Shown piece by piece: positions 1 through 64,000 of a stretch of 64,000 nt of DNA. This DNA comes from Methanococcoides sp. AM1 (GTDB lineage Archaea; Halobacteriota; Methanosarcinia; Methanosarcinales; Methanosarcinaceae), in NCBI RefSeq assembly GCF_900774055.1, contig NZ_CAAGSW010000005.1, positions 1 to 64,000 on the forward strand, given 5' to 3'. Position 1 is the first letter of the stretch. Each line of letters starts with the position of its first letter. The translations under genes and the position numbers were made by a program. Under the pieces are notes generated by a model, which was given only the letters and a program-made list of their open reading frames with translations, made no database searches and was not told the origin of the DNA.

Positions 1-233
1 ACAATGTTGGTTAGTTCTTTTTGATAGATAAAGTCACTATCAGTCAGAATTAACCGAACTGCCAATTTCAACGTCAGACCGGAAAAGCTCAGGTCTCCAC
101 TAATGATTTTGAAATGGAGGTGATTGATATTCCACACACGTTGTGCGGAATTAAATAAATGTCGTACATGGTATATAAGACTTTGGATTGCTTATATACT
201 GACAAACTCGCAAAAGAAAGTAACAGACAGATC

Positions 234-299
234 ATGCGTATTGCAGACCCGCATATTTACCCGCCTTGCGAGGACTCCTACATGCACACACTAGTATAA
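234..299 (+). pseudogene. possible HemK/Mtq2-type methyltransferase N-terminal remnant
   Basis: A 21-codon ORF starting ATG and ending TAA contains HIYPPCEDSYM. This resembles the conserved N-terminal motif of archaeal and eukaryotic HemK2/N6AMT1-type glutamine methyltransferases (YxPxEDxxLL). Nothing downstream continues the SAM-binding fold, so it would be a truncated remnant. It could equally be a chance match; the identification is from memory of the family and cannot be checked here. Confidence 0.2.
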
Positions 300-304
300 A
301 TATA
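295..304 (+). promoter_or_regulatory. TATA box, aIF1A-rio1-KH operon
   Basis: TATAAATATA lies about 190-220 bases before the candidate aIF1A starts. It is the best TATA match before the operon and predicts a leader of roughly 165-195 nt. A second A+T-rich element sits near 343. The transcription start is inferred from archaeal spacing of about 25 bases. Confidence 0.4.
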
Positions 305-491
305 TTTCGTAAACAGGAGTATTAGCATTAGAAATATTTGAAAATATAAAATGGCAAACATGCATTAAGTATATGACCAAACTGCCCACATGACAGGGAT
401 CAGAATAACATCATACGCACAAAAACAGGTTCAAACAATAGGAAACACACGCAACCTTTAACAATAGATGAGACCTAAATGATGCAATATA

Positions 492-839
492 TTGGATAAA
501 TCTGAAAGAGGAATTTGGCTGGATAAAAAGGAATCTGGAAAAGATAATGATGCACCACAACAAGTAACACGTGTAAGAACACCACGGACAGAAGACAGGG
601 AAGTTCTTGCGATAGTGGAGAAACTTATGGGTGCAAGCCGGGTAAAACTCCGGTGCATGGACGGAGTCGTCCGTATGGGACGCATCCCCGGATCTATGAA
701 AAAAAATAACTGGATACGTGAAAGTGATATTGTTATCGCCATCCCATGGGACTTCCAGGACACAAAAGCAGATGTTATATGGAAATACACACGCCCACAG
801 GTAAATTGGCTTGAGCGCGAAGGTTTCCTGAAAGGATAA
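492..839 (+). CDS. eif1A: translation initiation factor aIF-1A
   Basis: Archaeal homologue of eIF1A/IF1. It binds the 30S A site and promotes scanning and start-codon selection. The OB-fold core is clear from about residue 25 ([11 protein letters not shown]) through [17 protein letters not shown] to [11 protein letters not shown], and the length (115 aa or slightly less) is normal. There is no ATG near the N terminus. The longest frame starts at TTG 492 without an SD. An AGAGGA at 507-512 is spaced 6 nt from an in-frame CTG at 519, which would give 106 aa. The start is therefore unresolved. It heads an operon with rio1 (2-base gap) and a KH protein. Confidence 0.93.
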
Positions 840-841
840 TT

Positions 842-1636
842 ATGAAAAAAGAACTTGAAGGCAAGATAAAACGCCTTGACAATAGCGTTGATAAATTGCG
901 AATTAGACGCAAAGACAGCGATAATCTCAAAGTAACCGAGAACGTATTTGATAACGCCACCCTAAAGGCACTATACACTTTATCCAACAAAGGGATAGTA
1001 CAGGCACTAGGCGGATCCATAAGTACAGGAAAAGAAGCGAATGTCTTCCTCGCAGACGGAGAAGAAGAAGAGATCGCAATAAAGATCTACCGAATATCTT
1101 CAAGCAGTTTTAGATCAATGGAAGATTATATTCTCGGAGACCCACGTTTCAGCAACATACGCCATAACAAGAGGGACATAGTCTTTGCCTGGACAAAGAA
1201 AGAGTTCAGGAACCTCATGAGAGCAAAGCAAGCTGGTGTCCGCGTACCCGAGCCCATAACTACCGAAAGGAACATACTAATAATGAAATTCATGGGTGAG
1301 AATGGCAAACCTTACCCCCTGCTCAAAGACATGAAGATCGAAAAAGAAGATGGGCAGATGATATTTGAAACAGTTATAGATTATATGCATAAGCTCTATG
1401 TAGATGCAAACCTTGTCCATGGCGACCTTAGTGAATATAACATACTGATCGATCAGGAAGACCTAACACCCATTATTATCGATATGGGTCAATCCGTAAC
1501 TCTGGAACATCCACGTGCAGATCAGTTCTTAAAGCGAGATATCGAGAACATTGTACGATACTTTAAACGCTACAAGGTCGATGAATCAGCCGAAAGCATT
1601 TATGCACGGATAAAAGAACCGGAACCAGAGAACTAA
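842..1636 (+). CDS. rio1: RIO1-type serine/threonine protein kinase
   Basis: Atypical kinase/ATPase of late small-subunit ribosome biogenesis. The Rio1 signature STGKEANVF is at residues 61-69, the nucleotide-binding Lys is about 81, the catalytic loop HGDLSEYN is at 193-200 (Asp195, Asn200), and the metal-binding IIDMGQSV is around 211-218. The length of 264 aa is normal for archaeal Rio1. The ATG follows an AAAGGA SD that overlaps the end of aIF1A, so the genes look translationally coupled. The next gene is a Dim2-like KH protein, its expected partner in 18S/16S 3'-end maturation. Confidence 0.95.
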   Translation: MKKELEGKIKRLDNSVDKLRIRRKDSDNLKVTENVFDNATLKALYTLSNKGIVQALGGSISTGKEANVFLADGEEEEIAIKIYRISSSSFRSMEDYILGDPRFSNIRHNKRDIVFAWTKKEFRNLMRAKQAGVRVPEPITTERNILIMKFMGENGKPYPLLKDMKIEKEDGQMIFETVIDYMHKLYVDANLVHGDLSEYNILIDQEDLTPIIIDMGQSVTLEHPRADQFLKRDIENIVRYFKRYKVDESAESIYARIKEPEPEN

Positions 1637-1677
1637 AAAACATAAACTATAATTATAATAACCAGCAGGTAGACCAC

Positions 1678-2214
1678 ATGACACATATCAAAGTACCCCA
1701 GGACAGAATCGGCGCGATCATCGGCCCAAAAGGCAGTGTTAAAAACATGATCGAAAATAAATCCACCTCCAAACTGGAAATTAACAGTGAAAACGGTACG
1801 GTGGAAGTAATAGCTGGCGATGACCCGGTCGGAGCTATGAGAGCAGCTGACGTCATACATGCCATTGCAAGAGGATTCAACCCTGAAAAAGCATACAGTT
1901 TCTTTGATGATGATATGCTAATGCTCGAGATAATAGATCTCTCACAAGCAGCTTCAACAGCAAAAGAATTACTGCGTCTTAAAGGAAGGATCATCGGTAA
2001 AGGTGGGAAGACAAGAGAAATAGCAGAGAGTCTCATAGGTGTCAAGATCTCAGTCTACGGAAAAACAGTAAGCGTCATAGGCCATCCCGATCAGATACTT
2101 ATAATGAGGACAGCATTGGAAATGCTTATCGACGGTGCAAACCATGGTTCTGTATACAGCTTCCTTGAAAAGAAGAAACAAGACATGATGCGTGCGCAGC
2201 TTGATTCATATTGA
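1678..2214 (+). CDS. Dim2/Pno1-like KH domain RNA-binding protein
   Basis: A 178-aa protein with two KH domains. The first has IGAIIGPKGSVKNMI near residues 11-25, and the second has GRIIGKGGKTREIAE near 103-117. This is the architecture of archaeal Dim2p/eukaryotic Pno1, which binds the 3' end of small-subunit rRNA. It sits 41 bases after rio1, a gene order common in archaea. Family and context both support a role in 30S maturation; direct RNA targets are inferred. Confidence 0.92.
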   Translation: MTHIKVPQDRIGAIIGPKGSVKNMIENKSTSKLEINSENGTVEVIAGDDPVGAMRAADVIHAIARGFNPEKAYSFFDDDMLMLEIIDLSQAASTAKELLRLKGRIIGKGGKTREIAESLIGVKISVYGKTVSVIGHPDQILIMRTALEMLIDGANHGSVYSFLEKKKQDMMRAQLDSY

Positions 2215-2273
2215 TGAAGTCTTTTAAAGGATGCTGCACAATTGGCAGCAGCGTCCTTTAGACCAGACATATT

Positions 2274-2290
2274 TAGATCAGATATTGATC
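2274..2290. repeat. palindrome upstream of fasciclin gene
   Basis: AGATCA and TGATCT face each other across five bases, about 25 bases before the fasciclin start. Just before it, near 2225-2262, an imperfect inverted repeat (AAAGGATGCTGC facing GCAGCAGCGTCCTTT) could end the KH operon transcript. Either could be an operator; no binding protein can be named. Confidence 0.3.
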
Positions 2291-2314
2291 TGACACTAAT
2301 ATGGAGACATTTAC

Positions 2315-2722
2315 ATGGGTGAAACAAAGAGCATTGTACAAACAGCAATAGAGATCGGCGATTTTCCAACACTCGTAAATGCTGCAAAAAAGCTAGGCCT
2401 TGATAAAAAGTTCGATAACAACGGCCCATATACAATATTTGCACCCCTTGAAAAAGCATTCGATCCAATACCTGAAAATGTAATAGATGAGGCTTTTGAT
2501 GACCTTGATTATCTTATGGACATCATAAACTACCATGTTGTCGAAGGAAAGTACCTGACATCAGATCTCAAAGGACTTGACTCATTGACTGCACTCAACG
2601 ACAAGATATTGAAAATAACAAACGATGGCAATGTTATGATCAATGGGATCTCCATCGAAAAAGAAAATATCGAATGCACCAATGGTGTCATTCATGCTAT
2701 CGGCGATATACTGATACCTTGA
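2315..2722 (+). CDS. single-domain fasciclin (FAS1) protein
   Basis: A 135-aa protein made almost entirely of one FAS1 domain. It shows DFPTLVNAAKKLGL, YTIFAPLEKAFD and, near the end, NGVIHAIGDILIP, matching the H1 and H2 boxes. FAS1 domains are usually extracellular adhesion modules. Here no signal peptide or lipobox is visible, so the protein is predicted to be cytosolic or exported by an unrecognised route. A GGAG lies 7 nt before the ATG. It is separate from the KH operon (100-base gap with inverted repeats). Confidence 0.88.
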   Translation: MGETKSIVQTAIEIGDFPTLVNAAKKLGLDKKFDNNGPYTIFAPLEKAFDPIPENVIDEAFDDLDYLMDIINYHVVEGKYLTSDLKGLDSLTALNDKILKITNDGNVMINGISIEKENIECTNGVIHAIGDILIP

Positions 2723-2742
2723 AAGCTGTCCTGCATACAAAC

Positions 2743-4329
2743 TTAAATTGGAAGCATCACATGAACAGTGGTGCCCATACCCTGTTCACTTTCCACCCAC
2801 ATCTGACCCTCATGAAGACTCACAAGTTTCTTTGTGAGTGCAAGCCCTAAGCCGGTACCACCATAAAGTCGCTTTGTAGAACCATCCACCTGATAGAATT
2901 TATCATACAGATGAGGCAATTGTTCCTTTGGGATACCGATACCATCATCCCTGATAATAATATGCACCATCTCACCAAGGGTTTTAGCCTCAACGTTAAC
3001 ATTTCCCCCCTCTGAAGTGAATTTGACAGCATTAGACAGAAGATTGTAAATAATGTGCCTGAACTTTGCTTTATCGGCATTTATCTGAGGAAGCTCAGGA
3101 TCCACATCATAAGAGAACAAAACATCCTTTTTTAAGATCGACTGCATAATTGAATCCTTAATCTCCATAAACACAGGGATCATGCTAAACTTTTCGAATG
3201 TAGCCTCCTCCTTTCCTGCTTCTATCATTGAGATCTCAAGCAGATCATTTATGATCTCAGAAAGATGATTACCATTCTTGGACACATTTTGGAGATATCT
3301 TCGCTGAACATCAGTAAGATCTCCACATCGGCCATCCAGCAATATCTCGGAAAATCCAATTATTGAATTGAGGGGTGTCCTTAGCTCATGACTAACATTC
3401 GCAAGGAATTCACTCTTGGAACAATTTGCAGCATCTTCAATAGCTTGAGCGCGTTTAAGAATATCTTCAGATTTCTTTGCCTCACTGACATCATGCAAGA
3501 TCACAGAGAGATTGGAAGGCACATTATCCTGATCAAATATCACATGAGAATCAAGCATCGCAGGGAAAATACTGCCATTCTTCCTCATATGCCAGACACC
3601 TTCTTGTTGGAAATGTCCATTATTAAGTAACTTGTCACGTAAATATTTCAAGCGAGGAACCTGATCTTCATTGTAGAACATTAAAAAGTGATCCCCAAGT
3701 ACATCTTTAAGAGAATGATCATGCATTGATGCAAATGCCTCGTTAAGATAAAGAAGTCTTCCTTTCAGATCAAGGACTGCAATACCATAGTTTGCATTAT
3801 CAGAAATGGTCTTGAATATGTTAAGGTCCTTTGCTACAAGTATGCGTTCAACGAAATTACCAAGACAATCGGAAATATAGTCGACAATATATTCCTCTTC
3901 TTTCAGGAAAGAGCCACCATCTGCACCTGGCAATTCTTCAAGATAATAAACTTCCAGACTGCCATGAACTGCACCATCAACGAAGATTTCAGATGCATAT
4001 TTCCATCGGGATATTTCGAAATTATCAGATTGGAACACCAGATCATCAAAAATGATCCTCGAACATGCGATCGACGAATTTTGCATACCACAGGGAACCA
4101 TTTTCACGATCTGCTGAAAACCAGTCTCCAGTGAAGATGCATTATTGACCACTTTAGAAACTGAATGTAAATATTGTACAATATTCATACGTGTGCTACC
4201 ACCTCGCCCCTCATTTACCGGATGATCCATAGCATCGGGCGTATTAATAACTTCAACATCCACACGATCGTTGCCACTTGCCATTACGCACGAGGAGCGT
4301 TCACATTCCCTTTTCGAGATCATCCACAT
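2743..4329 (-). CDS. PAS-domain sensor histidine kinase
   Basis: A soluble 528-aa kinase. An N-terminal region (about 50-165) is probably GAF-like. It is followed by a PAS domain (about 168-285), a HisKA dimerisation domain with SHELRTPLNS (phospho-acceptor His about 314), and a HATPase_c domain with NLLSNAVKF, DDGIGIP and GGTGLGLAL. No transmembrane segments or receiver domain are seen. The signal and the cognate regulator are unknown. The listed start is the longest ATG. An ATG at 4188 (MNIVQYLHS) preceded by GAGGTGG is a serious alternative because the first 47 residues look unstructured. Confidence 0.9.
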   Translation of the reverse strand: MWMISKRECERSSCVMASGNDRVDVEVINTPDAMDHPVNEGRGGSTRMNIVQYLHSVSKVVNNASSLETGFQQIVKMVPCGMQNSSIACSRIIFDDLVFQSDNFEISRWKYASEIFVDGAVHGSLEVYYLEELPGADGGSFLKEEEYIVDYISDCLGNFVERILVAKDLNIFKTISDNANYGIAVLDLKGRLLYLNEAFASMHDHSLKDVLGDHFLMFYNEDQVPRLKYLRDKLLNNGHFQQEGVWHMRKNGSIFPAMLDSHVIFDQDNVPSNLSVILHDVSEAKKSEDILKRAQAIEDAANCSKSEFLANVSHELRTPLNSIIGFSEILLDGRCGDLTDVQRRYLQNVSKNGNHLSEIINDLLEISMIEAGKEEATFEKFSMIPVFMEIKDSIMQSILKKDVLFSYDVDPELPQINADKAKFRHIIYNLLSNAVKFTSEGGNVNVEAKTLGEMVHIIIRDDGIGIPKEQLPHLYDKFYQVDGSTKRLYGGTGLGLALTKKLVSLHEGQMWVESEQGMGTTVHVMLPI

Positions 4330-4442
4330 TCCACATCTATGTTCTAAACTGATGCAAAAATAATCGCTTCGAATTGCTTTGCTCAGATATGAATGACATA
4401 TTTCCCAATGTCATCGTACTACCACCTTTACTGATATGGTTT

Positions 4443-4465
4443 AACCAAATGTCAATCTTTTGGTT
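4443..4465. repeat. 7-bp inverted repeat between kinase and lactate operon
   Basis: AACCAAA and TTTGGTT are separated by nine bases, about 115 bases upstream of the kinase start. It could be an operator for the kinase or secondary structure beyond the lactate operon terminator. No function is assigned. Confidence 0.25.
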
Positions 4466-4519
4466 CCAACAATGATTATATTGTCAATTAATACCAACCA
4501 TATTAAAGACTTTTCTTTT

Positions 4520-4552
4520 AAAAAAATAGAAATAAAATGATCCGGAAGATCA
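4520..4552 (-). terminator. terminator of the larA operon
   Basis: On the minus strand, a short hairpin (TGATC/GATCA arms, 4538-4552) follows the stop of the Fe-S gene by about 15 bases. It is followed by a run rich in T (complement of 4520-4531). A U-rich tract is the main archaeal termination signal. Confidence 0.5.
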
Positions 4553-4567
4553 ACAAAATCCATTCAA

Positions 4568-5659
4568 TCATTCCAGAATTTCATCTATTAGCTCGAGTAG
4601 GTCCCTGACTTCGAGCGTCGAAGTTTCACTTACACCCAGTTTCAGGTTATTGACACAGAAAGGACATGTCGTAAGCAGAACATCTGCTATTTCGGCCTGA
4701 TCCACTCTTTTCTCAGCGATCTGACGTGATATTTCAGGGAACATTGATCTGACACCGCCGCCGCCACCACAGCAACGTGCAGATTCCCTGTTATCTTTCA
4801 TTTCTACGAAATCGATCTCCGGGATCATATTGATCAAATCACGAGGTGCATCATAGATACCCAAATGTCTGCCAATATGGCAGGGGTCATGATAAGTTAC
4901 CTTTTTGTTGTAAGGTTTTAGATCAAATTCCTGCTCACTGAGCCACTCAACAAAGTGCATTGCCTTAAAGGACATGTCCTTAAAGCGAGGATATTCTTTT
5001 CTGAACATCCTCAAACACCCCGCACATGAGAATAGTACGATCTCAGCACCAGTGTCCTCAATTGCTTTAATGTTCGCTTCAGCCTGCCTTCTGATCACAT
5101 CGTCCGAAAAGCCTATCCTTCCAAGCACACTCCCGCAACAAACCTCATCAAGTAATGTATAATCCGTCCCAAGCTTCTTCAATATGGAGATGCCTGCCGT
5201 AGAAGTCTCTTTATTACGATAAGCTGCACTGCAACCTGTAAAATAAGCGATCTTAGCAGGATGGGGAACTTCACCGAATACTTCTTTTCGGCTTTTTTCT
5301 TCACCGAACGGATTTCCCAAGGTAGCAATAGAATCAGCGATCTTCTGATGAGTTGAACCTACTACCCCTGATGCCACAATATCTTTTCGTGCAGCTTCGA
5401 TCACATCAACTACCCTTGTGGATGAAGGACACCTGCGAGTACAATCCGCACAGGTGGTACATTGGTAGATACGCTCCAGTACAGACTCATCAGGTTCGAT
5501 ATCCCCGGAATACAATCCATAGGAAAGAGCCATCTTTCCCCTTGCCGCTGAAGAATCCCATTCGAGATGATCAAATATAGGACATATCTCCTTACAGAAC
5601 CCACACTGAGTACAATTAAGCAGCTCTTTTTTCCATTCTTTCAGATTATCCGTCTTCAT
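4568..5659 (-). CDS. glcF: Fe-S/CCG-domain subunit of lactate/glycolate dehydrogenase
   Basis: A 363-aa protein of the GlcF/LldE/HdrD-like family. Two 4Fe-4S motifs are at residues 16-26 (CTQCGFCKEIC) and 67-77 (CTTCADCTRRC). Two CCG domains follow (CTGCS...CCGS, about 140-175; PCHIG...CCGGGGG, about 258-300), with TTCPFC near 330. It should carry electrons from the FAD subunit to a quinone-like or heterodisulfide-type acceptor; in a methanogen, methanophenazine or CoM-S-S-CoB chemistry is possible (inference). The ATG directly abuts the stop of the FAD subunit, so the two are coupled. Confidence 0.88.
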   Translation of the reverse strand: MKTDNLKEWKKELLNCTQCGFCKEICPIFDHLEWDSSAARGKMALSYGLYSGDIEPDESVLERIYQCTTCADCTRRCPSSTRVVDVIEAARKDIVASGVVGSTHQKIADSIATLGNPFGEEKSRKEVFGEVPHPAKIAYFTGCSAAYRNKETSTAGISILKKLGTDYTLLDEVCCGSVLGRIGFSDDVIRRQAEANIKAIEDTGAEIVLFSCAGCLRMFRKEYPRFKDMSFKAMHFVEWLSEQEFDLKPYNKKVTYHDPCHIGRHLGIYDAPRDLINMIPEIDFVEMKDNRESARCCGGGGGVRSMFPEISRQIAEKRVDQAEIADVLLTTCPFCVNNLKLGVSETSTLEVRDLLELIDEILE

Positions 5660-7084
5660 TCACTCATCTCCCAGATGGTACCGCAGATGGGAAATGAAAT
5701 TACCATCCCAATCCATGATCTTATTCGGATTCATAATATTATTGGGATCCAGAGCCATCTTTATCGTTTTCATGGCATCAAGACTGCACTTCCTTTCCTT
5801 AAGGAAGAACGGAGCTTTGGTCATACCAACACCATGCTCCCCGGTGATCGTTCCACCAAGATCCATTACTTTCTCGTAGATCTCTTCAACTGCCTTTTCA
5901 GCCTGGTCCCAATGAGACTTCTTCGTGGGGTCCATTAGCACTTTAGTATGCAGGTTCCCATCGCCTGAATGGCCATAGCTGGCAATGATTATATCATATT
6001 TATCGGATATCTCCTGGAAAGTTTTGACAGCTTCAGGAACTTTGCTCATCGGAACAGCCATATCATCGGCAAGCATAACAGTTACAAGGTCATCATCATA
6101 CTTTGACAAAGCTGGTATCATTGCCTTTCTGCCTTTCCATAGTTCTTCCTTTCTTTCAGGATCATCAGTGAAATCAACAGATAGAGCGTTAGAAGCCTTA
6201 CAAACTTCCATTACTGTTTCGATCTGGTCCTTAACATCATTGATACTACCATCGACCTCTATCAAAAGTATAGCCTCTTCATCAGGCAGCCCCATACCAA
6301 CAGCCTTGTTCACCGCCTGAATGCAAACCTTTGACATAAGCTCTAATCCAGAAGGAATCAGAGGCTTTGCAATGATATTGGAAACGCACTGACCTGCTTC
6401 CTCCAGTGTATCAAATACCGCTACTGCGACTGCAGTTGTCTCGGGAAGTGGAACGATCCGTAGTGTGACCTCGGTCATGATACCCAGTGTTCCCTCCATA
6501 CCACACATCAGTTTTTCCAGCTGATATCCTGCAGAGTTCTTCAAAGTCCTTGAACCCAGTCTTGCGACATCACCATTAGGGAACACGACCTCCATTCCAA
6601 GAACGTAATCCCTTGTAGCGCCATATTTTACAGCATTTCCACCTGAAGCATTGGTCGCTACCATGCCACCAATATTAGCCACATTGCCACTGGAAGGACC
6701 CGGGATGAAAAATCCATATTTCTCAAGCTCTGCATTCAGATCCTTGTGGATCACACCCGGCTCGACCACCACATACAGGTCTTCAATATGTAGTTCCTTT
6801 ATCTTGTTCATCCTTTGCAGATCAATGACCACACCACCGGCAACAGGTACGCTGTGACCACAAAGTGCCGTTCCTGCACCTCTTGGGACGATCGGGAAAA
6901 GATATTCATTTGCAAGTTTCACTATTTTTTCTATTTCAGCGGTCGTCTTTGGCCTTATCACAGCATCAGGCATACTGCGGTGTATTCCTGCATCGGTAGA
7001 ATAAGCATATAACTCAGCTGTAGATGTACTGATATGGCCTTCACCCACAATATCCCGTAATTTGTCAATGATCTGCTGATCCAT
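5660..7084 (-). CDS. glcD: FAD-linked oxidase, D-lactate dehydrogenase/glycolate oxidase type
   Basis: FAD-binding-4 oxidase related to GlcD and Dld, 474 aa from the chosen ATG. The PP-loop region PRGAGTALCGHS and GPSSGNVANIGGM mark the FAD domain (about 40-180). The C-terminal cap has SYGHSGDGNLH and GEHGVG, typical of D-2-hydroxyacid dehydrogenases. The frame extends to a TTG at 7102, but ATG 7084 has GGTGA five bases before it and starts 10 bases after the larA stop. With LarA upstream and an Fe-S subunit downstream, D-lactate to pyruvate is the likely reaction. Glycolate or another D-2-hydroxyacid remains possible. Confidence 0.88.
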   Translation of the reverse strand: MDQQIIDKLRDIVGEGHISTSTAELYAYSTDAGIHRSMPDAVIRPKTTAEIEKIVKLANEYLFPIVPRGAGTALCGHSVPVAGGVVIDLQRMNKIKELHIEDLYVVVEPGVIHKDLNAELEKYGFFIPGPSSGNVANIGGMVATNASGGNAVKYGATRDYVLGMEVVFPNGDVARLGSRTLKNSAGYQLEKLMCGMEGTLGIMTEVTLRIVPLPETTAVAVAVFDTLEEAGQCVSNIIAKPLIPSGLELMSKVCIQAVNKAVGMGLPDEEAILLIEVDGSINDVKDQIETVMEVCKASNALSVDFTDDPERKEELWKGRKAMIPALSKYDDDLVTVMLADDMAVPMSKVPEAVKTFQEISDKYDIIIASYGHSGDGNLHTKVLMDPTKKSHWDQAEKAVEEIYEKVMDLGGTITGEHGVGMTKAPFFLKERKCSLDAMKTIKMALDPNNIMNPNKIMDWDGNFISHLRYHLGDE

Positions 7085-7094
7085 TATTTCACCA

Positions 7095-8345
7095 TTATTC
7101 AATAAGAGGTACTGTCAAACTGCCCTGAGGCAGAATAATAGCATAAGGTTCCCTGCCCTGCTCTTTGATCACATTGATAGCCTTGTCAAAAGCTTTCTGT
7201 ATCCCTTCCTGAGACTCCAGTTTTGCAGACTTCAGGACATCACTGTCAAGGTCGGATACAGCCCACATTTTAGCCCATGTGCCAATCTGTGCCATCCTTG
7301 CTGCTTTGTGGAATCCCAGCTTGTAACATTCAGATGTCTTTGCCATAACATCATTGCAGGTTGCTGAAGAACCAAGCAGATTAAGGAATGTATCATCTCC
7401 CACCCCATCACGGCACTTGGATACCAGAATGATGATACCATCATCTTCGAGTGCAAGCCTTCCGTTCTCAAGAGCCTTTTGTGATTGGTAAAGATCGATA
7501 TCCATAGGATATGGTGCTGCAGAGAGAACAATGTTGCCTTTTTTGCTGAACTTCGTGCAGAAAACCTCGTTGGCCTTTACAACGGCAGCATCAAAGGATT
7601 CAAAAAGATCCCCTGCAGTCATTGCATAAAGACCATGATCTGCAGTAAGAATCGTCTGGATAGAGAAAATATTTAGGTCCTTAAGCACTTCCATGGCATC
7701 GGTCATGTCCTCCGCAACAGGATTTCCTTCAAGGGCAAGAGATTGAGCCGCATTTGAAAGAGCATGCTTGTGATTCATCTCAATTGTCTTGTACCCTGCA
7801 ACTCCCGGCAGGAATGCCTTTCTTCCACCTGTGTAGCCTGCGAAATAATGCGGTTCCACACTTCCAATGACAAGTATATTGCCTGCCTGACGAACCATTT
7901 TGTTGATGTACATTTCAGTACCATTAGAAGAAACACCCAGGTAATCCATATCTTCATCCTTTCTGGCATCGTGCACAAAGATACGATCCCCCATGTCATC
8001 ATAGATCTCCCCGAAAATGAACCTGAACTCATCTTCTGTGGGTGCCCTGTGTGCCCCTGTTGCCACTATGAACTTTACATCTGGATGAGAAAGAAGCATA
8101 TCTTTCATCTCAAGGAGTACGCGGGCAGTTGGCGTCGGCCGTGTGGCATCATTTACAATGACCAAAAGGTGTTCAGTATTATTTATGAAGTTTTCAAAAG
8201 GTTCCCTGCCCAGTGGGTTTGAAAGTGCCTGTGAGATTATCCCGGACTCATCCCCTACCTCCGGCTCGTTCGGCGAAAGCACCTCATGAGGTATTTTTAC
8301 TTCAAGATCAACAAAGTCCTTTCCATAGGGTATCTTCACATTCAT
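7095..8345 (-). CDS. larA: LarA-family nickel-pincer racemase
   Basis: 416 aa of the LarA/DUF2088 family, which interconverts lactate enantiomers (some members act on malate or other 2-hydroxyacids) using a nickel-pincer nucleotide cofactor. Seen: NDATRPTPT, GAHRAPT and EPHYFAGYTGGRKAFLPG, carrying the His and Lys residues that hold or use the cofactor in characterised LarA. The frame runs further upstream, but ATG 8345 has GGAG seven bases before it and begins the family-conserved region. It is first in an operon with an FAD dehydrogenase and Fe-S subunit, suggesting it converts L-lactate to the D form for oxidation. The cofactor genes larB/C/E are not in this window. Confidence 0.88.
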   Translation of the reverse strand: MNVKIPYGKDFVDLEVKIPHEVLSPNEPEVGDESGIISQALSNPLGREPFENFINNTEHLLVIVNDATRPTPTARVLLEMKDMLLSHPDVKFIVATGAHRAPTEDEFRFIFGEIYDDMGDRIFVHDARKDEDMDYLGVSSNGTEMYINKMVRQAGNILVIGSVEPHYFAGYTGGRKAFLPGVAGYKTIEMNHKHALSNAAQSLALEGNPVAEDMTDAMEVLKDLNIFSIQTILTADHGLYAMTAGDLFESFDAAVVKANEVFCTKFSKKGNIVLSAAPYPMDIDLYQSQKALENGRLALEDDGIIILVSKCRDGVGDDTFLNLLGSSATCNDVMAKTSECYKLGFHKAARMAQIGTWAKMWAVSDLDSDVLKSAKLESQEGIQKAFDKAINVIKEQGREPYAIILPQGSLTVPLIE

Positions 8346-8420
8346 TCCATATTCTCCTTTTTGCGTACACCAGGACACACATATTAGTACTACAATGTAA
8401 ACCGGATAAAAACCGGACGA

Positions 8421-8428
8421 TAATATAA
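8421..8428 (-). promoter_or_regulatory. TATA box of larA operon
   Basis: TTATATTA on the minus strand lies about 75 bases upstream of the larA ATG and predicts a leader near 50 nt. Just downstream (8402-8416) is CCGG-N7-CCGG, a small palindrome that could bind a regulator at the start site. Confidence 0.4.
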
Positions 8429-8516
8429 ACACTGCATACTTGAACCATTCTAAGTAAAGTTTGTATAAAAAGACTGGGTATGATACAAAGAAAAACGAGT
8501 ACCAGTATAAAGATAT

Positions 8517-8549
8517 ATCCCTGAATAATCCCTGAATAATCCCTGAATA
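8517..8549. repeat. three perfect 11-bp tandem repeats (iterons)
   Basis: ATCCCTGAATA is repeated exactly three times head to tail with no spacer. An 11-bp period puts each copy on the same helical face. They lie about 90 bases upstream of the larA TATA box, in the gap between mscS and larA. An activator or repressor binding array for the lactate operon is the likeliest role (inference). Confidence 0.75.
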
Positions 8550-8630
8550 TTTGCTATAGCCTAATTACTAAAATTAGATAAACGTTGCTTGAATTCGTTT
8601 TCAAAATGAAAAAGATACATGCAACACAGT

Positions 8631-9815
8631 TTATTTTTCAATTCCCTTGCTAACTCTTTCCAATAGCTCCTTAATTTCATCATTTAGCTCGGCTGCTTTT
8701 GAATCTAGATACTGGAGAGACTTTAGTTTAACACCATCAGAAGAGATCTTATCTTCCTCTTTCAATACTTCCTTTACAGACTCCAGATCATCTTTAAGCC
8801 TGTCTTTCTGCTCCAAGATGGAATCGATATTTTGCCTTTCTGTTGACTTAATTTCCTCATCAGTGATCGTATTGACCAGATCAAAGAATTCATTCTGTTT
8901 CTGTTCCATATCTTCGATCAATTTATCTATCTTCTTAGTTGTCTCCGCCTCTATAGCCTTACCAAAAATTACATCTTCTGTTGTAACCTGTGTGACATAT
9001 TCATAAGTTGCCGGTGGCTTAACACCTACCTTATCATGATCAGAGGGTATGAAAAGGATATTCTTATCGTAGACCCTCTGATTCATAAATGTTGGAGATA
9101 CTATTTCGATATGATCTTCATGAAGGCTATCGAACATCATCTTTTTCAGATCTGACCTTTTGGTTATAAGGCTGGATACATCCTTCAAAAGACCCCCTAC
9201 CTTGTAAGTAACTGAAAAATCGCCTAATTCGACCACATGGACAAAAATATTCTCAAGATCTACTTTTTCTGCGGCCTTAATGAGAGCCTTTTCGATCTGC
9301 TCTCTTGATACATTATATCCTAATGAAACAGTAGTCGAGATAATTGTACCTGATGAACTTACAGTTACCAGAGGATTAGAGATCAATTTCAGGTTAGGTA
9401 TGGTAATAATATCACGATCGACCGATTGGACCTGAGTATGCAGTATCCCGATCTCCGACACCTTCCCAAAGGTTTCTTCGACTCTTATATAATCGCCTGC
9501 TTTGAAAGGTTTTATTCGACTTAGCATTATACCGGACATACCATTTGCTACAAAAGTGGTCGATGATAACGCCATGGAGGCACCGATCAGGATACCAAAA
9601 AAGCTCAGGAGAGTCTGCTTCGTATTATCCGAGATTGGAAGGGTAAGCACAAAAACTACAAGCCCGACGAGTGCTACCAGAAAAAGAATGAACTGCTCAA
9701 AGGTCTTTTGATCTGAGAATATACGAGTCTTCCTGAAAATGTATCCCAGTGCAGTCAAAAGAATGAGCGTACTCATAACTACGATAATACCAGGATAGTA
9801 TTCTTCCAGTACCAT
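8631..9815 (-). CDS. mscS: small-conductance mechanosensitive channel, MscS family
   Basis: 394 aa. Three hydrophobic segments occupy the first ~105 residues. The pore helix/beta domain follows (GASMALSSTTFVANGMSGIM, then FKAGDYIRVEETFGKV). The mid part forms the cytoplasmic vestibule. The last ~110 residues are strongly charged and heptad-like, an added coiled coil not found in the minimal E. coli MscS. It should release solutes on hypo-osmotic shock. GGGGGA lies seven bases before the ATG. It is transcribed toward larA but separated by 285 bases carrying iterons and a promoter. Confidence 0.9.
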   Translation of the reverse strand: MVLEEYYPGIIVVMSTLILLTALGYIFRKTRIFSDQKTFEQFILFLVALVGLVVFVLTLPISDNTKQTLLSFFGILIGASMALSSTTFVANGMSGIMLSRIKPFKAGDYIRVEETFGKVSEIGILHTQVQSVDRDIITIPNLKLISNPLVTVSSSGTIISTTVSLGYNVSREQIEKALIKAAEKVDLENIFVHVVELGDFSVTYKVGGLLKDVSSLITKRSDLKKMMFDSLHEDHIEIVSPTFMNQRVYDKNILFIPSDHDKVGVKPPATYEYVTQVTTEDVIFGKAIEAETTKKIDKLIEDMEQKQNEFFDLVNTITDEEIKSTERQNIDSILEQKDRLKDDLESVKEVLKEEDKISSDGVKLKSLQYLDSKAAELNDEIKELLERVSKGIEK

Positions 9816-10119
9816 AATATTTTTTATCCCCCAGAAACACAGAAAATATAAATTGGATATAAGTACTAATTTTGTTTTTGTTTTATAAAAATGTGTTTGT
9901 GAAAGAAGCGATCCGAAAAACAGTTCATAAAATATTTAGACACATATCAATTTTCTGACCATACCGTGACATAATGCTTGAAAACAGAATTCTACGGCCA
10001 CTAACATCGGTAAAAAAAATAGAACTCATCCCACACATATCGCAAATAATAAAAAACGGTATCAATGTAACGCAATAATTTTAAGATTATCAGAAATCAA
10101 ATATAAGTAAAAAACATAA
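9816..10119. other. divergent promoter region, mscS / TPR gene
   Basis: About 300 A+T-rich bases between divergent genes. A minus-strand TATA-like TTTATATT near 9846 suits mscS. A plus-strand AAATATAAG at 10099-10107 suits the TPR gene and predicts transcription starting near 10128. No ORF, tRNA or strong hairpin is seen. Confidence 0.5.
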
Positions 10120-10146
10120 TTGATGCAAAATTATTTAAATATAAAA

Positions 10147-12822
10147 ATGGAACATATATATATGTATCTTGATTATGCTGAGAAATGGATTAAAAAAGGA
10201 GATAGCTTATTTAGTCTCAAAAAATACGAAGAAGCAATTGATGCATACAATAAAGCACTTGAGATATATTCAAAGGATGAAGGTGCATGGGAAAGCAAAG
10301 GAAATGCTCACTTTAATCTAAAAAGATATGAAGAGGCAATTGATGCATACAATGAAGCTCTTGAAATAAATCCGGAACTTGAGGGCATCTGGATAAATAA
10401 AGGAAATTCTTTTTTTAATATCAAACGATATGAGGAAGCAATTGAAGCATATGATCAAGCTATAAAGATCTACCCTGAAGATGAAAATGCGTGGATCAAC
10501 AAAGGAAATGCTTATTTTAATCTTAAAAAATACGAAGAAACAGTTGAGGCATATACTAAAGCCCTGGAGATATATCCTGAAGAGGAAAATGTATGGATCA
10601 ACAAGGGAAATGCATATTCACATCTGGAAAGATACGAAGAAGCAATTGAAACATATAACAGGGCATTGGAGATCAATCCGGAATCAAAAGATGCATGGGA
10701 AAACAAAGGAAATGCATATTCACATTTGGAAAAGAGTGATGAAGCGATCGATGCATTCAATAAGACCCTGGAGATCGATCCGGAAAATGAAGATGCGTGG
10801 GGAAGTAAAGGAAACACCCTCTATGACCTGGGTAAATATGAAGAAGCAATTGAAGCATTCAATAAAACCCTAGAGATAGATCCGGAAAATGAAAATACCT
10901 GGGCAAAAAAAGGGAAGGCATATTTCAATCTGAACGAGTACACAGAAGCAATTGAAGCATTCAATAGAGCCCTGGAGATCGATCCGGAAAATGAAAACAC
11001 CTGGGCAAAAAAAGGGAAGGCGCATTTCAACCTGAAGGAATATGCAGAGGCAATTGAAGCATTCAATAAAAATCTGGAGATCGATCCAAAAGATGGAACC
11101 ATATGGGCAAGCAAAGGGAATGCCTGCTTAATTCTGGAAAAGTATGAAGAAGCAATTCAGGCATACGAGAAAGCTACGGAACTTGATCCGAAAAACGGAA
11201 GCATATGGGAAAGCAGAGGAGATGCCTGCATAATACTGGAAAAGTATGAAGAAGCAATTCAGGCATACGAGAAAGCGATAAAGCTTGACCTAAATAATGA
11301 AAGAATATGGGCAAGCAAAGGAAATGCGCATACCAGCCTGAAACAATACGAAAACTCAATTGAAGCATACAATAATGCGACAGATATCGATCCAAAAGAT
11401 GAATCTGTTTGGGTCAGTAAAGGAAATGCATATTTCAACCTGAAAAAGTACGAAGAGGCAATTCAGGCATACAGTAGAGCCCTTCAGCTAGATCCGAAAA
11501 ACGAACTTGCATGGATATCCAAAGGAAATGCATGTTCGATCCTCGAAAGACAAGCAGAAGCAATTGAAGCATATAATAAAGCCACAGAAATAAACCCCGG
11601 TTCTGAAGACGTATGGATCAATAAGGGAAATACACTTTTTACTCTGGAAATATACGACGAAGCACTCAACTCATATGAGAAGGCCATTGAGATCGATCCG
11701 GGATCGGAAAGAGTATGGACCAATAAAGGAAATGCATATTTCTGTCTGGAAAGATACGAAGAAGCAATATATGCATACAATAAGGCCACAGAAATATATC
11801 CTGAATCTGAATTCGTATGGACCAATAAAGGAAATGCATATTCCTATCTAAAGAGATATAAGGATGCGATCACAGCATACAGTAAGGCGCTCCAGCTAAA
11901 GCCAAATGATAAAAATGCATGGGCAAACAAAGGAAATGCGTATTTGTATCTGAAAGAATACGAAGATGCTATCATAGCATATGAGAAAGCTTTGCAGATA
12001 GATCCTGAAGATGAAAAAACATGGATCAACAAAGGAAATGCATATTCACAGGTGAAGAAATACGAGAACTCAATTGATGCATATGAGAAAGCTCTTCAGT
12101 TGAATCCGGAAGATGAAAATGTATGGATAAGCAAAGGAAATGTTTACTATCATTTGAAAAAGTACGAAAAATCAATTGAAGCCTACAATAAAGCCCTTGA
12201 GATAAATCCAAATTGCGAAGATGTATGGACCAATAAAGGAAACGTATTTTCCCATATGAAAAAATATGAGGAATCGAGTGAAGCTTACAATAAGGCTCTG
12301 GAGATGAACCCGGAGAATGTGGCTGTACACCTTAATTATGCAAATACATTAAGAGAGAACAAAAAGTTCAGTGAAGCTGAAACTGAAGTAACACTCGTAC
12401 TCCAGATGAATCCATCAAATTCATTTGCATTAGGAGCTCTTGGAGATATTCTCTCAGATGAAGGCTATTTCGAAAAAGCGATTGAGGAATATGAAAAAGC
12501 ACTTTTCAATTCAGAGGAGATGCACCCTTCCTCGATCTCGGAGATCTATAATAATATGGGTAGAGCATATGGAGAACTGGAAGATTACGAGAAAGCTGAG
12601 AAATATTTCCGGAAGGCCCTGTCAGAAGATGAATATAATGTAAAAGCAATAAGGAATAGTCGAATTCTTGAGAAGATGAAAGATTCCCAGGGCTTGTTGA
12701 AGAAGATGTTCAAAATTAAGCGTTCAAATGAAGCAAAACCTGAGTTTGAGCTGAGCAGCAGTTATGGTCTTATCGAGGCAAAGAACCAGATCCATGAGAA
12801 TGCTCTTGAAATTGAATACTGA
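10147..12822 (+). CDS. 24-repeat tetratricopeptide (TPR) protein
   Basis: About 890 aa made of 24 consecutive 34-residue TPRs. The first 21 are near-regular, with a W-x-x-KGNA start and an AIEAYxKALEIxP end; the last three are degenerate, followed by a ~50-residue C-terminal tail. No signal peptide, TM segment or catalytic domain is visible, so it is probably a cytosolic scaffold. The frame is open to ATG 10123, but the TATA at 10099-10107 predicts transcription starting near 10128, so ATG 10147 (or 10162) with a very short or absent leader is chosen; no SD is seen. Its DNA shows a 102-bp periodicity. Partner proteins are unknown. Confidence 0.9.
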   Translation: MEHIYMYLDYAEKWIKKGDSLFSLKKYEEAIDAYNKALEIYSKDEGAWESKGNAHFNLKRYEEAIDAYNEALEINPELEGIWINKGNSFFNIKRYEEAIEAYDQAIKIYPEDENAWINKGNAYFNLKKYEETVEAYTKALEIYPEEENVWINKGNAYSHLERYEEAIETYNRALEINPESKDAWENKGNAYSHLEKSDEAIDAFNKTLEIDPENEDAWGSKGNTLYDLGKYEEAIEAFNKTLEIDPENENTWAKKGKAYFNLNEYTEAIEAFNRALEIDPENENTWAKKGKAHFNLKEYAEAIEAFNKNLEIDPKDGTIWASKGNACLILEKYEEAIQAYEKATELDPKNGSIWESRGDACIILEKYEEAIQAYEKAIKLDLNNERIWASKGNAHTSLKQYENSIEAYNNATDIDPKDESVWVSKGNAYFNLKKYEEAIQAYSRALQLDPKNELAWISKGNACSILERQAEAIEAYNKATEINPGSEDVWINKGNTLFTLEIYDEALNSYEKAIEIDPGSERVWTNKGNAYFCLERYEEAIYAYNKATEIYPESEFVWTNKGNAYSYLKRYKDAITAYSKALQLKPNDKNAWANKGNAYLYLKEYEDAIIAYEKALQIDPEDEKTWINKGNAYSQVKKYENSIDAYEKALQLNPEDENVWISKGNVYYHLKKYEKSIEAYNKALEINPNCEDVWTNKGNVFSHMKKYEESSEAYNKALEMNPENVAVHLNYANTLRENKKFSEAETEVTLVLQMNPSNSFALGALGDILSDEGYFEKAIEEYEKALFNSEEMHPSSISEIYNNMGRAYGELEDYEKAEKYFRKALSEDEYNVKAIRNSRILEKMKDSQGLLKKMFKIKRSNEAKPEFELSSSYGLIEAKNQIHENALEIEY

Positions 12823-12936
12823 TACTCGCACGTATTCAAAGAGTTATTTGAGATCTATTACGCAAAGTAGTTGTCAGATATGTTCGGAAGGTCTCTTAAC
12901 CGAGATCTTCTAAATATTCCTGAAAACGATCTTTTT

Positions 12937-13449
12937 TCAGGATAGTATTTTTTTGAACATTCTTCTGAGCAAGGTCTTTTTGAGAAGGAAATAATCCTGA
13001 GTGGCATTCATAATAGCACGTTTTTCCAGCATTTTTCGGTCTTCAGGCCACTGCGACATTACCTTTTCCAGCGATTCCATGAGAAGTACTCTTTTTTCTT
13101 TTGGAAGCTTCGTCAGCAGATCGATACGGGTCGTTACTATCTTGAACATATCCTCTTCTGACAAGCCACCCTCAGCATCGAGCATTTCATTTATTGCTTT
13201 TAATCTTTCATCATCCGGCATGCTATAAAATTCATCCAGATTTTTGCATATTGTATCACACTTCTCCTCCTCAGATCTTGAAGTGAGTTGCCTTATTGTT
13301 TCTGTTATGCACTTGACAGTTTCAGCCTGCTCTTTGTAAAGCTTACAGACCGGACATTTTTCAAAATGCTCATCAATAGAGCTGGAATCGTCACCAATAC
13401 ATTTCTCACATGCTTTTGCAAGCTCTTCCAACTTATCTTCTGCAATCAT
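12937..13449 (-). CDS. small Cys/His-rich protein, possible zinc-binding regulator
   Basis: 170 aa, no family recognised with certainty. The N terminus carries CEKC...H-x3-CPVC (about residues 14-37), a pattern like the zinc-binding heads of anti-sigma-type proteins, and two further Cys near 48 and 66. The rest is charged and helical, with a basic C terminus (LLRRMFKKILS). There is no TM segment. GGAG precedes the ATG by ten bases, and a TATA (TTATATATAAAAG) lies at about 13485-13497 on the minus strand. It sits between a TPR scaffold and sensor kinases, so a signalling role is possible but unproven. Confidence 0.65.
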   Translation of the reverse strand: MIAEDKLEELAKACEKCIGDDSSSIDEHFEKCPVCKLYKEQAETVKCITETIRQLTSRSEEEKCDTICKNLDEFYSMPDDERLKAINEMLDAEGGLSEEDMFKIVTTRIDLLTKLPKEKRVLLMESLEKVMSQWPEDRKMLEKRAIMNATQDYFLLKKTLLRRMFKKILS

Positions 13450-13802
13450 AATTCAGCATCTCCTATAAGGCATTTAGATGCACTTTTATATATAATTGAT
13501 CTTTTGATCACCCTATCGATAGCCTTACAGAGAACTATAATTCTATTTAAATTCCTAAAGTATAGTTCACGCATTATATAATCGATATCTGTTCAATTTA
13601 AACCAGTTTAGTTTTGTGATTCTGAATTTAACTAATAACTTCAGAAAAGTTAGCAAACTTGGTTAAGCTTCCGATATAGGCACCAACTTGTTTAAAAATC
13701 GAAATGTTTATATGAATATATTCGAATTGGAGATGAAATTTAAAGTATTAAATTAAAATATATAAATTGAAATCACAACATTTGACCCTGGGAGCACAAT
13801 AA
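13450..13802. other. divergent promoter region before the eight-PAS kinase
   Basis: 350 A+T-rich bases. The left end has the minus-strand promoter of the Cys/His protein. The right end has TATATAAAT at 13759-13767 and GGGAG at 13790-13794 for the kinase, giving a leader of only about 15 nt that still includes an SD. No other gene or structured element is seen. Confidence 0.5.
13759..13767 (+). promoter_or_regulatory. TATA box of the eight-PAS kinase
   Basis: TATATAAAT is 36-44 bases before the ATG, preceded by A-rich bases suitable as a BRE. Predicted transcription start is near 13788, just before the GGGAG SD. Confidence 0.45.
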
Positions 13803-16800
13803 ATGACTGGTAATCTTAAAAAGCATATATCTACTTTTGAAAAAGAACTATCACTAAAAAATCAGGCTATCGAATCAAATGTTAGTGCTATTGCTTTAAC
13901 AGATCTAGAGGGAGAGATCATCTACATAAACAGTACTTTTTTGAAAATGTTCGGATTTGATAACAAAAACTATTTTTTGTGTAGACATGCAGCCAACTTC
14001 TGGAATAAACAGACTGAAGCAACAGAAATAATAAAAATTGTTCAGGAAACAGGTCATTGGTCTGGTGAGCTCACAGTTAAAAAGAAGAATGGTTCAAAGC
14101 TCATAACACTTTTTTCTGCTAGTATCATAAGGGACAATTCTAAGAAACCAGTTGCTATGATGACATCTTTCATAGATATTTCCAAGCAGAGGGAGTTGGA
14201 AAACGATCTTGAAACGATATTTAATTCCATTAACGATGAAATTGCTATATTTAACCTTGAAGGACAGTTCTTAGAAGCAAACCAGATCACGTTTGATAAA
14301 TTGGGATACACAAAGGATGAATTAATGCAAATGACGGTGATGGACATAACACCACCTGAATTTAGAGAAACACTGCGTGAACAAGTTTTTGAAAAATTAG
14401 AACAGGGAGGCGGAATCGTCGAAACTGTCAGTAAGCACAAAGATGGTTCTTTGGTATCAATTGAACTTAACATTCGTCCGATCGAATACAAAGGAAATCC
14501 TGCAGTCATAACCGTTGCCAGGGATACAACCGAACGAAAGAAAACAGAAACTGCATTGAAAGCGAGTGAAAAGAAATACTCAACTCTGGTTGAAAACGGA
14601 AATGATGGTATTGTTATAATTCAAGATTATTTGCTTAAATTTGTAAATCAAAAATTCATAGATATATCCGGGTTTCCAAAGAAGGAATTGATCGGAAGCC
14701 CATTTTTTAATCTCGTTTCAACTGAATATAAGGAACTCTCAATGAAAAGACATGAACAGAGATTTAGCAGTAATAATATTCCAAACAATTATGAGATCGA
14801 TATCTTGTCAGAGAATGGTAGCCTTATTCCAGTGGAGATAAGTGGATCTGTTATCGAGTATGAAGGCAAACCCGCAAATATGGCAATACTTCGCGATATC
14901 ACTGAACGCAAGACAATGGAACAAAAGATTAGAGAAACTGACTTGAAAAACCAGGCAATTCTGAACGCTTTACCTGATTTGATATTCCAATTTACTATAG
15001 ATGGAACAATTATTGATTATCGCCCATCTCCTGAGATCGATACATATGTTCAACCTAAAGAGTTTTTAGGCAAAAAAGTCAACGAAGTTCTGCCAAAAGA
15101 AATTGCAACCGGGATATTTTCCTCAATTGAGCAAGTGGTCAAAACAACAAAAATTCAACGTTTTGATTACCAGCTTCTGATAGATGGAAAAATGAACTAT
15201 TTTGAAGCTCGGCTGGTCCTTAGCGGAGAAGATTCTATATTGGCCATTGTTTCAGATATCACAGAGCGTAAGTTAGCAGAGAGTGAATTGAAGAAAAGTG
15301 AAGAAAAATATTCAGCTCTGGTAGAAAATGGAAATGATGGTATTCTTATTGTTCAGGACGGTTTGTTGAAATTTGTTAACTCAAAAATGGCAGAAATGAC
15401 AGGTTACAATCTGGAAGAACCGATTGGAACTCCATTTTTAGAATATGTAAATGAAGCTCACCGAAAATTGGTTCTTGAGAAATATGAACAGAAATTAGAA
15501 AATGGTAACAATAACCGATCCAGGTATGAATTTGATATTCTTTCTAAAGATGGAAACAAGATATAGGTTGACGCCAGTGCAGCTACCATTGAATACGAGA
15601 GCAGGCCTGCAGTTATGGCAATCTTGCGTGATATAACCAAGAAAAAAGAAATGGTAAATGCACTGAAAACATCAGAAAAGAAATTCAGAAACATTTTTAA
15701 CAACTCCAATGATGCAATTGCCATATATGACCTGAAAGGTAACGTCCTTGAAGTAAATGAAATTGCTTGCGAATTCACTGGTCGCAATCGAAATGAAATT
15801 TTACAAAACTCAATTATTGATATGGTTTCGCCTGGATATAGAGCAAGGTTAACTGAAGATCTAAAACAACTTTATGAAGACAAATACTCAATATTTGAAA
15901 CATTTATTCTTTCCAAAGATGGAGTGAGCATCCCTGTAGAACTAAGTAATCGTATTATTGAGTATGAAAACCAAACAGCTGTATTGAGCATTGCCAGAGA
16001 TATTACAGAGCGAAAAGAGTCAGAAAGGAAATTAAAAGAAAGTGAAACAAAATACAGGGAAGTTGTTTCATCGATCGATGCACTCTTCTGGAAAGCAGAT
16101 GTGGCAGAAGATGGAAGCTTTATTAATACGTATCTTTCCCCTTTTGCAGATAAGTTGTATGGAGTAGAAAAAGGAATATTAGGGAACGATTGGGCTAAAT
16201 CATTTAGTTACGTACACCCCGACGATCTGCCTGGTTTGTTCCAAAAACTAAATGAGATCATCAAAGAAAGATATTCCCTTAATAATTATGAATATCGTGT
16301 CATTAGACCAGATGGAACTCAATTATGGGTATATGAAAAAGCCATATCAAATGTTAATTCAGAAGGAGCAGTGCAAATATTCGGAACTACAGTCGACATA
16401 ACAGAACTTAAAACCATACATGATGAACTGGTAGTCGAAAGGGACCTGGCACAAAAGTATTTTGATGTTGCTAAAGTTATTATGTTAGTTCTTAACACGA
16501 ATGGTAATGTTGTTCAAATTAACAAAAAGGGATGTGAAGTCCTTGGTTATGAAGAAGAAGATATTGTCGGAAAGAATTGGAGTGAGAACTTCCTTCTGGA
16601 ATACTTCCGCGAACAAGTTGAAAAACAAATGGAATATTTACTGTCAAATAATAAGAAAAAAATAGAATACCATGAAAATCCAATTTTGAATTCTGTTGGT
16701 GAAGAAAGGTGGATAGCATGGAACACTTCTATATTAAGTAACAAAAATGGTGATATTGAAGGAATTCTATGCTCGGGACAGGATATTACAGAGCGAAAGC

Positions 16801-17558
16801 TATTCGAAGAGAATTTAGTGGATGCGAAAATAACTTCTGAGCTTGCAAATCGCTCCAAGAGCGAGTTCCTGGCAAATATGAGCCATGAACTAAGAACTCC
16901 GCTTAATTCTGTAATTGGTTTTTCGGATGTTCTGTACAATGAGACTTTTGGAGAGCTTAATGAAAAACAAAGGAAATATACAGAGAATATCCATAAAAGT
17001 GGACAGAATCTTTTGAAGATCATAAATAACATACTTGACCTCTCGGCCATAGAAGCAAGAACAACTGAACTAAATTGTGAAACGTTTTTTTTCTCCGATG
17101 TTCTCAAAGAAGTCAGAAAAAATATGATCCCACTTGCAACGCAAAAGAACATATCCATAGATATCGATACTGAGGACATGATCTTGATGAATGGTGACAA
17201 AAACAAAGTTATACAGATACTTAACAATCTCATCAGCAATGCGATCAAATTTAACAATAATGATGGTTCGATCCTTATCAAAGCACAAAACATCGATAAT
17301 GAAATAAATATATCAATAATGGATACAGGAATCGGAATCCCTGAAAAAGAGATTGAGAAACTATTCGACCCATTTTATCAGATCGACGGATCAACATCAC
17401 GAGACTATGGAGGAAATGGGATTGGTCTTGCCCTTGTAAAGTATTTTGTTGGAATGCATAAGGGCGATGTCTGGATAGAAAGTCAGGAAGGAATCGGGAC
17501 TGAGGTTCATATTAAACTTCCTGCTGAACAAAAGATCGCCTCCAGGATTGTAAACTGA
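13803..17558 (+). CDS. eight-PAS sensor histidine kinase with in-frame UAG (codon 588)
   Basis: A 1251-codon frame that is continuous except for one TAG at 15564-15566. Eight PAS domains run from residue 15 to about 990, then comes HisKA with SHELRTPLNS (His1028) and HATPase_c with NLISNAIKF, DTGIGIP and GGNGIGLAL. It is soluble, with no TM segment. Without UAG decoding, the first product (587 aa) has no kinase domain. Re-initiation at ATG 15615 could give a separate 647-aa kinase. The codon falls in PAS 5, where PAS 3 aligns gap-free and has Pro. Pyrrolysine insertion, partial readthrough, or a recent nonsense mutation are the three readings. The first two fit the complete absence of TAG stops in neighbouring genes. 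Reported here as one gene. Confidence 0.75.
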
Positions 17559-17676
17559 ACTTACAAGTCGAACACAGGGTTTATGGGAAAGAAAAAGTTA
17601 TAGGCGGATCATTTCATGTTCTTCCATGGGATCGAGAATAAAATACATCATTTATTAAAATTATCCACATATACCT

Positions 17677-19251
17677 TCAACCCCATTTGTTCAAAGTGAC
17701 CCAGAAAATACTTCCCCGCCCCTCAGGATTATCCTCGACCCCAACACTGCCACCATGAAGATCAACTATCTTCCTGACTATGGCAAGACCGAGACCAGTT
17801 CCCTTGATACCTTTTTTTGTGACGCGTTTGAAACGCTCGAACAACTCCGGCTTGTTCTCGTCAGAAACCCCTTCGCCAAGATCCGTAACTGACACTTTCC
17901 ATTCATCACCGGCATCTGAGATGGCAATGATAATCCTTTCATTTTCAGGGCTGTATTTTATCGCGTTTGACAGCAGATTAGAAAACACATCCTCTATCAT
18001 CGGGTTTGCTTTTGCAGGATACGTACCTTTATGAGCAAATTCAACTACCATCTGCCTCTCTTCGATGTTGGGCCTGAAGTTGCCGACCACACTCTCAATA
18101 ACAAGAGCCAGATCCATTTCCTGAAACTCGATCTCCTCGAAGGAATCCAGTTTTGCGAACCTTGCAGCATTTTCGATCATATCTATCAGTTTTTTATTGT
18201 TGCGATCAATGGTCCTTACCATATCATGCTTCTTCTCATCATCCTCCATCTCAAGCAACAGCTCGGCATAACCCTTGACGATACCTGCAGGATTTAGAAG
18301 ATCATGGCGCATTATGTCGGTGAAAAGTTCTTTAAGTTCGTTTGAATGTTCAAGGTCTTCCGCATACTTTTTGAGTTTTTCAAGAGATTCCCTGCGCTGG
18401 ACAAGTCTCCACAAGCCTTGCATCAAGAGCGTCAGCTGGCGAACATCGGAAGCATCATAATCTCCTTCTTTGTTGCTAACACCCGCAGTTGCGACTATCC
18501 TCTCCCCTTCAAAGATAGGAACTGCCATGTAGTTACTGAGTTCCACATGACCTTCAGGATAGCCTTTCTTAAGAGGGTCCGGGGCATTATAATCATTGAT
18601 AATAACAGGTTTTCGCTGCCTTATCGGTTCGCCCCACAAGCCGATCCTATCAACTTCGTAAACGAATTTCCGGTCAGGCACGGTGCACTCTTTCATGACA
18701 CTGTTCGACCAGGTATGCATTATGAGAGCTGACTCGTCTTCGTTCAAAAAAGCCAGGTAACCGATATTGCTGCCGGTGAGTTTGACAGCTTCTTCATGAA
18801 CAAAGTCTGCTATCTCCTGCATGGGCGCATCCATCATCTGTTCAAGTTTCAGCAGTGCTTCAAGGCGGGATTCATCAATTTTTAATGTATCTTCAAGGCT
18901 TCTTCTCAGTGAGATATCCTCGATAATGCATATCCCGCCCAGAAGTGAGCCGTCTTCCGACACATCCGGACTGCAATGAAACTCCATCTGAACAGATGAG
19001 ACCTCTGGAGAAGGTAAATACTCACCCTCATACTGAACGGGTGTTCCTGAAAGCACTGTTTGAATAGCTGAACCCATTTGCTCGTCATTAAAAATAGAAA
19101 GTATGTCCGATCCGATGATATTTTCCTTCTTTTTGTCAATGATCGCAGAAGACCGTTCATTGCAAAGAGTAACGATCCCCTCACGATCAAAATAGATGAT
19201 CCCCAGAGGAGATTTCTCAAATATCATACGATATTCTTTTTCGGATCCCAT
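17677..19251 (-). CDS. PAS-GAF sensor histidine kinase
   Basis: 524 aa. An N-terminal PAS (about 5-120), then a GAF domain (about 135-285) with GYLAFLNEDES and NYMAVPIFEGERIVATAGVSN, a HisKA-like helix pair with FTDIMRHDLLNPAG (His is the phospho-acceptor), and HATPase_c with NLLSNAIKYSP, DLGEGV and GTGLGLAI. The HDLLNP form of the H-box is common in methanogen kinases. Soluble, with no receiver domain. Convergent with the eight-PAS kinase, 118 bases apart. GAAGGGA precedes the ATG. Ligand unknown. Confidence 0.9.
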   Translation of the reverse strand: MGSEKEYRMIFEKSPLGIIYFDREGIVTLCNERSSAIIDKKKENIIGSDILSIFNDEQMGSAIQTVLSGTPVQYEGEYLPSPEVSSVQMEFHCSPDVSEDGSLLGGICIIEDISLRRSLEDTLKIDESRLEALLKLEQMMDAPMQEIADFVHEEAVKLTGSNIGYLAFLNEDESALIMHTWSNSVMKECTVPDRKFVYEVDRIGLWGEPIRQRKPVIINDYNAPDPLKKGYPEGHVELSNYMAVPIFEGERIVATAGVSNKEGDYDASDVRQLTLLMQGLWRLVQRRESLEKLKKYAEDLEHSNELKELFTDIMRHDLLNPAGIVKGYAELLLEMEDDEKKHDMVRTIDRNNKKLIDMIENAARFAKLDSFEEIEFQEMDLALVIESVVGNFRPNIEERQMVVEFAHKGTYPAKANPMIEDVFSNLLSNAIKYSPENERIIIAISDAGDEWKVSVTDLGEGVSDENKPELFERFKRVTKKGIKGTGLGLAIVRKIVDLHGGSVGVEDNPEGRGSIFWVTLNKWG

Positions 19252-19629
19252 TGAATCATTCCCTTCTTCAGGTAATAGAAGATCTGGTAAATGTACCTTG
19301 TTAATGTATTAGTTAGATACAATTTAAATGTTTTTAGAAATGTTATTACATTTCAAAAGCTCTACTAAGGAAGAAATTAAAAAATGATCTGTAAGGTTTC
19401 AATTTCGGAACACATCGGTTTTGGCATGCTTTGAATCTTGAATTAAAAGCCTCCGGGGGGAGCAAGTTCTCGGGTCCAACACACTAGATATTTCTGTCTT
19501 ATTAGGAACATAAGATTTGATACTTGCTAATTAGTACAAATGTTAATAAAAAGATTTTCGTCCATCAAATTATCACAAAATATTGGAGAGGATTGATTGA
19601 AATGGTCATTCCACTTCTCTTTATCGCTC
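19252..19629. other. gap between GAF kinase and cupin operon
   Basis: 378 bases. It should hold the kinase promoter (minus strand, near 19310-19330) and the 3' end of the cupin operon. A G-rich segment near 19452-19475 has no clear pairing. An 18-codon plus-strand ORF with a good SD begins at 19602 and runs antisense into the cupin 3' end; it is treated as a finding only. Confidence 0.45.
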
Positions 19630-19995
19630 TTATTTATGATGGTTTAGAAGGCATTTAAGTTCCTCAACCGACTTCACAGACGGAGGAGATGAAACCAGTA
19701 TCGCATTTACCGTTGCATCTTGTTGATTCTTGATACCCACCACTGTATCAGGTGGCACCAGCATTGCAGTTCCACTGCCTATGGTTACGGTTTCATTTCC
19801 TGATTCCACCACCAGCTCACCACTCAAGCAATATATCAAACCTTCTGTAGAGTGGGCATGAGGAGATACCTCAAGACCTGCTGGGATCGCAAGATGCATA
19901 CAAAGCAATCTCTTACCAAATAACAATGGCTTCATCACACCCTCGGGTGTCTCCAAACCTTCAGTATCGTCTATTTTTTGTATTTCTATTTCCAT
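19630..19995 (-). CDS. single-domain cupin protein
   Basis: 121 aa with one cupin-2 barrel. The metal-site motif PHAHSTEGLIYCLSGEL (about 46-62) supplies two His and a Glu, and a second motif region lies around 75-85 (VPPDTVVGI). A single metal ion, often Fe, Mn or Ni, would be expected. It is the last gene of the minus-strand cluster, four bases after a methyltransferase. It may sense or modify the small molecule handled by the cluster, but no substrate can be read from sequence. Confidence 0.82.
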   Translation of the reverse strand: MEIEIQKIDDTEGLETPEGVMKPLLFGKRLLCMHLAIPAGLEVSPHAHSTEGLIYCLSGELVVESGNETVTIGSGTAMLVPPDTVVGIKNQQDATVNAILVSSPPSVKSVEELKCLLNHHK

Positions 19996-19999
19996 TCTA

Positions 20000-21022
20000 T
20001 TATACCTCCTTATCTCCTATAATGAGCATAGATGGGCTTGTTTGAGAGGATATGTCCAGAACACGGACATTTGAAAATTGTGCGTTCTCTAATAGTTCGA
20101 CACATTCGTTTTCAGTGTAAATATGGTGCATATCCCCTCGCAAGGATAGATTAAGATCAAAGAGGACGGATGTGGGAGGAGCAGTTCGTTCATCATTTAA
20201 GATCCAGTGCTTGAACACGATCGAACCTTTATTGTTCAGCGCGTTGTATACTTTCTTCAAAACACCTGCAAGCACATCCGACTTTCGATAGAAGACATCA
20301 GATGAGAAGACGATGTCATACCCGCTTCCAATCTCATCTTCAAAGAAGTTTCCTCCAATGATTCCGACCTTGTCGTTCATATCATACCTTTCGATGAACT
20401 CTTTTGTAACCCCTGTCACATGTGGCAGATCAAATACTGTGGCTTCAAGTTCCGGGTTCATCTCAGCAAATGCTATTGCATAGAGCCCATGCTCGCCGCC
20501 GAGATCAAGAAGCGTTCTTGCTTTCTCGAATTCAGGAAGGGTCGACACTTCTTTCATGGTTTGATGAAGGCTTCCCTTCATTGAACCTTCAGCCATTGCC
20601 AGAATAAAGCTGGAATCGAAGACATCTTCAAACCTTCCTTTATTCGCTTCCGGCACGTCCCCTTTCAGGATAGAGTTCAACATCGACCGTTTGTCAGAGT
20701 TCCTTCCGGAAAATCTGAGTAGATTACCTTGATAAAACGGACTATCCTTCACAAGAAAAGTCGAGGCAAGCTTTGTGTTCATATATTTATCATTCTCTTT
20801 TGAGAGGAACTGTAATGCTACCAGAGTATTCAGGAACTTCCCAGTCAGGGATGCATCAGTACAGATCTCTGAGGATATTTGTTCTGCGGTCTTTGACTCT
20901 TCGAGCATATCGAAGAGATCAAAATCAAGGGCTATCAGTAAGATGTGGAACGCTTCACAGCCTTTTACAATCCTATCCAGCGGTTCTGAACTGATTTCTG
21001 GAATGGTATCCAATACTTTCAT
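20000..21022 (-). CDS. O-methyltransferase family 2 (SAM-dependent)
   Basis: 340 aa. A winged-helix dimerisation domain (about 10-95) is followed by a Rossmann SAM domain with LLDLGGEHGLYAIAFAE (about 170-186), then DLPHV and a GNFFEDEIG region. This is the acetylserotonin/caffeate-type fold that methylates hydroxyl groups of small molecules. It abuts the PPOx-like gene (no gap) and precedes the cupin by four bases, so it is in the same operon. The substrate is unknown; plant-type names should not be copied to it. Confidence 0.85.
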   Translation of the reverse strand: MKVLDTIPEISSEPLDRIVKGCEAFHILLIALDFDLFDMLEESKTAEQISSEICTDASLTGKFLNTLVALQFLSKENDKYMNTKLASTFLVKDSPFYQGNLLRFSGRNSDKRSMLNSILKGDVPEANKGRFEDVFDSSFILAMAEGSMKGSLHQTMKEVSTLPEFEKARTLLDLGGEHGLYAIAFAEMNPELEATVFDLPHVTGVTKEFIERYDMNDKVGIIGGNFFEDEIGSGYDIVFSSDVFYRKSDVLAGVLKKVYNALNNKGSIVFKHWILNDERTAPPTSVLFDLNLSLRGDMHHIYTENECVELLENAQFSNVRVLDISSQTSPSMLIIGDKEV

Positions 21023-21442
21023 TTACTTTTCCCCTTTTTTGTGGCGAACGGTTGAGTATATCTCCTCCACCTCCACCAGAACCGCGGATTTCACTTTCAT
21101 GTCTGAATGGCGCGAATGTCTTTTTCGCAGCTCTTCCACTATTTCTTCTGCCTTTTCAAAGATCTCACCGCTTGTGAAAATCTGTGCTTGCCCTTTGAGT
21201 TGGTATGCACTTGGTGATTCCTTTCCCAGCGCCTCGACAGCAATCGCTACATGGGGATTCTCAAGCAGGTTCTTTTTTGTCTTGTCAAATAGAACATCTA
21301 CAATCAGTAACTCGCTGTCACTTATCGTACGTATGGCACCTATTGGAACTACATTCGGTCTACCATCATTGGATGTAGTTGCCAGATGAACCACATTCTC
21401 GTTTATCATTTCCTGTATTTCTTCACTCATTTTCATGCTCAT
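21023..21442 (-). CDS. FMN-binding pyridoxamine-phosphate-oxidase-like protein
   Basis: About 139 aa of the PNPOx-like split-barrel fold (NVVHLATTSNDGRPNVVPIG, NPHVAIAVEA, YQLKGQAQIF). Such proteins bind FMN, F420 or haem. There is no evidence it makes pyridoxal phosphate. Three ATGs compete at 21445, 21442 and 21436. AAGGAG lies four bases before 21442, which is chosen. It sits between two methyltransferase genes in the cluster, perhaps supplying a reductive step (inference). Confidence 0.82.
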   Translation of the reverse strand: MSMKMSEEIQEMINENVVHLATTSNDGRPNVVPIGAIRTISDSELLIVDVLFDKTKKNLLENPHVAIAVEALGKESPSAYQLKGQAQIFTSGEIFEKAEEIVEELRKRHSRHSDMKVKSAVLVEVEEIYSTVRHKKGEK

Positions 21443-21494
21443 CATTCTCCTTCAAACGTCACAAAATTATTAGCAGGGTTTCTACAGATCTAAA

Positions 21495-22340
21495 TCACGG
21501 TTTATTTTTTTCCCACCACATTTTCACACGGTTAGTCGAACCTCGCATAATCAGGGAATCATTGTCTTTTTCAAGGACTTCTTCCAGGTAATCCCTGAGA
21601 ACTGATTCCTGACGGTCTGTAGTAATCTTGTAGTGCGACCTGGAATATTCAACAGCCTCGTCCACAGAGTGAAAACGGTTGACATGCTCAAGCGGGAAGA
21701 CCTCTGCATGGGGATAGATGCCCATCTGGTAGAGCACATTGTAAAGCACATCGCATTTTGGCCCTGGATGATAATCACTATCATGGAGGGATGGCCAGAG
21801 TGTCCTGTAATGGATGTCCCATGAGGGTTCCCCGGCAAACCAGTATAAGTAGACATATCTCGAGGAGGCATCTATCATCTTCTGGATCGATTCCCTGATA
21901 TCGGGCATACCAAGAGAAAACGAAGCTATGACCACATCGTAAGGGGCTTCAAGATCCACTTCAACATTCACATCCTCCCACCGCTTCTGTACACAGGTGA
22001 TATTGTCGGTTTCATACTCCGATATATTGTCCTGCAGCACATTCATCATGCCTTCTGAGGGCTCAACAGCAGTAACGTGGACCACTCTTTCTGCAAGTGG
22101 AACTGCCAGAGTCCCAGGTCCAGCACCAACATCGAGCACCTTTGAGTCTGGAGAAATAGAAATGCCACTTATGGTCTTTTCAATCCGTTCTCCACCATTC
22201 GCCAAGGACATCTCCCAGAAGCGCTTTGCATTCTTCTTTTCCTCCCATATCGAGGCGCAATCTACAACACAGTGCGACTCTACTTGTTTTAGCGTCTGGT
22301 TTTTCCAGATTTCATTCCAATCAATTGTATTTTCATTCAT
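21495..22340 (-). CDS. class I SAM methyltransferase, copy B of a duplicated pair
   Basis: 281 aa. The SAM motif VLDVGAGPGTLAVPLAE is at about 68-84, with VTAVEPSEGM following. It is strongly similar to the gene at 23760-24605, differing mainly in the first 95 residues. The C-terminal part (DSDYHPGPKCDVLYNVLYQM) has a conserved Cys/His-rich stretch that may define the substrate site. ATG with GAGG seven bases upstream. A hairpin and possible promoter lie between it and the binding-protein gene, so it may head a second transcript. Confidence 0.88.
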   Translation of the reverse strand: MNENTIDWNEIWKNQTLKQVESHCVVDCASIWEEKKNAKRFWEMSLANGGERIEKTISGISISPDSKVLDVGAGPGTLAVPLAERVVHVTAVEPSEGMMNVLQDNISEYETDNITCVQKRWEDVNVEVDLEAPYDVVIASFSLGMPDIRESIQKMIDASSRYVYLYWFAGEPSWDIHYRTLWPSLHDSDYHPGPKCDVLYNVLYQMGIYPHAEVFPLEHVNRFHSVDEAVEYSRSHYKITTDRQESVLRDYLEEVLEKDNDSLIMRGSTNRVKMWWEKNKP

Positions 22341-22424
22341 AGTTAGTCCTCATATCGTTCCGACGCCTTACTACGTGCACATGCAGAGATAAAACTCGTC
22401 AGTGAAAACGTCTCATGATTCGTA

Positions 22425-22473
22425 TATTTAAAAAAATGTTAAAATCCATATCAATTGAAATTTGATATGGATT
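22425..22473 (-). terminator. hairpin plus U-tract between binding protein and methyltransferase
   Basis: A perfect 12-bp stem (AATCCATATCAA / TTGATATGGATT, 7-nt loop, 22443-22473) begins 8 bases after the binding-protein stop on the minus strand. It is followed by TTTTAACATTTTTTT. It looks like an intrinsic-style terminator or a 3'-end stabiliser inside the cluster. TTTAAATATA just beyond could serve as a new TATA box. Confidence 0.65.
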
Positions 22474-22480
22474 CGAGAAT

Positions 22481-23713
22481 TTAATTGCAGGTAGGGCATT
22501 CCTCGAGAGTCCAGTCCATCCACTGGGCTGAGCGCAACTCCTTTGCGGTGTCGAGGTCCACACCATAGACATTCTGATAGAAGTCCAGCAGCCACTCCGC
22601 GAGGTTAATGTCCTCAAAACGCTCTGGATACGTTCCCTTTGCGATCACCATTATATCGATCGGGTATTCAAGCCGTTTTGCACAGTTGCATGGTGACCAT
22701 GGTAATGCTACAACCCGTCTGTTCTTCACGGCATCCAGTTCCTGCAGATTCTGGTAGTAAGGTGCCTCATAAAGTTCAAGTGGTGGGTGGTATCCAAATG
22801 CAGTGCAGAGCACGATCACATCAGGGTTCAATGCTAATATATGCTCGCCGCTCACTATCTTGAAGTTCCCAGCCTCCTGAAAACCATTCCTCGCATGAAC
22901 GATATCCTGGATAAAGAACGACTCAATCGTATCAAGACCAAAGACCTGACCTGCACCACCAGCACTCCGTGCTTTAGGCGATGCTCCAAAAATCAGCACA
23001 TCAGGTTTATCTTCATCAGGAATATCTTTTGTCCGTTCATTTATAAGGTTGACCTGACTTTCAAGGTATTCTACGAGTTTGGTAGCTTCGGCCTCTTTGT
23101 CAAATACCTGGCCAATGATGCGAATTTCATCCGAGATGTTGGACACATCCGGTTCATCATAGCAACTTGATCCGTATAAAACGATCAGCGGTATTCCAAG
23201 AGATTCGATCGTTTCGATACTTTTTTGTGTGCCTTCATCATCAATGAACCGCAGTGAACAGCTACCCAGGCGGACGATAACCACATCAGGCTCAAGGCTT
23301 GCAAGTGTTTCGTAGTTCACCGCAGAACCGGACTTTGCAAAACAAGGGAGATCCATGATCCCGGGGTTCAGGTAGGTGACCGGATTCATTCCATCCTCAT
23401 AGTTAAATGTCTCCCCACCGACGGTCTCGTAGCTGTAGTTAAAGTTTCGCTGCAAACAGCTGGATCCTATGCCCACAAGAGTATCCTGGACACCGATTGT
23501 AGTCATAACCCCTTCAATCATTCCATCGCTTATCGTGGCTACCTTTTCAATATTTGTTGGTATCTGCACAGCAACTCCGCGACTATCGACAACTGTTCGA
23601 TACTGTTCGTGGGATACCGTGGCATCATCAGTCGCATTTCCCATACATCCTGCACTCAGCAGGATGCTCAACAGTACAGTAACAAGAACACAATACTGTA
23701 ATTTAGATTTCAT
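22481..23713 (-). CDS. ABC importer binding lipoprotein (FepB/BtuF type), Cys-rich
   Basis: 410 aa from ATG 23713, which follows GAGG. The frame extends upstream, but this start opens a classic lipoprotein signal (MKSKLQYC..., lipobox LSAGC). The mature part is a periplasmic-binding-protein type III fold like BtuF/FepB/FecB (VVDSRGVAVQIP, EPDVVIVRLG, LNPDVIVLC, RRVVALPW). It has about nine Cys besides the lipid Cys, including PCNC and a C-terminal CPTC, which is unusual. It should deliver a metal chelate (siderophore, corrinoid or other) to the FecCD permease upstream. The substrate is not determinable. Confidence 0.88.
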   Translation of the reverse strand: MKSKLQYCVLVTVLLSILLSAGCMGNATDDATVSHEQYRTVVDSRGVAVQIPTNIEKVATISDGMIEGVMTTIGVQDTLVGIGSSCLQRNFNYSYETVGGETFNYEDGMNPVTYLNPGIMDLPCFAKSGSAVNYETLASLEPDVVIVRLGSCSLRFIDDEGTQKSIETIESLGIPLIVLYGSSCYDEPDVSNISDEIRIIGQVFDKEAEATKLVEYLESQVNLINERTKDIPDEDKPDVLIFGASPKARSAGGAGQVFGLDTIESFFIQDIVHARNGFQEAGNFKIVSGEHILALNPDVIVLCTAFGYHPPLELYEAPYYQNLQELDAVKNRRVVALPWSPCNCAKRLEYPIDIMVIAKGTYPERFEDINLAEWLLDFYQNVYGVDLDTAKELRSAQWMDWTLEECPTCN

Positions 23714-23759
23714 TTTTATATCCTCTTTTTTGATATAATCTATAAATAAATTTGAGTGA

Positions 23760-24605
23760 TCACTCACCTGTCTGTTTTTCCCACCACATCTTCACAGAAG
23801 TATATGATCCATTCATGATCAGGGAATCATTATCCTTTTCAAGAACAGCTTCAAGGTAATCCCTAAGAACTGATTCCTGATGGTCTGTAGTGATATTGTA
23901 GAAGGATCTGAAATGTTCAACAGCCTCTTCAATAGACTGAAAACGGTTGAAATGATTAAGCGGGAAGACCTGCATATGGGGGTAGATGCCCATCTGGTAG
24001 AGCACATTGTAGATCACATCGCAGTTTGGCCCTGGATGATAATCACTCTCATGAAGGGCAGGCCAGAGTGCCTTATAATGGGTTCCCCAGGAAGGTTCCC
24101 CGGCAAACCAGAATAAGTAGACATATCTCGAAGAGGCGTCTGTCATCTTCTTGATCGATTCCCTGATATCAGGCATACCTAAGGAGTAAGAGGCTATGAC
24201 CACATCATAGGGGCCTTCAAGATCCTCTTCAACATTCACATCCTCCCACCGCTTCTGAACACAGGTGATATTGTCGGCCTCATACTCTGCGATGTTGTCC
24301 TGCAGCACATTCACCATGCCCTCGGAGGGTTCTACTGCAGTTACATGAGTTACCAGAGAGGACATCGGAATCGTAAGCGTTCCCGGCCCGGCACCGATAT
24401 CCAGTATTCGGGAATCCGGTGTGAGCGCAAGTCCCTCGATGGTCTTCTGGTTTTGTTCTTTGTTATTCTGCACCGTCTTCCAATATTGCGTTGCCCGTTC
24501 CTTATTATCCCATACTCGGGCACACTCAACGGCACACTTCGATTCAATGTTCTTTAGCATCTGGTTTTTCCAGACTTCATTCCAATCAATCGTATTTTCA
24601 TCCAT
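23760..24605 (-). CDS. class I SAM methyltransferase, copy A of a duplicated pair
   Basis: 281 aa with ILDIGAGPGTLTIPM as SAM motif I and VTAVEPSEGM. It lies between the importer ATPase and the binding-protein gene. The start is placed at 24605 (MDENTIDWNE) by analogy with copy B, although the frame reaches 24614. Its last ~190 residues are nearly the same as copy B. Embedding inside the transporter genes argues that methylation is part of handling the imported compound or of making the chelator (inference). Confidence 0.87.
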   Translation of the reverse strand: MDENTIDWNEVWKNQMLKNIESKCAVECARVWDNKERATQYWKTVQNNKEQNQKTIEGLALTPDSRILDIGAGPGTLTIPMSSLVTHVTAVEPSEGMVNVLQDNIAEYEADNITCVQKRWEDVNVEEDLEGPYDVVIASYSLGMPDIRESIKKMTDASSRYVYLFWFAGEPSWGTHYKALWPALHESDYHPGPNCDVIYNVLYQMGIYPHMQVFPLNHFNRFQSIEEAVEHFRSFYNITTDHQESVLRDYLEAVLEKDNDSLIMNGSYTSVKMWWEKQTGE

Positions 24606-24618
24606 GTAATTCATCCGT

Positions 24619-25443
24619 TTATTCTACATCTCTCTGAAGCGCCGGCATCTGTCTTGACGTCCCGTCTTTCTCTTTAACTGCCACATCACGAGGCAATACC
24701 ATATTAGTCCCATCCAGACTCCTGACTGTGCACATACCCCGGTAGATTTCATCGAGGACTGGCTCTGTGATCACATGGTAGGGAGGACCCTGACCCATGA
24801 TCCCATTTTCATTCATAACCACCACGTCGTCGCAGAACCACGAAACATGATTCGGGTCGTGACTGCACGCCAGGATGGTAATTCCCTGATTAGCCACCTT
24901 GCGCAGTAGCTTCCAGATTTTTAACTGGTTGCTAAAATCAAGAGCAGAGGTAGGTTCGTCCAGGAATATCAGTTTTGTCTCCTGGGCTATTGCCCGTGCT
25001 ATCAACACCATCTGGCGCTGTCCGCCTGACAACTGGTTGTAAGGTTGTTCTGCAAGATGGGAGATATCCAGCAGTTCAAGTGCGTCCAGTGCTTTTTCTT
25101 TATCCGCACGTTTGACGCCAAAAAAACCTCCAAGATGTGGTGTTCTCCCCATCAATACAACTTCCTTTACCAGATATGGAAATGGAGGCTTATGCTCCTG
25201 GGGAACATACGCAACTACTTTGGCCATATCCTCGATCCTGCACTCATTCATGTCCATACCATCCATGATCACGGAACCCTTATGGAACTTTAAAAATTTC
25301 ATGCAGCATTTGAAAAGTGTGGTCTTTCCGCATCCGTTTGGACCAAATAACCCGCAGAGCTGTCCTTCTTCAACATCAAAAGAGATGTCTTTAAGAATCT
25401 GAGTCGATCCATAGTTAAAATGAATATCTTTTACCTGTAGCAT
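24619..25443 (-). CDS. ABC importer ATP-binding protein (FecE/BtuD type)
   Basis: About 274 aa. Walker A GPNGCGKTT, Q-loop VPQEHKPP, signature LSGGQRQM, Walker B LIFLDEP, and H-loop ACSHD are all present. The frame extends to 25491, but ATG 25443 (MLQVKDIHF) begins the family N terminus and sits just after the permease stop. It energises import together with the upstream FecCD permease. The C-terminal ~30 residues extend past the usual domain. Confidence 0.93.
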   Translation of the reverse strand: MLQVKDIHFNYGSTQILKDISFDVEEGQLCGLFGPNGCGKTTLFKCCMKFLKFHKGSVIMDGMDMNECRIEDMAKVVAYVPQEHKPPFPYLVKEVVLMGRTPHLGGFFGVKRADKEKALDALELLDISHLAEQPYNQLSGGQRQMVLIARAIAQETKLIFLDEPTSALDFSNQLKIWKLLRKVANQGITILACSHDPNHVSWFCDDVVVMNENGIMGQGPPYHVITEPVLDEIYRGMCTVRSLDGTNMVLPRDVAVKEKDGTSRQMPALQRDVE

Positions 25444-25448
25444 GAGAA

Positions 25449-26537
25449 TCACCCAAGTAACGATCGTCCTTTGTTTCTCAAAAGATAGCAAAGATATGGT
25501 GCACCCACAATTGATGTAATAATCCCGACTGGAATCTCGGAAGTCGTGAGCGTCCGTGCCAGTGTATCACAGACGATAAGATAGATCCCGCCAAGCATTG
25601 CCGCAGAAGGTATCACAAATCTGTGATCGGGTCCAAGGATCATTCGCGTTGCGTGGGGCATCATAAGACCAACCCATGCGATAATCCCAACAGTTGAAAC
25701 CGCAACCGCTGTGACAAGTGTTGCAAGTGCGACCACGATCATCTTGGATTTCTCCGGGTTAATACCCAGTGCCCGGGCTTCTTCATCCCCCATTGAGAGA
25801 ATATTCAGTTTCCAGCCATACATCCATAGTACCAAAAAAGAAAGACCCACAATTGGTGCGGTAATGACAACGTCATTCCAGGTGGCATAGTAGAACCCGC
25901 CCATCAACCAGAACACGATCTCACGTAATGAGGAATCATTAGCCGTATATTTTAAGAGGGAGACCAGTGCTGAAAAAATAGAACCAATGATGACACCTCC
26001 AAGTATGAGAGTGATGATCGGGGTCTGACCTCGCGTTCTTGCCAGCGTATAGGCAGCCATGACGGCAAGTGAGGCAAAAACAAAGGCCGATATCTGGATA
26101 GAGTGAAGAATATGGGGATAAACAATCCCCAGTGCTGCCCCGAACGCTGCCCCGGAGGAAACACCGAGAATATAGGGCTCGACCAGTGGATTCCTAAAAC
26201 ATCCCTGGAAGACCGCACCAGATGTTGCAAGGGCAGCACCTACTATAATAGCTAACAGGACTCTTGGCAACCGTATGTTCCATATTATGGTATTATGTAG
26301 TTTATTGATACTGGATGCATCCTGAAAGGGACTGAGGTTAGCGATGATAGTTGCATATACATCTACAAAAGAGATATTATATGCACCAAGTACCATGGCG
26401 ATGGCTGCTGCAAGGCCCAGCACCGCAAAAAGAATGCAAAGGATTAAGAACTTTCTCATATCCGAGAAACCCTTTACATCCTGATTTGTTATCCTTTCCA
26501 GGATATTAGTGAGTTTTAATGTTTCAAACATTGTCAA
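25449..26537 (-). CDS. ABC importer permease, FecCD/BtuC family
   Basis: 362 aa with about ten membrane segments. Seen are PRVLLAIIVGAALATSGAVFQ, NPLVEPYILGVSSGAAFGA and the GxxxxxIGLMxPHxxR-like IAWVGLMMPHATRMI, all hallmarks of the iron-siderophore/vitamin B12/cobalt-chelate importer family. ATG 26537, with a second ATG at 26531. It is the first gene of the importer-methyltransferase cluster. The promoter should lie in 26538-26569, but the gap is short and no strong TATA is apparent, so transcription might start farther upstream, in or before the S-layer gene. Confidence 0.92.
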   Translation of the reverse strand: MTMFETLKLTNILERITNQDVKGFSDMRKFLILCILFAVLGLAAAIAMVLGAYNISFVDVYATIIANLSPFQDASSINKLHNTIIWNIRLPRVLLAIIVGAALATSGAVFQGCFRNPLVEPYILGVSSGAAFGAALGIVYPHILHSIQISAFVFASLAVMAAYTLARTRGQTPIITLILGGVIIGSIFSALVSLLKYTANDSSLREIVFWLMGGFYYATWNDVVITAPIVGLSFLVLWMYGWKLNILSMGDEEARALGINPEKSKMIVVALATLVTAVAVSTVGIIAWVGLMMPHATRMILGPDHRFVIPSAAMLGGIYLIVCDTLARTLTTSEIPVGIITSIVGAPYLCYLLRNKGRSLLG

Positions 26538-26569
26538 TTTCCTTTATCTGCATCTACTATACACATTAG

Positions 26570-28678
26570 TTACCTTCTTTTGGAAAAGAAAAAGACCGCA
26601 AGAAGTCCTGAGATTGTAGAAAGGAATGTAAATCCTGGCAAATCCTTACCTGGCATTCCTGTTTCATCATCAACTTTTAGTGCAAATTCCTCACTTTCTT
26701 CGACACCAGATTCAGAAAATTCTTCAGAGGTTTCATCCTCTAAAATAGTTGATCCACTTTCTGTATCAGTGGTTTCAGTTTTATCGGGAATCTCTTCAGC
26801 TCCTTCTTGAGAAGCTGTTTTATCTTCAATGGTCAACTTCTTTGCAGGATAGAAAAGATAGCCACCATCTGTACCTTTACCTGCTTTTGATACCTTGAAG
26901 TACCAGTCGTCAGTTAAGTCGATGGTATCACTCATTTCAAGAGTTATTTTCTGATCGTTAGACAATGTGATTTTATCTTCGGCAACTTCGGTACACTCCA
27001 AAGCTCCAAACTCATCATCCACTTCAATGCTTGTAATATCGTCCTTATCAATAAGCCATGTATACTTGAGAATTATAAAACAGTCAGATGTACCTTTGAA
27101 AGCCTCATCCACATAAGTTACAAAGTAAACGGCGTCTTCCTTGCCCGCAAAATCATCTTTTGCGACAAATGTTCTTTCATCATCTTCCCCATTTGTACTC
27201 AGGATCTTAGATTCCAGTTCAACTTCATCCTTGTATAGAGCTAACCACACCTTTCCTCCGTCAAGATCCAGCTGTTTGACCGTAAGGTTGTATCCTTTTC
27301 CAAGCTCCCAGAATTCTCCGACCTTTAATGTCTTTTCTGCACTTCCTTTCTGTTCAAAGACCAGTTTGGTGATCTTCTGAGCATCACCGTCAACTGCCAC
27401 GTATTTTTGGCCAAACCAAGGCATCATGTAATATTTATTGACTGTTGTAGCATCAGTCTTGGTACTTGCCATGTATTTTTTGACGTAGGGATGTGTAGTG
27501 TAGGTAAGTTCCCCCTTGTCCATAACATTGTTAGTAGGAGCTGCACCGATCGCAGGATTTTCTGAATCACTATTTTCATAGCTGAGAGTTTCGGCAGCAC
27601 ATCCAGCTTCATTCATTGAATAGTAAAAGGAGGACCAATTTGTTGCATTCCAGGAAATTTCAGATAAGTTCCCCGTATCAAGTGGTGATCCGCGAATTTC
27701 GTATGTTCCGGGATTGATCAACTTCTTTGCAGGATAGAAAAGATAGCCGCCATCCGTACCTTTACCTGCTGTTGATACCTTGAAGTACCAGTCGTCAGTT
27801 AAGTCGATGGTATCACTCATTTCAAGAGTTATTTTCTGATCGTTAGATAATGTAATTTTGTCTTCGGCAACTTCAGTACACTTCAAAGCTCCAAACTCAT
27901 CGTTTGCTTCAATGCTTGTAATATCGTCCTTATCAATAAGCCATGTATACTTGAGAATTATAAAACAGTCAGATGTACCTTTGAAAGCCTCATCCACATA
28001 AGTTACAAAGTAAACGGCGTCTTCCTTGCCCGCAAAATCATCTTTTGCGACAAATGTTCTTTCATCATCTTCCCCATTTGTACTCAGGATCTTAGATTCC
28101 AGTTCAACTTCATCTTTGTATAGAGCTAACCACACCTTTCCTCCGTCAAGATCCAGCTGTTTGACCGTAAGGTTGTACCCTTTTCCAAGATTCCAGGACT
28201 CTCCGACCTTTAATGTCTTTTTTGCACTTCCTCCCTGTTCAAGGACCAGTTTGGTGATCTTCTGAGCATCACCGTCAACTGCCACGTATTTTTGGCCAAA
28301 CCAAGGCATCATGTAATATTTATTGACCGTTGTAACACCAGTCTTGATACTTGCCATGTATTTTTTGATGTAGGGATGTGTACTGTAGGTAAGTTCTCCC
28401 TTATCCATAACGTTGTTAGTAGGAGATGCACCGATCGCAGGATTTTCTGAATCAGTATTTTCATAACTCAGAGTTTCGGCAACACATCCGGCCTCATTCA
28501 TTGAGTAGTAAAAGGCGGGCCAGTTCGTTGCATTCCAGGAGATTTCAGATGCATCTCCTGTATCAAGTGGTGATCCGCGAATCTCAACTGATGATGCAGA
28601 GCAGACGCCTGCAGCAAGAATAAGTGATATAAATATCAGCAATGTAAGATTTACCTTTTTAGCTAGTTTAGTCTTAAT
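26570..28678 (-). CDS. Methanosarcina-type S-layer protein, two S-layer domains
   Basis: About 703 aa. It has a signal peptide (KTKLAKK then a hydrophobic run ending CSA), two nearly identical ~295-residue S-layer domains (each starting EIRGSPLDTG), an acidic Thr/Ser/Glu tether (about 620-675), and a C-terminal PGF-type membrane anchor ending FFFSKRR. This matches the architecture of the Methanosarcina S-layer protein. The first ATG/TTG-type start in frame is TTG 28642, which would cut off the basic n-region. AGGAGG is eight bases before an in-frame ATT at 28678, giving a complete signal peptide, so ATT is proposed. It should form the cell's outer lattice. Confidence 0.9.
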   Translation of the reverse strand: MKTKLAKKVNLTLLIFISLILAAGVCSASSVEIRGSPLDTGDASEISWNATNWPAFYYSMNEAGCVAETLSYENTDSENPAIGASPTNNVMDKGELTYSTHPYIKKYMASIKTGVTTVNKYYMMPWFGQKYVAVDGDAQKITKLVLEQGGSAKKTLKVGESWNLGKGYNLTVKQLDLDGGKVWLALYKDEVELESKILSTNGEDDERTFVAKDDFAGKEDAVYFVTYVDEAFKGTSDCFIILKYTWLIDKDDITSIEANDEFGALKCTEVAEDKITLSNDQKITLEMSDTIDLTDDWYFKVSTAGKGTDGGYLFYPAKKLINPGTYEIRGSPLDTGNLSEISWNATNWSSFYYSMNEAGCAAETLSYENSDSENPAIGAAPTNNVMDKGELTYTTHPYVKKYMASTKTDATTVNKYYMMPWFGQKYVAVDGDAQKITKLVFEQKGSAEKTLKVGEFWELGKGYNLTVKQLDLDGGKVWLALYKDEVELESKILSTNGEDDERTFVAKDDFAGKEDAVYFVTYVDEAFKGTSDCFIILKYTWLIDKDDITSIEVDDEFGALECTEVAEDKITLSNDQKITLEMSDTIDLTDDWYFKVSKAGKGTDGGYLFYPAKKLTIEDKTASQEGAEEIPDKTETTDTESGSTILEDETSEEFSESGVEESEEFALKVDDETGMPGKDLPGFTFLSTISGLLAVFFFSKRR
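26830..28610 (-). repeat. 885-bp tandem direct repeat inside the S-layer gene
   Basis: The two S-layer domains are repeated at the DNA level with an 885-bp (295-codon) offset. Long blocks, for example around 27010-27250 and 27895-28135, differ by only a few bases, many of them silent. This implies recent duplication or continuing gene conversion. Confidence 0.85.
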
Positions 28679-29043
28679 AGATCAGTCCTCCTTTTTTAAT
28701 AATTATGTCACCATTAATGCCCATTTGTAATAATTATTATAGAAATAATTAGTTTTCGTGTTACTTATTTATTAAAACTTAATACTAAATAGGTATCATA
28801 TATAATTTTGTATTAACGCTGTGACGCTAGAAATTTGTAGAAGGAGTATCAGGCAGCAAATGAAAATAAATTAAAACAGAAAAAATGTTATGAAATTATT
28901 TACAGAAAAGTATGAATTTGCTCCGCATTTCCAATAGGCAAAATCGATTTGTAAAACGAAACACAGTAGATAATCTACACAAATCGTCAAATTAACTTTT
29001 CACTCAAAAAGCAAATAAAAATAGCTTGAAAATAGGTATGGAG

Positions 29044-29055
29044 AGCCGTCGGGGG
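29044..29055. repeat. 12-bp copy of tRNA-Thr 3' end (att-like)
   Basis: AGCCGTCGGGGG here is identical to 33908-33919, which covers the acceptor/T-stem end of the tRNA-Thr gene, in the same orientation. The similarity goes on weakly for about four more bases. It is the geometry expected if an element had integrated at the tRNA 3' end, with 4.9 kb between the copies. Confidence 0.35.
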
Positions 29056-29209
29056 AATTTTATATTCTGATTGGAAGAAGATGGGGTTCTCTAAGGGTAC
29101 GTTGCACTACATGAACCAAAATGGCAAGAGTAATAAACCGTTTACTCCCAATACTCATGTGAGGGAGAGGTTGGAAAATTGGGATTGTGAGGTTTCTGTT
29201 AATTGGTGA
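29045..29209 (+). pseudogene. coding remnant, copy 1 (possible Cas1 C-terminal tail)
   Basis: An in-frame stretch of about 54 codons ends in TGA and includes ILYSDWKKMGFSKGTLHYM and THVRERLENW. There is no start, SD or upstream domain; a stop lies just before. From memory the SKGTLHYM...HVRERL pattern resembles the C-terminal extension of some CRISPR Cas1 proteins. That assignment is not certain, and a transposase tail is the alternative. Two weaker copies follow at 33195 and 33741. Confidence 0.4.
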
Positions 29210-29255
29210 TTAAAAAATAAAATTTAAGCAAATAACTGAAGTTCAAAATATTGAT

Positions 29256-29287
29256 ACACAACCTTGACAGATATGTCAAGATTGTGT
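29256..29287. other. strong hairpin, 14-bp stem with GATA loop
   Basis: ACACAACCTTGACA pairs with TGTCAAGATTGTGT with one mismatch across a 4-base loop. It lies about 255 bases beyond the stop of the first CBS gene and 45 bases beyond remnant copy 1. Possibly a terminator, a processing signal or a remnant end of a mobile element. Confidence 0.55.
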
Positions 29288-29542
29288 GTTATTTGGCTGA
29301 AGAGATCTCTAGACAAAAGCCTTGATATTTACAATTTAATCAAATCAGATTTCATTATAGCTCCAGATCGTCTCTTTCAATTATCCTATTGAACCATGAG
29401 CAAAATCTACATTATCTTTTTAGAGTCTTATCAGTCCTAATAAATTCATTCTTTACCAATCGATTTTTGGAGTAGCTCATTGAACCTACAACTTGATTCC
29501 TTTTCTGTTGGTATTGATTTTTGATAACTTCTTTTTCTATCC

Positions 29543-31423
29543 TCACCTTGCTGCTCTCATCACATCGGTTCTGCTGATTATGCCCACTATATCATCATCC
29601 TCTTCAACTGGCAGGGCCGTGAGGTCTTCCTCGATCATTATCTTTGCAGCGTTCACCACCGTCTCATCCGCCTTAATGGTAATCAGGGGGCTTGACATTA
29701 TATCCTCAGCAACAAGAGCTACCTCCTTTACATATCTGTAGACCTTTTCTCCCGCAGGCGTGGGTCGACGTGCCATTTTTATGCTCTTTACAGGAAGCTT
29801 TCCTTCGTTGTCTTGCATCATGCTCATTGCCAGGTTACTTGCGGATATCATTCCAACGGCCTCGCTCATATCATTGATCACAACAACACGATTGATCTCG
29901 TTCTCATTCATCTCGTCTATGACATGGTTGATAGTGTGATGCCTGTGTACAACGACCACGTCCTCGGTCATGAATTCAGAAACCTTGGTTTCAAGACCAT
30001 CCTCGGAAATGTTTCTGACAATGTCGGTCATTGTAACTATTCCCACAACATTTTTGCTCACAACAGGAAGGCAGGTGATCTCGTTCTCAAGCATCAGGCT
30101 GATGGCTTGTGATACCATTGCCTCCGGGTAGATGGTTATGGGTGACTCCCTCATGACCATGCTTACAGGAATCTTATCGATGGGTCTTCTTCTCCATACA
30201 GGCTCTGCCTGAGCCAGTTTCTCTCCGATATCAGCTTTGTTGACGATTCCGACCATCCTTTCGTTGTCCATGACAACGATGGTGCTTATCTTATGCCTGA
30301 GCATCAATTTCCTTGCATGCGATATGGGCTCTTCTGGAGATATTATATGGACCGGTGAGCTCATGATATCTGCCACCTTTATATTTTCCCTCCTTGCATT
30401 TGCCTTGGTGATTTTCTTCGACTTTGCCATGAGGAAATCTCTCTCCGTGATTATCCCGCAAAGGGTACCCTCATCGATTACTGGCAGCGAACCTACATCT
30501 TTCTCCATCATGAGGGATGCTGCCTTGCCAAGGTCCATATCTGATGTGGCCCACACAACATCCTTTGATATCAATGAGCCGATGGGTTCATCAAACGCCT
30601 CATGTATGTCACCGGTAACAATCTTGTCGAATGCCTCCCCGTTTCCAAGATAGTGCATAATATCAGAGGCTGTGACAAGACCCACAAGTATCTCATCCCT
30701 GACAAGGGGCAGTCTTCTCAGCCCTTCCTTGATCATTATCTTTGCAGCTTCACCTATCTTCGTGTCCGGGGAAACTGTCTTCACCTTCTTGGTCATATAC
30801 TGCCCGATGGTCTTGTTAGCAGGAACATCTGAAACAAGTGAGACGAAATCCTTCTCTGTACAGATGGCAACCACTTTTTTTTCACCGTCCACGATGGGTA
30901 TTCCTCCGACCTTTCTCTCAAGCATCATCTCCAGTGCTTCAGATATCTTTGCATTGTTCTTAATGAAGGCAACGTCATTCTGCATGATCTCATGTACGCT
31001 TTCATTGATGGCGACTAGGAGATTACCTTTGTGTTTATTCTCCACCAGAAGGTTCCTGTCCCCTCCTCCCAGAAAGTCGATGACATCCACAGATGTGACA
31101 ATTCCCTCCAGCCGATTTGTCCCTGCATCCGTTATGGGTACACGCCTGAACCCCTTGTTTGTCATTGTCTTGATCGCACCCATTATTGTGGTAGTGGGGG
31201 GAAGTGTCACGACTTCCTTTGTTGCAATTGCCATTATTTCCCCTTCATGCTCCGAAGCCCTTGCTTGGGAATTTACAGGTCCAAAGTCCATTGTCCCTGT
31301 CATGTCCATCATTTTAGGATCCTTTCTCTGAATGGTCTTATCCTGTGCATTTAGCTTTTCCTGAGCCTTTACTTTTTCATCTGCAAGCTTTGTTGCTTTG
31401 TATTGTATGTTCAATTGAACCAC
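29543..31423 (-). CDS. eight-CBS-domain protein (four Bateman modules)
   Basis: About 627 aa made of eight CBS domains in tandem, each ~60 residues (for example [52 protein letters not shown]). CBS pairs bind adenosyl ligands such as AMP, ATP or SAM and regulate partner proteins. No catalytic or membrane domain is attached, so it is probably a free energy or redox sensor. The frame reaches TTG 31435; GTG 31423 is chosen because GGGGAG lies four bases before it. A short charged helix (about 10-40) precedes the first CBS. Confidence 0.88.
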
Positions 31424-31530
31424 CAAACTCCCCAAATATCGATATTATTCTACCCCTTAATTCCCACTTTCCAGTATGATTTCTCTGCGAAAAATCGTTA
31501 ACATCATCTTGACATAAGCTTTGAGAGATA

Positions 31531-32325
31531 TCATTCAGAGGTCTTACCGACAAGACATGCCTTGAGAAGGTCATGCCTTCCGACTATTCCCACAATCTTT
31601 GAATCATTTATAATTATCAGCCTGCCTATGTCGTAATGTAGTACCATCTCTATTGCCTTTGATATCGAGGTTTCGGGCAATGTTGCATATATAGGGGTTG
31701 ACATGAGCTTTTCCACCTTTGTGGAGTCATTGGGCTTTGTCCCGTGTGCATCACTGGAGCCGATCCTGGCGAACCCGGCTTTGATTATGTCCATTCTTGT
31801 GATCATTCCCATGGGTTTGTTCTTCTCGGATACCACAGGGATGCCTGTAAAGTCCTGGTCCAGCATGTTCTGCCAGACCTTTGAGATGCTGTCATTCGGA
31901 TTGCAGGTCTTGACCTTTGTTTCCATGATCTCCTTGACCATCTTCGGAGATATCCTGGTAATTTTGAACTTTTTAAGCAGATCTACATCGCTCAGCATAC
32001 CTACAAGCTTTCTGTCACTGGTTGAGGCGACCACTGGGACCCTGTGCATCCCGACCTCTACAAGCAGTCTCGCGGCCTTTATGGCATCCATGTCAGGAGT
32101 GATCAAAGGGCATTCCCTTGCATACCCTGCCACCGTCACATGGGATTTGTTGGCCGTTATATTAAGCACGTCCTGATCCGTAAGAATACCCACTAGCCTT
32201 TCAGAACCATCGATTACAGGAAGACTGCGCAGAAAATGGTCACGCACCATCTGCCGTGCGTGGGTCACGAAATCATCTTCCTTTACGAATACCCCATCTT
32301 TAGACATTATTTGACCTACTGTCAT
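31531..32325 (-). CDS. four-CBS-domain protein
   Basis: 264 aa with four CBS domains beginning VGQIMSKD, VAGYAREC, VKEIMETK and VEKLMSTP, so two Bateman modules and nothing else. GGGGAGG precedes the ATG. It lies between the eight-CBS and two-CBS genes on the same strand, with about 100-base gaps that allow separate promoters. The ligand and target are unknown. Likely arose in the same expansion as its neighbours. Confidence 0.9.
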   Translation of the reverse strand: MTVGQIMSKDGVFVKEDDFVTHARQMVRDHFLRSLPVIDGSERLVGILTDQDVLNITANKSHVTVAGYARECPLITPDMDAIKAARLLVEVGMHRVPVVASTSDRKLVGMLSDVDLLKKFKITRISPKMVKEIMETKVKTCNPNDSISKVWQNMLDQDFTGIPVVSEKNKPMGMITRMDIIKAGFARIGSSDAHGTKPNDSTKVEKLMSTPIYATLPETSISKAIEMVLHYDIGRLIIINDSKIVGIVGRHDLLKACLVGKTSE

Positions 32326-32388
32326 CTATTTACCTCCCCTTCCAAATATTAAACTAGATCATTATGTGAAAAAATAAATTTAATCGTA

Positions 32389-32988
32389 TTACTCTTCTTC
32401 ATCTCTGCAGCTCTCGCACAATATTCTCCCATTTACCATTGCAAGATCAGCGACATAGTAACCACATCTCTGACATATTCCTCCCTCATATTCTTCTTCC
32501 GCTGTAACATTTTGTTTGCGGTTCATTTCTATGAGATCTGCCAGTATTGTATTCAATCCGGGTGCTATCGTAAGTAGATCCCTGTCTGTGATGATACCCA
32601 CAATCTTCCCATTCTGCATTACAGCAAGCCTGCGGATATTGGCCTTAGACATTGTTTTAGAAGCATCTATGACATTCGTGGATGGTTTTATCATTATCAA
32701 GGGGGAAGACATGAGCATGGAAGCAGAGACATTTTCAGTTTTCTTGTTCTTTGCTACTATCTTTTTTATCATGTCTCTCTCAGTTATGATTCCCACTGCC
32801 TCATCGTTCTTTGTTACGATTATGCTGCCCACATTGTGCTTTATCATCTCCTTTCCGACTTTTAGAGCACTTTCCTCGATATCTGTGGTAATCACTTTTT
32901 CTGTCATTACTTCCTTGACCGAGATATATGTCTCAATCTCTTTGATAGATTCGTTTGTCCCCTGATCATTTGTAGTATCCATAACCAT
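32389..32988 (-). CDS. two-CBS protein with C-terminal zinc ribbon
   Basis: About 199 aa. Two CBS domains (VKEVMTEKVITT and VSASMLMSSPLIM regions) are followed by a zinc-ribbon tail CQRCGY...CESC (about 170-195). The combination occurs in archaeal CBS-zinc-ribbon proteins thought to bind nucleic acid or protein partners. Candidate starts are GTG 32997, ATG 32988 and ATG 32982; no clear SD separates them. A TATA (ATATATATAATT, complement near 33076-33088) suits this gene. Confidence 0.87.
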   Translation of the reverse strand: MVMDTTNDQGTNESIKEIETYISVKEVMTEKVITTDIEESALKVGKEMIKHNVGSIIVTKNDEAVGIITERDMIKKIVAKNKKTENVSASMLMSSPLIMIKPSTNVIDASKTMSKANIRRLAVMQNGKIVGIITDRDLLTIAPGLNTILADLIEMNRKQNVTAEEEYEGGICQRCGYYVADLAMVNGRILCESCRDEEE

Positions 32989-33194
32989 AGTTACCACTAT
33001 TCATATTTTTTAGCAATGAAATGTTAATCCCACTGTACTACTAATTTCCCACTATTCAGAAAGTTTGTTTTTAATTATATATATGTGCTTGTGTGCAATT
33101 TTACTCCTGAATGTAGTCAGCGAGATAATTGTGAATTATACTCGAGATGAGTCAATCACAATGAAATTATTTCAACATTGACCTATATCTATAT

Positions 33195-33263
33195 AAGTCG
33201 TTTACTTTGAATGCTCGTGTGAGGGAGAGATTAGGGATGTGGGAAACAAAGCTTTTAATTTGA
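33195..33263 (+). pseudogene. coding remnant, copy 2
   Basis: A 22-codon in-frame stretch (KSFTLNARVRERLGMW...) ending TGA, related to copies 1 and 3 by the FTLNA-VRERL core. Nothing upstream continues the gene. It ends about 20 bases before the ATG of the PH-like gene, so it may now act as leader sequence. Confidence 0.35.
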
Positions 33264-33283
33264 CATAACTAACACTTAATGAT

Positions 33284-33736
33284 ATGAATTACAAACACAC
33301 TCAAACAGGATATTTTATAATATTTGCCTCACTTGTAGTTGTTTTACTTTTTGGATTTATTTTATCAACAACAGATTTTGAACCAATCGTTTTTGCCATT
33401 ATGTTGTTCATTGTTCTAATTTTAATTTCTTTTACAACACTTAAAGTCATGATTGATGAAAACTACCTAAGAATAAAATATGGATATGGAATATTTTGGA
33501 AGAGGTTTCCGCTTAATGAGATCGTTTCAGCAAGAACTGTAAAGAATCATTGGTATTATGGTTGGGGGATAAGATTATGGCTATGGCCTAAAATGGTGAT
33601 TTTCAATGTTTCTGGTTTTGATGCAGTTGAGATTAAAATGAAAAACGGTAAAATATACAGGATAGGTACCGATGAACCCAAACAACTGGAACTTGCAATC
33701 TTACAAGCAATTGAATTAAAAATAGCGGAATTCTGA
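33284..33736 (+). CDS. small membrane protein with PH-like domain
   Basis: 150 aa. Two hydrophobic helices (about 10-30 and 35-55) are followed by a beta-rich segment (LRIKYGYGIFWKRFPLNEI ... VEIKMKNGKIYRIGTDEP) resembling the bacterial PH-like membrane families. Function unknown. There is no SD; the ATG lies in an A+T-rich context and could be leaderless. It sits between decayed remnants inside the island bracketed by tRNA-Thr. Confidence 0.7.
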   Translation: MNYKHTQTGYFIIFASLVVVLLFGFILSTTDFEPIVFAIMLFIVLILISFTTLKVMIDENYLRIKYGYGIFWKRFPLNEIVSARTVKNHWYYGWGIRLWLWPKMVIFNVSGFDAVEIKMKNGKIYRIGTDEPKQLELAILQAIELKIAEF

Positions 33737-33740
33737 ACTC

Positions 33741-33908
33741 AAGCTTCCACGAAATAGACGTATCTTCTGTCGCACCTTGCATTATATGAAGCAAAATGCT
33801 AGGAGTGACAAAACTTTTAATCTCAATGCTCATGTGAGGGAAAGATTTGAACTCAGAGTGCACTATGACAAAAATAGAAAGAAGGGGCTTTTAACCCCGT
33901 ACTTCATA
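33741..33908 (+). pseudogene. coding remnant, copy 3, running into tRNA-Thr
   Basis: Frame with TLHYMKQNARSDKTF and LNAHVRERFE, then a changed C terminus that reads on into the complement of the tRNA gene. It lacks a start and a body, and shares its core with copy 1 (29045). The order at both ends is mirrored: the tRNA 3'-end copy then a remnant on the left, a remnant then the tRNA on the right. Confidence 0.35.
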
Positions 33909-33979
33909 GCCGTCGGGGGGACTTGAACCCCCGGCCTGCTGATTACGAATCAGCCGCTATACCACTAAGCCACGACGGC
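33909..33979 (-). tRNA. tRNA-Thr (CGT anticodon)
   Basis: A 71-nt cloverleaf on the minus strand. The acceptor stem pairs GCCGTCG with CGACGGC, the anticodon arm is GCTGA-TTCGTAA-TCAGC with CGT at the loop centre (codon ACG), and the T arm has GGGGG-TTCAAGT-CCCCC. CCA is not encoded. No intron. Confidence 0.95.
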
Positions 33980-34032
33980 ACATTGAACTTACACCTAATA
34001 AGGATTTAAGAATTTAATCGTTTCGCCCAGAT

Positions 34033-35028
34033 TCAGCTTATTCGGACCTCGATACAGACATTATACTGATGTGGTGCATACGAACGCACTGTCCGGCATT
34101 CAACCACTTCAACACTCCGACCCACCTTTTTTGCTGCTGCTTCTATCAGACCTATGGAACTGTCAAACAGATCATCTTCGTGGGTCATTCCATAGTAATG
34201 GATAATGCCTTGTGGAGCCATCACAAAAATTGCAGCATCCAGAAATGCATCGGCACTGTGGGGGAGATTCATGATAACATGGTCTGCAATGCCCTTGAAA
34301 TTTCGAGCTATTTCATTCGCATCGCCTTCGATGACCTCGATGTTCCCGATGGAATTGAGCTCCACGTTCTCTTTCAGGAAATGGATCGCATCGGGGTTCT
34401 TGTCCATGGCAATGACCTTTTTGCATTTTTTGGCAATAGGGATACTGTATGGGCCGACCCCTGCGAACATGTCAAGGACAACATCATTTTCACTTATTTG
34501 TGAAACTATTCGCTGTCTCTCAGTGGAAAGACGAGGTGTGAAATATGCACGTGCAAGATCTACCTTATACTTGCAACCGTGATCCTTGTGAATGGTCTCC
34601 GTCCTCTCATCCCCTGCAAGTACTTTGAACCTGCGGGTTCGGAACTCTCCTTCCACAGCTGACACTGCGCCAAGCACGGTCTTCACATTCCTGTGCAACT
34701 TCAGGAGTGCATCTGCGATCCTTTCTGCTTCCGGCTCATCAGCCTCTATAAGTGCAATATCGCCTACGATCTCGTAACCCGGGGTGAAGCCGAGGATATC
34801 CTCAAGTGTAAAGATCTTTTCATGGGATTCGAACTCACGTTCGGCCTGTTTTGCCTCTCCTGGAAGCTCATCGAATTCTTCCGGAGTCAGTTCCCTCTCA
34901 AGAGGAAGATATAACTCTCCATCTTCACTGAATATCTTCAGGGACTTGTCAAGTATATCAAGCTCCATAAGGAACTTTCTGGCAGGTTCACCTTTCTTTT
35001 TAGGGATCGCAATACAGGGCTGCTTCAA
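34033..35028 (-). CDS. trm5: tRNA (guanine37-N1)-methyltransferase, Trm5 family
   Basis: 331 aa. The C-terminal SAM domain has VVLDMFAGVGPYSIPIAKK (about 184-202), then VIAMDKNPDA and the catalytic-site NLPHSA (about 253-258). The N-terminal ~150 residues hold the archaeal D1/D2 parts. It makes m1G37 next to the anticodon, preventing frameshifts. The start is TTG 35028 with GGAGA about eight bases upstream; no earlier ATG fits. The neighbouring tRNA-Thr gene is probably coincidental. Confidence 0.9.
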   Translation of the reverse strand: MKQPCIAIPKKKGEPARKFLMELDILDKSLKIFSEDGELYLPLERELTPEEFDELPGEAKQAEREFESHEKIFTLEDILGFTPGYEIVGDIALIEADEPEAERIADALLKLHRNVKTVLGAVSAVEGEFRTRRFKVLAGDERTETIHKDHGCKYKVDLARAYFTPRLSTERQRIVSQISENDVVLDMFAGVGPYSIPIAKKCKKVIAMDKNPDAIHFLKENVELNSIGNIEVIEGDANEIARNFKGIADHVIMNLPHSADAFLDAAIFVMAPQGIIHYYGMTHEDDLFDSSIGLIEAAAKKVGRSVEVVECRTVRSYAPHQYNVCIEVRIS

Positions 35029-35064
35029 AAGTAATCTCTCCTGGGAAATATCGGCCTGTTCGAA

Positions 35065-35676
35065 TTATCCGATTGCGAACCATCCACCGAACAATATCAG
35101 GAATAGTCCGCATGATACAAGAATATGCCTGTAGGTCTTCGGGGAGAACATGCCCCTGCCACGGCTGAAAGATAGCGATACAGCAGTGAACCATCCAAGG
35201 TCTGCAAGCCAGTGCCCGACTATGAAGAACACCACTGCAACCATTCCAAGCTTCATGCTCTCAAGCACAAGGGCACTGCCGGCTGCCAGCCACCATAGCC
35301 AGAAATATGGATTGGAAGCAGAGGTCACAATACCTGCTATTAGTGAGTTTGATGCCACTTTATCCTGTCCGTGAAGTTCTTCGGCTGAAACTTTTGCACC
35401 CCTAATGGTCATGATCCCGAAAATGATCAGGACAATGCCACCGGCTACTGAGATGAACGACATCTCCCGTTCACCCACGAGCGTGTTCATGCCTAAAAGT
35501 ATCAGCACAAGCACCACGGATTCGATGATAGCATGACCCAGGAACACTTCAGGTCCTGCTGTCCAGCCTTTCTTCATAGTGCCATCAATGGTCACAAATA
35601 GCATGGGACCAGGAACAAGAGCACCGGTCAGCCCTACTATAAAACCAATGAAAAGCATCTCGAACAGTTCTAACAT
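35065..35676 (-). CDS. LysE/RhtB-family exporter
   Basis: 203 aa with about six membrane segments. The N-terminal motif GALVPGPMLFVTIDGTMKKG matches the LysE/RhtB signature for amino-acid or small-metabolite efflux, and SNPYFWLWWLAAG occupies the usual mid motif. Substrate unknown. It is 36 bases upstream of trm5 on the same strand and may be co-transcribed. Confidence 0.85.
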   Translation of the reverse strand: MLELFEMLFIGFIVGLTGALVPGPMLFVTIDGTMKKGWTAGPEVFLGHAIIESVVLVLILLGMNTLVGEREMSFISVAGGIVLIIFGIMTIRGAKVSAEELHGQDKVASNSLIAGIVTSASNPYFWLWWLAAGSALVLESMKLGMVAVVFFIVGHWLADLGWFTAVSLSFSRGRGMFSPKTYRHILVSCGLFLILFGGWFAIG

Positions 35677-35779
35677 AGTCAGTAGAAAATTACGTTACTA
35701 TATAATGTGATCGATTAGGTCCAATAGGTCGATCAGATAAACGAGATCGATAGATCAATTAATAAGTCAGTCAGAAAAA

Positions 35780-35827
35780 GAAGAAAATAAAAAATTTATG
35801 GAACGCAAAGACAAAATTCGTCTTTGC
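35780..35827 (-). terminator. terminator of tfb
   Basis: An 8-bp perfect stem (GCAAAGAC/GTCTTTGC, 35805-35827, 7-nt loop) lies about 20 bases past the TFB stop on the minus strand. It is followed by a T-rich run (complement of 35780-35798). Confidence 0.6.
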
Positions 35828-35848
35828 AGTTCTTGTTTTCCAATATGC

Positions 35849-36862
35849 TCAGAGAATGATCTCTATATCCAGTTCTTCTGCGAGCTCTTTGTACCTGTTA
35901 CGGATAGTGACCTCGGTCACACCAGCAACATCAGCGACTTCACGCTGGGTTCTGCGCTCACCGCAGAGAATTGATGCAATATAGATCGCAGCTGCAGCCA
36001 CACCGGTTGGTCCACGACCACTTGTGAGTTCCTTTTCAGATGCCTGACGAAGGATCTCGACACCTCTGGACTGTACTTCACCCTTGAGGTTCAGGCCTGA
36101 GCAGAACCTTGGGACATAATCTATTGGGGAAGTTGGCATCAGTTTAAGTGCAAGCTCACGGGAAATGAAACGGTATGTTCTTCCGATCTCTTTCCTGCTT
36201 ACCCTTGAAACTTCTCCGATCTCATCCAGTGTACGTGGAACACTGCACTGGCGACAAGCTGCATATAGTGCTGCTGCTGCCACACCTTCAATACTCCTTC
36301 CACGGATGAGGTTCTTGTCAACTGCTTTCCTGTAGACCACCGCAGCAGTCTCACGTACAGTACGTGGAAGACCTAATGCGGATGCCATACGGTCAAGTTC
36401 GGATAAAGCGAATGCAAGGTTCCTTTCGGTAGCATTGCTTACGCGTATCCTACGCTGCCATTTTCTCAACCTGTATAACTGGGCACGGTTCTTGGAAGAA
36501 ATTGACTTCCCGTAGGAATCACGGTTCCTCCAGTCGATCATAGTAGATAGACCTTTATCGTGTATGGTGTACGTCATTGGTGCACCCACACGAGAACGCT
36601 TCATACGCTGATCATGGTCAAAAGCACGCCACTCCGGACCTTCATCAACGAATTCAGCATCAACTACGAGACCACAATCTGCACATACCAGCTCGGCACG
36701 TTCATAGTCCTGTTCAAGATTTCGGCTTCCACATTCCGGACACTCGATAACCTTGTTCTCAACTTCAGCGGTCTTTTCTTTCTCTTTACGTGCTTTGATC
36801 ATTGCACGTATCTTTTCTCTCTCTGAAGTATCAGAATATCTTACTCTTTCAACTTCCACCAT
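35849..36862 (-). CDS. tfb: transcription initiation factor B (TFB/TFIIB)
   Basis: 337 aa. The zinc ribbon is CPECG...CADCG (about 40-60), followed by the B-reader/linker ([16 protein letters not shown]) and two cyclin-like repeats (about 130-225 and 230-325) with a helix-turn-helix near the end ([18 protein letters not shown]) that contacts the BRE. It recruits RNA polymerase to TBP-bound promoters. All landmarks are intact, so this should be a general TFB. Confidence 0.97.
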
Positions 36863-36952
36863 ATTATCATTGCCTCGATTTTCCCAAAATTGCTAACTGT
36901 CGATCCATTTAATAGAAATGTACAAATGTACTAATAAATATGACAAATGGAC

Positions 36953-37213
36953 TTATTTGATGTACACTTTCTCATTGAGGTACTGCTTAAGTTCAGATCC
37001 CGAAATATCTCCAAAGACCTTAATAGTAATATAAGGAGAATTGACAGGACCGATAACACCATTCACTTTACCGATGCGTTTAACAGATTTGTCAACAACA
37101 AACGAATTGATACGAGGAAGATCCCTCAAAGATGTATCTGGTCGTATGTTGTCCCCTCTAACAAGCAAACCCTGATGTGCAACTACTTGCACTACCGTTC
37201 CAAGTCTTTTCAT
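36953..37213 (-). CDS. gar1: H/ACA RNP protein Gar1
   Basis: 86 aa from ATG 37213 (MKRLGTVVQVV). The frame continues upstream to 37351, but that part lacks family similarity. The beta-barrel of Gar1 is seen in GLLVRGD, FVVDKSVKRIGKVNGVIGPVNSPYITIKV. It joins Cbf5, Nop10 and L7Ae in pseudouridylation particles. A TATA (TTTATATAC on the minus strand near 37276-37284) lies about 65 bases upstream. It precedes tfb in the same direction (90-base gap), a common archaeal arrangement. Confidence 0.9.
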   Translation of the reverse strand: MKRLGTVVQVVAHQGLLVRGDNIRPDTSLRDLPRINSFVVDKSVKRIGKVNGVIGPVNSPYITIKVFGDISGSELKQYLNEKVYIK

Positions 37214-37780
37214 GTATCTCGTGCCATCAATATATAAGATAAATTGTTGATATATATACATACCATACGTAGTATATAAAGTTATCGCAATCTCTTTAAT
37301 AATCCAGATAAAACCATTACAAAAAGATGATAATATCCGGACAATAACCATAGCAAAAAATGCTAACGACAGACATCATATACAAGAATATAATGAAATC
37401 GTGCGCATATCAGGCATGACAATGCCTCACACGGATATAAATTGTTTTCTAACAAGATTTAACAAAATAAAATGCCGCAAATTTTGAAACTACACATATT
37501 ATAATTGACAAAGTCCAAAGAAAGTATATATAGATTATGGTTAAATCTTCATGAAATTTGCCCAGATATGGAACATTACAATCAATTAACAAAAAACAAC
37601 GATAACACTTAATACCAATCACACAATAAACGGCAATGTCCTCTGGATATACCCGATGAGATTGTATCCGGAAGAACATGGATATTGAAGCTGATTTTAG
37701 TAAGATATCCTGATAATTTAATGCATAATTACGCTAGCCTAACCCATAATCAAAATATCTTCCCGTGGGAGGAAAACTTA
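37214..37780. other. divergent region gar1 / ppdK with long ppdK leader
   Basis: Contains the gar1 TATA near 37276-37284 and the ppdK TATA (TATATATA, 37525-37532). The latter predicts a ppdK leader of about 225 nt. That leader has several short ORFs but no clear riboswitch fold that I can name. Confidence 0.45.
37525..37532 (+). promoter_or_regulatory. TATA box of ppdK
   Basis: TATATATA with purine-rich sequence (CAAAGAAAG) just upstream, a reasonable BRE-TATA pair. The transcription start is predicted near 37555. Confidence 0.4.
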
Positions 37781-40435
37781 GTGGCAGATAATAAATTTGT
37801 GTACCTTTTCGGAAACGACGAAACTGAAGGCAAAAATAGTATGAAAGACCTGCTTGGGGGCAAAGGAGCCAACCTCGCAGAAATGTCAAATCTGGGAATA
37901 CCAGTTCCGGTTGGATTTACGATCACAACCGAGGTCTGTACTCTTTATCTTAAGGATGAACATTATCCTTCAGGTCTTGAAGAGCAGATCAATAATGCCA
38001 TAAAGGAGCTGGAAAACACTACAGGGAAGATATTTGGAGATCTTAACAATCCATTACTTCTATCTGTGCGCTCAGGTGCTCGCGTATCCATGCCCGGTAT
38101 GATGGACACGGTACTGAACCTGGGACTTAACGACAGCTCAGTAGTAGGCCTTGCCAAGAAAACCGGCAATGACAGGTTTGCCTACGATAGTTACAGAAGA
38201 TTCCTCACAATGTTCGCAGACGTCGTGCTTGGTATCGAACACGAGAACTTCGAGTCTGCACTCACTGCTAAAAAGAAGGAAAAGGGTGTCAAACAGGACA
38301 CCGACCTTGATGTGGATGATCTTAAAGAACTCGTAGAGAACTTCAAAGGCATCATCAAGGAAGAGACCGGAAAGGACTTCCCCCAGGAAGCAAGGGAACA
38401 GCTCCAGATGGCCATTGATGCAGTTTTCGGTTCATGGAACAACCAGCGTGCCATCACATACAGGCGCCTGAACGGCATCCCTGGCGAATGGGGAACTGCA
38501 GTGAATGTACAGAGCATGGTCTATGGAAACATGGGAGAAAGCTCCGGAACAGGAGTAGCATTTACAAGAGACCCTGCAACAGGTGAAAAGAGATTCTTCG
38601 GAGAATATCTCATCAACGCACAGGGCGAAGATGTCGTTGCAGGTATCAGGACACCTCAACCGATCAAAACCCTGAAGAACAACATGCCTGAGGTCTACGA
38701 CCAGCTTGTGGACATCTACATGAAACTGGAGGATCACTTCAGGGACATGCAGGACATTGAGTTCACCATTGAGAAAGGCAAGCTTTTCATGCTGCAGACA
38801 AGGACCGGTAAGAGAACTGCAGCTGCAGCCATCAAGATCGCGACCGATATGGTAGAAGAAGGACTTATCGACAAGGAAACTGCCCTTATACGGGTCGAAC
38901 CTGCACAAGTCGACAGGCTCCTGCATCCAAATATTGACCCTGACGCAACACCGGACGTAATTGCTAACGGCCTCCCTGCATCCCCGGGAGCTGCTGTGGG
39001 TGAAGTTGTTTTCACAGCAGAACATGCCGAAGAAAGAGCAAAGAAGGGCGAAAAGACCATCCTTGTACGTGCTGAGACATCCCCTGAGGACATCGGCGGC
39101 ATGAATGCTGCAGAAGGTATCCTCACAGTACGCGGAGGAATGACCTCACATGCAGCAGTAGTTGCAAGAGGCATGGGTAAGCCATGTGTTGCAGGCTGCG
39201 GTGAAATTGTAATTGATATGAAAGAGAAGATCTTCCATGTTGGAGAACATTCCATCAACGAAGGTGACATGATCTCCATTGATGGTTCCACAGGGCACGT
39301 CATTCTTGGAAAGGTTGACCTTATCCTGCCAGGAGTTACCGGCGAACTTGAACAGATACTATCATGGGCCGATGAAGTTCGAACCCTGAAGGTAAGGACA
39401 AACGCAGATACCCCACACGATGCACAGGTCGCACGCGACTTTGGTGCAGAAGGCATTGGACTCTGCAGAACAGAGCACATGTTCTTCGGAGAGGACAGGA
39501 TCCCTGCGGTACGTGAAATGATCATGGCAGAAGAGATCGATGCCAGAAAAGCAGCATTAAAGAAACTTCTCCCAATGCAGAGAGAGGACTTTATCGGAAT
39601 ATTCAGGGCAATGGAAGGATTCCCTGTGACCATCAGACTGCTTGATCCACCACTCCACGAGTTCCTGCCAAACCACGAGGAAGCAATTGAAAAGCTGGCA
39701 GAACTAAATGCCAATGATGCCACACAAACCGAAATTGACAGGGTGAAGAAGGTCATCGAGCGTATTGAATATCTCAAAGAGATGAACCCAATGCTCGGTC
39801 ACAGAGGATGCCGCCTTGGGATCACATATCCCGAGATCTACGAGATGCAGGCACAGGCCATCATTGAAGCAGCATGTGAGCTCACAAAAGAAGGTATGAC
39901 AATCGTACCAGAGATCATGATCCCGCTGATCAGCAACATCGAGGAACTTGAATTCGTCAAAAAGCATGTTATCGGAGCTGTAGAAGCAGCTATGGAAAAG
40001 GAAGGTATCAAACTTGACTACATGGTCGGAACAATGATAGAACTGCCAAGAGCAGCACTCACAGCCGATCAGATCGCAAAGGAAGCCGAGTTCTTCTCCT
40101 TTGGTACCAACGACCTGACCCAGACAACCTTCGGGTTCAGCAGGGATGATGCAGGCAAGTTCTTACCATTCTACTTAGAGAGTGGCATACTCGAGGACGA
40201 TCCATTTGCAGTGCTTGACCAGGAAGGTGTGGGACAGCTTGTTAAGATCGGTATCGAGAAAGGACGTGCTACAAGACCGGACATCAAGATCGGAATCTGT
40301 GGAGAACATGGCGGAGAGCCAAAATCAGTGAAGTTCGGACACAACGTCGGACTGGACTATGTCAGCTGTTCACCATTCCGTGTGCCAATCGCAAGACTTG
40401 CAGCAGCACACGCTGTGATCGAGAACAAGCAGTAA
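37781..40435 (+). CDS. ppdK: pyruvate, phosphate dikinase
   Basis: 884 aa from GTG 37781, which has GGAGG eight bases upstream. The frame extends to TTG 37685, but those 32 residues lack an SD and similarity. Order of parts: ATP-grasp domain ([28 protein letters not shown]), phosphohistidine swivel ([21 protein letters not shown], His about 455) and PEP/pyruvate TIM barrel ([36 protein letters not shown]). Interconverts pyruvate + ATP + Pi with PEP + AMP + PPi. In methanogens it primes gluconeogenesis from acetyl-CoA-derived pyruvate. The PPi it makes could feed the membrane pyrophosphatase encoded at 56.1 kb. Confidence 0.96.
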
Positions 40436-40447
40436 ACGCAATAACAC

Positions 40448-40487
40448 AATATCGTGTGGAAACACACGGTATTGGAACTCTTTTTTT
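40448..40487 (+). terminator. terminator of ppdK
   Basis: An 11-bp stem (AATATCGTGTG / CACACGGTATT, one G-T wobble) with a GAAA tetraloop starts 12 bases after the ppdK stop. Seven T follow at 40481-40487. It is a textbook bacterial-style hairpin in an archaeon. Confidence 0.75.
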
Positions 40488-40603
40488 GAAATATATATAC
40501 TAATTCGCGTAGTTGTTACTAATGAAAATTAGCTACCGCTGATCAACTTAGAAAATACTAACTACCTTAGCTATCCGAAGTTAAATAAAAAAGAGAAGAA
40601 CAT

Positions 40604-41506
40604 TCACCCATCAAGTGATGGAAATGCTCCGAAGTGACCTTCATATCTGGCCACCATATCATCCCACGTGGGAAGGTCTGTCTGGCAACCAACTGATCCC
40701 ACAGCAAATGATGCGACCGTAGCTCCGGCCTTGCCACAAACATCCAGCGGATATCCACGAGTATATGCCACAAGGAAACCTGCACGATATGCATCCCCTG
40801 CCCCGGTTGGGTCCACTGCTTTTACAGAGACCACAGGGATCTCATATTCTTCACCGGATGTAAATATCCTGCTGCCTTCTGCATCGTAAGTAACGACTAC
40901 AATGCCAATCTGTTCCTTAATATCCTCAAAAGTGCTTTCGGTCATCTCGCAGACACGCTTGATCTCATGCTTGTTCGTGAAAAGAACGTCAGTGTTCTCA
41001 AGAATAGCTTCAAGATTCTCTCTTGAATATGTGATAAGGTCTTGTCCGGGATCAAAAGACACGAATTTTGCTTTTTGTGCTATCTTAGCATTAAAGTTTG
41101 GCTCAGATGTTGCAAGATGAACAAAATCAACCTCAGGGGGTTCCAGTTCCTTCATCTTTGCAGATGCTCCCCAATAGAAGTAAGTGGACTGATTGTGGAA
41201 AGGATCTGTGAAAACATAAGCAGCAGTTCCTTTTTCTCCCTTAAATCTGAAAAGAAGGGAAAGATCAACTCCAAGACCTTCAAGGTGCTCTTCATACCCG
41301 GAAGTAACAAAATCATCACCAACAGCAGAGATCAGCTGAGAGTTTCCTCCAAGAATGGAGATCGCTGCAACGATATTTGCAGCCCCGCCTCCGAAGAATC
41401 TCTGGTAATCGACTATCGGATATGATTCGTTCTGTGTTGCAATGCCTTCCACATCAAAGAGAAGATCTATCGCAGCATGTCCTACTACAGATATCACATC
41501 AGACAT
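40604..41506 (-). CDS. PfkB-family carbohydrate/nucleoside kinase
   Basis: 300 aa of the ribokinase fold. The N-terminal motif FFGGGAANIVAAISILGG and the C-terminal motif DPTGAGDAYRAGFLVAY (catalytic Asp) are present. Archaeal members near this group phosphorylate nucleosides, ribose or fructose 6-phosphate; the substrate is not set by sequence. AAGGTG precedes the ATG by six bases. It is 12 bases after a DUF555 gene, so the pair is an operon. Confidence 0.9.
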   Translation of the reverse strand: MSDVISVVGHAAIDLLFDVEGIATQNESYPIVDYQRFFGGGAANIVAAISILGGNSQLISAVGDDFVTSGYEEHLEGLGVDLSLLFRFKGEKGTAAYVFTDPFHNQSTYFYWGASAKMKELEPPEVDFVHLATSEPNFNAKIAQKAKFVSFDPGQDLITYSRENLEAILENTDVLFTNKHEIKRVCEMTESTFEDIKEQIGIVVVTYDAEGSRIFTSGEEYEIPVVSVKAVDPTGAGDAYRAGFLVAYTRGYPLDVCGKAGATVASFAVGSVGCQTDLPTWDDMVARYEGHFGAFPSLDG

Positions 41507-41518
41507 CCAGACACCTTT

Positions 41519-41860
41519 TTATTCAAAATCTTCAACATCCACTACATGGAGTGGTACATCACGTAATGCCTTGCCTATTACGGATTTTGCAATCCTTGAT
41601 GCGTGCTCTGCACTCTCTGCATCAAAAACCTTCATTTCAAGGACAAGACCTACAATTGCAGTATTAGCTGCAATGAAAACGCTGCCAAAAGGCTCATTGC
41701 AGGCAGGACAGAAAGTAGTTCCGACATCGACCTCTACAAAATCGAGTTGTGGGTTCAGTCTTTTTCCAGCTTCTGCAATAGCAACTCCAATAGCATCGTC
41801 TGCAGTATTTACGTCTCTTACCAACCAGGCAGCTTCAAGTGTAACATGATAATTTGTCAT
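41519..41860 (-). CDS. DUF555/UPF0212 conserved archaeal protein
   Basis: 113 aa. The family features are a CPAC motif ([10 protein letters not shown], about 51-60) and an alternating beta/alpha pattern; the length is normal. It is found across euryarchaea with no known function. The CxxC may bind metal or serve redox. GGAGAG lies before the ATG. Upstream in an operon with a PfkB kinase. Confidence 0.88.
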
Positions 41861-41931
41861 CGTTTCATTCTCTCCAGATATCTTATCTTAAACCTTCATT
41901 GTCTTCTTTAATCTAATTTATTGAATGATGA

Positions 41932-42213
41932 TCATATAGTGAACAGCACATCGTCGTCAACATCAAAAACACCCAGACGTGCACCTGCATCCAGCCAGGC
42001 ATGACCATAGCTGAAACAAATAAGTGCATTTACCGGATCCTCGGACCTGATGAAATGCATCCCGTCCTCATAGTAGGAATGTGCCATATTCTTATAGTCC
42101 TCAGCCACCTTACGCATGTGTGATCGCTCAATTGGACTTATGTCCGCCTTTCCAAGTGCTTCTCTCAACAGACGTTCGTATCTTTCAACTTTTTCGTTCA
42201 GATCTGCTGCCAC
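41932..42213 (-). CDS. DUF357 small helical protein
   Basis: 93 aa from GTG 42213. The frame reaches 42303, but that would overlap the HerA-like gene; the GTG removes the overlap and begins the family-conserved helix (DLNEKVERYERLL). A TATA-like TTTATAAATATA lies just upstream at about 42235-42247. All-helical, with DYKNMAHSYYEDGMHF and CFSYGHAWLDAG typical of the family. Function unknown; TPR-like packing suggests a protein-interaction role. Confidence 0.85.
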   Translation of the reverse strand: MAADLNEKVERYERLLREALGKADISPIERSHMRKVAEDYKNMAHSYYEDGMHFIRSEDPVNALICFSYGHAWLDAGARLGVFDVDDDVLFTI

Positions 42214-42262
42214 AATTACACCATCTACATATAGTATATTTATAAACCCATCCGTTGAAAAG

Positions 42263-43954
42263 TCACTTTTCTGAACCGAAGATCTTCTTGAAAAGTCCTC
42301 CACCCTCAGCCTTAGGCTGCCTGTCAGGTTGCCTGCGTGGCTGCCTTTTCGGTGGCGGACTACCTGCTTCAGCAGAGCCTTCCACCTGTACAGGTGCAGA
42401 ACTTGCCGTTGGCTGGCTGACAGGTTTAGAAGTGCGCTTTACAGGAGCAGGGGATGATGCCTGGGCACTTTTAAGTACATTAACCGATTCCCCCCCATGC
42501 TTTGATTTCCTTACCCTGACATCTATAAGTACAGGCCTCTCGATATCGTTGCTTACAAGCATAGCAACACCCGGAGGCAGGCGCATAAGTTCATCCTCCA
42601 CAAAAGAGTTCACACCTTCAAGTCCCTTACTGATAGATTTAAGGTCGTTGGGGTTGGTCACTTTCATGATAATCTGAGTCCCGCACTGGGAAAGCACATT
42701 CTTGTCGATCCTTGCAGGGCGCTGAGATATTACCAGCATACCAAGTCCGAACTTACGTCCCTCTGATGCAATGGTACGCAGGACCTCAGAACTTGCAGTC
42801 TTACTGAAACCACGCTCAGGAGCAAAGTTATGTGCTTCTTCCACAACAAGCATACCCGGCGGGATGGCGTTCATTTTACGTGCTTCGAAAAGCGCACTGC
42901 AAAGTTGCGCTACGATCATGCTCTGGAGATCCGGGGCCACACCTTTGAAATCAATAACTGCTGCCTTGCCCTTCTGCATAAGCTCTTCCAGGGATGTTGG
43001 TGATGATGAGAGGAGATCTGAATCACGGATGTCCTCAAGGAGACTCATAACATTCCAGCGGGCTTTGCTCTCGTTATTGCTTACTTCGAATATTATGTCA
43101 TCAAGAGTATAGGTTTCCATTTCTGCACGGAGCTTCTGTATCGATTCATACAGGATACCAATATGAGTGCTGTTGAAATTCTCAGGGAAGATAGAAGTAA
43201 GGTCCTTTGCGGTCAGATTGTTGCCGTTCAACCGGAACAACTCATCGGCATTCGGATTTACTGCCTTGTTCGCAGGAGTATATATTGTTACATTGGAACC
43301 GTAACCTTTTGGAGATACACCGAACTTTTTAAAATCACCGGATGAGGATGCAGGTTCTTTCATAGAAGCATACTCGCTATGTGGATCAAGGATCAAAAGA
43401 GGAACCTTGCGATCAAGCAATTCCTCCAGTAACACTGCCGCCGTATATGACTTGCCACTTCCGGTCTTCGCAAGGATACTGCAATGCTTCTGCACAAGGC
43501 TGTTCACGCTCAGATGCACCGGAATATCAGTACCATCCAGCAGGCCGATGTACATCTCATTACCAGACAGACCAAGTACAGAACTTATCAGGTCATTGTC
43601 TGCCTTAAAAACATCATCTCCCGGACTGAAAGGGGTCTTGGGAGCCCTTAAGAGCCCGGAAGGATCACGACTTCCTATAACAGTAGCTTCTGCAACTATA
43701 CGGTCGGAACTCTTCCGGTCCTTACCACCCTTCTTTAATTCCTCAAATGCTTTTTTAGCTTCATCAAAGGAATTTTTCATACTAACTTTATCACTGAACC
43801 TTTTGATCGAAAGCACCTGGCAAAGCACCCATCCATCGCCCTCATGCCAGGCCTTTACATATTCCCCTCGATGTACAGCCGTGCTGTCAGAAATCAAGAA
43901 CTTAAAATCAAACGATCCGGTCTCACCTGAAATTATACCTACTGAGCCGCGCAT
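42263..43954 (-). CDS. HerA-like DUF87 ATPase
   Basis: 563 aa from ATG 43954 (GAGG five bases upstream; ATG 43957 is too close). An N-terminal HAS-barrel-like part (about 1-110) precedes a FtsK/HerA ATPase with Walker A AKTGSGKS (about 160-167), Walker B MLVVEEAHNF (about 365) and an arginine-finger region (SEGRKFGLGMLVISQRPARI). A Pro/Ala/Lys-rich unstructured tail (about 480-550) ends in GGLFKKIFGSEK, a possible protein-docking peptide. HerA proteins translocate DNA with NurA in end resection. No nurA is nearby, so a repair or a transport role remains open. Confidence 0.85.
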   Translation of the reverse strand: MRGSVGIISGETGSFDFKFLISDSTAVHRGEYVKAWHEGDGWVLCQVLSIKRFSDKVSMKNSFDEAKKAFEELKKGGKDRKSSDRIVAEATVIGSRDPSGLLRAPKTPFSPGDDVFKADNDLISSVLGLSGNEMYIGLLDGTDIPVHLSVNSLVQKHCSILAKTGSGKSYTAAVLLEELLDRKVPLLILDPHSEYASMKEPASSSGDFKKFGVSPKGYGSNVTIYTPANKAVNPNADELFRLNGNNLTAKDLTSIFPENFNSTHIGILYESIQKLRAEMETYTLDDIIFEVSNNESKARWNVMSLLEDIRDSDLLSSSPTSLEELMQKGKAAVIDFKGVAPDLQSMIVAQLCSALFEARKMNAIPPGMLVVEEAHNFAPERGFSKTASSEVLRTIASEGRKFGLGMLVISQRPARIDKNVLSQCGTQIIMKVTNPNDLKSISKGLEGVNSFVEDELMRLPPGVAMLVSNDIERPVLIDVRVRKSKHGGESVNVLKSAQASSPAPVKRTSKPVSQPTASSAPVQVEGSAEAGSPPPKRQPRRQPDRQPKAEGGGLFKKIFGSEK

Positions 43955-43957
43955 CAT

Positions 43958-44271
43958 ATCCTCTCACCAAAAAAAGGAACTACAGACTTATATCTATTGT
44001 GCTTTATACCGTTGCTATTTCACGATAAGAAAGTAAAGAGTCAGACAGGCACATATTCCAGGCTTGCCAATAAAGTCCTTTACTTTAGAGTCAAACACAT
44101 GATTTTGTAGTCAAATGCTATACTTTGTGGTCAAATTCGATGATTAGTTCAGTTTAAGAACGAAGATTTTCTATAAGACATTTGTGATAAGTTTTGTATT
44201 TGAATTATTTTTTATAGAAGTAATACATATGATACATCAAATCGGTATAGTTGGATTTGGAGAAAGAACGA
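43958..44271. other. gap with GTCAAA array before the membrane-protein gene
   Basis: About 310 bases between divergent genes. The left part holds the HerA-like gene promoter. The centre carries three GTCAAA units at an exact 20-bp spacing (44090-44135). The right part has TATA-like A+T-rich sequence near 44205-44225 for the membrane protein. Confidence 0.5.
44090..44135. repeat. GTCAAA-N14 array, left copy
   Basis: GTCAAA begins at 44090, 44110 and 44130, exactly 20 bp apart. TTTGTA or TTTGTG ends each of the first two units. A 20-21 bp step is two helical turns, the spacing expected for a protein binding cooperatively along one face. A matching array lies at 45001-45045. Confidence 0.65.
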
Positions 44272-44889
44272 ATGAATGGAACAGATGGATTACCAGCGTT
44301 ATATATTGCTAGAATTAAGGATTTACCATGGGAGGTATCTCTTTTCTTTATAGGCTGGATTTGGCTAGGATGGTCAGTATTCGGAATGACTTTAGCCAAC
44401 ATGTACTTGTATGAACCAATTTTAGATATTTATCACCTAATCGTAGGTGTTGTCTACCTTCTTCCAATGTTCGCGATTGGGTTTAAAGTATTTAAGAGCA
44501 GGAATGTTGCTGGTCTGCCTTTGATTATCTGTTCATGTGTAATTGGAGTTTTGGCAATTATTTCGCACTCAAAGCTTAATTTGGGAATTGAGAATGAATT
44601 TGATTTTTTACAAGGAATTGCAGTTGTGTTGCTTACATTACAGCTAGTAGCAATGCCTGTAAGTTTCTACATTTATGCCCGTTCTATCGGATGCGACAAT
44701 ACTAGGAATCTGAAGATGATTTTGGTTTTTTCCGCAATAAATGGCTTAGTGCTTGTTTACAATGGTTTAAGCAGTTCCCATGGTGTTAATAGTGAACTCA
44801 TTAGCGTTCTGATGTTATCTTTTTTGTTTGTGATAGGACCTATATTGGGAGGATTGTACATCAGGGAGGTTATGTCAAAGAGTGGTTAA
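44272..44889 (+). CDS. orphan polytopic membrane protein
   Basis: 205 aa from ATG 44272 (GGAG about nine bases upstream; the frame reaches TTG 44251). About six hydrophobic helices, no charged catalytic motif, no recognised family. It uses many A/T-ending codons and is flanked on both sides by GTCAAA arrays, which sets it apart from the conserved neighbours. It could be a recent arrival. Confidence 0.7.
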   Translation: MNGTDGLPALYIARIKDLPWEVSLFFIGWIWLGWSVFGMTLANMYLYEPILDIYHLIVGVVYLLPMFAIGFKVFKSRNVAGLPLIICSCVIGVLAIISHSKLNLGIENEFDFLQGIAVVLLTLQLVAMPVSFYIYARSIGCDNTRNLKMILVFSAINGLVLVYNGLSSSHGVNSELISVLMLSFLFVIGPILGGLYIREVMSKSG

Positions 44890-45000
44890 GTTATGGTAAT
44901 CTGAATGAGGATGTGTGTTCTTTGTTGAAAATTGATCAGTAATTATTTTATTTTTCAGAAAATCGAAGGCTTTAGAAGTTTCTGATTTTTCGAGTTTATG

Positions 45001-45045
45001 GTCAAACATAGTACTTTGTGGTCAAATGATGAGTTTGTAGTCAAG
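45001..45045. repeat. GTCAAA-N14 array, right copy
   Basis: GTCAAA at 45001 and 45021 and GTCAAG at 45040 (steps 20 and 19), again with TTTGTG/TTTGTA before the next unit. Same orientation as the left array 911 bp away. Lies beyond the membrane-protein stop, before the convergent diphthine synthase gene. Confidence 0.6.
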
Positions 45046-45098
45046 AAGACTTTATGGGCAAGCCCCATTTTCACTATCACTTTTTATATTATCACTTA

Positions 45099-45902
45099 TC
45101 AGTCCACATCTTCAAGTATCCCTTCCGGTGCACCTGCAAGCTTCACAAGGGCTTCAGCTTCAACAAAGTGCAGTGATGCAGGAATTATCAGTATGTGTAA
45201 AGGTTCACCAAAATCAAAGCTTTTCAGGGACTGGGCATAGTCTGCCTTCACCACAGGTGATGGCGAGCCTGCACAGGCTATACCGACAGAGATGCGATCG
45301 GTCATTACACCTTCACCGCGTTTATCCTCAACCTCAAGCAGGATATCGAGAGCTTCATTTACTGTCATGTAGCCTTTATCTTTATCAATATCCAGGAACA
45401 CCGCCGTATGAAGGCCGTTATCCATGTTCATCTTTATAGTATCATAAGGTGTTTCAGATACCACCCTGCTACCACGGCTGGTAACATAAGGATGAGGGAC
45501 AGTTGCCGCTTTTCCAAACCGATAGTTCTGGAGACCTGAGAGTCCGCATATTGCAGATGCTATGGATGCACCATGAACGAGGAAAGTCTCAATACCCATA
45601 TCAAGTGCACGAAGGCGTAGGTCCACATGGGTTGTGGATACCATTGTGTCACCGCCGGTCAGAAACACAACATTCATATCTTTTGCATCGGCGATCCATT
45701 CCTCCGCATGCTGTTCTACATCTTCCCTTGAAAGGACTGTGATTTTTTTCTGGTAGAGCTCTTCCATCTTTTCGAGGTCAGTACCCATAAGAATGGAAGT
45801 ATAGAATTCTACATAGACCTTATCCGCATTATGGATCTTCTCAAGTCCTTTTATTGAGATGTCTTTTTCATCAAAAAGTCCAAGTCCTACAAAGTCGAGC
45901 AT
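45099..45902 (-). CDS. dphB: diphthine synthase
   Basis: 267 aa from ATG 45902 (MLDFVGLGLFDEKDIS). The frame extends 42 codons upstream but only this start matches the family. TP-methylase fold: GLGLFDEKDIS, VVFLTGGDTMVSTTH, VHGASIASAICGLSGLQNYRFG and a C-terminal IPASLHFVEAEAL. It trimethylates the intermediate on the diphthamide His of elongation factor 2. Divergent from the thermosome gene. Confidence 0.94.
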   Translation of the reverse strand: MLDFVGLGLFDEKDISIKGLEKIHNADKVYVEFYTSILMGTDLEKMEELYQKKITVLSREDVEQHAEEWIADAKDMNVVFLTGGDTMVSTTHVDLRLRALDMGIETFLVHGASIASAICGLSGLQNYRFGKAATVPHPYVTSRGSRVVSETPYDTIKMNMDNGLHTAVFLDIDKDKGYMTVNEALDILLEVEDKRGEGVMTDRISVGIACAGSPSPVVKADYAQSLKSFDFGEPLHILIIPASLHFVEAEALVKLAGAPEGILEDVD

Positions 45903-46070
45903 AAATACGCTTAAAACCAGCTTGTATGTTAAAGTTTTTGAGTATCTAATGATAAATCCAGTATAATCGTTCGCAACGTTTTTATAGAACCATACACAGT
46001 TAGTTTCAATCAATATTAGTAAAATCACTATACCAGTTCATATATTAGATCATCAGGAGGTTCATATCCA

Positions 46071-47690
46071 ATGGTAGGTCAGCCAGCAATTATAACAGAT
46101 CCAAGGAAAGAACATACGCAGGGCAAGCAGGCTCTCTTCGCGAACATCGGTGCAGCAAAAGCAGTTGCAAATATCGTAAAAACAACACTTGGTCCAAAAG
46201 GAATGGACAAGATGCTTGTGAATGCGGTCGGAGATATTGTACTCACCAACGACGGTGCAATGATCCTTAAGGGTATGGAGATCGAGAACCCAACTGCAAA
46301 AATGATAGTGGAAATCGCAAAGACACAGGAAGACATTGCAGGCGATGGTACCACCAGTGCAGCTGTCCTTGCAGGATCACTTCTTGAAAAGGCAGAAGAA
46401 TTGGTCATTTCCGGAGTTCACCCTACAGTAATAATCAAAGGTTTCCTGGCAGCTTCAGGTAAAGCTTCAGAAATTCTTGACAACTATGCCATAGATGTCA
46501 CAAAAGAGAACAAGGATGTCCTTTTAAAGATCGCAAAGACCGCAATAGCAGGTAAATCCGCAGAAGCTTACGGCGATCATATTGCACAATTATGTGTAGA
46601 CGCAGCACTGGAAGTCGCAGTTAATGGAAAGGTCAATGTAAAGGAAAACATCCTTATCACACAGGACCCTGGCCACAAGATCAGTGATACCGAGCTTCTT
46701 GAAGGTATCATCATCAACAAAGCACGCCTTCATTCTGCAATGCCAGCGATCGTCGAGAACCCAAAGATCGCACTTCTGGCTTCAGACGTTCTAGTTCAGA
46801 AAACAAAGAACAAAGCAACTTTCCAGATCAATTCTGCAGAACAGTTGACACAGTTCGCTGCACAGGAAGAAGCAGATTATGAAAAGATGCTCGACACGAT
46901 CATAGACACCGGTGCTACTGTAGTGATCGGAACAAAGAACATCGACCAGTATGCTGCAGACTATTTCCAGAAAAAGGGAATATTTGCTATCAGACGTGTC
47001 AATGAAGAAGACATGAAGAGCATCACAAAAGCAACAGGTGCACACATCGTCAAGAACATCACTGACATCACCGAAAAGGACCTTGGAAGTGCAGGCATCA
47101 TTGAACAGATCGGAGCATTCGACCTCGGTAAGATCTATATCAGGGAATGCCACAACTCAAAGACTGTAACCCTTCTGCTTAAAGGCGCTACCGAGCACGT
47201 CACTGACAACCTCGAACGTACGGTTGACGATGCATTACAGGTGATCAAGAACGTTATTGAAGATGAAAAGATCGTTCCTGGTGGCGGTGCATCCGAGATA
47301 GAAGTTGCACAGGGACTCCGCACCTTTGCAGCCAGTTTCGGCGGTCGTGAACAGCTTGCCATTACAGCATTTGCAGAAGCAATGGAAGCAATACCAAGAG
47401 AAATTGCAGTCAATGCAGGAATGGATGGTATTGACACGATCCTCGCACTTCGTGCAAAGCACGGTGAGATCAAGAACGCAGGTCTTGATGTTTACACAGG
47501 CGACATCAGCGACTCTCTCGAAAAGGGAATCGTCGATCCACTCAGGGTAAAGAAACAGGCTATCAAGTCAGCTTCAGAAGTTGCCAACATGGTACTTCGT
47601 GTCGACGACATGCTCAAAGCACAGAGAAGAGAAATGATGGATGTTAACCCGGAGCACAACATTCACAACTACGACGCTCTCGGATTATAA
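46071..47690 (+). CDS. thermosome subunit (group II chaperonin)
   Basis: 539 aa, full length. Equatorial motifs [25 protein letters not shown] and [15 protein letters not shown] lie near the N terminus, and VVPGGGA-like [16 protein letters not shown] near 405. The C terminus ends [11 protein letters not shown] and lacks the Gly-Met tail of some paralogues. Builds the double-ring ATP-dependent folding chamber. AGGAGG is upstream at normal spacing. A TATA-like TTTTTATAG near 45979-45987 could be its promoter. Several paralogues are usual in this family, so no letter is assigned. Confidence 0.96.
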
Positions 47691-47702
47691 TTCGATATTA
47701 AA

Positions 47703-47745
47703 TGGATTGTAAGGGAAACCTTACAACCCATAGAACTTTTTATAA
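47703..47745. terminator. shared hairpin at convergent thermosome/DUF2119 ends
   Basis: A 12-bp arm pair (TGGATTGTAAGG / CCTTACAACCCA, one mismatch) with a GAAA loop lies 12 bases past the thermosome stop. It is followed by ACTTTTTATAATC. The right arm contains the stop codon of the convergent DUF2119 gene (47721-47723), so the structure ends or protects at least the plus-strand transcript. Confidence 0.6.
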
Positions 47746-48308
47746 TCTTCTATTGCTTTTTTTGCTACTTCCGGATACCTTTCCATCATATATCCGATGA
47801 AACCGTCCCTTGAATTACAATCCTTAATGATATCGAGCATTCCTGAAACAAATTTCTGTGACTGCAGGCTACCTTTTTCAATCTCGAATGTCAGGCACAG
47901 AGCTTCCACAGGAAAATGTTCTCTTCGAATATTAGGCGATACAGATCCCATAAGCACCCCCTTTTCAAGAGAGCTGAAACCGGGAACACCAACATTGCTT
48001 AACCTGTCTTTAGAGACCAGTTTGCAAAAATTCTCTTTAGAATAGGAATGAAGTTCAACGTAGATGTCCGGCCTGTACTCCTTGACAACATCAACAATAA
48101 CTTTTCCGATCCCGGAATAATAATCCCTGTCAAGTGTGGAGATATATTTCCCCCTGTTAACTACCGGCAGGATCGCCAGAGTACCTGAAAAAGGATGTTT
48201 GAGGTTTAGCAGGACAGATGAAGTATCTCTCCATTCAGAACCATGAAGACCTGAAACAAAAAGCCGGAAAGGCCGCCCCTTTCCATATAACTTCAAAAGC
48301 ATTGCCAA
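47721..48308 (-). CDS. DUF2119 methanogen protein, M14 peptidase-like
   Basis: 195 aa. VSGLHGSEWRD (about 18-28) gives an HxxE pair, and VELHSYSKEN (about 84-93) gives a further His, resembling the zinc site of M14 carboxypeptidase/succinylglutamate desuccinylase-like folds. The family is restricted mainly to methanogens and has no known reaction. Short for a full M14 enzyme. ATG 48308 follows AAAGG, 20 bases after the TlyA-like gene stop, so probably co-transcribed with it. Confidence 0.82.
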   Translation of the reverse strand: MAMLLKLYGKGRPFRLFVSGLHGSEWRDTSSVLLNLKHPFSGTLAILPVVNRGKYISTLDRDYYSGIGKVIVDVVKEYRPDIYVELHSYSKENFCKLVSKDRLSNVGVPGFSSLEKGVLMGSVSPNIRREHFPVEALCLTFEIEKGSLQSQKFVSGMLDIIKDCNSRDGFIGYMMERYPEVAKKAIEDYKKFYGL

Positions 48309-48328
48309 CCTTTCCCTGATGAACGGAT

Positions 48329-49006
48329 TTATTCCATATCTTCCTGAATACCTGTTTTCTGGCCAACTACATATATCTCCTGCTTATGAGATTCCAGAAC
48401 GTCCAGGATCTCGATACCAAGCTCTTCCATTCTGTCAAGCACCGGACTCCTGTCAAGTTTCTTTGACATCTTTATGACCTGAAGAACCTTGCCTCCATCC
48501 TTTAGCAGAGGAAGTACTCTTTCAAGAGCTGCCAATGAATCCATTGGTTCCAGGGTCATATCGCTCAGAATTATGTCAACCGGGTCCTCTGAAAGCTCCT
48601 CAAGAGGAACACTAAAAACATCATCAAAAGTTACAGATACATTCTCGTTCTCATGAGCAAGCTGACCGAGTTCTGACCTGAAATCATGGCTGAACTCCAG
48701 ACCACTTATCTTGCCAGCGATATCTGATGCGAAAGTGATGAAACCGCCTGCACTTGACCCAAGGTCAATGATGCTGTCACCTTCTTTGATAAGACCTGTT
48801 TCTTCCTGTATCCCCTTTAACTTGAAATACCCTTTTGGCATATCGAGACCTTCATCAACCTCGATAGTATCATCTATAGAAACATCTTTTGAGGCTTTTG
48901 TTACAACATTACCATCTATCCTCACGTGACCACCTTTGATGGCCTGTTTGGAACGAGCACGTGACTTGAAATGACCCATTTCAACAAGATATGTATCCAG
49001 TCTCAT
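48329..49006 (-). CDS. TlyA-like S4-domain RNA 2'-O-methyltransferase
   Basis: 225 aa. An S4 RNA-binding domain (about 1-60: MRLDTYLVEMGHFKSRARSKQ, GHVRIDGNVVTKAS) is joined to an FtsJ-type SAM domain (IIDLGSSAGGF about 80-90, LSDMT about 148-152). TlyA methylates rRNA cytidines in bacteria; the archaeal target is not established. Full length. Confidence 0.9.
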   Translation of the reverse strand: MRLDTYLVEMGHFKSRARSKQAIKGGHVRIDGNVVTKASKDVSIDDTIEVDEGLDMPKGYFKLKGIQEETGLIKEGDSIIDLGSSAGGFITFASDIAGKISGLEFSHDFRSELGQLAHENENVSVTFDDVFSVPLEELSEDPVDIILSDMTLEPMDSLAALERVLPLLKDGGKVLQVIKMSKKLDRSPVLDRMEELGIEILDVLESHKQEIYVVGQKTGIQEDME

Positions 49007-49071
49007 GAATTAATGAAGGCAAAGAAACTATAAATAGATACGACCAACCAACCAAAAATTTAAAAAAGGGA

Positions 49072-50166
49072 TTAAGCGGAATCGCCAAAATCATAATTGC
49101 AGCGAATTCCGTTGTGATCGAAACATCTGTTGCAGGACACACACCTTACCCGGTCAGATATGCCATCCCTTAACTTTACCACGAGATCAGGCTCGCTTAT
49201 GAACGGCCTGCTGAACGAGACCATGTCTGCATATCCATTTAACATAGATTCCATTACCTTCTTTGACCTGATACCCCCAACCAGTATGACCGGGATACTT
49301 ACGGTATCGCTTATCATCTTTGAGTAACGTCTGAAGTATGCCTCTTTTTCCTCAGAATCAATATTCGGCTGGGACATCACATCCCCTGCTTCAAATATGC
49401 CACCACTTACTTCAATAGCACAGATCCCGGCCTTCTCGAGAAGGCTTGCGATCTCCACGCATTCCGGAGCATCAAGCCCGAATTTACCTGAAGTAATGTC
49501 AAACCCATCCGTAGCGTTCAGCTTCACCATGATCGGGAAATCCTCGCCAATTCTCTCACGAATAAGCCTTGTGATCTCTGTTATAATTCTGGTACGATTC
49601 TCAACAGAACCACCCCATTTGTCGGTCCTGTGGTTCGTATAAGGAGATATGAAACTGCTCAAAAGGAAACCATGTGCACAATGTATCTGCACACCATCAA
49701 AACCTGCCTCCTTTGCACGTCTGGCAGCTTCCACAAAATCCTCGATAGTGTTGAGGATGTCACCCTCCGTCATTTCAACAGGCTTTTTCCCGGATGAAGC
49801 ATCTTCAACAGCTGAAGGTGCCAGAAGAGGAATTCCCTCCTGTACCACAGACTGACGACCACCATGCACGATCTGTATGAAGATCTTGCTGTCATACTTG
49901 TGCACCCTTGATGTGATCTCACTGTAAGGACCGATGAACCTGTCATCGTATATGCCCTGCTGCTTGTCGTTGCTCTTTCCCTGCACATTCACATAGGAAT
50001 AGCCGGTAATGATCAAACCCACATCATTGCGTGCAAGTTCCTCATACATGTCACCGATGGCAGTAGTAGGGGTGCCATCTTCCTGTGCAAGCCACTCATT
50101 GGTAGCTGAACGCACAAAACGGTTCTTTACAGTAAGGTCTGCTATGGAAATTGGTTCGAAAAGCAT
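49072..50166 (-). CDS. old yellow enzyme family NADH:flavin oxidoreductase
   Basis: 364 aa, one FMN-binding TIM barrel. Seen: VKNRFVRSATNEW, the HxxH-type pair region IQIVHGGRQ, CAHGFLLSSFISPYTNHRTDKWGG and IPVILVGGIRSKKVMESML. A Cys-rich tail (CVSCNRCFDHNGIRC) suggests a 4Fe-4S site like the longer 2,4-dienoyl-CoA reductase group, but the second half of that group is absent. Ene-reduction of an unknown substrate is inferred. TATA-like AAAAATATAAAC near 50190-50200. Confidence 0.9.
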   Translation of the reverse strand: MLFEPISIADLTVKNRFVRSATNEWLAQEDGTPTTAIGDMYEELARNDVGLIITGYSYVNVQGKSNDKQQGIYDDRFIGPYSEITSRVHKYDSKIFIQIVHGGRQSVVQEGIPLLAPSAVEDASSGKKPVEMTEGDILNTIEDFVEAARRAKEAGFDGVQIHCAHGFLLSSFISPYTNHRTDKWGGSVENRTRIITEITRLIRERIGEDFPIMVKLNATDGFDITSGKFGLDAPECVEIASLLEKAGICAIEVSGGIFEAGDVMSQPNIDSEEKEAYFRRYSKMISDTVSIPVILVGGIRSKKVMESMLNGYADMVSFSRPFISEPDLVVKLRDGISDRVRCVSCNRCFDHNGIRCNYDFGDSA

Positions 50167-50208
50167 GCTACCTAATCGACAACTATTCGTTTATATTTTT
50201 TGCTAGAT

Positions 50209-50303
50209 GAAGAGGAGAAGAGGAAGGAGGAAGAAAAGAAAGAAGAAAGAGAGAAAATAAGAGGATGAGAAAAAAGGAAGTAGAAAAGAAAGAACATAAT
50301 GAA
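50209..50303. other. 95-base polypurine tract (pyrimidine-rich in transcripts)
   Basis: 49 uninterrupted purines (50209-50257) and then only a few T up to about 50293. On the minus strand, the sense strand for ccm genes, it is a U/C-rich stretch 30 bases past the ccmC stop. Likely a terminator of the ccm operon. It can also form triplex structures in principle. Confidence 0.55.
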
Positions 50304-50331
50304 AATAGATCAATTAAAGGGAAAAGAACGA

Positions 50332-51039
50332 TCATCTTAGAGATGCTCTTAATGAGCTGATCTCTTCTTCAAGATCCTCATTACCTATCTTGTACGAAAC
50401 TATAGCTGCGAAAAGAAGTAGGAATGCAACTATGTTCACAAGCAGGGTCAACTGAAGAGATGTACCCTCAAGTCCGCCACCTGAACCGGAAGCAGCCTCT
50501 CCGAACATTAAAGGATGAGCTGAACGCCATAGGCGTATGGACAAAAAGCTCAGGGGAACAGAGACAAAACCAAGTATACCAAATACTGCTGCAAGGCGTG
50601 CACGTTTATCCGGAGCATCAATTGCCTGACGTAACAACAGGTAAGCTACATAGACAAGGAAAAGTGCAAGGGAAGTAGTAAGACGTGGCTCCCATATCCA
50701 GTACCATCCCCATGTTGCCTTTGCCCAGATGGAACCTGTTACCAGTACAAGTAAAGCGAAGATCACACCCACCTCTGCAGCAGAGCGTGAAATAATATCC
50801 CATTTGTATTCACCATTCTTCAAATAGAGAACACTGGACACGAAAACAACTGTAAATGCAAGATAGGATGTTATTGCAATGGGCATATGGAAATAGAATA
50901 TCCTGAAACTGCTGTCCAAGACCTCACCGGACTCGCCTTTCATCTCAGGCAGGTAAAAGAATATCATGCCAATGGCCAGCAACATTGTTGCAGCAGCTAC
51001 CAATGGCAAGACCTTGCCTGTTAAACTCTTATCCGACAT
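50332..51039 (-). CDS. ccmC: cytochrome c biogenesis protein CcmC
   Basis: 235 aa with six hydrophobic helices and the haem-handling tryptophan-rich motif WGWYWIWEPRLT (about 115-126), where the usual Asp is Glu. HMPIAI (about 49-54) and another His near the end would ligand haem. It loads haem onto CcmE for attachment to apocytochrome c. Third gene of the ccmABC operon; ccmE and ccmF are not in this window. Confidence 0.92.
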   Translation of the reverse strand: MSDKSLTGKVLPLVAAATMLLAIGMIFFYLPEMKGESGEVLDSSFRIFYFHMPIAITSYLAFTVVFVSSVLYLKNGEYKWDIISRSAAEVGVIFALLVLVTGSIWAKATWGWYWIWEPRLTTSLALFLVYVAYLLLRQAIDAPDKRARLAAVFGILGFVSVPLSFLSIRLWRSAHPLMFGEAASGSGGGLEGTSLQLTLLVNIVAFLLLFAAIVSYKIGNEDLEEEISSLRASLR

Positions 51040-51101
51040 TTGAAGACCTCAATAATATGATTAAATGATGTAGGTAGTACTAACTCTCCGCTATATAAGC
51101 C

Positions 51102-51776
51102 TTAATCCTGTATCACGTATTCAAAGACAAGCTGTCCCACAAGGAAGAAAACAACATCATAAACAAGCAACAACCTCAGCTCCTGTGAGATAACACCCAG
51201 AGATGCACCCGAGAGTGCACTACCTGTTGCCATCACCGCAGGTATGAGCACCGGAAGTACCAGTGGCAAGAGCAATACAGGAAGCAGTATCTCACGTGTG
51301 CGGGTATTTACCGTCAGTGCTGAGAGTAGTGTGCCCACGCAAACAAAACCGATAGTTCCCAGAGCGATCACCAGACCCGGTAAAAGTAGTCCACCTAGGT
51401 TATAGTTGAACAGGATGACGAAGAGAGGGATTGTGATAATTTCCACCATCAGCATCAGGACGATGTTTGCAATGGCTTTTCCTGTATAGATAGCAGACCT
51501 GCTCACAGGACAAAGCTTCAAAGCTTCAAGGCAGCCATTTTCCAGTTCTGCTACAAAAGAACGGGAGAGGCCTATCGAACCTGCAAAGATGAATGCTATC
51601 CAGAGAACACCCGGAGCGATCATCTCCACATTTTCCGAAGAACCAAGGATCGAGCCGAAGGAAATGCTAAAAATAACGATAACAAGCAGCGAGAAGATCA
51701 CCATGGAATTAAGCATCTGCTTGGTGCGGAATTCCTCTTTAAGGTCCTTTGCTGCGATGTCAAAGATGCGTATCAT
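51102..51776 (-). CDS. ccmB: haem exporter subunit CcmB
   Basis: 224 aa with about six hydrophobic helices and the typical start FDIAAKDLKEEFRTKQM. GVLWIAFIFAGSIGLSRSFVAE matches CcmB of bacteria. With CcmA and CcmC it forms the ATP-dependent complex that releases holo-CcmE. Thirteen bases after ccmA. Confidence 0.92.
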   Translation of the reverse strand: MIRIFDIAAKDLKEEFRTKQMLNSMVIFSLLVIVIFSISFGSILGSSENVEMIAPGVLWIAFIFAGSIGLSRSFVAELENGCLEALKLCPVSRSAIYTGKAIANIVLMLMVEIITIPLFVILFNYNLGGLLLPGLVIALGTIGFVCVGTLLSALTVNTRTREILLPVLLLPLVLPVLIPAVMATGSALSGASLGVISQELRLLLVYDVVFFLVGQLVFEYVIQD

Positions 51777-51789
51777 TGAAAACTCCCGG

Positions 51790-52518
51790 TTATATTGAAC
51801 GATGGCTGCTTACATGAGAAATGTAGATATCTTTTAGCTCTTCTGCTGAACTCACATCAGACATCGGGCTGTCGAATACGATAATACCTTCATCCAGTAT
51901 CAGGACACGGCTGCACATTTTGAACGTGTTTGTAATATCATGGGTTACCATCACTCTTGTAGTATCCTCAGGATCAAGGTCCTGAAGTACTTTCTCAAAT
52001 GTCAGGCTTGCATGCTGGTCCAGTCCGGTATATGGCTCATCAAGGAACAAAAGTGCCGGCTCATGTATCAGTGACCTTGCAATGGAAAGGCGCTGTTTCA
52101 TACCCCTGGAAAAAGTAGCAACCCTGTCATCAGACCTGCCGCTAAGTTCTACCTGCTCCAGAAGTTCATTTATGCGATCTTCGAGATATCCTGCACTTAT
52201 GCCATACATCTTTCCGAAGAACCGTAAGTTTTCCTCTGCTGTTAGGTCGTTGTACAGATATGTTTCATGGGAGATCATACCGATCATGCTTCTTACTGAA
52301 GCCGGGTCTTCTGCAACGTTATGCCCCCTGATCTCAACCGATCCTTCCGAAGGAGAGGAAAGTGTCGACATGATCTTAACAAGAGTTGTTTTGCCTGCCC
52401 CATTGGCTCCAAGTATGGCAATGAACTCCCCTTTTTTGATGTCAAGATCAATACCTTTGAGAACAGGAACATTCCCGTAGCTTTTAGAAACATTGCTTAG
52501 TGACAGTATGCTATCCAT
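51790..52518 (-). CDS. ccmA: haem exporter ATP-binding subunit CcmA
   Basis: 242 aa ABC ATPase. Walker A GANGAGKTT, signature FSRGMKQRL, Walker B LLFLDEPYTGLD, H-loop VTHDI. It is called CcmA because ccmB and ccmC follow directly; the domain alone would not separate it from other exporters. First gene of the operon, divergent from ncsA. Supports c-type cytochromes used in methylotrophic or aceticlastic electron transport (established for Methanosarcina, inferred here). Confidence 0.92.
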   Translation of the reverse strand: MDSILSLSNVSKSYGNVPVLKGIDLDIKKGEFIAILGANGAGKTTLVKIMSTLSSPSEGSVEIRGHNVAEDPASVRSMIGMISHETYLYNDLTAEENLRFFGKMYGISAGYLEDRINELLEQVELSGRSDDRVATFSRGMKQRLSIARSLIHEPALLFLDEPYTGLDQHASLTFEKVLQDLDPEDTTRVMVTHDITNTFKMCSRVLILDEGIIVFDSPMSDVSSAEELKDIYISHVSSHRSI

Positions 52519-52673
52519 CGCAGTAAGATTACTTTATGTGTAAATTAACGTTTTGATGTGAAACCAACGAAGATGAGCACAATATGGCTACAACAAATAT
52601 ATCCGGCATATCCATTCAAACCCCAAAGTTCTAATATCATCGTTTCTTTTGAGAAGGAAAGGAGCTCTATCCA

Positions 52674-53582
52674 ATGCCCATTAAATGCATGAAATGTAAC
52701 AAGGATGCCATTATTTTCCAGAAATACTCCGGCATGCACCTTTGCAAGAAACATTTCATTGAAGATGTGGAACGCAAGATCAAGCTGACCATCAGAAAGC
52801 AGTACAATGTCGAGAAAGGCGACATCATTGCAGTCGCCCTTAGCGGGGGAAAGGACAGTATTGTCCTGTTACACATACTTCACAAGATATTCAGCAAGAG
52901 GCGGGATGTGGAGATCGTTGCGATCACTATTGACGAAGGCATTGAGGGCTACAGGGAAGTTACCCTTGAAAAAGCAAGAAAGCTCACATCCGAACTTGGT
53001 ATCAGACATATTGTGCGTTCTTTTAAGGATGAATATGACAAAACGCTTGATGAGCTGGTCGCACAGGAGAGAAAACTTGGAGCATGCAGTTACTGTGGTG
53101 TCCTGAGAAAATCCCTGATGAACAAGATCGCAAATGAGATCAGTGCTACAAAGCTTGCCACCGGCCACAATCTGGATGATGAGGCTCAGACCATAATGAT
53201 GAACCACCTCGGCGGCGATGTGGAACGTATGATACGTCTTTCGCCACCACGAGCTCTGGAAGGTCTTGTGCTTCGTGCAAAACCTTTACGCAAGGTTCCT
53301 GAGAAAGAGGTCGCTTTGTATGCCATTGTGAACGACCTACCATTCGACATGAGCGAATGCCCGTATGCCCATGAAGCTCTCAGGGGTGAGGTAAGGGACA
53401 TGATAAACGAATTTGAGGTGAACCATCCCGGAACCAAGTACTCTATTATGAGAGGGTTCGACAAGATGGTAGGAATACTTGGGAGGGAATTCCCACAGGC
53501 CAGCCTCACAGATTGCAGGGTTTGTGGCGAGCCATGTACAGCCGAGCTTTGTCAGGCATGCAAGCTTCTTGGGCGAAACTAA
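52674..53582 (+). CDS. ncsA: tRNA 2-thiolation protein NcsA/TtuA
   Basis: 302 aa. An N-terminal zinc finger (CMKCNKDA...LCKKH), PP-loop SGGKDS (about 55-60), the catalytic Cys pair region CSYCG (about 140-144) and a C-terminal zinc finger CRVCGEPCTAELCQAC. It adenylates tRNA uridine and receives sulfur, probably at U34 with an archaeal ubiquitin-like carrier, or at U54. AAGGAAAGGAG lies upstream of the ATG. Divergent from ccmA. Confidence 0.93.
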   Translation: MPIKCMKCNKDAIIFQKYSGMHLCKKHFIEDVERKIKLTIRKQYNVEKGDIIAVALSGGKDSIVLLHILHKIFSKRRDVEIVAITIDEGIEGYREVTLEKARKLTSELGIRHIVRSFKDEYDKTLDELVAQERKLGACSYCGVLRKSLMNKIANEISATKLATGHNLDDEAQTIMMNHLGGDVERMIRLSPPRALEGLVLRAKPLRKVPEKEVALYAIVNDLPFDMSECPYAHEALRGEVRDMINEFEVNHPGTKYSIMRGFDKMVGILGREFPQASLTDCRVCGEPCTAELCQACKLLGRN

Positions 53583-53673
53583 CTAATTTTGACATCGAAT
53601 AGCTCTGATAGCTTGATAAAGAATTTTTAAGGATGGAACATTTCAAGGTGGACCATGTTAAGAGCAGTTTATG

Positions 53674-54579
53674 TTAAGGATATTCCAGCAATTCGCTGAT
53701 ATCATACAGTTCTTTTTCTGACCTGGACATGTAAAGGCGAGTCCACCAGACTGTAATAAGTGGTTGGATCACAGCGAAGGACAGAATGAAACTGATAAAG
53801 GCCCAAATCGCCCCTAATGCTTCTATGGTAGACATAACTTCGCTGAGAAGGTTGTTCAGGACAGATATGCTGATCATTACGATGAAAAGCAGGAAAACGT
53901 CCAGCTTGTTTTCCATAAAAAAACCGTAGGCTTTTTTAAGGCCTGACATCGGGTCAAGGTTGTCCACTACCAGGCAAAACTCCAGAGGACTGAGCACCAG
54001 ACCAACTATTATGGCATAAATGACCCACAAGAGAAAACCGAAAAGCAGCATTACACTTGTAATGACAGCATTCTCGGGATTGGACATCAATGTACCAAAG
54101 TCGTTCGTGACAAGTGCTCCGGGTACAATAAAAATGACCCCAGCGAGACTTATCAGGAACACCATGATCTTTGCCATGAGCAAGTTGATCACATTATCAT
54201 TCCCATAACGGAACATGTCGGAAAGAGTTGTGTGCCCGGACTCTGATGCTGCTTTTGCCATTCCAACAGCACCAGCAGTGAAATAGGACTGGATAAATGC
54301 CAATACAAGCATTGTAAGAAGACCGAATACTATGACAACACCAATGCTATCACTGAACAGAGGCATTATCATCTCCATTGCTTCTTCCGGAGAAAGGGAA
54401 GACGGATCGGATATTTCTGAGACCGAAGGAGCGATGACAAGGAAGGAAAGGATAATGACAGCCATTACCAGAACAAGCATGCTTAGAAGCATGTTAAAGA
54501 TGAACGGGACAGCTATTCCGAGATTGCGCTTCCATGTTCCAAATCCCTTGTTGAGAACTTTCCCCAGATCTTCATGCAT
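53674..54579 (-). CDS. polytopic membrane protein (DUF7847-like)
   Basis: 301 aa with about six hydrophobic helices separated by short loops. It opens GKVLNKGFGTWKRN, as in the archaeal family often labelled glycerophosphoryl-diesterase membrane-domain-like. No catalytic residues are visible. Function unknown. It is divergent from the TudS-like gene with a 135-base gap. Confidence 0.75.
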   Translation of the reverse strand: MHEDLGKVLNKGFGTWKRNLGIAVPFIFNMLLSMLVLVMAVIILSFLVIAPSVSEISDPSSLSPEEAMEMIMPLFSDSIGVVIVFGLLTMLVLAFIQSYFTAGAVGMAKAASESGHTTLSDMFRYGNDNVINLLMAKIMVFLISLAGVIFIVPGALVTNDFGTLMSNPENAVITSVMLLFGFLLWVIYAIIVGLVLSPLEFCLVVDNLDPMSGLKKAYGFFMENKLDVFLLFIVMISISVLNNLLSEVMSTIEALGAIWAFISFILSFAVIQPLITVWWTRLYMSRSEKELYDISELLEYP

Positions 54580-54714
54580 ATTTTTTATCTCCTCGAGATA
54601 GATTTAAACCGTTTCTGACACTATATAAGTATTACTTAGATCCTACAATAATACCTTAACATTTTATGAAACATGTTAAGAATATTGAATATAGGTTAGT
54701 GAGGAGTTCATATC

Positions 54715-55170
54715 ATGCAAGAAAAGAATGGAAAAGAGATACTGGTTATCGGGCATTGCCTGGCAAATGTATATTCCCGACTCAAAGGTATCAAAGCCCC
54801 ACCTAAAATGGAGATATGCAGCAGGAATGTGATTCAGCTTCCATGTCCTGAAATGATCTATCTTGGCAGTGCCCGCAGGGAGATCACAAAAGACCAGCTG
54901 GAAACCCCGAACTACAGACGCTTTTGTCGCTCTCTTTTCGAGCCTTTTGCAGATATGCTCGAGCAATTCTACCAGGAAGGCTATTCTATAAAGATACTAG
55001 GAGTTCCAAAGAGCCCCTCATGCGGTGCACAGACCACGACCATAGGAGGACCTGCCGGACGTGTCGATGAATTTGCACACGAGACTGTGGAAGGCTTGGG
55101 AGTTTTCTACGAAGAGATAGTGCAGGAACTTGAAGAGAGAGGGGTCTTCTTCGAGATGTGTGATTCATGA
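54715..55170 (+). CDS. TudS-related putative desulfidase
   Basis: 151 aa. Three conserved Cys regions match the TudS/DUF523-related group: GHCLANVYSRLKG (about 13-25), LPCPEMIYLG (about 43-52) and PKSPSCGAQTT (about 99-109). In TudS, three Cys hold a 4Fe-4S cluster whose free iron takes sulfur from thiouracil. The substrate here is unknown. GAGGA lies before the ATG. The nearby NcsA thiolation gene makes a sulfur-recycling role tempting, but this is speculation. Confidence 0.8.
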   Translation: MQEKNGKEILVIGHCLANVYSRLKGIKAPPKMEICSRNVIQLPCPEMIYLGSARREITKDQLETPNYRRFCRSLFEPFADMLEQFYQEGYSIKILGVPKSPSCGAQTTTIGGPAGRVDEFAHETVEGLGVFYEEIVQELEERGVFFEMCDS

Positions 55171-55244
55171 GTCATTTTTATCTATATTTTGGATTGGTGG
55201 CAGAATAATTGCACAATATATCCAGAGATAAAAAAAGGAACCTG

Positions 55245-55874
55245 TCACTTCACAGCTCTGATCACAACAAAGGAGCCCTGCCCATGACCTGGCAGCGCAG
55301 GTTCTATGTCCTTTATGTCCTTCAGGCCCCTGAAGACCGTCTGGGTGAAAAACAGGTCATCAAAACCGGATGCTTTGAGAAGGGATACGACCTCTTCCAC
55401 AGAATAGAAAGTTGCCAGGCTATAGAAAACATTATTTGACCTTTTTTCCTGATATGATCTGCCAAGAGGGCTGTTCTTGTCTATAAATCCTATAACAAAG
55501 GAACCTCCGGGCATCAGGATCCTGTTCACTTCCCTGAATGCAGATGCAATATCATCCAGAAAACAGATGGTTGTGACCATCAGTGCAAGGTCAAAACTGG
55601 AATCTGTAAAAGGAAGTTTTTCAGCTACACCCCGAACAACTTCAATTCCTTTTTTTCGGGAGATATCCAACATGCTAGACGAGGGGTCTATACCTAAATG
55701 AATATTCAACGGAGCTGCGAATCTGCCGCTCCCAACACCAACCTCAATTCCTCTTGAAAAGGATGGTACACTAGCTCTTAGTGCCTTCAACTCTGACCCA
55801 TAGACCTGGATGTTATCCTCGAACCATTTTTCATATCTGGATGTGTACCTTTCAAATGGCATTATATTTGACAT
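55245..55874 (-). CDS. class I SAM methyltransferase (Methyltransf_11)
   Basis: 209 aa. SAM motif I is GIEVGVGSGRFAAPL (about 39-53), followed by GIDPSSSMLDISR and, in the post-motif, LPFTDSSFDLALMV. Start at ATG 55874 or 55862 (MPFERYTSRYEKWF); neither has an SD. Substrate not recognisable. It converges with the TudS-like gene. Confidence 0.85.
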   Translation of the reverse strand: MSNIMPFERYTSRYEKWFEDNIQVYGSELKALRASVPSFSRGIEVGVGSGRFAAPLNIHLGIDPSSSMLDISRKKGIEVVRGVAEKLPFTDSSFDLALMVTTICFLDDIASAFREVNRILMPGGSFVIGFIDKNSPLGRSYQEKRSNNVFYSLATFYSVEEVVSLLKASGFDDLFFTQTVFRGLKDIKDIEPALPGHGQGSFVVIRAVK

Positions 55875-56067
55875 GTGAGATACCAGACCTTGTAATTAAT
55901 AAGAGTAACAGCATGTGAATATTTTGTATGTACCTTTAATAATTAATACTTGATGTCACAATTCATCCACCTTTCCTTCAAATGAACAAGGAGGGTAAAG
56001 ACCTTATTTACAAAACGATAGCAAAAGAGCCTAAGAAAAAGAATCAGTCCGAAAAAAGAAAAGAGAT

Positions 56068-56087
56068 GATCCGGAAAATTCCGGATC
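56068..56087 (-). terminator. terminator of hppA
   Basis: GATCCGG-AAAATT-CCGGATC, a perfect 7-bp stem, 13 bases after the pyrophosphatase stop on the minus strand. It is followed by TCTCTTTTCTTTTTT. The palindrome also has T-rich sequence on the plus side, so it could act both ways. Confidence 0.65.
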
Positions 56088-56099
56088 GGTTTTTTAAAT

Positions 56100-58124
56100 T
56101 TAGAACAGGCCTTTTCCGATGAACAGGGAAGAGAACAGGATCGCGATCATGTTAACTACCTTGATCAGTGCGTTAAGAGCAGGACCTGATGTGTCCTTGA
56201 ATGGGTCACCGACTGTGTCACCGACAATTGCTGCCTTGTGAGCATCGGAACCCTTTCCGCCATATTTTCCGTCTTCGATGAGCTTCTTTGCGTTATCCCA
56301 TGCTCCTCCACCATTGTTCATGGTCATAGCAAGGAGAAGACCTGCAACGATGATACCGATAAGCAATCCACCAAGAGCCTCCGGACCAAGCACGATTCCA
56401 ACTAAAAGTGGAACGAAGATCGCGAGGATACCTGGAATTGCCATTTCACGGATAGCTGCTGCAGTAACGATGTCTACACACTTACCGTATTCCGGCTTTG
56501 CAGTGCCTTCCATGATACCAGGGATCTCCCTGAACTGGCGGCGAACTTCGTTAACAATAGCGAATGCTGCAGTTCCTACTGCCCTCATTGTGACAGCAGT
56601 GAACAGGAATGGGAGCAGTGCACCGATAAGGAGACCAACGAGAACAATAGGATTGTCAAGACTGAGTGAACCTGCTTCGAGGTTAACTTTGTGCCTGTAA
56701 TCTGCGAAAAGTGCCAGTGCACCCAGTGCAGCAGAACCTATTGCGTAACCCTTTGTTACAGCCTTCGTTGTGTTTCCGACTGCATCAAGTTCGTCGGTGA
56801 TCTTGCGTACTTCCGCAGGCATCTTTGCCATTTCAGCGATACCACCAGCATTGTCGGTGATAGGACCGTATGAGTCAAGAGCCACGATCATACCAGTCGT
56901 TGACAACATTGCTGCTGCTGCAATAGCAATACCGTAAACACCCATTGCAGGATCAGTTGCACCGCCTACTACGAAGTAGGATGCAAGGATACCGGCAACG
57001 ATGATGATAAGTGGAAGTGCTGTACTCTCAAATCCAATAGCGAGACCGGAGATGACATTTGTACCAGCACCGGTTTCGGATGCCTTGGCAATTGTCTTGA
57101 CCGGACGGAAGCTTGTGGAAGTGTAGTACTCTGTAAATATTACCATCAATACCATTATGACAATACCCACAATGGATGCGTAGTACAATCTAATGTCGCC
57201 CATGAGGGAATCGGTCACGAAATAGAATGCGATCAGACTAAGAATTGCTGATACTGCAACACCCTTATAGAGCGCTTTCATTATCTTTCCATCGTTTCCT
57301 ACTTTCACGAAGAAGATAGAGATAATGGAAGCAAAGATAGCCACTGAACCGAGGATCAATGGGTAAAGGATAGCGTTTGGATATGATTCGATGATCAGGG
57401 AACCAAGAAGCATTGATGCGAGGACAGTAACGACATATGTCTCGAACAGATCTGCACCCATTCCAGCACAGTCACCGACATTGTCACCTACGTTGTCAGC
57501 AATGACACCAGCATTCCTTGGATCATCCTCAGGAATACCAGCCTCGATCTTACCCACAAGATCAGCACCGACATCGGCAGCCTTTGTGAAGATACCTCCA
57601 CCGACCCTTGCGAAAAGGCTGATAAGACTTGCACCGAAACCGAATCCGACTACAAGATCAACATCGCCGAAAAGGATGTAGAAACCACTGGTACCCAGCA
57701 GTGCAAGACCTACTACTGCAAGTCCTGTTACAGCCCCACCGCGGAATGCGACGGACATTGCTTCCTGCAAGCTTTTTGAAGCTGCGTGTGCTGTCCTGAC
57801 ATTAGCCCTGACAGATACGTTCATTCCAACATATCCAGCAAGTGCGGATGCAGCTGCACCAACGATGAATCCGATTGCGATCTTGCCACTGTCATCTCCC
57901 AGAAGGAAGAACATAAGCGCAGCAAGAATAATTGCTACTACAGCTACGGTCTTATACTGACGGTTCAGATAAGCCATAGCACCCTCCTGGATCGCAAGTG
58001 ATATCTCCTGCATCTCCTTTGTACCGGTTCCTTCTTTCAGGACACGGGAAGCAAAGAATGCAGCAAATACCAAGCTTACAATACCTGCCAGAGGGGCAAG
58101 GTAAATTAAACTCTCCATAATCAT
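56100..58124 (-). CDS. hppA: membrane-bound ion-pumping pyrophosphatase
   Basis: 674 aa, about 16 membrane helices. The PPi-site motifs [37 protein letters not shown] and [12 protein letters not shown] are intact. [20 protein letters not shown] has Lys and Thr at the positions that in characterised enzymes replace the need for K+ (Ala460Lys/Ala463Thr type). This predicts a K+-independent proton pump rather than a Na+ pump. It would recover energy from PPi made by PPDK and biosynthesis. Confidence 0.95.
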
Positions 58125-58400
58125 ACTCCTCTTTGTTTAGATCTAATTTTTGATCAATATGATATTATTATAATAGTAACCACATACAAATCCATTAAGG
58201 ATCGCTTTGTTTACTTATATATTAATGCTAAAAGCAGGTTGAAATAGAACACACTAAATATGAATGTATCGATTGGAAAATGTTAAACTGTTGTGAACTA
58301 AGATCGATTTGTACAATTCTGGCTGTTTTAAGTCCAATTATATTCATTCTTCCAAAGAAAATGCGTTAGTAATATCTACATGTAGCACAATCCTGTTAAT

Positions 58401-58850
58401 ATGAAAGTGCTTTCTTTTCTTGTATTATTCATATTATTTTCCTCTGTTTCGATGCCTGCGTTAGCACAGGAAGTCGAAGAAGAAAATGATTTCATGCATT
58501 TTGACAGGATGGTCATGCGCTTTGATGAAACGAATGCATATGTGACAGTGACCTATGACCTTGACATGTTCGCCAGGGTGTACGTTCTGGCATTCGGCAC
58601 ACGTCACCTTGAATCGTCCTTCGAGAATATATTTTCGGAATATGAAGAAGCAGAAATAGAAGAGATCGGTTACGATACTGCAGTTATTACGCTAAAGGAT
58701 GTTTCCAGGTCAAGTGAAAGTTACTATCTTCACGACGGTCAGGAACTGGGAACCAGCATTCATTCCCTTCAGGTTATATATCCCGGCGGAACTTCAAAGA
58801 CACTCACAGATGTTACGAAAACACCAAATATATTCTATGTAAAGAATTGA
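58401..58850 (+). CDS. small secreted protein, function unknown
   Basis: 149 aa with a clean signal peptide (MKVLSFLVLFILFSSVSMPALA, cleavage before QEV). The mature part is acidic and beta-rich (AYVTVTYDLDMFARVYVLAFG, LQVIYPGGTSKTL), with no Cys and no anchor. It looks like a family conserved in methanogens but I cannot name it. No SD is apparent; possibly leaderless. Confidence 0.75.
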   Translation: MKVLSFLVLFILFSSVSMPALAQEVEEENDFMHFDRMVMRFDETNAYVTVTYDLDMFARVYVLAFGTRHLESSFENIFSEYEEAEIEEIGYDTAVITLKDVSRSSESYYLHDGQELGTSIHSLQVIYPGGTSKTLTDVTKTPNIFYVKN

Positions 58851-59376
58851 GATGGTTAGCCCGATACATCTAAAGTACTATTGTATTGCATAGCCATAGG
58901 TAATCGTACCATATCCTGAATATTCCTTAAAAGATAATTGGCCTTAAGATATGAATTGATCAGTAGCCTTATTAGAAGTGGGTTTATTATAAAAATATCA
59001 TGATTAATGATGGCATATATATACGATCGAGATAGTATATTAATTAGAGCGTAGGCTTTCCATACGTACCACCACACCCCCCTACCAGGTGATCCCCAAT
59101 CATGTTCTTGCCTGCGCTTCCCCTCACCTGGTAATCTTTAAGTTTCTAATGGAAGATGGAACATAATCTAAAAATAGAATGGCAGAGAGCTTCTTAATAA
59201 GCCCTGGTTTTCCTAAAGGAATCTTCTTTATCCTGGTGCAGGAGGATTAACTCCACTAATATGTTTGCGATCTAACCTACACAAATATTTATTAGCACAG
59301 ATTTTTGTTAAACGTTCCAACACCCACACATATATCCATCTTATAGCAGTACCAATTCTAAGATTTCATGATGAAA
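58851..59376. other. 526-base gap with a structured, possibly transcribed segment
   Basis: No protein gene is seen. It contains TATATATA near 59013-59020 followed by a C-rich segment with a perfect 10-bp inverted repeat (TACCAGGTGA 59084-59093, TCACCTGGTA 59124-59133). The right end is the 3' flank of the Nik-type operon. Confidence 0.45.
59040..59135 (+). ncRNA. candidate small structured RNA
   Basis: A TATATATA box about 25 bases upstream, C/G-rich content against an A+T-rich background, and a perfect 10-bp stem enclosing about 30 nt, followed by ATCTTTAAGTTTC. The strand is chosen from the TATA position. It could instead be the terminator of the Nik-type operon read on the other strand. 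No known RNA family is recognised. Confidence 0.3.
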
Positions 59377-60063
59377 TTACACTTTTTCTATTCTTGTTAT
59401 TATTCCATTCTCCAGATAAGCTATCCTGTTGCATACTTTCCTCAGGACATCAATGTCATGGGATATCAGAAGGTACGAGATGCCCCTTTCCTGCTGAATT
59501 TTCTCCATAATTTTCAACACCTGTGCCTGCACCGAAACATCCAGCATAGAAGTGGGTTCATCAGCCACAATGAACTCCGGATTGATAGAAAGAATGCGAG
59601 CCAGCACAATTCTCTGGATCTCACCACCACTAAGATGTGCAGGATAGCGTTTCAGATGCTCACTTCTCAACCCCACCATATCAAGCAACTCGTCAACCTT
59701 ATCCGAAAGGGAAGAACTGTCATAACAACCGTGAATTTTCATGGGTTCAACAAGGCTATCAAGCGCCTTAAGCCTTGGATTCAAGGAAATTTCCGGATGC
59801 TGGAAGATCATCTGAATCTTTGGACGCACACTTTTTCTCTCTCTACGGCCCATGGTAAGAAAATCATTCCCTTCAAAAAGTATTTCACCCGAATCCGGTT
59901 TTTCCAGACCCACGATACACCTGCCGACCGTTGTCTTACCTGAACCACTACTTCCGAAAAGTCCCAGAGTCTCCCCTTTTTCAACATCAAGATCAAGGCC
60001 ATTAAGTACCCTGTGGCCTTCGAACGTTTTGACAAGATTATTTACAGTCAATAAAGATGACAT
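59377..60063 (-). CDS. nikE: Nik/Dpp ABC importer ATPase 2
   Basis: 228 aa. Walker A GSSGSGKTT, signature LSGGEIQRI, Walker B FIVADEPTSMLD, H-loop ISHDI. It is one of the two ATPases of a nickel/oligopeptide-type importer. Its start overlaps the end of the partner ATPase by 16 bases. Shorter than DppF, lacking the C-terminal peptide-importer extension, which fits NikE better. Confidence 0.85.
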   Translation of the reverse strand: MSSLLTVNNLVKTFEGHRVLNGLDLDVEKGETLGLFGSSGSGKTTVGRCIVGLEKPDSGEILFEGNDFLTMGRRERKSVRPKIQMIFQHPEISLNPRLKALDSLVEPMKIHGCYDSSSLSDKVDELLDMVGLRSEHLKRYPAHLSGGEIQRIVLARILSINPEFIVADEPTSMLDVSVQAQVLKIMEKIQQERGISYLLISHDIDVLRKVCNRIAYLENGIITRIEKV

Positions 60064-60980
60064 TTGACAATCCCTCCATCAATTATTTTGATCTCCGGAT
60101 GGTCAATATGACACCTATCCGAACATGAGCTACACCTTCCGGAAAAAAGACAACCTTCGGGAAGATCGATCCTGCTGGGAGTCTGACCCTCCAGAGGTAC
60201 AAGACCATTGCGTGGCAGGGCATTCAAAAGACCCTTTGTATAGGGATGGGAAGGATTTCGTAATACTTTTGCAGCTGATCCGATCTCCACAATTTCCCCT
60301 GCATACATCACCGCAACTCTGTCACATATCTCCAGCGCAAAATCAAGATCATGAGTAATTACAAGCATGGAACTTCCATGATCGTTCTTCACATGACTGA
60401 AAAGATCGACAGACCCTGCCCTTGAACGTGAATCAAGCCCCTTTGTAGGTTCATCAGCAATGAGAAGTTCAGGGCTATAAGAAAGGCACATCGCTGCCAA
60501 AAGCCTTTGCTTCATGCCTCCTGAAAGTTCATGAGGATAATTTTCAAGGATCCCGGAAGGATCTTTGAGAAACATCTCTTTCATCATCTGGAGTGCTACC
60601 TTTAAACCCTCCTTTTTGTCAATCCCCATAACTTCAAAGACTTCACTTACCTGTATCCTGTTTTTAAGTAAAGGATTTAGGGAACCAGAGGGATTCTGAG
60701 GGATCAACGAAATCTTTTTGCCCCGGATCTGTCTCATCTGGCTGTTACTCCGGGAAAGGACATCTACTCCGCCAAAAAATATGTCCCCTTTCACGGTAGC
60801 ATTGGAAGGAAGCAAACGTAAAATAGCCTGCCCTATAACAGATTTACCTGAACCACTTTCACCTATGATCCCAAAGGTTTCACCTTTTTTTACTTCAAAA
60901 GAAACGTTATTTACCGCTTTTACAGTTCCGTTCTCAGTCACGAAGCCCACACTAAGGTTACTTACATTAAGAATAGCCAT
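60048..60980 (-). CDS. nikD: Nik/Dpp ABC importer ATPase 1
   Basis: 310 aa. Walker A GESGSGKSV, signature LSGGMKQRL, Walker B LLIADEPTKGLD, H-loop ITHDLDFAL. The C-terminal oligopeptide/dipeptide extension with a Cys cluster (CLFSGRCSSCSDRCHIDHP) is the usual 4Fe-4S-like tail of this group. Start and stop overlap with both neighbours, so tight coupling is expected. Confidence 0.87.
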   Translation of the reverse strand: MAILNVSNLSVGFVTENGTVKAVNNVSFEVKKGETFGIIGESGSGKSVIGQAILRLLPSNATVKGDIFFGGVDVLSRSNSQMRQIRGKKISLIPQNPSGSLNPLLKNRIQVSEVFEVMGIDKKEGLKVALQMMKEMFLKDPSGILENYPHELSGGMKQRLLAAMCLSYSPELLIADEPTKGLDSRSRAGSVDLFSHVKNDHGSSMLVITHDLDFALEICDRVAVMYAGEIVEIGSAAKVLRNPSHPYTKGLLNALPRNGLVPLEGQTPSRIDLPEGCLFSGRCSSCSDRCHIDHPEIKIIDGGIVKCHLY

Positions 60981-61879
60981 CAGAAATCATCACCTCTTTC
61001 ATTGGGGTCAAGAATATCCCGCAAGCCTTCACCGATTATACTGAAAATTATAACAACCAGTGTAATTGTAAGGCCCGGGAATATTGTCTGGTAGGGAGAG
61101 GTCCGCATAAACTCCTTCCCTGCACTTAGCATGGCACCCCATTCAGGGATATCTGTAGGGAGACCTATACCAAGAAAATTAAGAGCTGCAATGGAAAGAA
61201 TTACATGACCTATATCTATTGTTGCAAGGACAAAGACCGTTGCAATGGAGTTTGGAATCAGGTGCCTTCTCATGATATGGAAGTCACCCGCACCAATGGT
61301 CTTTGCCGATAATACGTATTCGTTCTCTTTTATAGAAAGCACCTGCCCCCGCATAAGACGGGCGTATTTGGCCCAGTGGACTACAGACAAAGCAAGGATG
61401 AGGTTAGATACGCTGCTTCCCAGAAAACCCATTATAGCCAGAGCAAAAATTATGCCGGGGAACGATAGGAACACATCTATCAGGCGGGAAAGGCCCTCAT
61501 CGACAAAACCCCCATAATATCCGGAAATGCAGCCAATACCAATTCCTATGATAAGAGAGATGGCGGTTACTCCGGCTGAGATGGAAAGGGAAGTAGTCGT
61601 TCCTGCAACCAGCCTGTCAAAAATATCCCTGCCAAGGTAATCTGTCCCCAGTAGATGTTGCTGTGATGGGGCAAGGTTCTTATTTTTAAGGTCAATGGCG
61701 TTGGGATCTGATGAAGATAACAAGGGATTAAAAACCGCAACCATCACTAATGCCACAAGCAATACCATGGCCAGGGTCATGTCTTTTCTTCGGAGGATTT
61801 TTCCTGTAATGCCGCCTTTTTCCTTAAACTGCAACCAAAAATCCCTTTTTTGTGAAAAATTAAAAACCAATTGGATCAC
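60980..61879 (-). CDS. nikC: Nik/Dpp ABC importer permease 2
   Basis: 299 aa with about six hydrophobic helices. DYLGRDIFDRLVAGTTTSL and the EAA loop SAKTIGAGDFHIMRRHLIPN are typical of DppC/NikC. It starts at GTG 61879, overlapping the nikB stop by four bases (GTGA), a translational-coupling arrangement. Confidence 0.88.
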   Translation of the reverse strand: MIQLVFNFSQKRDFWLQFKEKGGITGKILRRKDMTLAMVLLVALVMVAVFNPLLSSSDPNAIDLKNKNLAPSQQHLLGTDYLGRDIFDRLVAGTTTSLSISAGVTAISLIIGIGIGCISGYYGGFVDEGLSRLIDVFLSFPGIIFALAIMGFLGSSVSNLILALSVVHWAKYARLMRGQVLSIKENEYVLSAKTIGAGDFHIMRRHLIPNSIATVFVLATIDIGHVILSIAALNFLGIGLPTDIPEWGAMLSAGKEFMRTSPYQTIFPGLTITLVVIIFSIIGEGLRDILDPNERGDDF

Positions 61880-62820
61880 CTATACTTTATTCTCGGGTCA
61901 AGGTAGACATAAATCAGGTCAACCACGAAATTTACAACAAGGAACAGGAACACTATTACTATGATACATGCCTGCACCACCGGCAGATCACGTGCAAATA
62001 TAGAGTCCACAAGCAAACTGCCGATTCCGGGCCATGCAAACACTTTTTCTATTACTACGGACCCACCTAGCATTGACCCCATCTGGAAACCAAGTACTGT
62101 AACCACCGGCAAGATGGAATTCTTTAGAGCATGCCTGCTTATGATCTTGTTTACAGGCAATCCTTTTGCAGTTGCAAACTTTATGTAATCCTCTCCGAGT
62201 GTTTCAAGCATGCTTGTCCTTGTCACCCTCATTATGGATGCAAGGGAGTGAATGGAGAGGGCAAGTGAGGGCAGTATCAGGTTTTCAATACTTCCATATC
62301 CTGCAACGGGTACTAACTTCAGGTAAACCGAAAATAACAGGATCAATATCAAACCAATCCAAAACCCGGGCATTGAAACTCCAAAAAGTGTAAGAAAACG
62401 CAGCAGGTGATCTGCGAACCTGTTTTCCCGCAATGCCGCATATATACCCAGTGAAACGCCCCCAATAACTGCAATCGTCATGCTTGATAATGCAAGAATT
62501 ATGGTCGCAGGAAGCCGTAGCATTAAGAGGTGTAGCACGGGTTTGTGGTAGACAAAAGATGTCCCCAGGTCACCTTCAAGAAAACCGCTTTTTATCCATT
62601 CAATGAACTGAATGTAGAGAGGGGCATTGAGATTGTAACGATCTGAGATCTGTGCCAGCTGTTCTTCGGTAGCAGATTCCTCAAGACCTATGAACGTGTG
62701 TTTCAATATCAGTTCAGACGTCCCGCCGGGTATTACGTTCATGAGGAAAAATGTCAACGCAATTACTGCAAAAAGGGTAATGAGCACAAAAGCCATTCTT
62801 TTGAGAACATATCTATACAT
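61876..62820 (-). CDS. nikB: Nik/Dpp ABC importer permease 1
   Basis: 314 aa, six helices. LGTSFVYHKPVLHLLMLRLPAT and the EAA loop FATAKGLPVNKIISRHALKNS fit DppB/NikB. Follows the binding-protein gene by 66 bases. Forms the channel with permease 2. Confidence 0.88.
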   Translation of the reverse strand: MYRYVLKRMAFVLITLFAVIALTFFLMNVIPGGTSELILKHTFIGLEESATEEQLAQISDRYNLNAPLYIQFIEWIKSGFLEGDLGTSFVYHKPVLHLLMLRLPATIILALSSMTIAVIGGVSLGIYAALRENRFADHLLRFLTLFGVSMPGFWIGLILILLFSVYLKLVPVAGYGSIENLILPSLALSIHSLASIMRVTRTSMLETLGEDYIKFATAKGLPVNKIISRHALKNSILPVVTVLGFQMGSMLGGSVVIEKVFAWPGIGSLLVDSIFARDLPVVQACIIVIVFLFLVVNFVVDLIYVYLDPRIKYR

Positions 62821-62886
62821 TATGACACATCCATCCCAATATAAAAAGGAAGGAGAAGGCTTATACCCTCTCCTGACGGAGGACTT

Positions 62887-64000
62887 TCATTCTTCAATAT
62901 ACATCCCTGCATTGATACTGTAATCGTGTGCGGTAGGGTCGAAGACATAGCCTTTCACCGAATCTTTCTTAACTATGGCACAGCCGTAGTAAGCGATCAG
63001 GATCTTTGGTTGCTCTTCATACACGATCTCTTCAACTTCGTTGAATTTCTGGTACCTCAGGTCACGGTCTTTAATGGTCTTTGCTTCTTCCACCAGTGCA
63101 TCAACTTCCGGATTTGAGTATCCGGGAGCGTTGTCAGGTCCATCGGTCGTGTACCAGTTACCCATGACATATTCCGGATCAGGCACCATTGCAATATTAT
63201 AGGCTGCAAGGACGAGGTCCCAGTCACCATTTTCCCTTTTATCAGATATTGCACCCCATTCAAGTACCTGGGATGAAACAGAGATTCCTGCTTCCTTGAG
63301 CTGGGCAGCAATTGCTTCAGACATAGGAGGAAGTCCGGGTCTTGCAGCATAGGTTAGCAGCTCAAGTTCAAGGGGCTGCCCGTTCTTGTCGCGAATACCG
63401 TCTCCGTCTGTATCTGTCCAGCCGGCTTGTGTAAGCAGCTCATCTGCTTTCTCAAGGTTCTGTTCATATGGCTTCAGGTCCTTGTTAGCCCAGCTCATTG
63501 AAGGTAAGAAAGGACCGGCAGCCGGGGCACCTACATTGTAAAGCACGTGTTCTACAATATCTTCTCTGTTTATTGCATACGATATTGCCTGCCTTACCCT
63601 TACATCAGCCAGAGCTTCATCTTCAAGGTTGGCATCCATCTTGTAAACCCGGGGAGTGGAATATTTTTCCACACTGAGCCCCTCTATGGCATCTATGCGG
63701 TCTGTTTCACTGTATGGCACATCAACTGTAAAATCGAGTTCCCCATTTTCGATAGCCATCGCCCTTGTGTTGGGATCAGGCATACCTTTTAGCACCAGCT
63801 TTTCAAGACCGACATCTCCGCCCCACCAGTATTCATTTCTTACAACTGTAAGTACGCGTGTTTGCTCATTGAAAGATTCAAAGGAATAAGGGCCGGTTCC
63901 CACGGGTTTGACAAAATTGCCATTCTCATCTATCGAGCTTTCACTAATGATCGAGGTATCGGGATAATGAAGAATACCTGCAAGGATGGGGTTTATTTCT
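62887..64000 (-). CDS. nikA: Nik/Dpp ABC importer solute-binding protein (5' end beyond window)
   Basis: Open to the window edge, at least 370 residues of the C-terminal part. SBP family 5: GTGPYSFESFN, RVRQAISYAINREDIVEHVL, and GYSNPEVDALVEEA. The signal peptide is outside the window. Among family 5, peptide, nickel and metallophore binders cannot be told apart by eye. Nickel is favoured because methanogens need it for F430, hydrogenase and CODH, and because LarA is present. Gene order A-B-C-D-E matches nik. Confidence 0.8.
   Translation of the reverse strand, partial: EINPILAGILHYPDTSIISESSIDENGNFVKPVGTGPYSFESFNEQTRVLTVVRNEYWWGGDVGLEKLVLKGMPDPNTRAMAIENGELDFTVDVPYSETDRIDAIEGLSVEKYSTPRVYKMDANLEDEALADVRVRQAISYAINREDIVEHVLYNVGAPAAGPFLPSMSWANKDLKPYEQNLEKADELLTQAGWTDTDGDGIRDKNGQPLELELLTYAARPGLPPMSEAIAAQLKEAGISVSSQVLEWGAISDKRENGDWDLVLAAYNIAMVPDPEYVMGNWYTTDGPDNAPGYSNPEVDALVEEAKTIKDRDLRYQKFNEVEEIVYEEQPKILIAYYGCAIVKKDSVKGYVFDPTAHDYSINAGMYIEE

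Follow-up and report, generated by a model that had tools for sequence, protein, structure and literature searches.

The closest described counterparts of the locus studied here are the FecCD-type nickel importers of Helicobacter, namely NiuBDE and CeuE with FecDE, and the H. pylori nickel importer is under NikR control. The 64,000-nucleotide stretch of Methanococcoides sp. AM1 DNA that we analysed (the window) contains a gene cluster with the same classes of permease, ATPase and binding protein and, we infer, the same substrate, nickel. However, the Helicobacter systems lack a methyltransferase, an S-layer protein and a CooC-like partner, and the window binding protein is about 17% identical to CeuE. 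The locus also resembles NikABCDE/NikR in its operator geometry, and NikABCDE in relatives is accompanied by the same methyltransferase and O-methyltransferase families; but NikABCDE has an SBP_bac_5 binding protein and Opp-type permeases, and in their place the window cluster has Peripla_BP_2 and FecCD proteins. CooC is the nickel ATPase of CO dehydrogenase maturation. CooC-like proteins of relatives match CooC1 over their own length and keep a CXC motif, but their genes lie beside importers, not CO dehydrogenase genes, and are absent from the window's own cluster. Finally, BtuCDF supplies the nearest NCBIfam models for the window permease and ATPase, although both fall short of the equivalog cut-offs (304.5 of 461 and 209.9 of 537 bits, respectively). 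The nearest models for the ATPase (corrinoid, FecE and heme ATPases) were all under cut-off. A cobalamin or heme importer was rejected on these missed cut-offs and the absence of a cobalamin riboswitch.

All eight minus-strand genes of the first-pass annotation were recovered, including a methyltransferase placed among the transporter genes. The first module encodes, in order, a FecCD-family permease (25449..26462; PF01032, E = 3e-93), an ABC importer ATPase (24619..25446; PF00005, ABC_tran, E = 8e-33), methyltransferase A of an importer-associated family (23760..24614; Methyltransf_25, model pLDDT 92) and a Cys-rich substrate-binding lipoprotein (22481..23719; Peripla_BP_2, PF01497, E = 1e-17). 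The likely starts of the permease (ATG, 26462), ATPase (25446) and binding protein (23719) differ slightly from the longest-ORF starts, and the permease ORF can be extended to a TTG at 26537. The second module encodes methyltransferase B (21495..22340; Methyltransf_25-type, 73% identical to methyltransferase A), a PNPOx-like (split-barrel) flavoprotein (21023..21445; PF01243, PNPOx_N, E = 5e-16), an O-methyltransferase (20000..21022; Methyltransf_2 plus Dimerisation domain) and a small cupin (19630..19995; Cupin_2, PF07883, E = 3e-10). Permease, ATPase and Peripla_BP_2 protein all score above the Pfam gathering scores, which identifies a FecCD-type ABC importer. The binding protein has 11 cysteines, with a lipobox-like Cys at C25, and its model (pLDDT 90) matches MolA, YiuA and H. 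pylori CeuE (structures 4inp and 4ls3), a fold-mate solved with Ni and Ni-His.

The genes had been described as one cluster of eight. The run probably comprises two transcription units, because the 140-bp gap that separates the binding-protein gene from methyltransferase B contains a terminator-like minus-strand hairpin (22440..22475; 13-bp stem, -14.4 kcal/mol, z -4.8, with a T-rich tail that is U-rich in the RNA) and because the second module follows a second importer in M. seepicolus (L005). No NikR-like box was found before the second module. Nor does the first unit begin at the FecCD gene: its head is a minus-strand gene for an S-layer-duplication-domain surface protein (26570..28642; PF07752, E = 2e-133, TIGR01567; 690 aa as called), which is also upstream of FecCD in M. 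seepicolus. This gene probably starts at an ATT at 28678, with a signal peptide in frame.

A NikR-type operator motif, GTATTA-N16-TAACAC without mismatch, lies at 28758-28785 on the minus strand, 115 bp upstream of the called start of the S-layer-domain gene. The motif is common to the promoters of orthologous operons in related methanogens. It also stands ahead of the only NikA-like operon of the AM1 genome, a separate NikABCDE-type operon at 59377-64341, and four congeners have it before a NikM/CbiM-type importer. As a degenerate palindrome it occurs at three genome sites, 28758-28785 among them, against five for the control, i.e. without genome-wide enrichment. Another of these sites, C4:208423, was rejected as an operator, being inside a coding sequence and conserved in the genus; by eye, this coding sequence apparently belongs to a formylmethanofuran dehydrogenase operon. 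With a matrix trained solely on NikMN/NikABCDE promoter sites, themselves located using the pattern that these operons suggested, the ten best matches in 1.33 Mb were all in methyltransferase or importer promoters (0.7 expected), and 28758-28785 was recovered. The genome encodes NikR (PF08753, E = 2e-32), which keeps its His and Cys ligands in an alignment with a solved NikR. With a NikR gene and a putative operator, the promoter is a candidate member of the NikR regulon.

Methanogens encode multiple members of the methyltransferase family, and its neighbourhoods bear out the proposed co-occurrence with FecCD importers. Of the 52 copies in the related genomes sampled, 28 had a FecCD or NikA-type importer gene no more than 6 kb away where 1.4 were expected, an arrangement beyond chance. 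The homologues are not usually away from importers, yet the other 24 copies had none within 6 kb; some such copies (L061, L118) have a NikR-like box. Methyltransferases adjoined core binding proteins in 19 of 35 cases, and many importers come with the methyltransferase only. CooC-type ATPases are frequent beside the importer-near copies in relatives; all 14 CooC-like partners keep CXC, and their best PDB match is CooC1. Genes of the second module also recur in relatives: O-methyltransferase homologues sit in NikABCDE clusters (7/7), paired with flavoprotein homologues (70-76%) in L168 and L169, and cupin homologues (69-92%) follow the O-methyltransferase or methyltransferase in L168, L169 and L174. 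L170-L172 unite CooC or a FecCD importer with NikABCDE and the O-methyltransferase in a single cluster. The metal had been left open. Based on the NikR-type operator, the NikABCDE linkage and the CXC CooC-type ATPases, nickel can now be predicted with fair confidence. We infer nickel transport by the FecCD-type importer itself only from its regulation and neighbourhood.

Distant homologues occur in proteobacterial TonB/FecCD operons. An uncharacterised operon of E. coli (L121) and Proteus (L124) encodes a TonB receptor, binding protein, FecCD permease, ATPase, methyltransferase and ModD, and a Paracoccus operon (L122) has the set without ModD; the E. coli importer operon with its distant methyltransferase is present in more than one-third of complete E. 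coli genomes. Like the window cluster, these operons pair their importer with a methyltransferase, one that belongs to the same distant family (24-30% identity). Unlike it, they include an outer-membrane receptor and ModD, and a scan of the E. coli operon for NikR and Fur boxes gave nothing above chance.

Drawing in silico on gene content, conserved linkage, the operator motif and the presence of NikR, we propose that the locus encodes a FecCD-type nickel-chelate importer under NikR control, to which the methyltransferases are dedicated accessories (probability roughly 0.6). Under nickel scarcity, NikR would leave the operator and the operon would be expressed. The S-layer-domain protein may be a site of surface capture or passage, the Cys-rich lipoprotein would bind the nickel complex, and FecCD and the ATPase would carry it into the cytoplasm, import being the presumed direction. 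Methyltransferase A would then modify the ligand, as would methyltransferase B, the O-methyltransferase and the flavoprotein of the second module. The methyltransferases probably act on the ligand of the nickel chelate. With the ligand as hypothetical methyl acceptor, its donor atoms would most likely be methylated and nickel lost from it. The freed nickel would supply nickel enzymes (MCR/F430, CODH/ACS); several relatives would hand it on via the co-encoded CooC-type CXC ATPase. Structure searches with the methyltransferase model returned generic small-molecule methyltransferases alone (YcgJ, TmtA, histamine methyltransferase and BioC; TM about 0.5-0.6), from which no substrate could be read. 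An anti-phage role was also rejected, as the sole PADLOC match (mad2) came via a generic methyltransferase domain.

The coupling of a methyltransferase to a chelate importer held up, with both processing and synthesis of the chelate as candidate uses. In a metallophore pathway, the methyltransferases, O-methyltransferase, flavoprotein and cupin would make a methylated compound that binds nickel, leaves the cell by export and returns via FecCD or Nik. These tailoring-type enzymes are grouped and keep together in relatives. Metallophore complexes, for example that of staphylopine (CntA), can be substrates of NikA-type importers, and a match to the CntA model was seen. Nevertheless, we consider this rather unlikely: the cluster has no exporter and no scaffold-forming enzyme (NRPS, or the nicotianamine-synthase-like enzyme and opine dehydrogenase of Cnt-type pathways), a MATE gene near lone methyltransferase copies is convergent and not co-transcribed, and many importers have the methyltransferase alone. 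Import of iron, molybdate/tungstate or cobalt is improbable. The similarity of the binding protein to molybdate (MolA) and iron-siderophore proteins among its nearest solved relatives does count against nickel, the ModD-type genes of the E. coli and Proteus operons belong to a family named after molybdenum transport loci, and nickel specificity is not universal among NikA-like and CbiM-type importers, which can carry cobalt; against this stand the operator common to NikM/CbiM-type and NikABCDE-type importers, the full-length NikR and the CXC CooC-type partners. Marginally less probable again is uptake of a nickel tetrapyrrole (F430 or a precursor) by a BtuC-like importer with remodelling by the methyltransferases and flavoprotein, for despite the BtuC-like permease, corrinoid-type ATPase, weak methyltransferase matches to CbiT, CpaM and BchU, and CobN/BchH-like and NifHDK-like genes near relatives' clusters, all model matches are far under equivalog cut-offs (CpaM, NF043040: 47.6 and 42.3 bits against 180), the riboswitch is absent, the window cluster has no chelatase or nitrogenase-like genes, and NikABCDE-type importers, carriers of small chelates, also have this methyltransferase family and the O-methyltransferase beside them.

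Methanogens have a high nickel demand (F430, CODH/ACS, hydrogenases) and their uptake systems are poorly known (PMC10617489); Nik/CbiMNQO, NikABCDE and NiCoT were the only archaeal nickel/cobalt importers in a 2009 survey (PMC2667541). To these the window locus adds a FecCD-type system that is linked to a NikR-type operator, an S-layer-domain protein and CooC-type partners. Among the papers that we searched, none described these methyltransferases alongside nickel importers. More tentatively, and at less than even odds, methanogen nickel acquisition may include dedicated methylation in which importer-linked methyltransferases alkylate the ligand for cytoplasmic release, in some species to CooC-type ATPases, with a homologous step in proteobacterial TonB/FecCD operons. 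The importer–methyltransferase arrangement recurs in many methanogens, with more distant counterparts in bacteria, which hints at methyl transfer as a so far undescribed part of nickel acquisition by these microbes, and a widespread, unassigned methyltransferase family thereby gains a testable role.

The eight minus-strand genes of the first-pass annotation were all present at 19630-26537, with their predicted domains borne out by Pfam assignments, and methyltransferase A indeed sits within the transporter genes, between the ATPase and the binding lipoprotein. The proposal of a single cluster held for the gene run, but probably not for its unity. Intergenic gaps are 0 to 49 bp, apart from one of 140 bp that separates the binding protein from methyltransferase B and contains a hairpin (13-bp stem) trailed by a T-rich stretch. 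On this basis, we read the run as a FecCD–ATPase–methyltransferase A–binding lipoprotein module and a second module of methyltransferase B–PNPOx–O-methyltransferase–cupin. The first module opens with a gene for a two-domain S-layer-type surface protein (26570-28642), which also precedes FecCD in L005, the closest contig (Methanococcoides seepicolus; methyltransferase A 90% identical), on which basis the window host is a Methanococcoides-like methanogen. ATG, GTG and TTG are all absent ahead of the S-layer signal peptide; an ATT at 28676-28678 (minus strand), a few bases past GGAGG, would give (M)KTKLAKKVNLTLLIFISLILAAGVCSA, and this codon is likewise present in L005 and the related locus L111.

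Methyltransferases A and B share 73% identity. Their family is multicopy, both in Methanosarcinales and in other orders of the phylum (matches in 279/393 sampled genomes, including weak ones, among them generic methyltransferases). Sixteen columns are invariant among 49 aligned members, and nine Trp positions conserved in at least 90% of the alignment hint at an aromatic substrate pocket. The structural model (pLDDT 92) gives generic matches to small-molecule methyltransferases. The suggested link between this family and FecCD importers was upheld elsewhere: in genomes also mapped for FecCD and NikA-like genes, 28 of 52 copies lie within 6 kb of either, with 1.4 expected by chance.

Gene-by-gene inspection revealed three recurrent settings. 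The first is the window type (FecCD–ATPase–methyltransferase–binding protein), with binding proteins and methyltransferases repeated in other orders; the second is S-layer–methyltransferase–CooC-like ATPase–secreted 204-aa protein–binding protein–FecCD–ATPase; and the third is a NikABCDE-type operon with a methyltransferase alongside. CooC-like proteins, which match CooC1 best among PDB entries (E = 9e-18), carry a CXC motif in 14/14 cases; that of CooC1 binds nickel. The conserved secreted protein of ∼204 aa (L005:8711-9322), which has an anchor-like segment at its C terminus and matches no Pfam family, has homologues in L070, L074, L106, L109, L111, L113 and L115. Its gene is flanked on one side by that of the binding protein and on the other by a CooC-like or methyltransferase gene.

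Upstream regions of the methyltransferase/importer operons share GTATTA/GTATGA-N16-TAACAC, arranged in the same geometry as the NikR operator of E. coli (GTATGA-N16-TCATAC). The degenerate palindrome GTRTKA-N16-TMAYAC has three sites in the 2.48-Mb genome: one, a candidate operator with zero mismatches, upstream of the first module's S-layer gene (28758-28785), one within coding sequence, and one 22 bp before L146:6497-7258. This last gene encodes another class I methyltransferase and heads the genome's only NikA-like operon, of NikABCDE type (59377-64000, continuing on contig C5 to 65307), whose NikR-type box is just past the window's end. Genome-wide, the palindrome does not exceed its reversed-pattern control (3 versus 5 matches), so the operator argument rests on position, not number. 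The same palindrome precedes NikM/CbiM-type genes in four congeners (identified by sequence appearance; in this genome, PF01891 matches to related loci). When a matrix trained on NikMN and NikABCDE sites only was run across 1.33 Mb of retrieved loci, the best ten hits all fell in methyltransferase/importer operon promoters (0.7 expected), a result not wholly independent, since the training sites were found with the pattern these operons suggested and a single genus contributes several of the ten as orthologous promoters. Matches beyond the original set include the FecCD promoter of a more distant genome (L094), lone methyltransferases (L118, L061) and a NikA promoter (L171). The genome encodes a NikR that aligns over its full length with that of P. 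horikoshii, His and Cys ligands included.

No NikR-like box was found ahead of the second module in the window. In L005 this module sits behind a second importer and the contig stops after PNPOx; that genome's O-methyltransferase and cupin, at 91-92% identity, come from a different contig. All seven good O-methyltransferase homologues found in the family to which the window belongs have a NikA-like gene no more than 6 kb away, a count excluding L168 and L169. PNPOx, O-methyltransferase and cupin also stay together, at 68-76% identity, in a different family of the same order; L168 has an A/B-family methyltransferase and FecCD genes with them, and in L169, PNPOx and O-methyltransferase are both duplicated. 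NifH/D/K-like genes near the unit (L168:1-3025, L169:81-3680) fall below model cut-offs for typical nitrogenase or CfbCD, save one NifH-like match.

Distant methyltransferase homologues (24-30% identity) occur in proteobacterial operons (Paracoccus, Proteus, E. coli) with a TonB receptor, binding protein, FecCD and ATPase, and with a ModD-type gene in Proteus and E. coli. The E. coli operon (L121:3090-9516) comprises binding protein, FecCD, ATPase, methyltransferase, ModD and TonB receptor; its methyltransferase has the shared NVLYQMGIY motif and is encoded in 2094/5426 complete E. coli genomes. A search of this operon for NikR and Fur boxes gave none.

For the binding protein, the structural model (pLDDT 90) matches MolA, TM0189, YiuA and H. 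pylori CeuE, the last solved with Ni and Ni-His, and would allow, not prove, nickel as ligand. The archaeal nickel/cobalt importers listed in a 2009 survey are Nik/CbiMNQO, NikABCDE and NiCoT, with NikR control predicted for nickel transporters (PMC2667541). Our conclusion is that the first module encodes a FecCD-type importer under predicted NikR control, its substrate most likely a nickel chelate. No paper describing a methyltransferase–nickel importer association was found in a literature search covering mostly non-subscription journals. The methyltransferases may serve tetrapyrrole handling, as relatives have NifHDK-like and CobN/BchH-like neighbours; L176:6825-13797 has a 1268-aa magnesium/cobalt-chelatase-like protein adjoining binding protein–methyltransferase–CooC-like–Band 7–FecCD. 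Alternatively, they may serve metallophore synthesis. We favour the hypothesis that they act on the imported ligand, because they accompany two unrelated importer families, often beside binding proteins, and are without scaffold-forming partners. We also conclude that nickel importers have these methyltransferases as conserved accessories.
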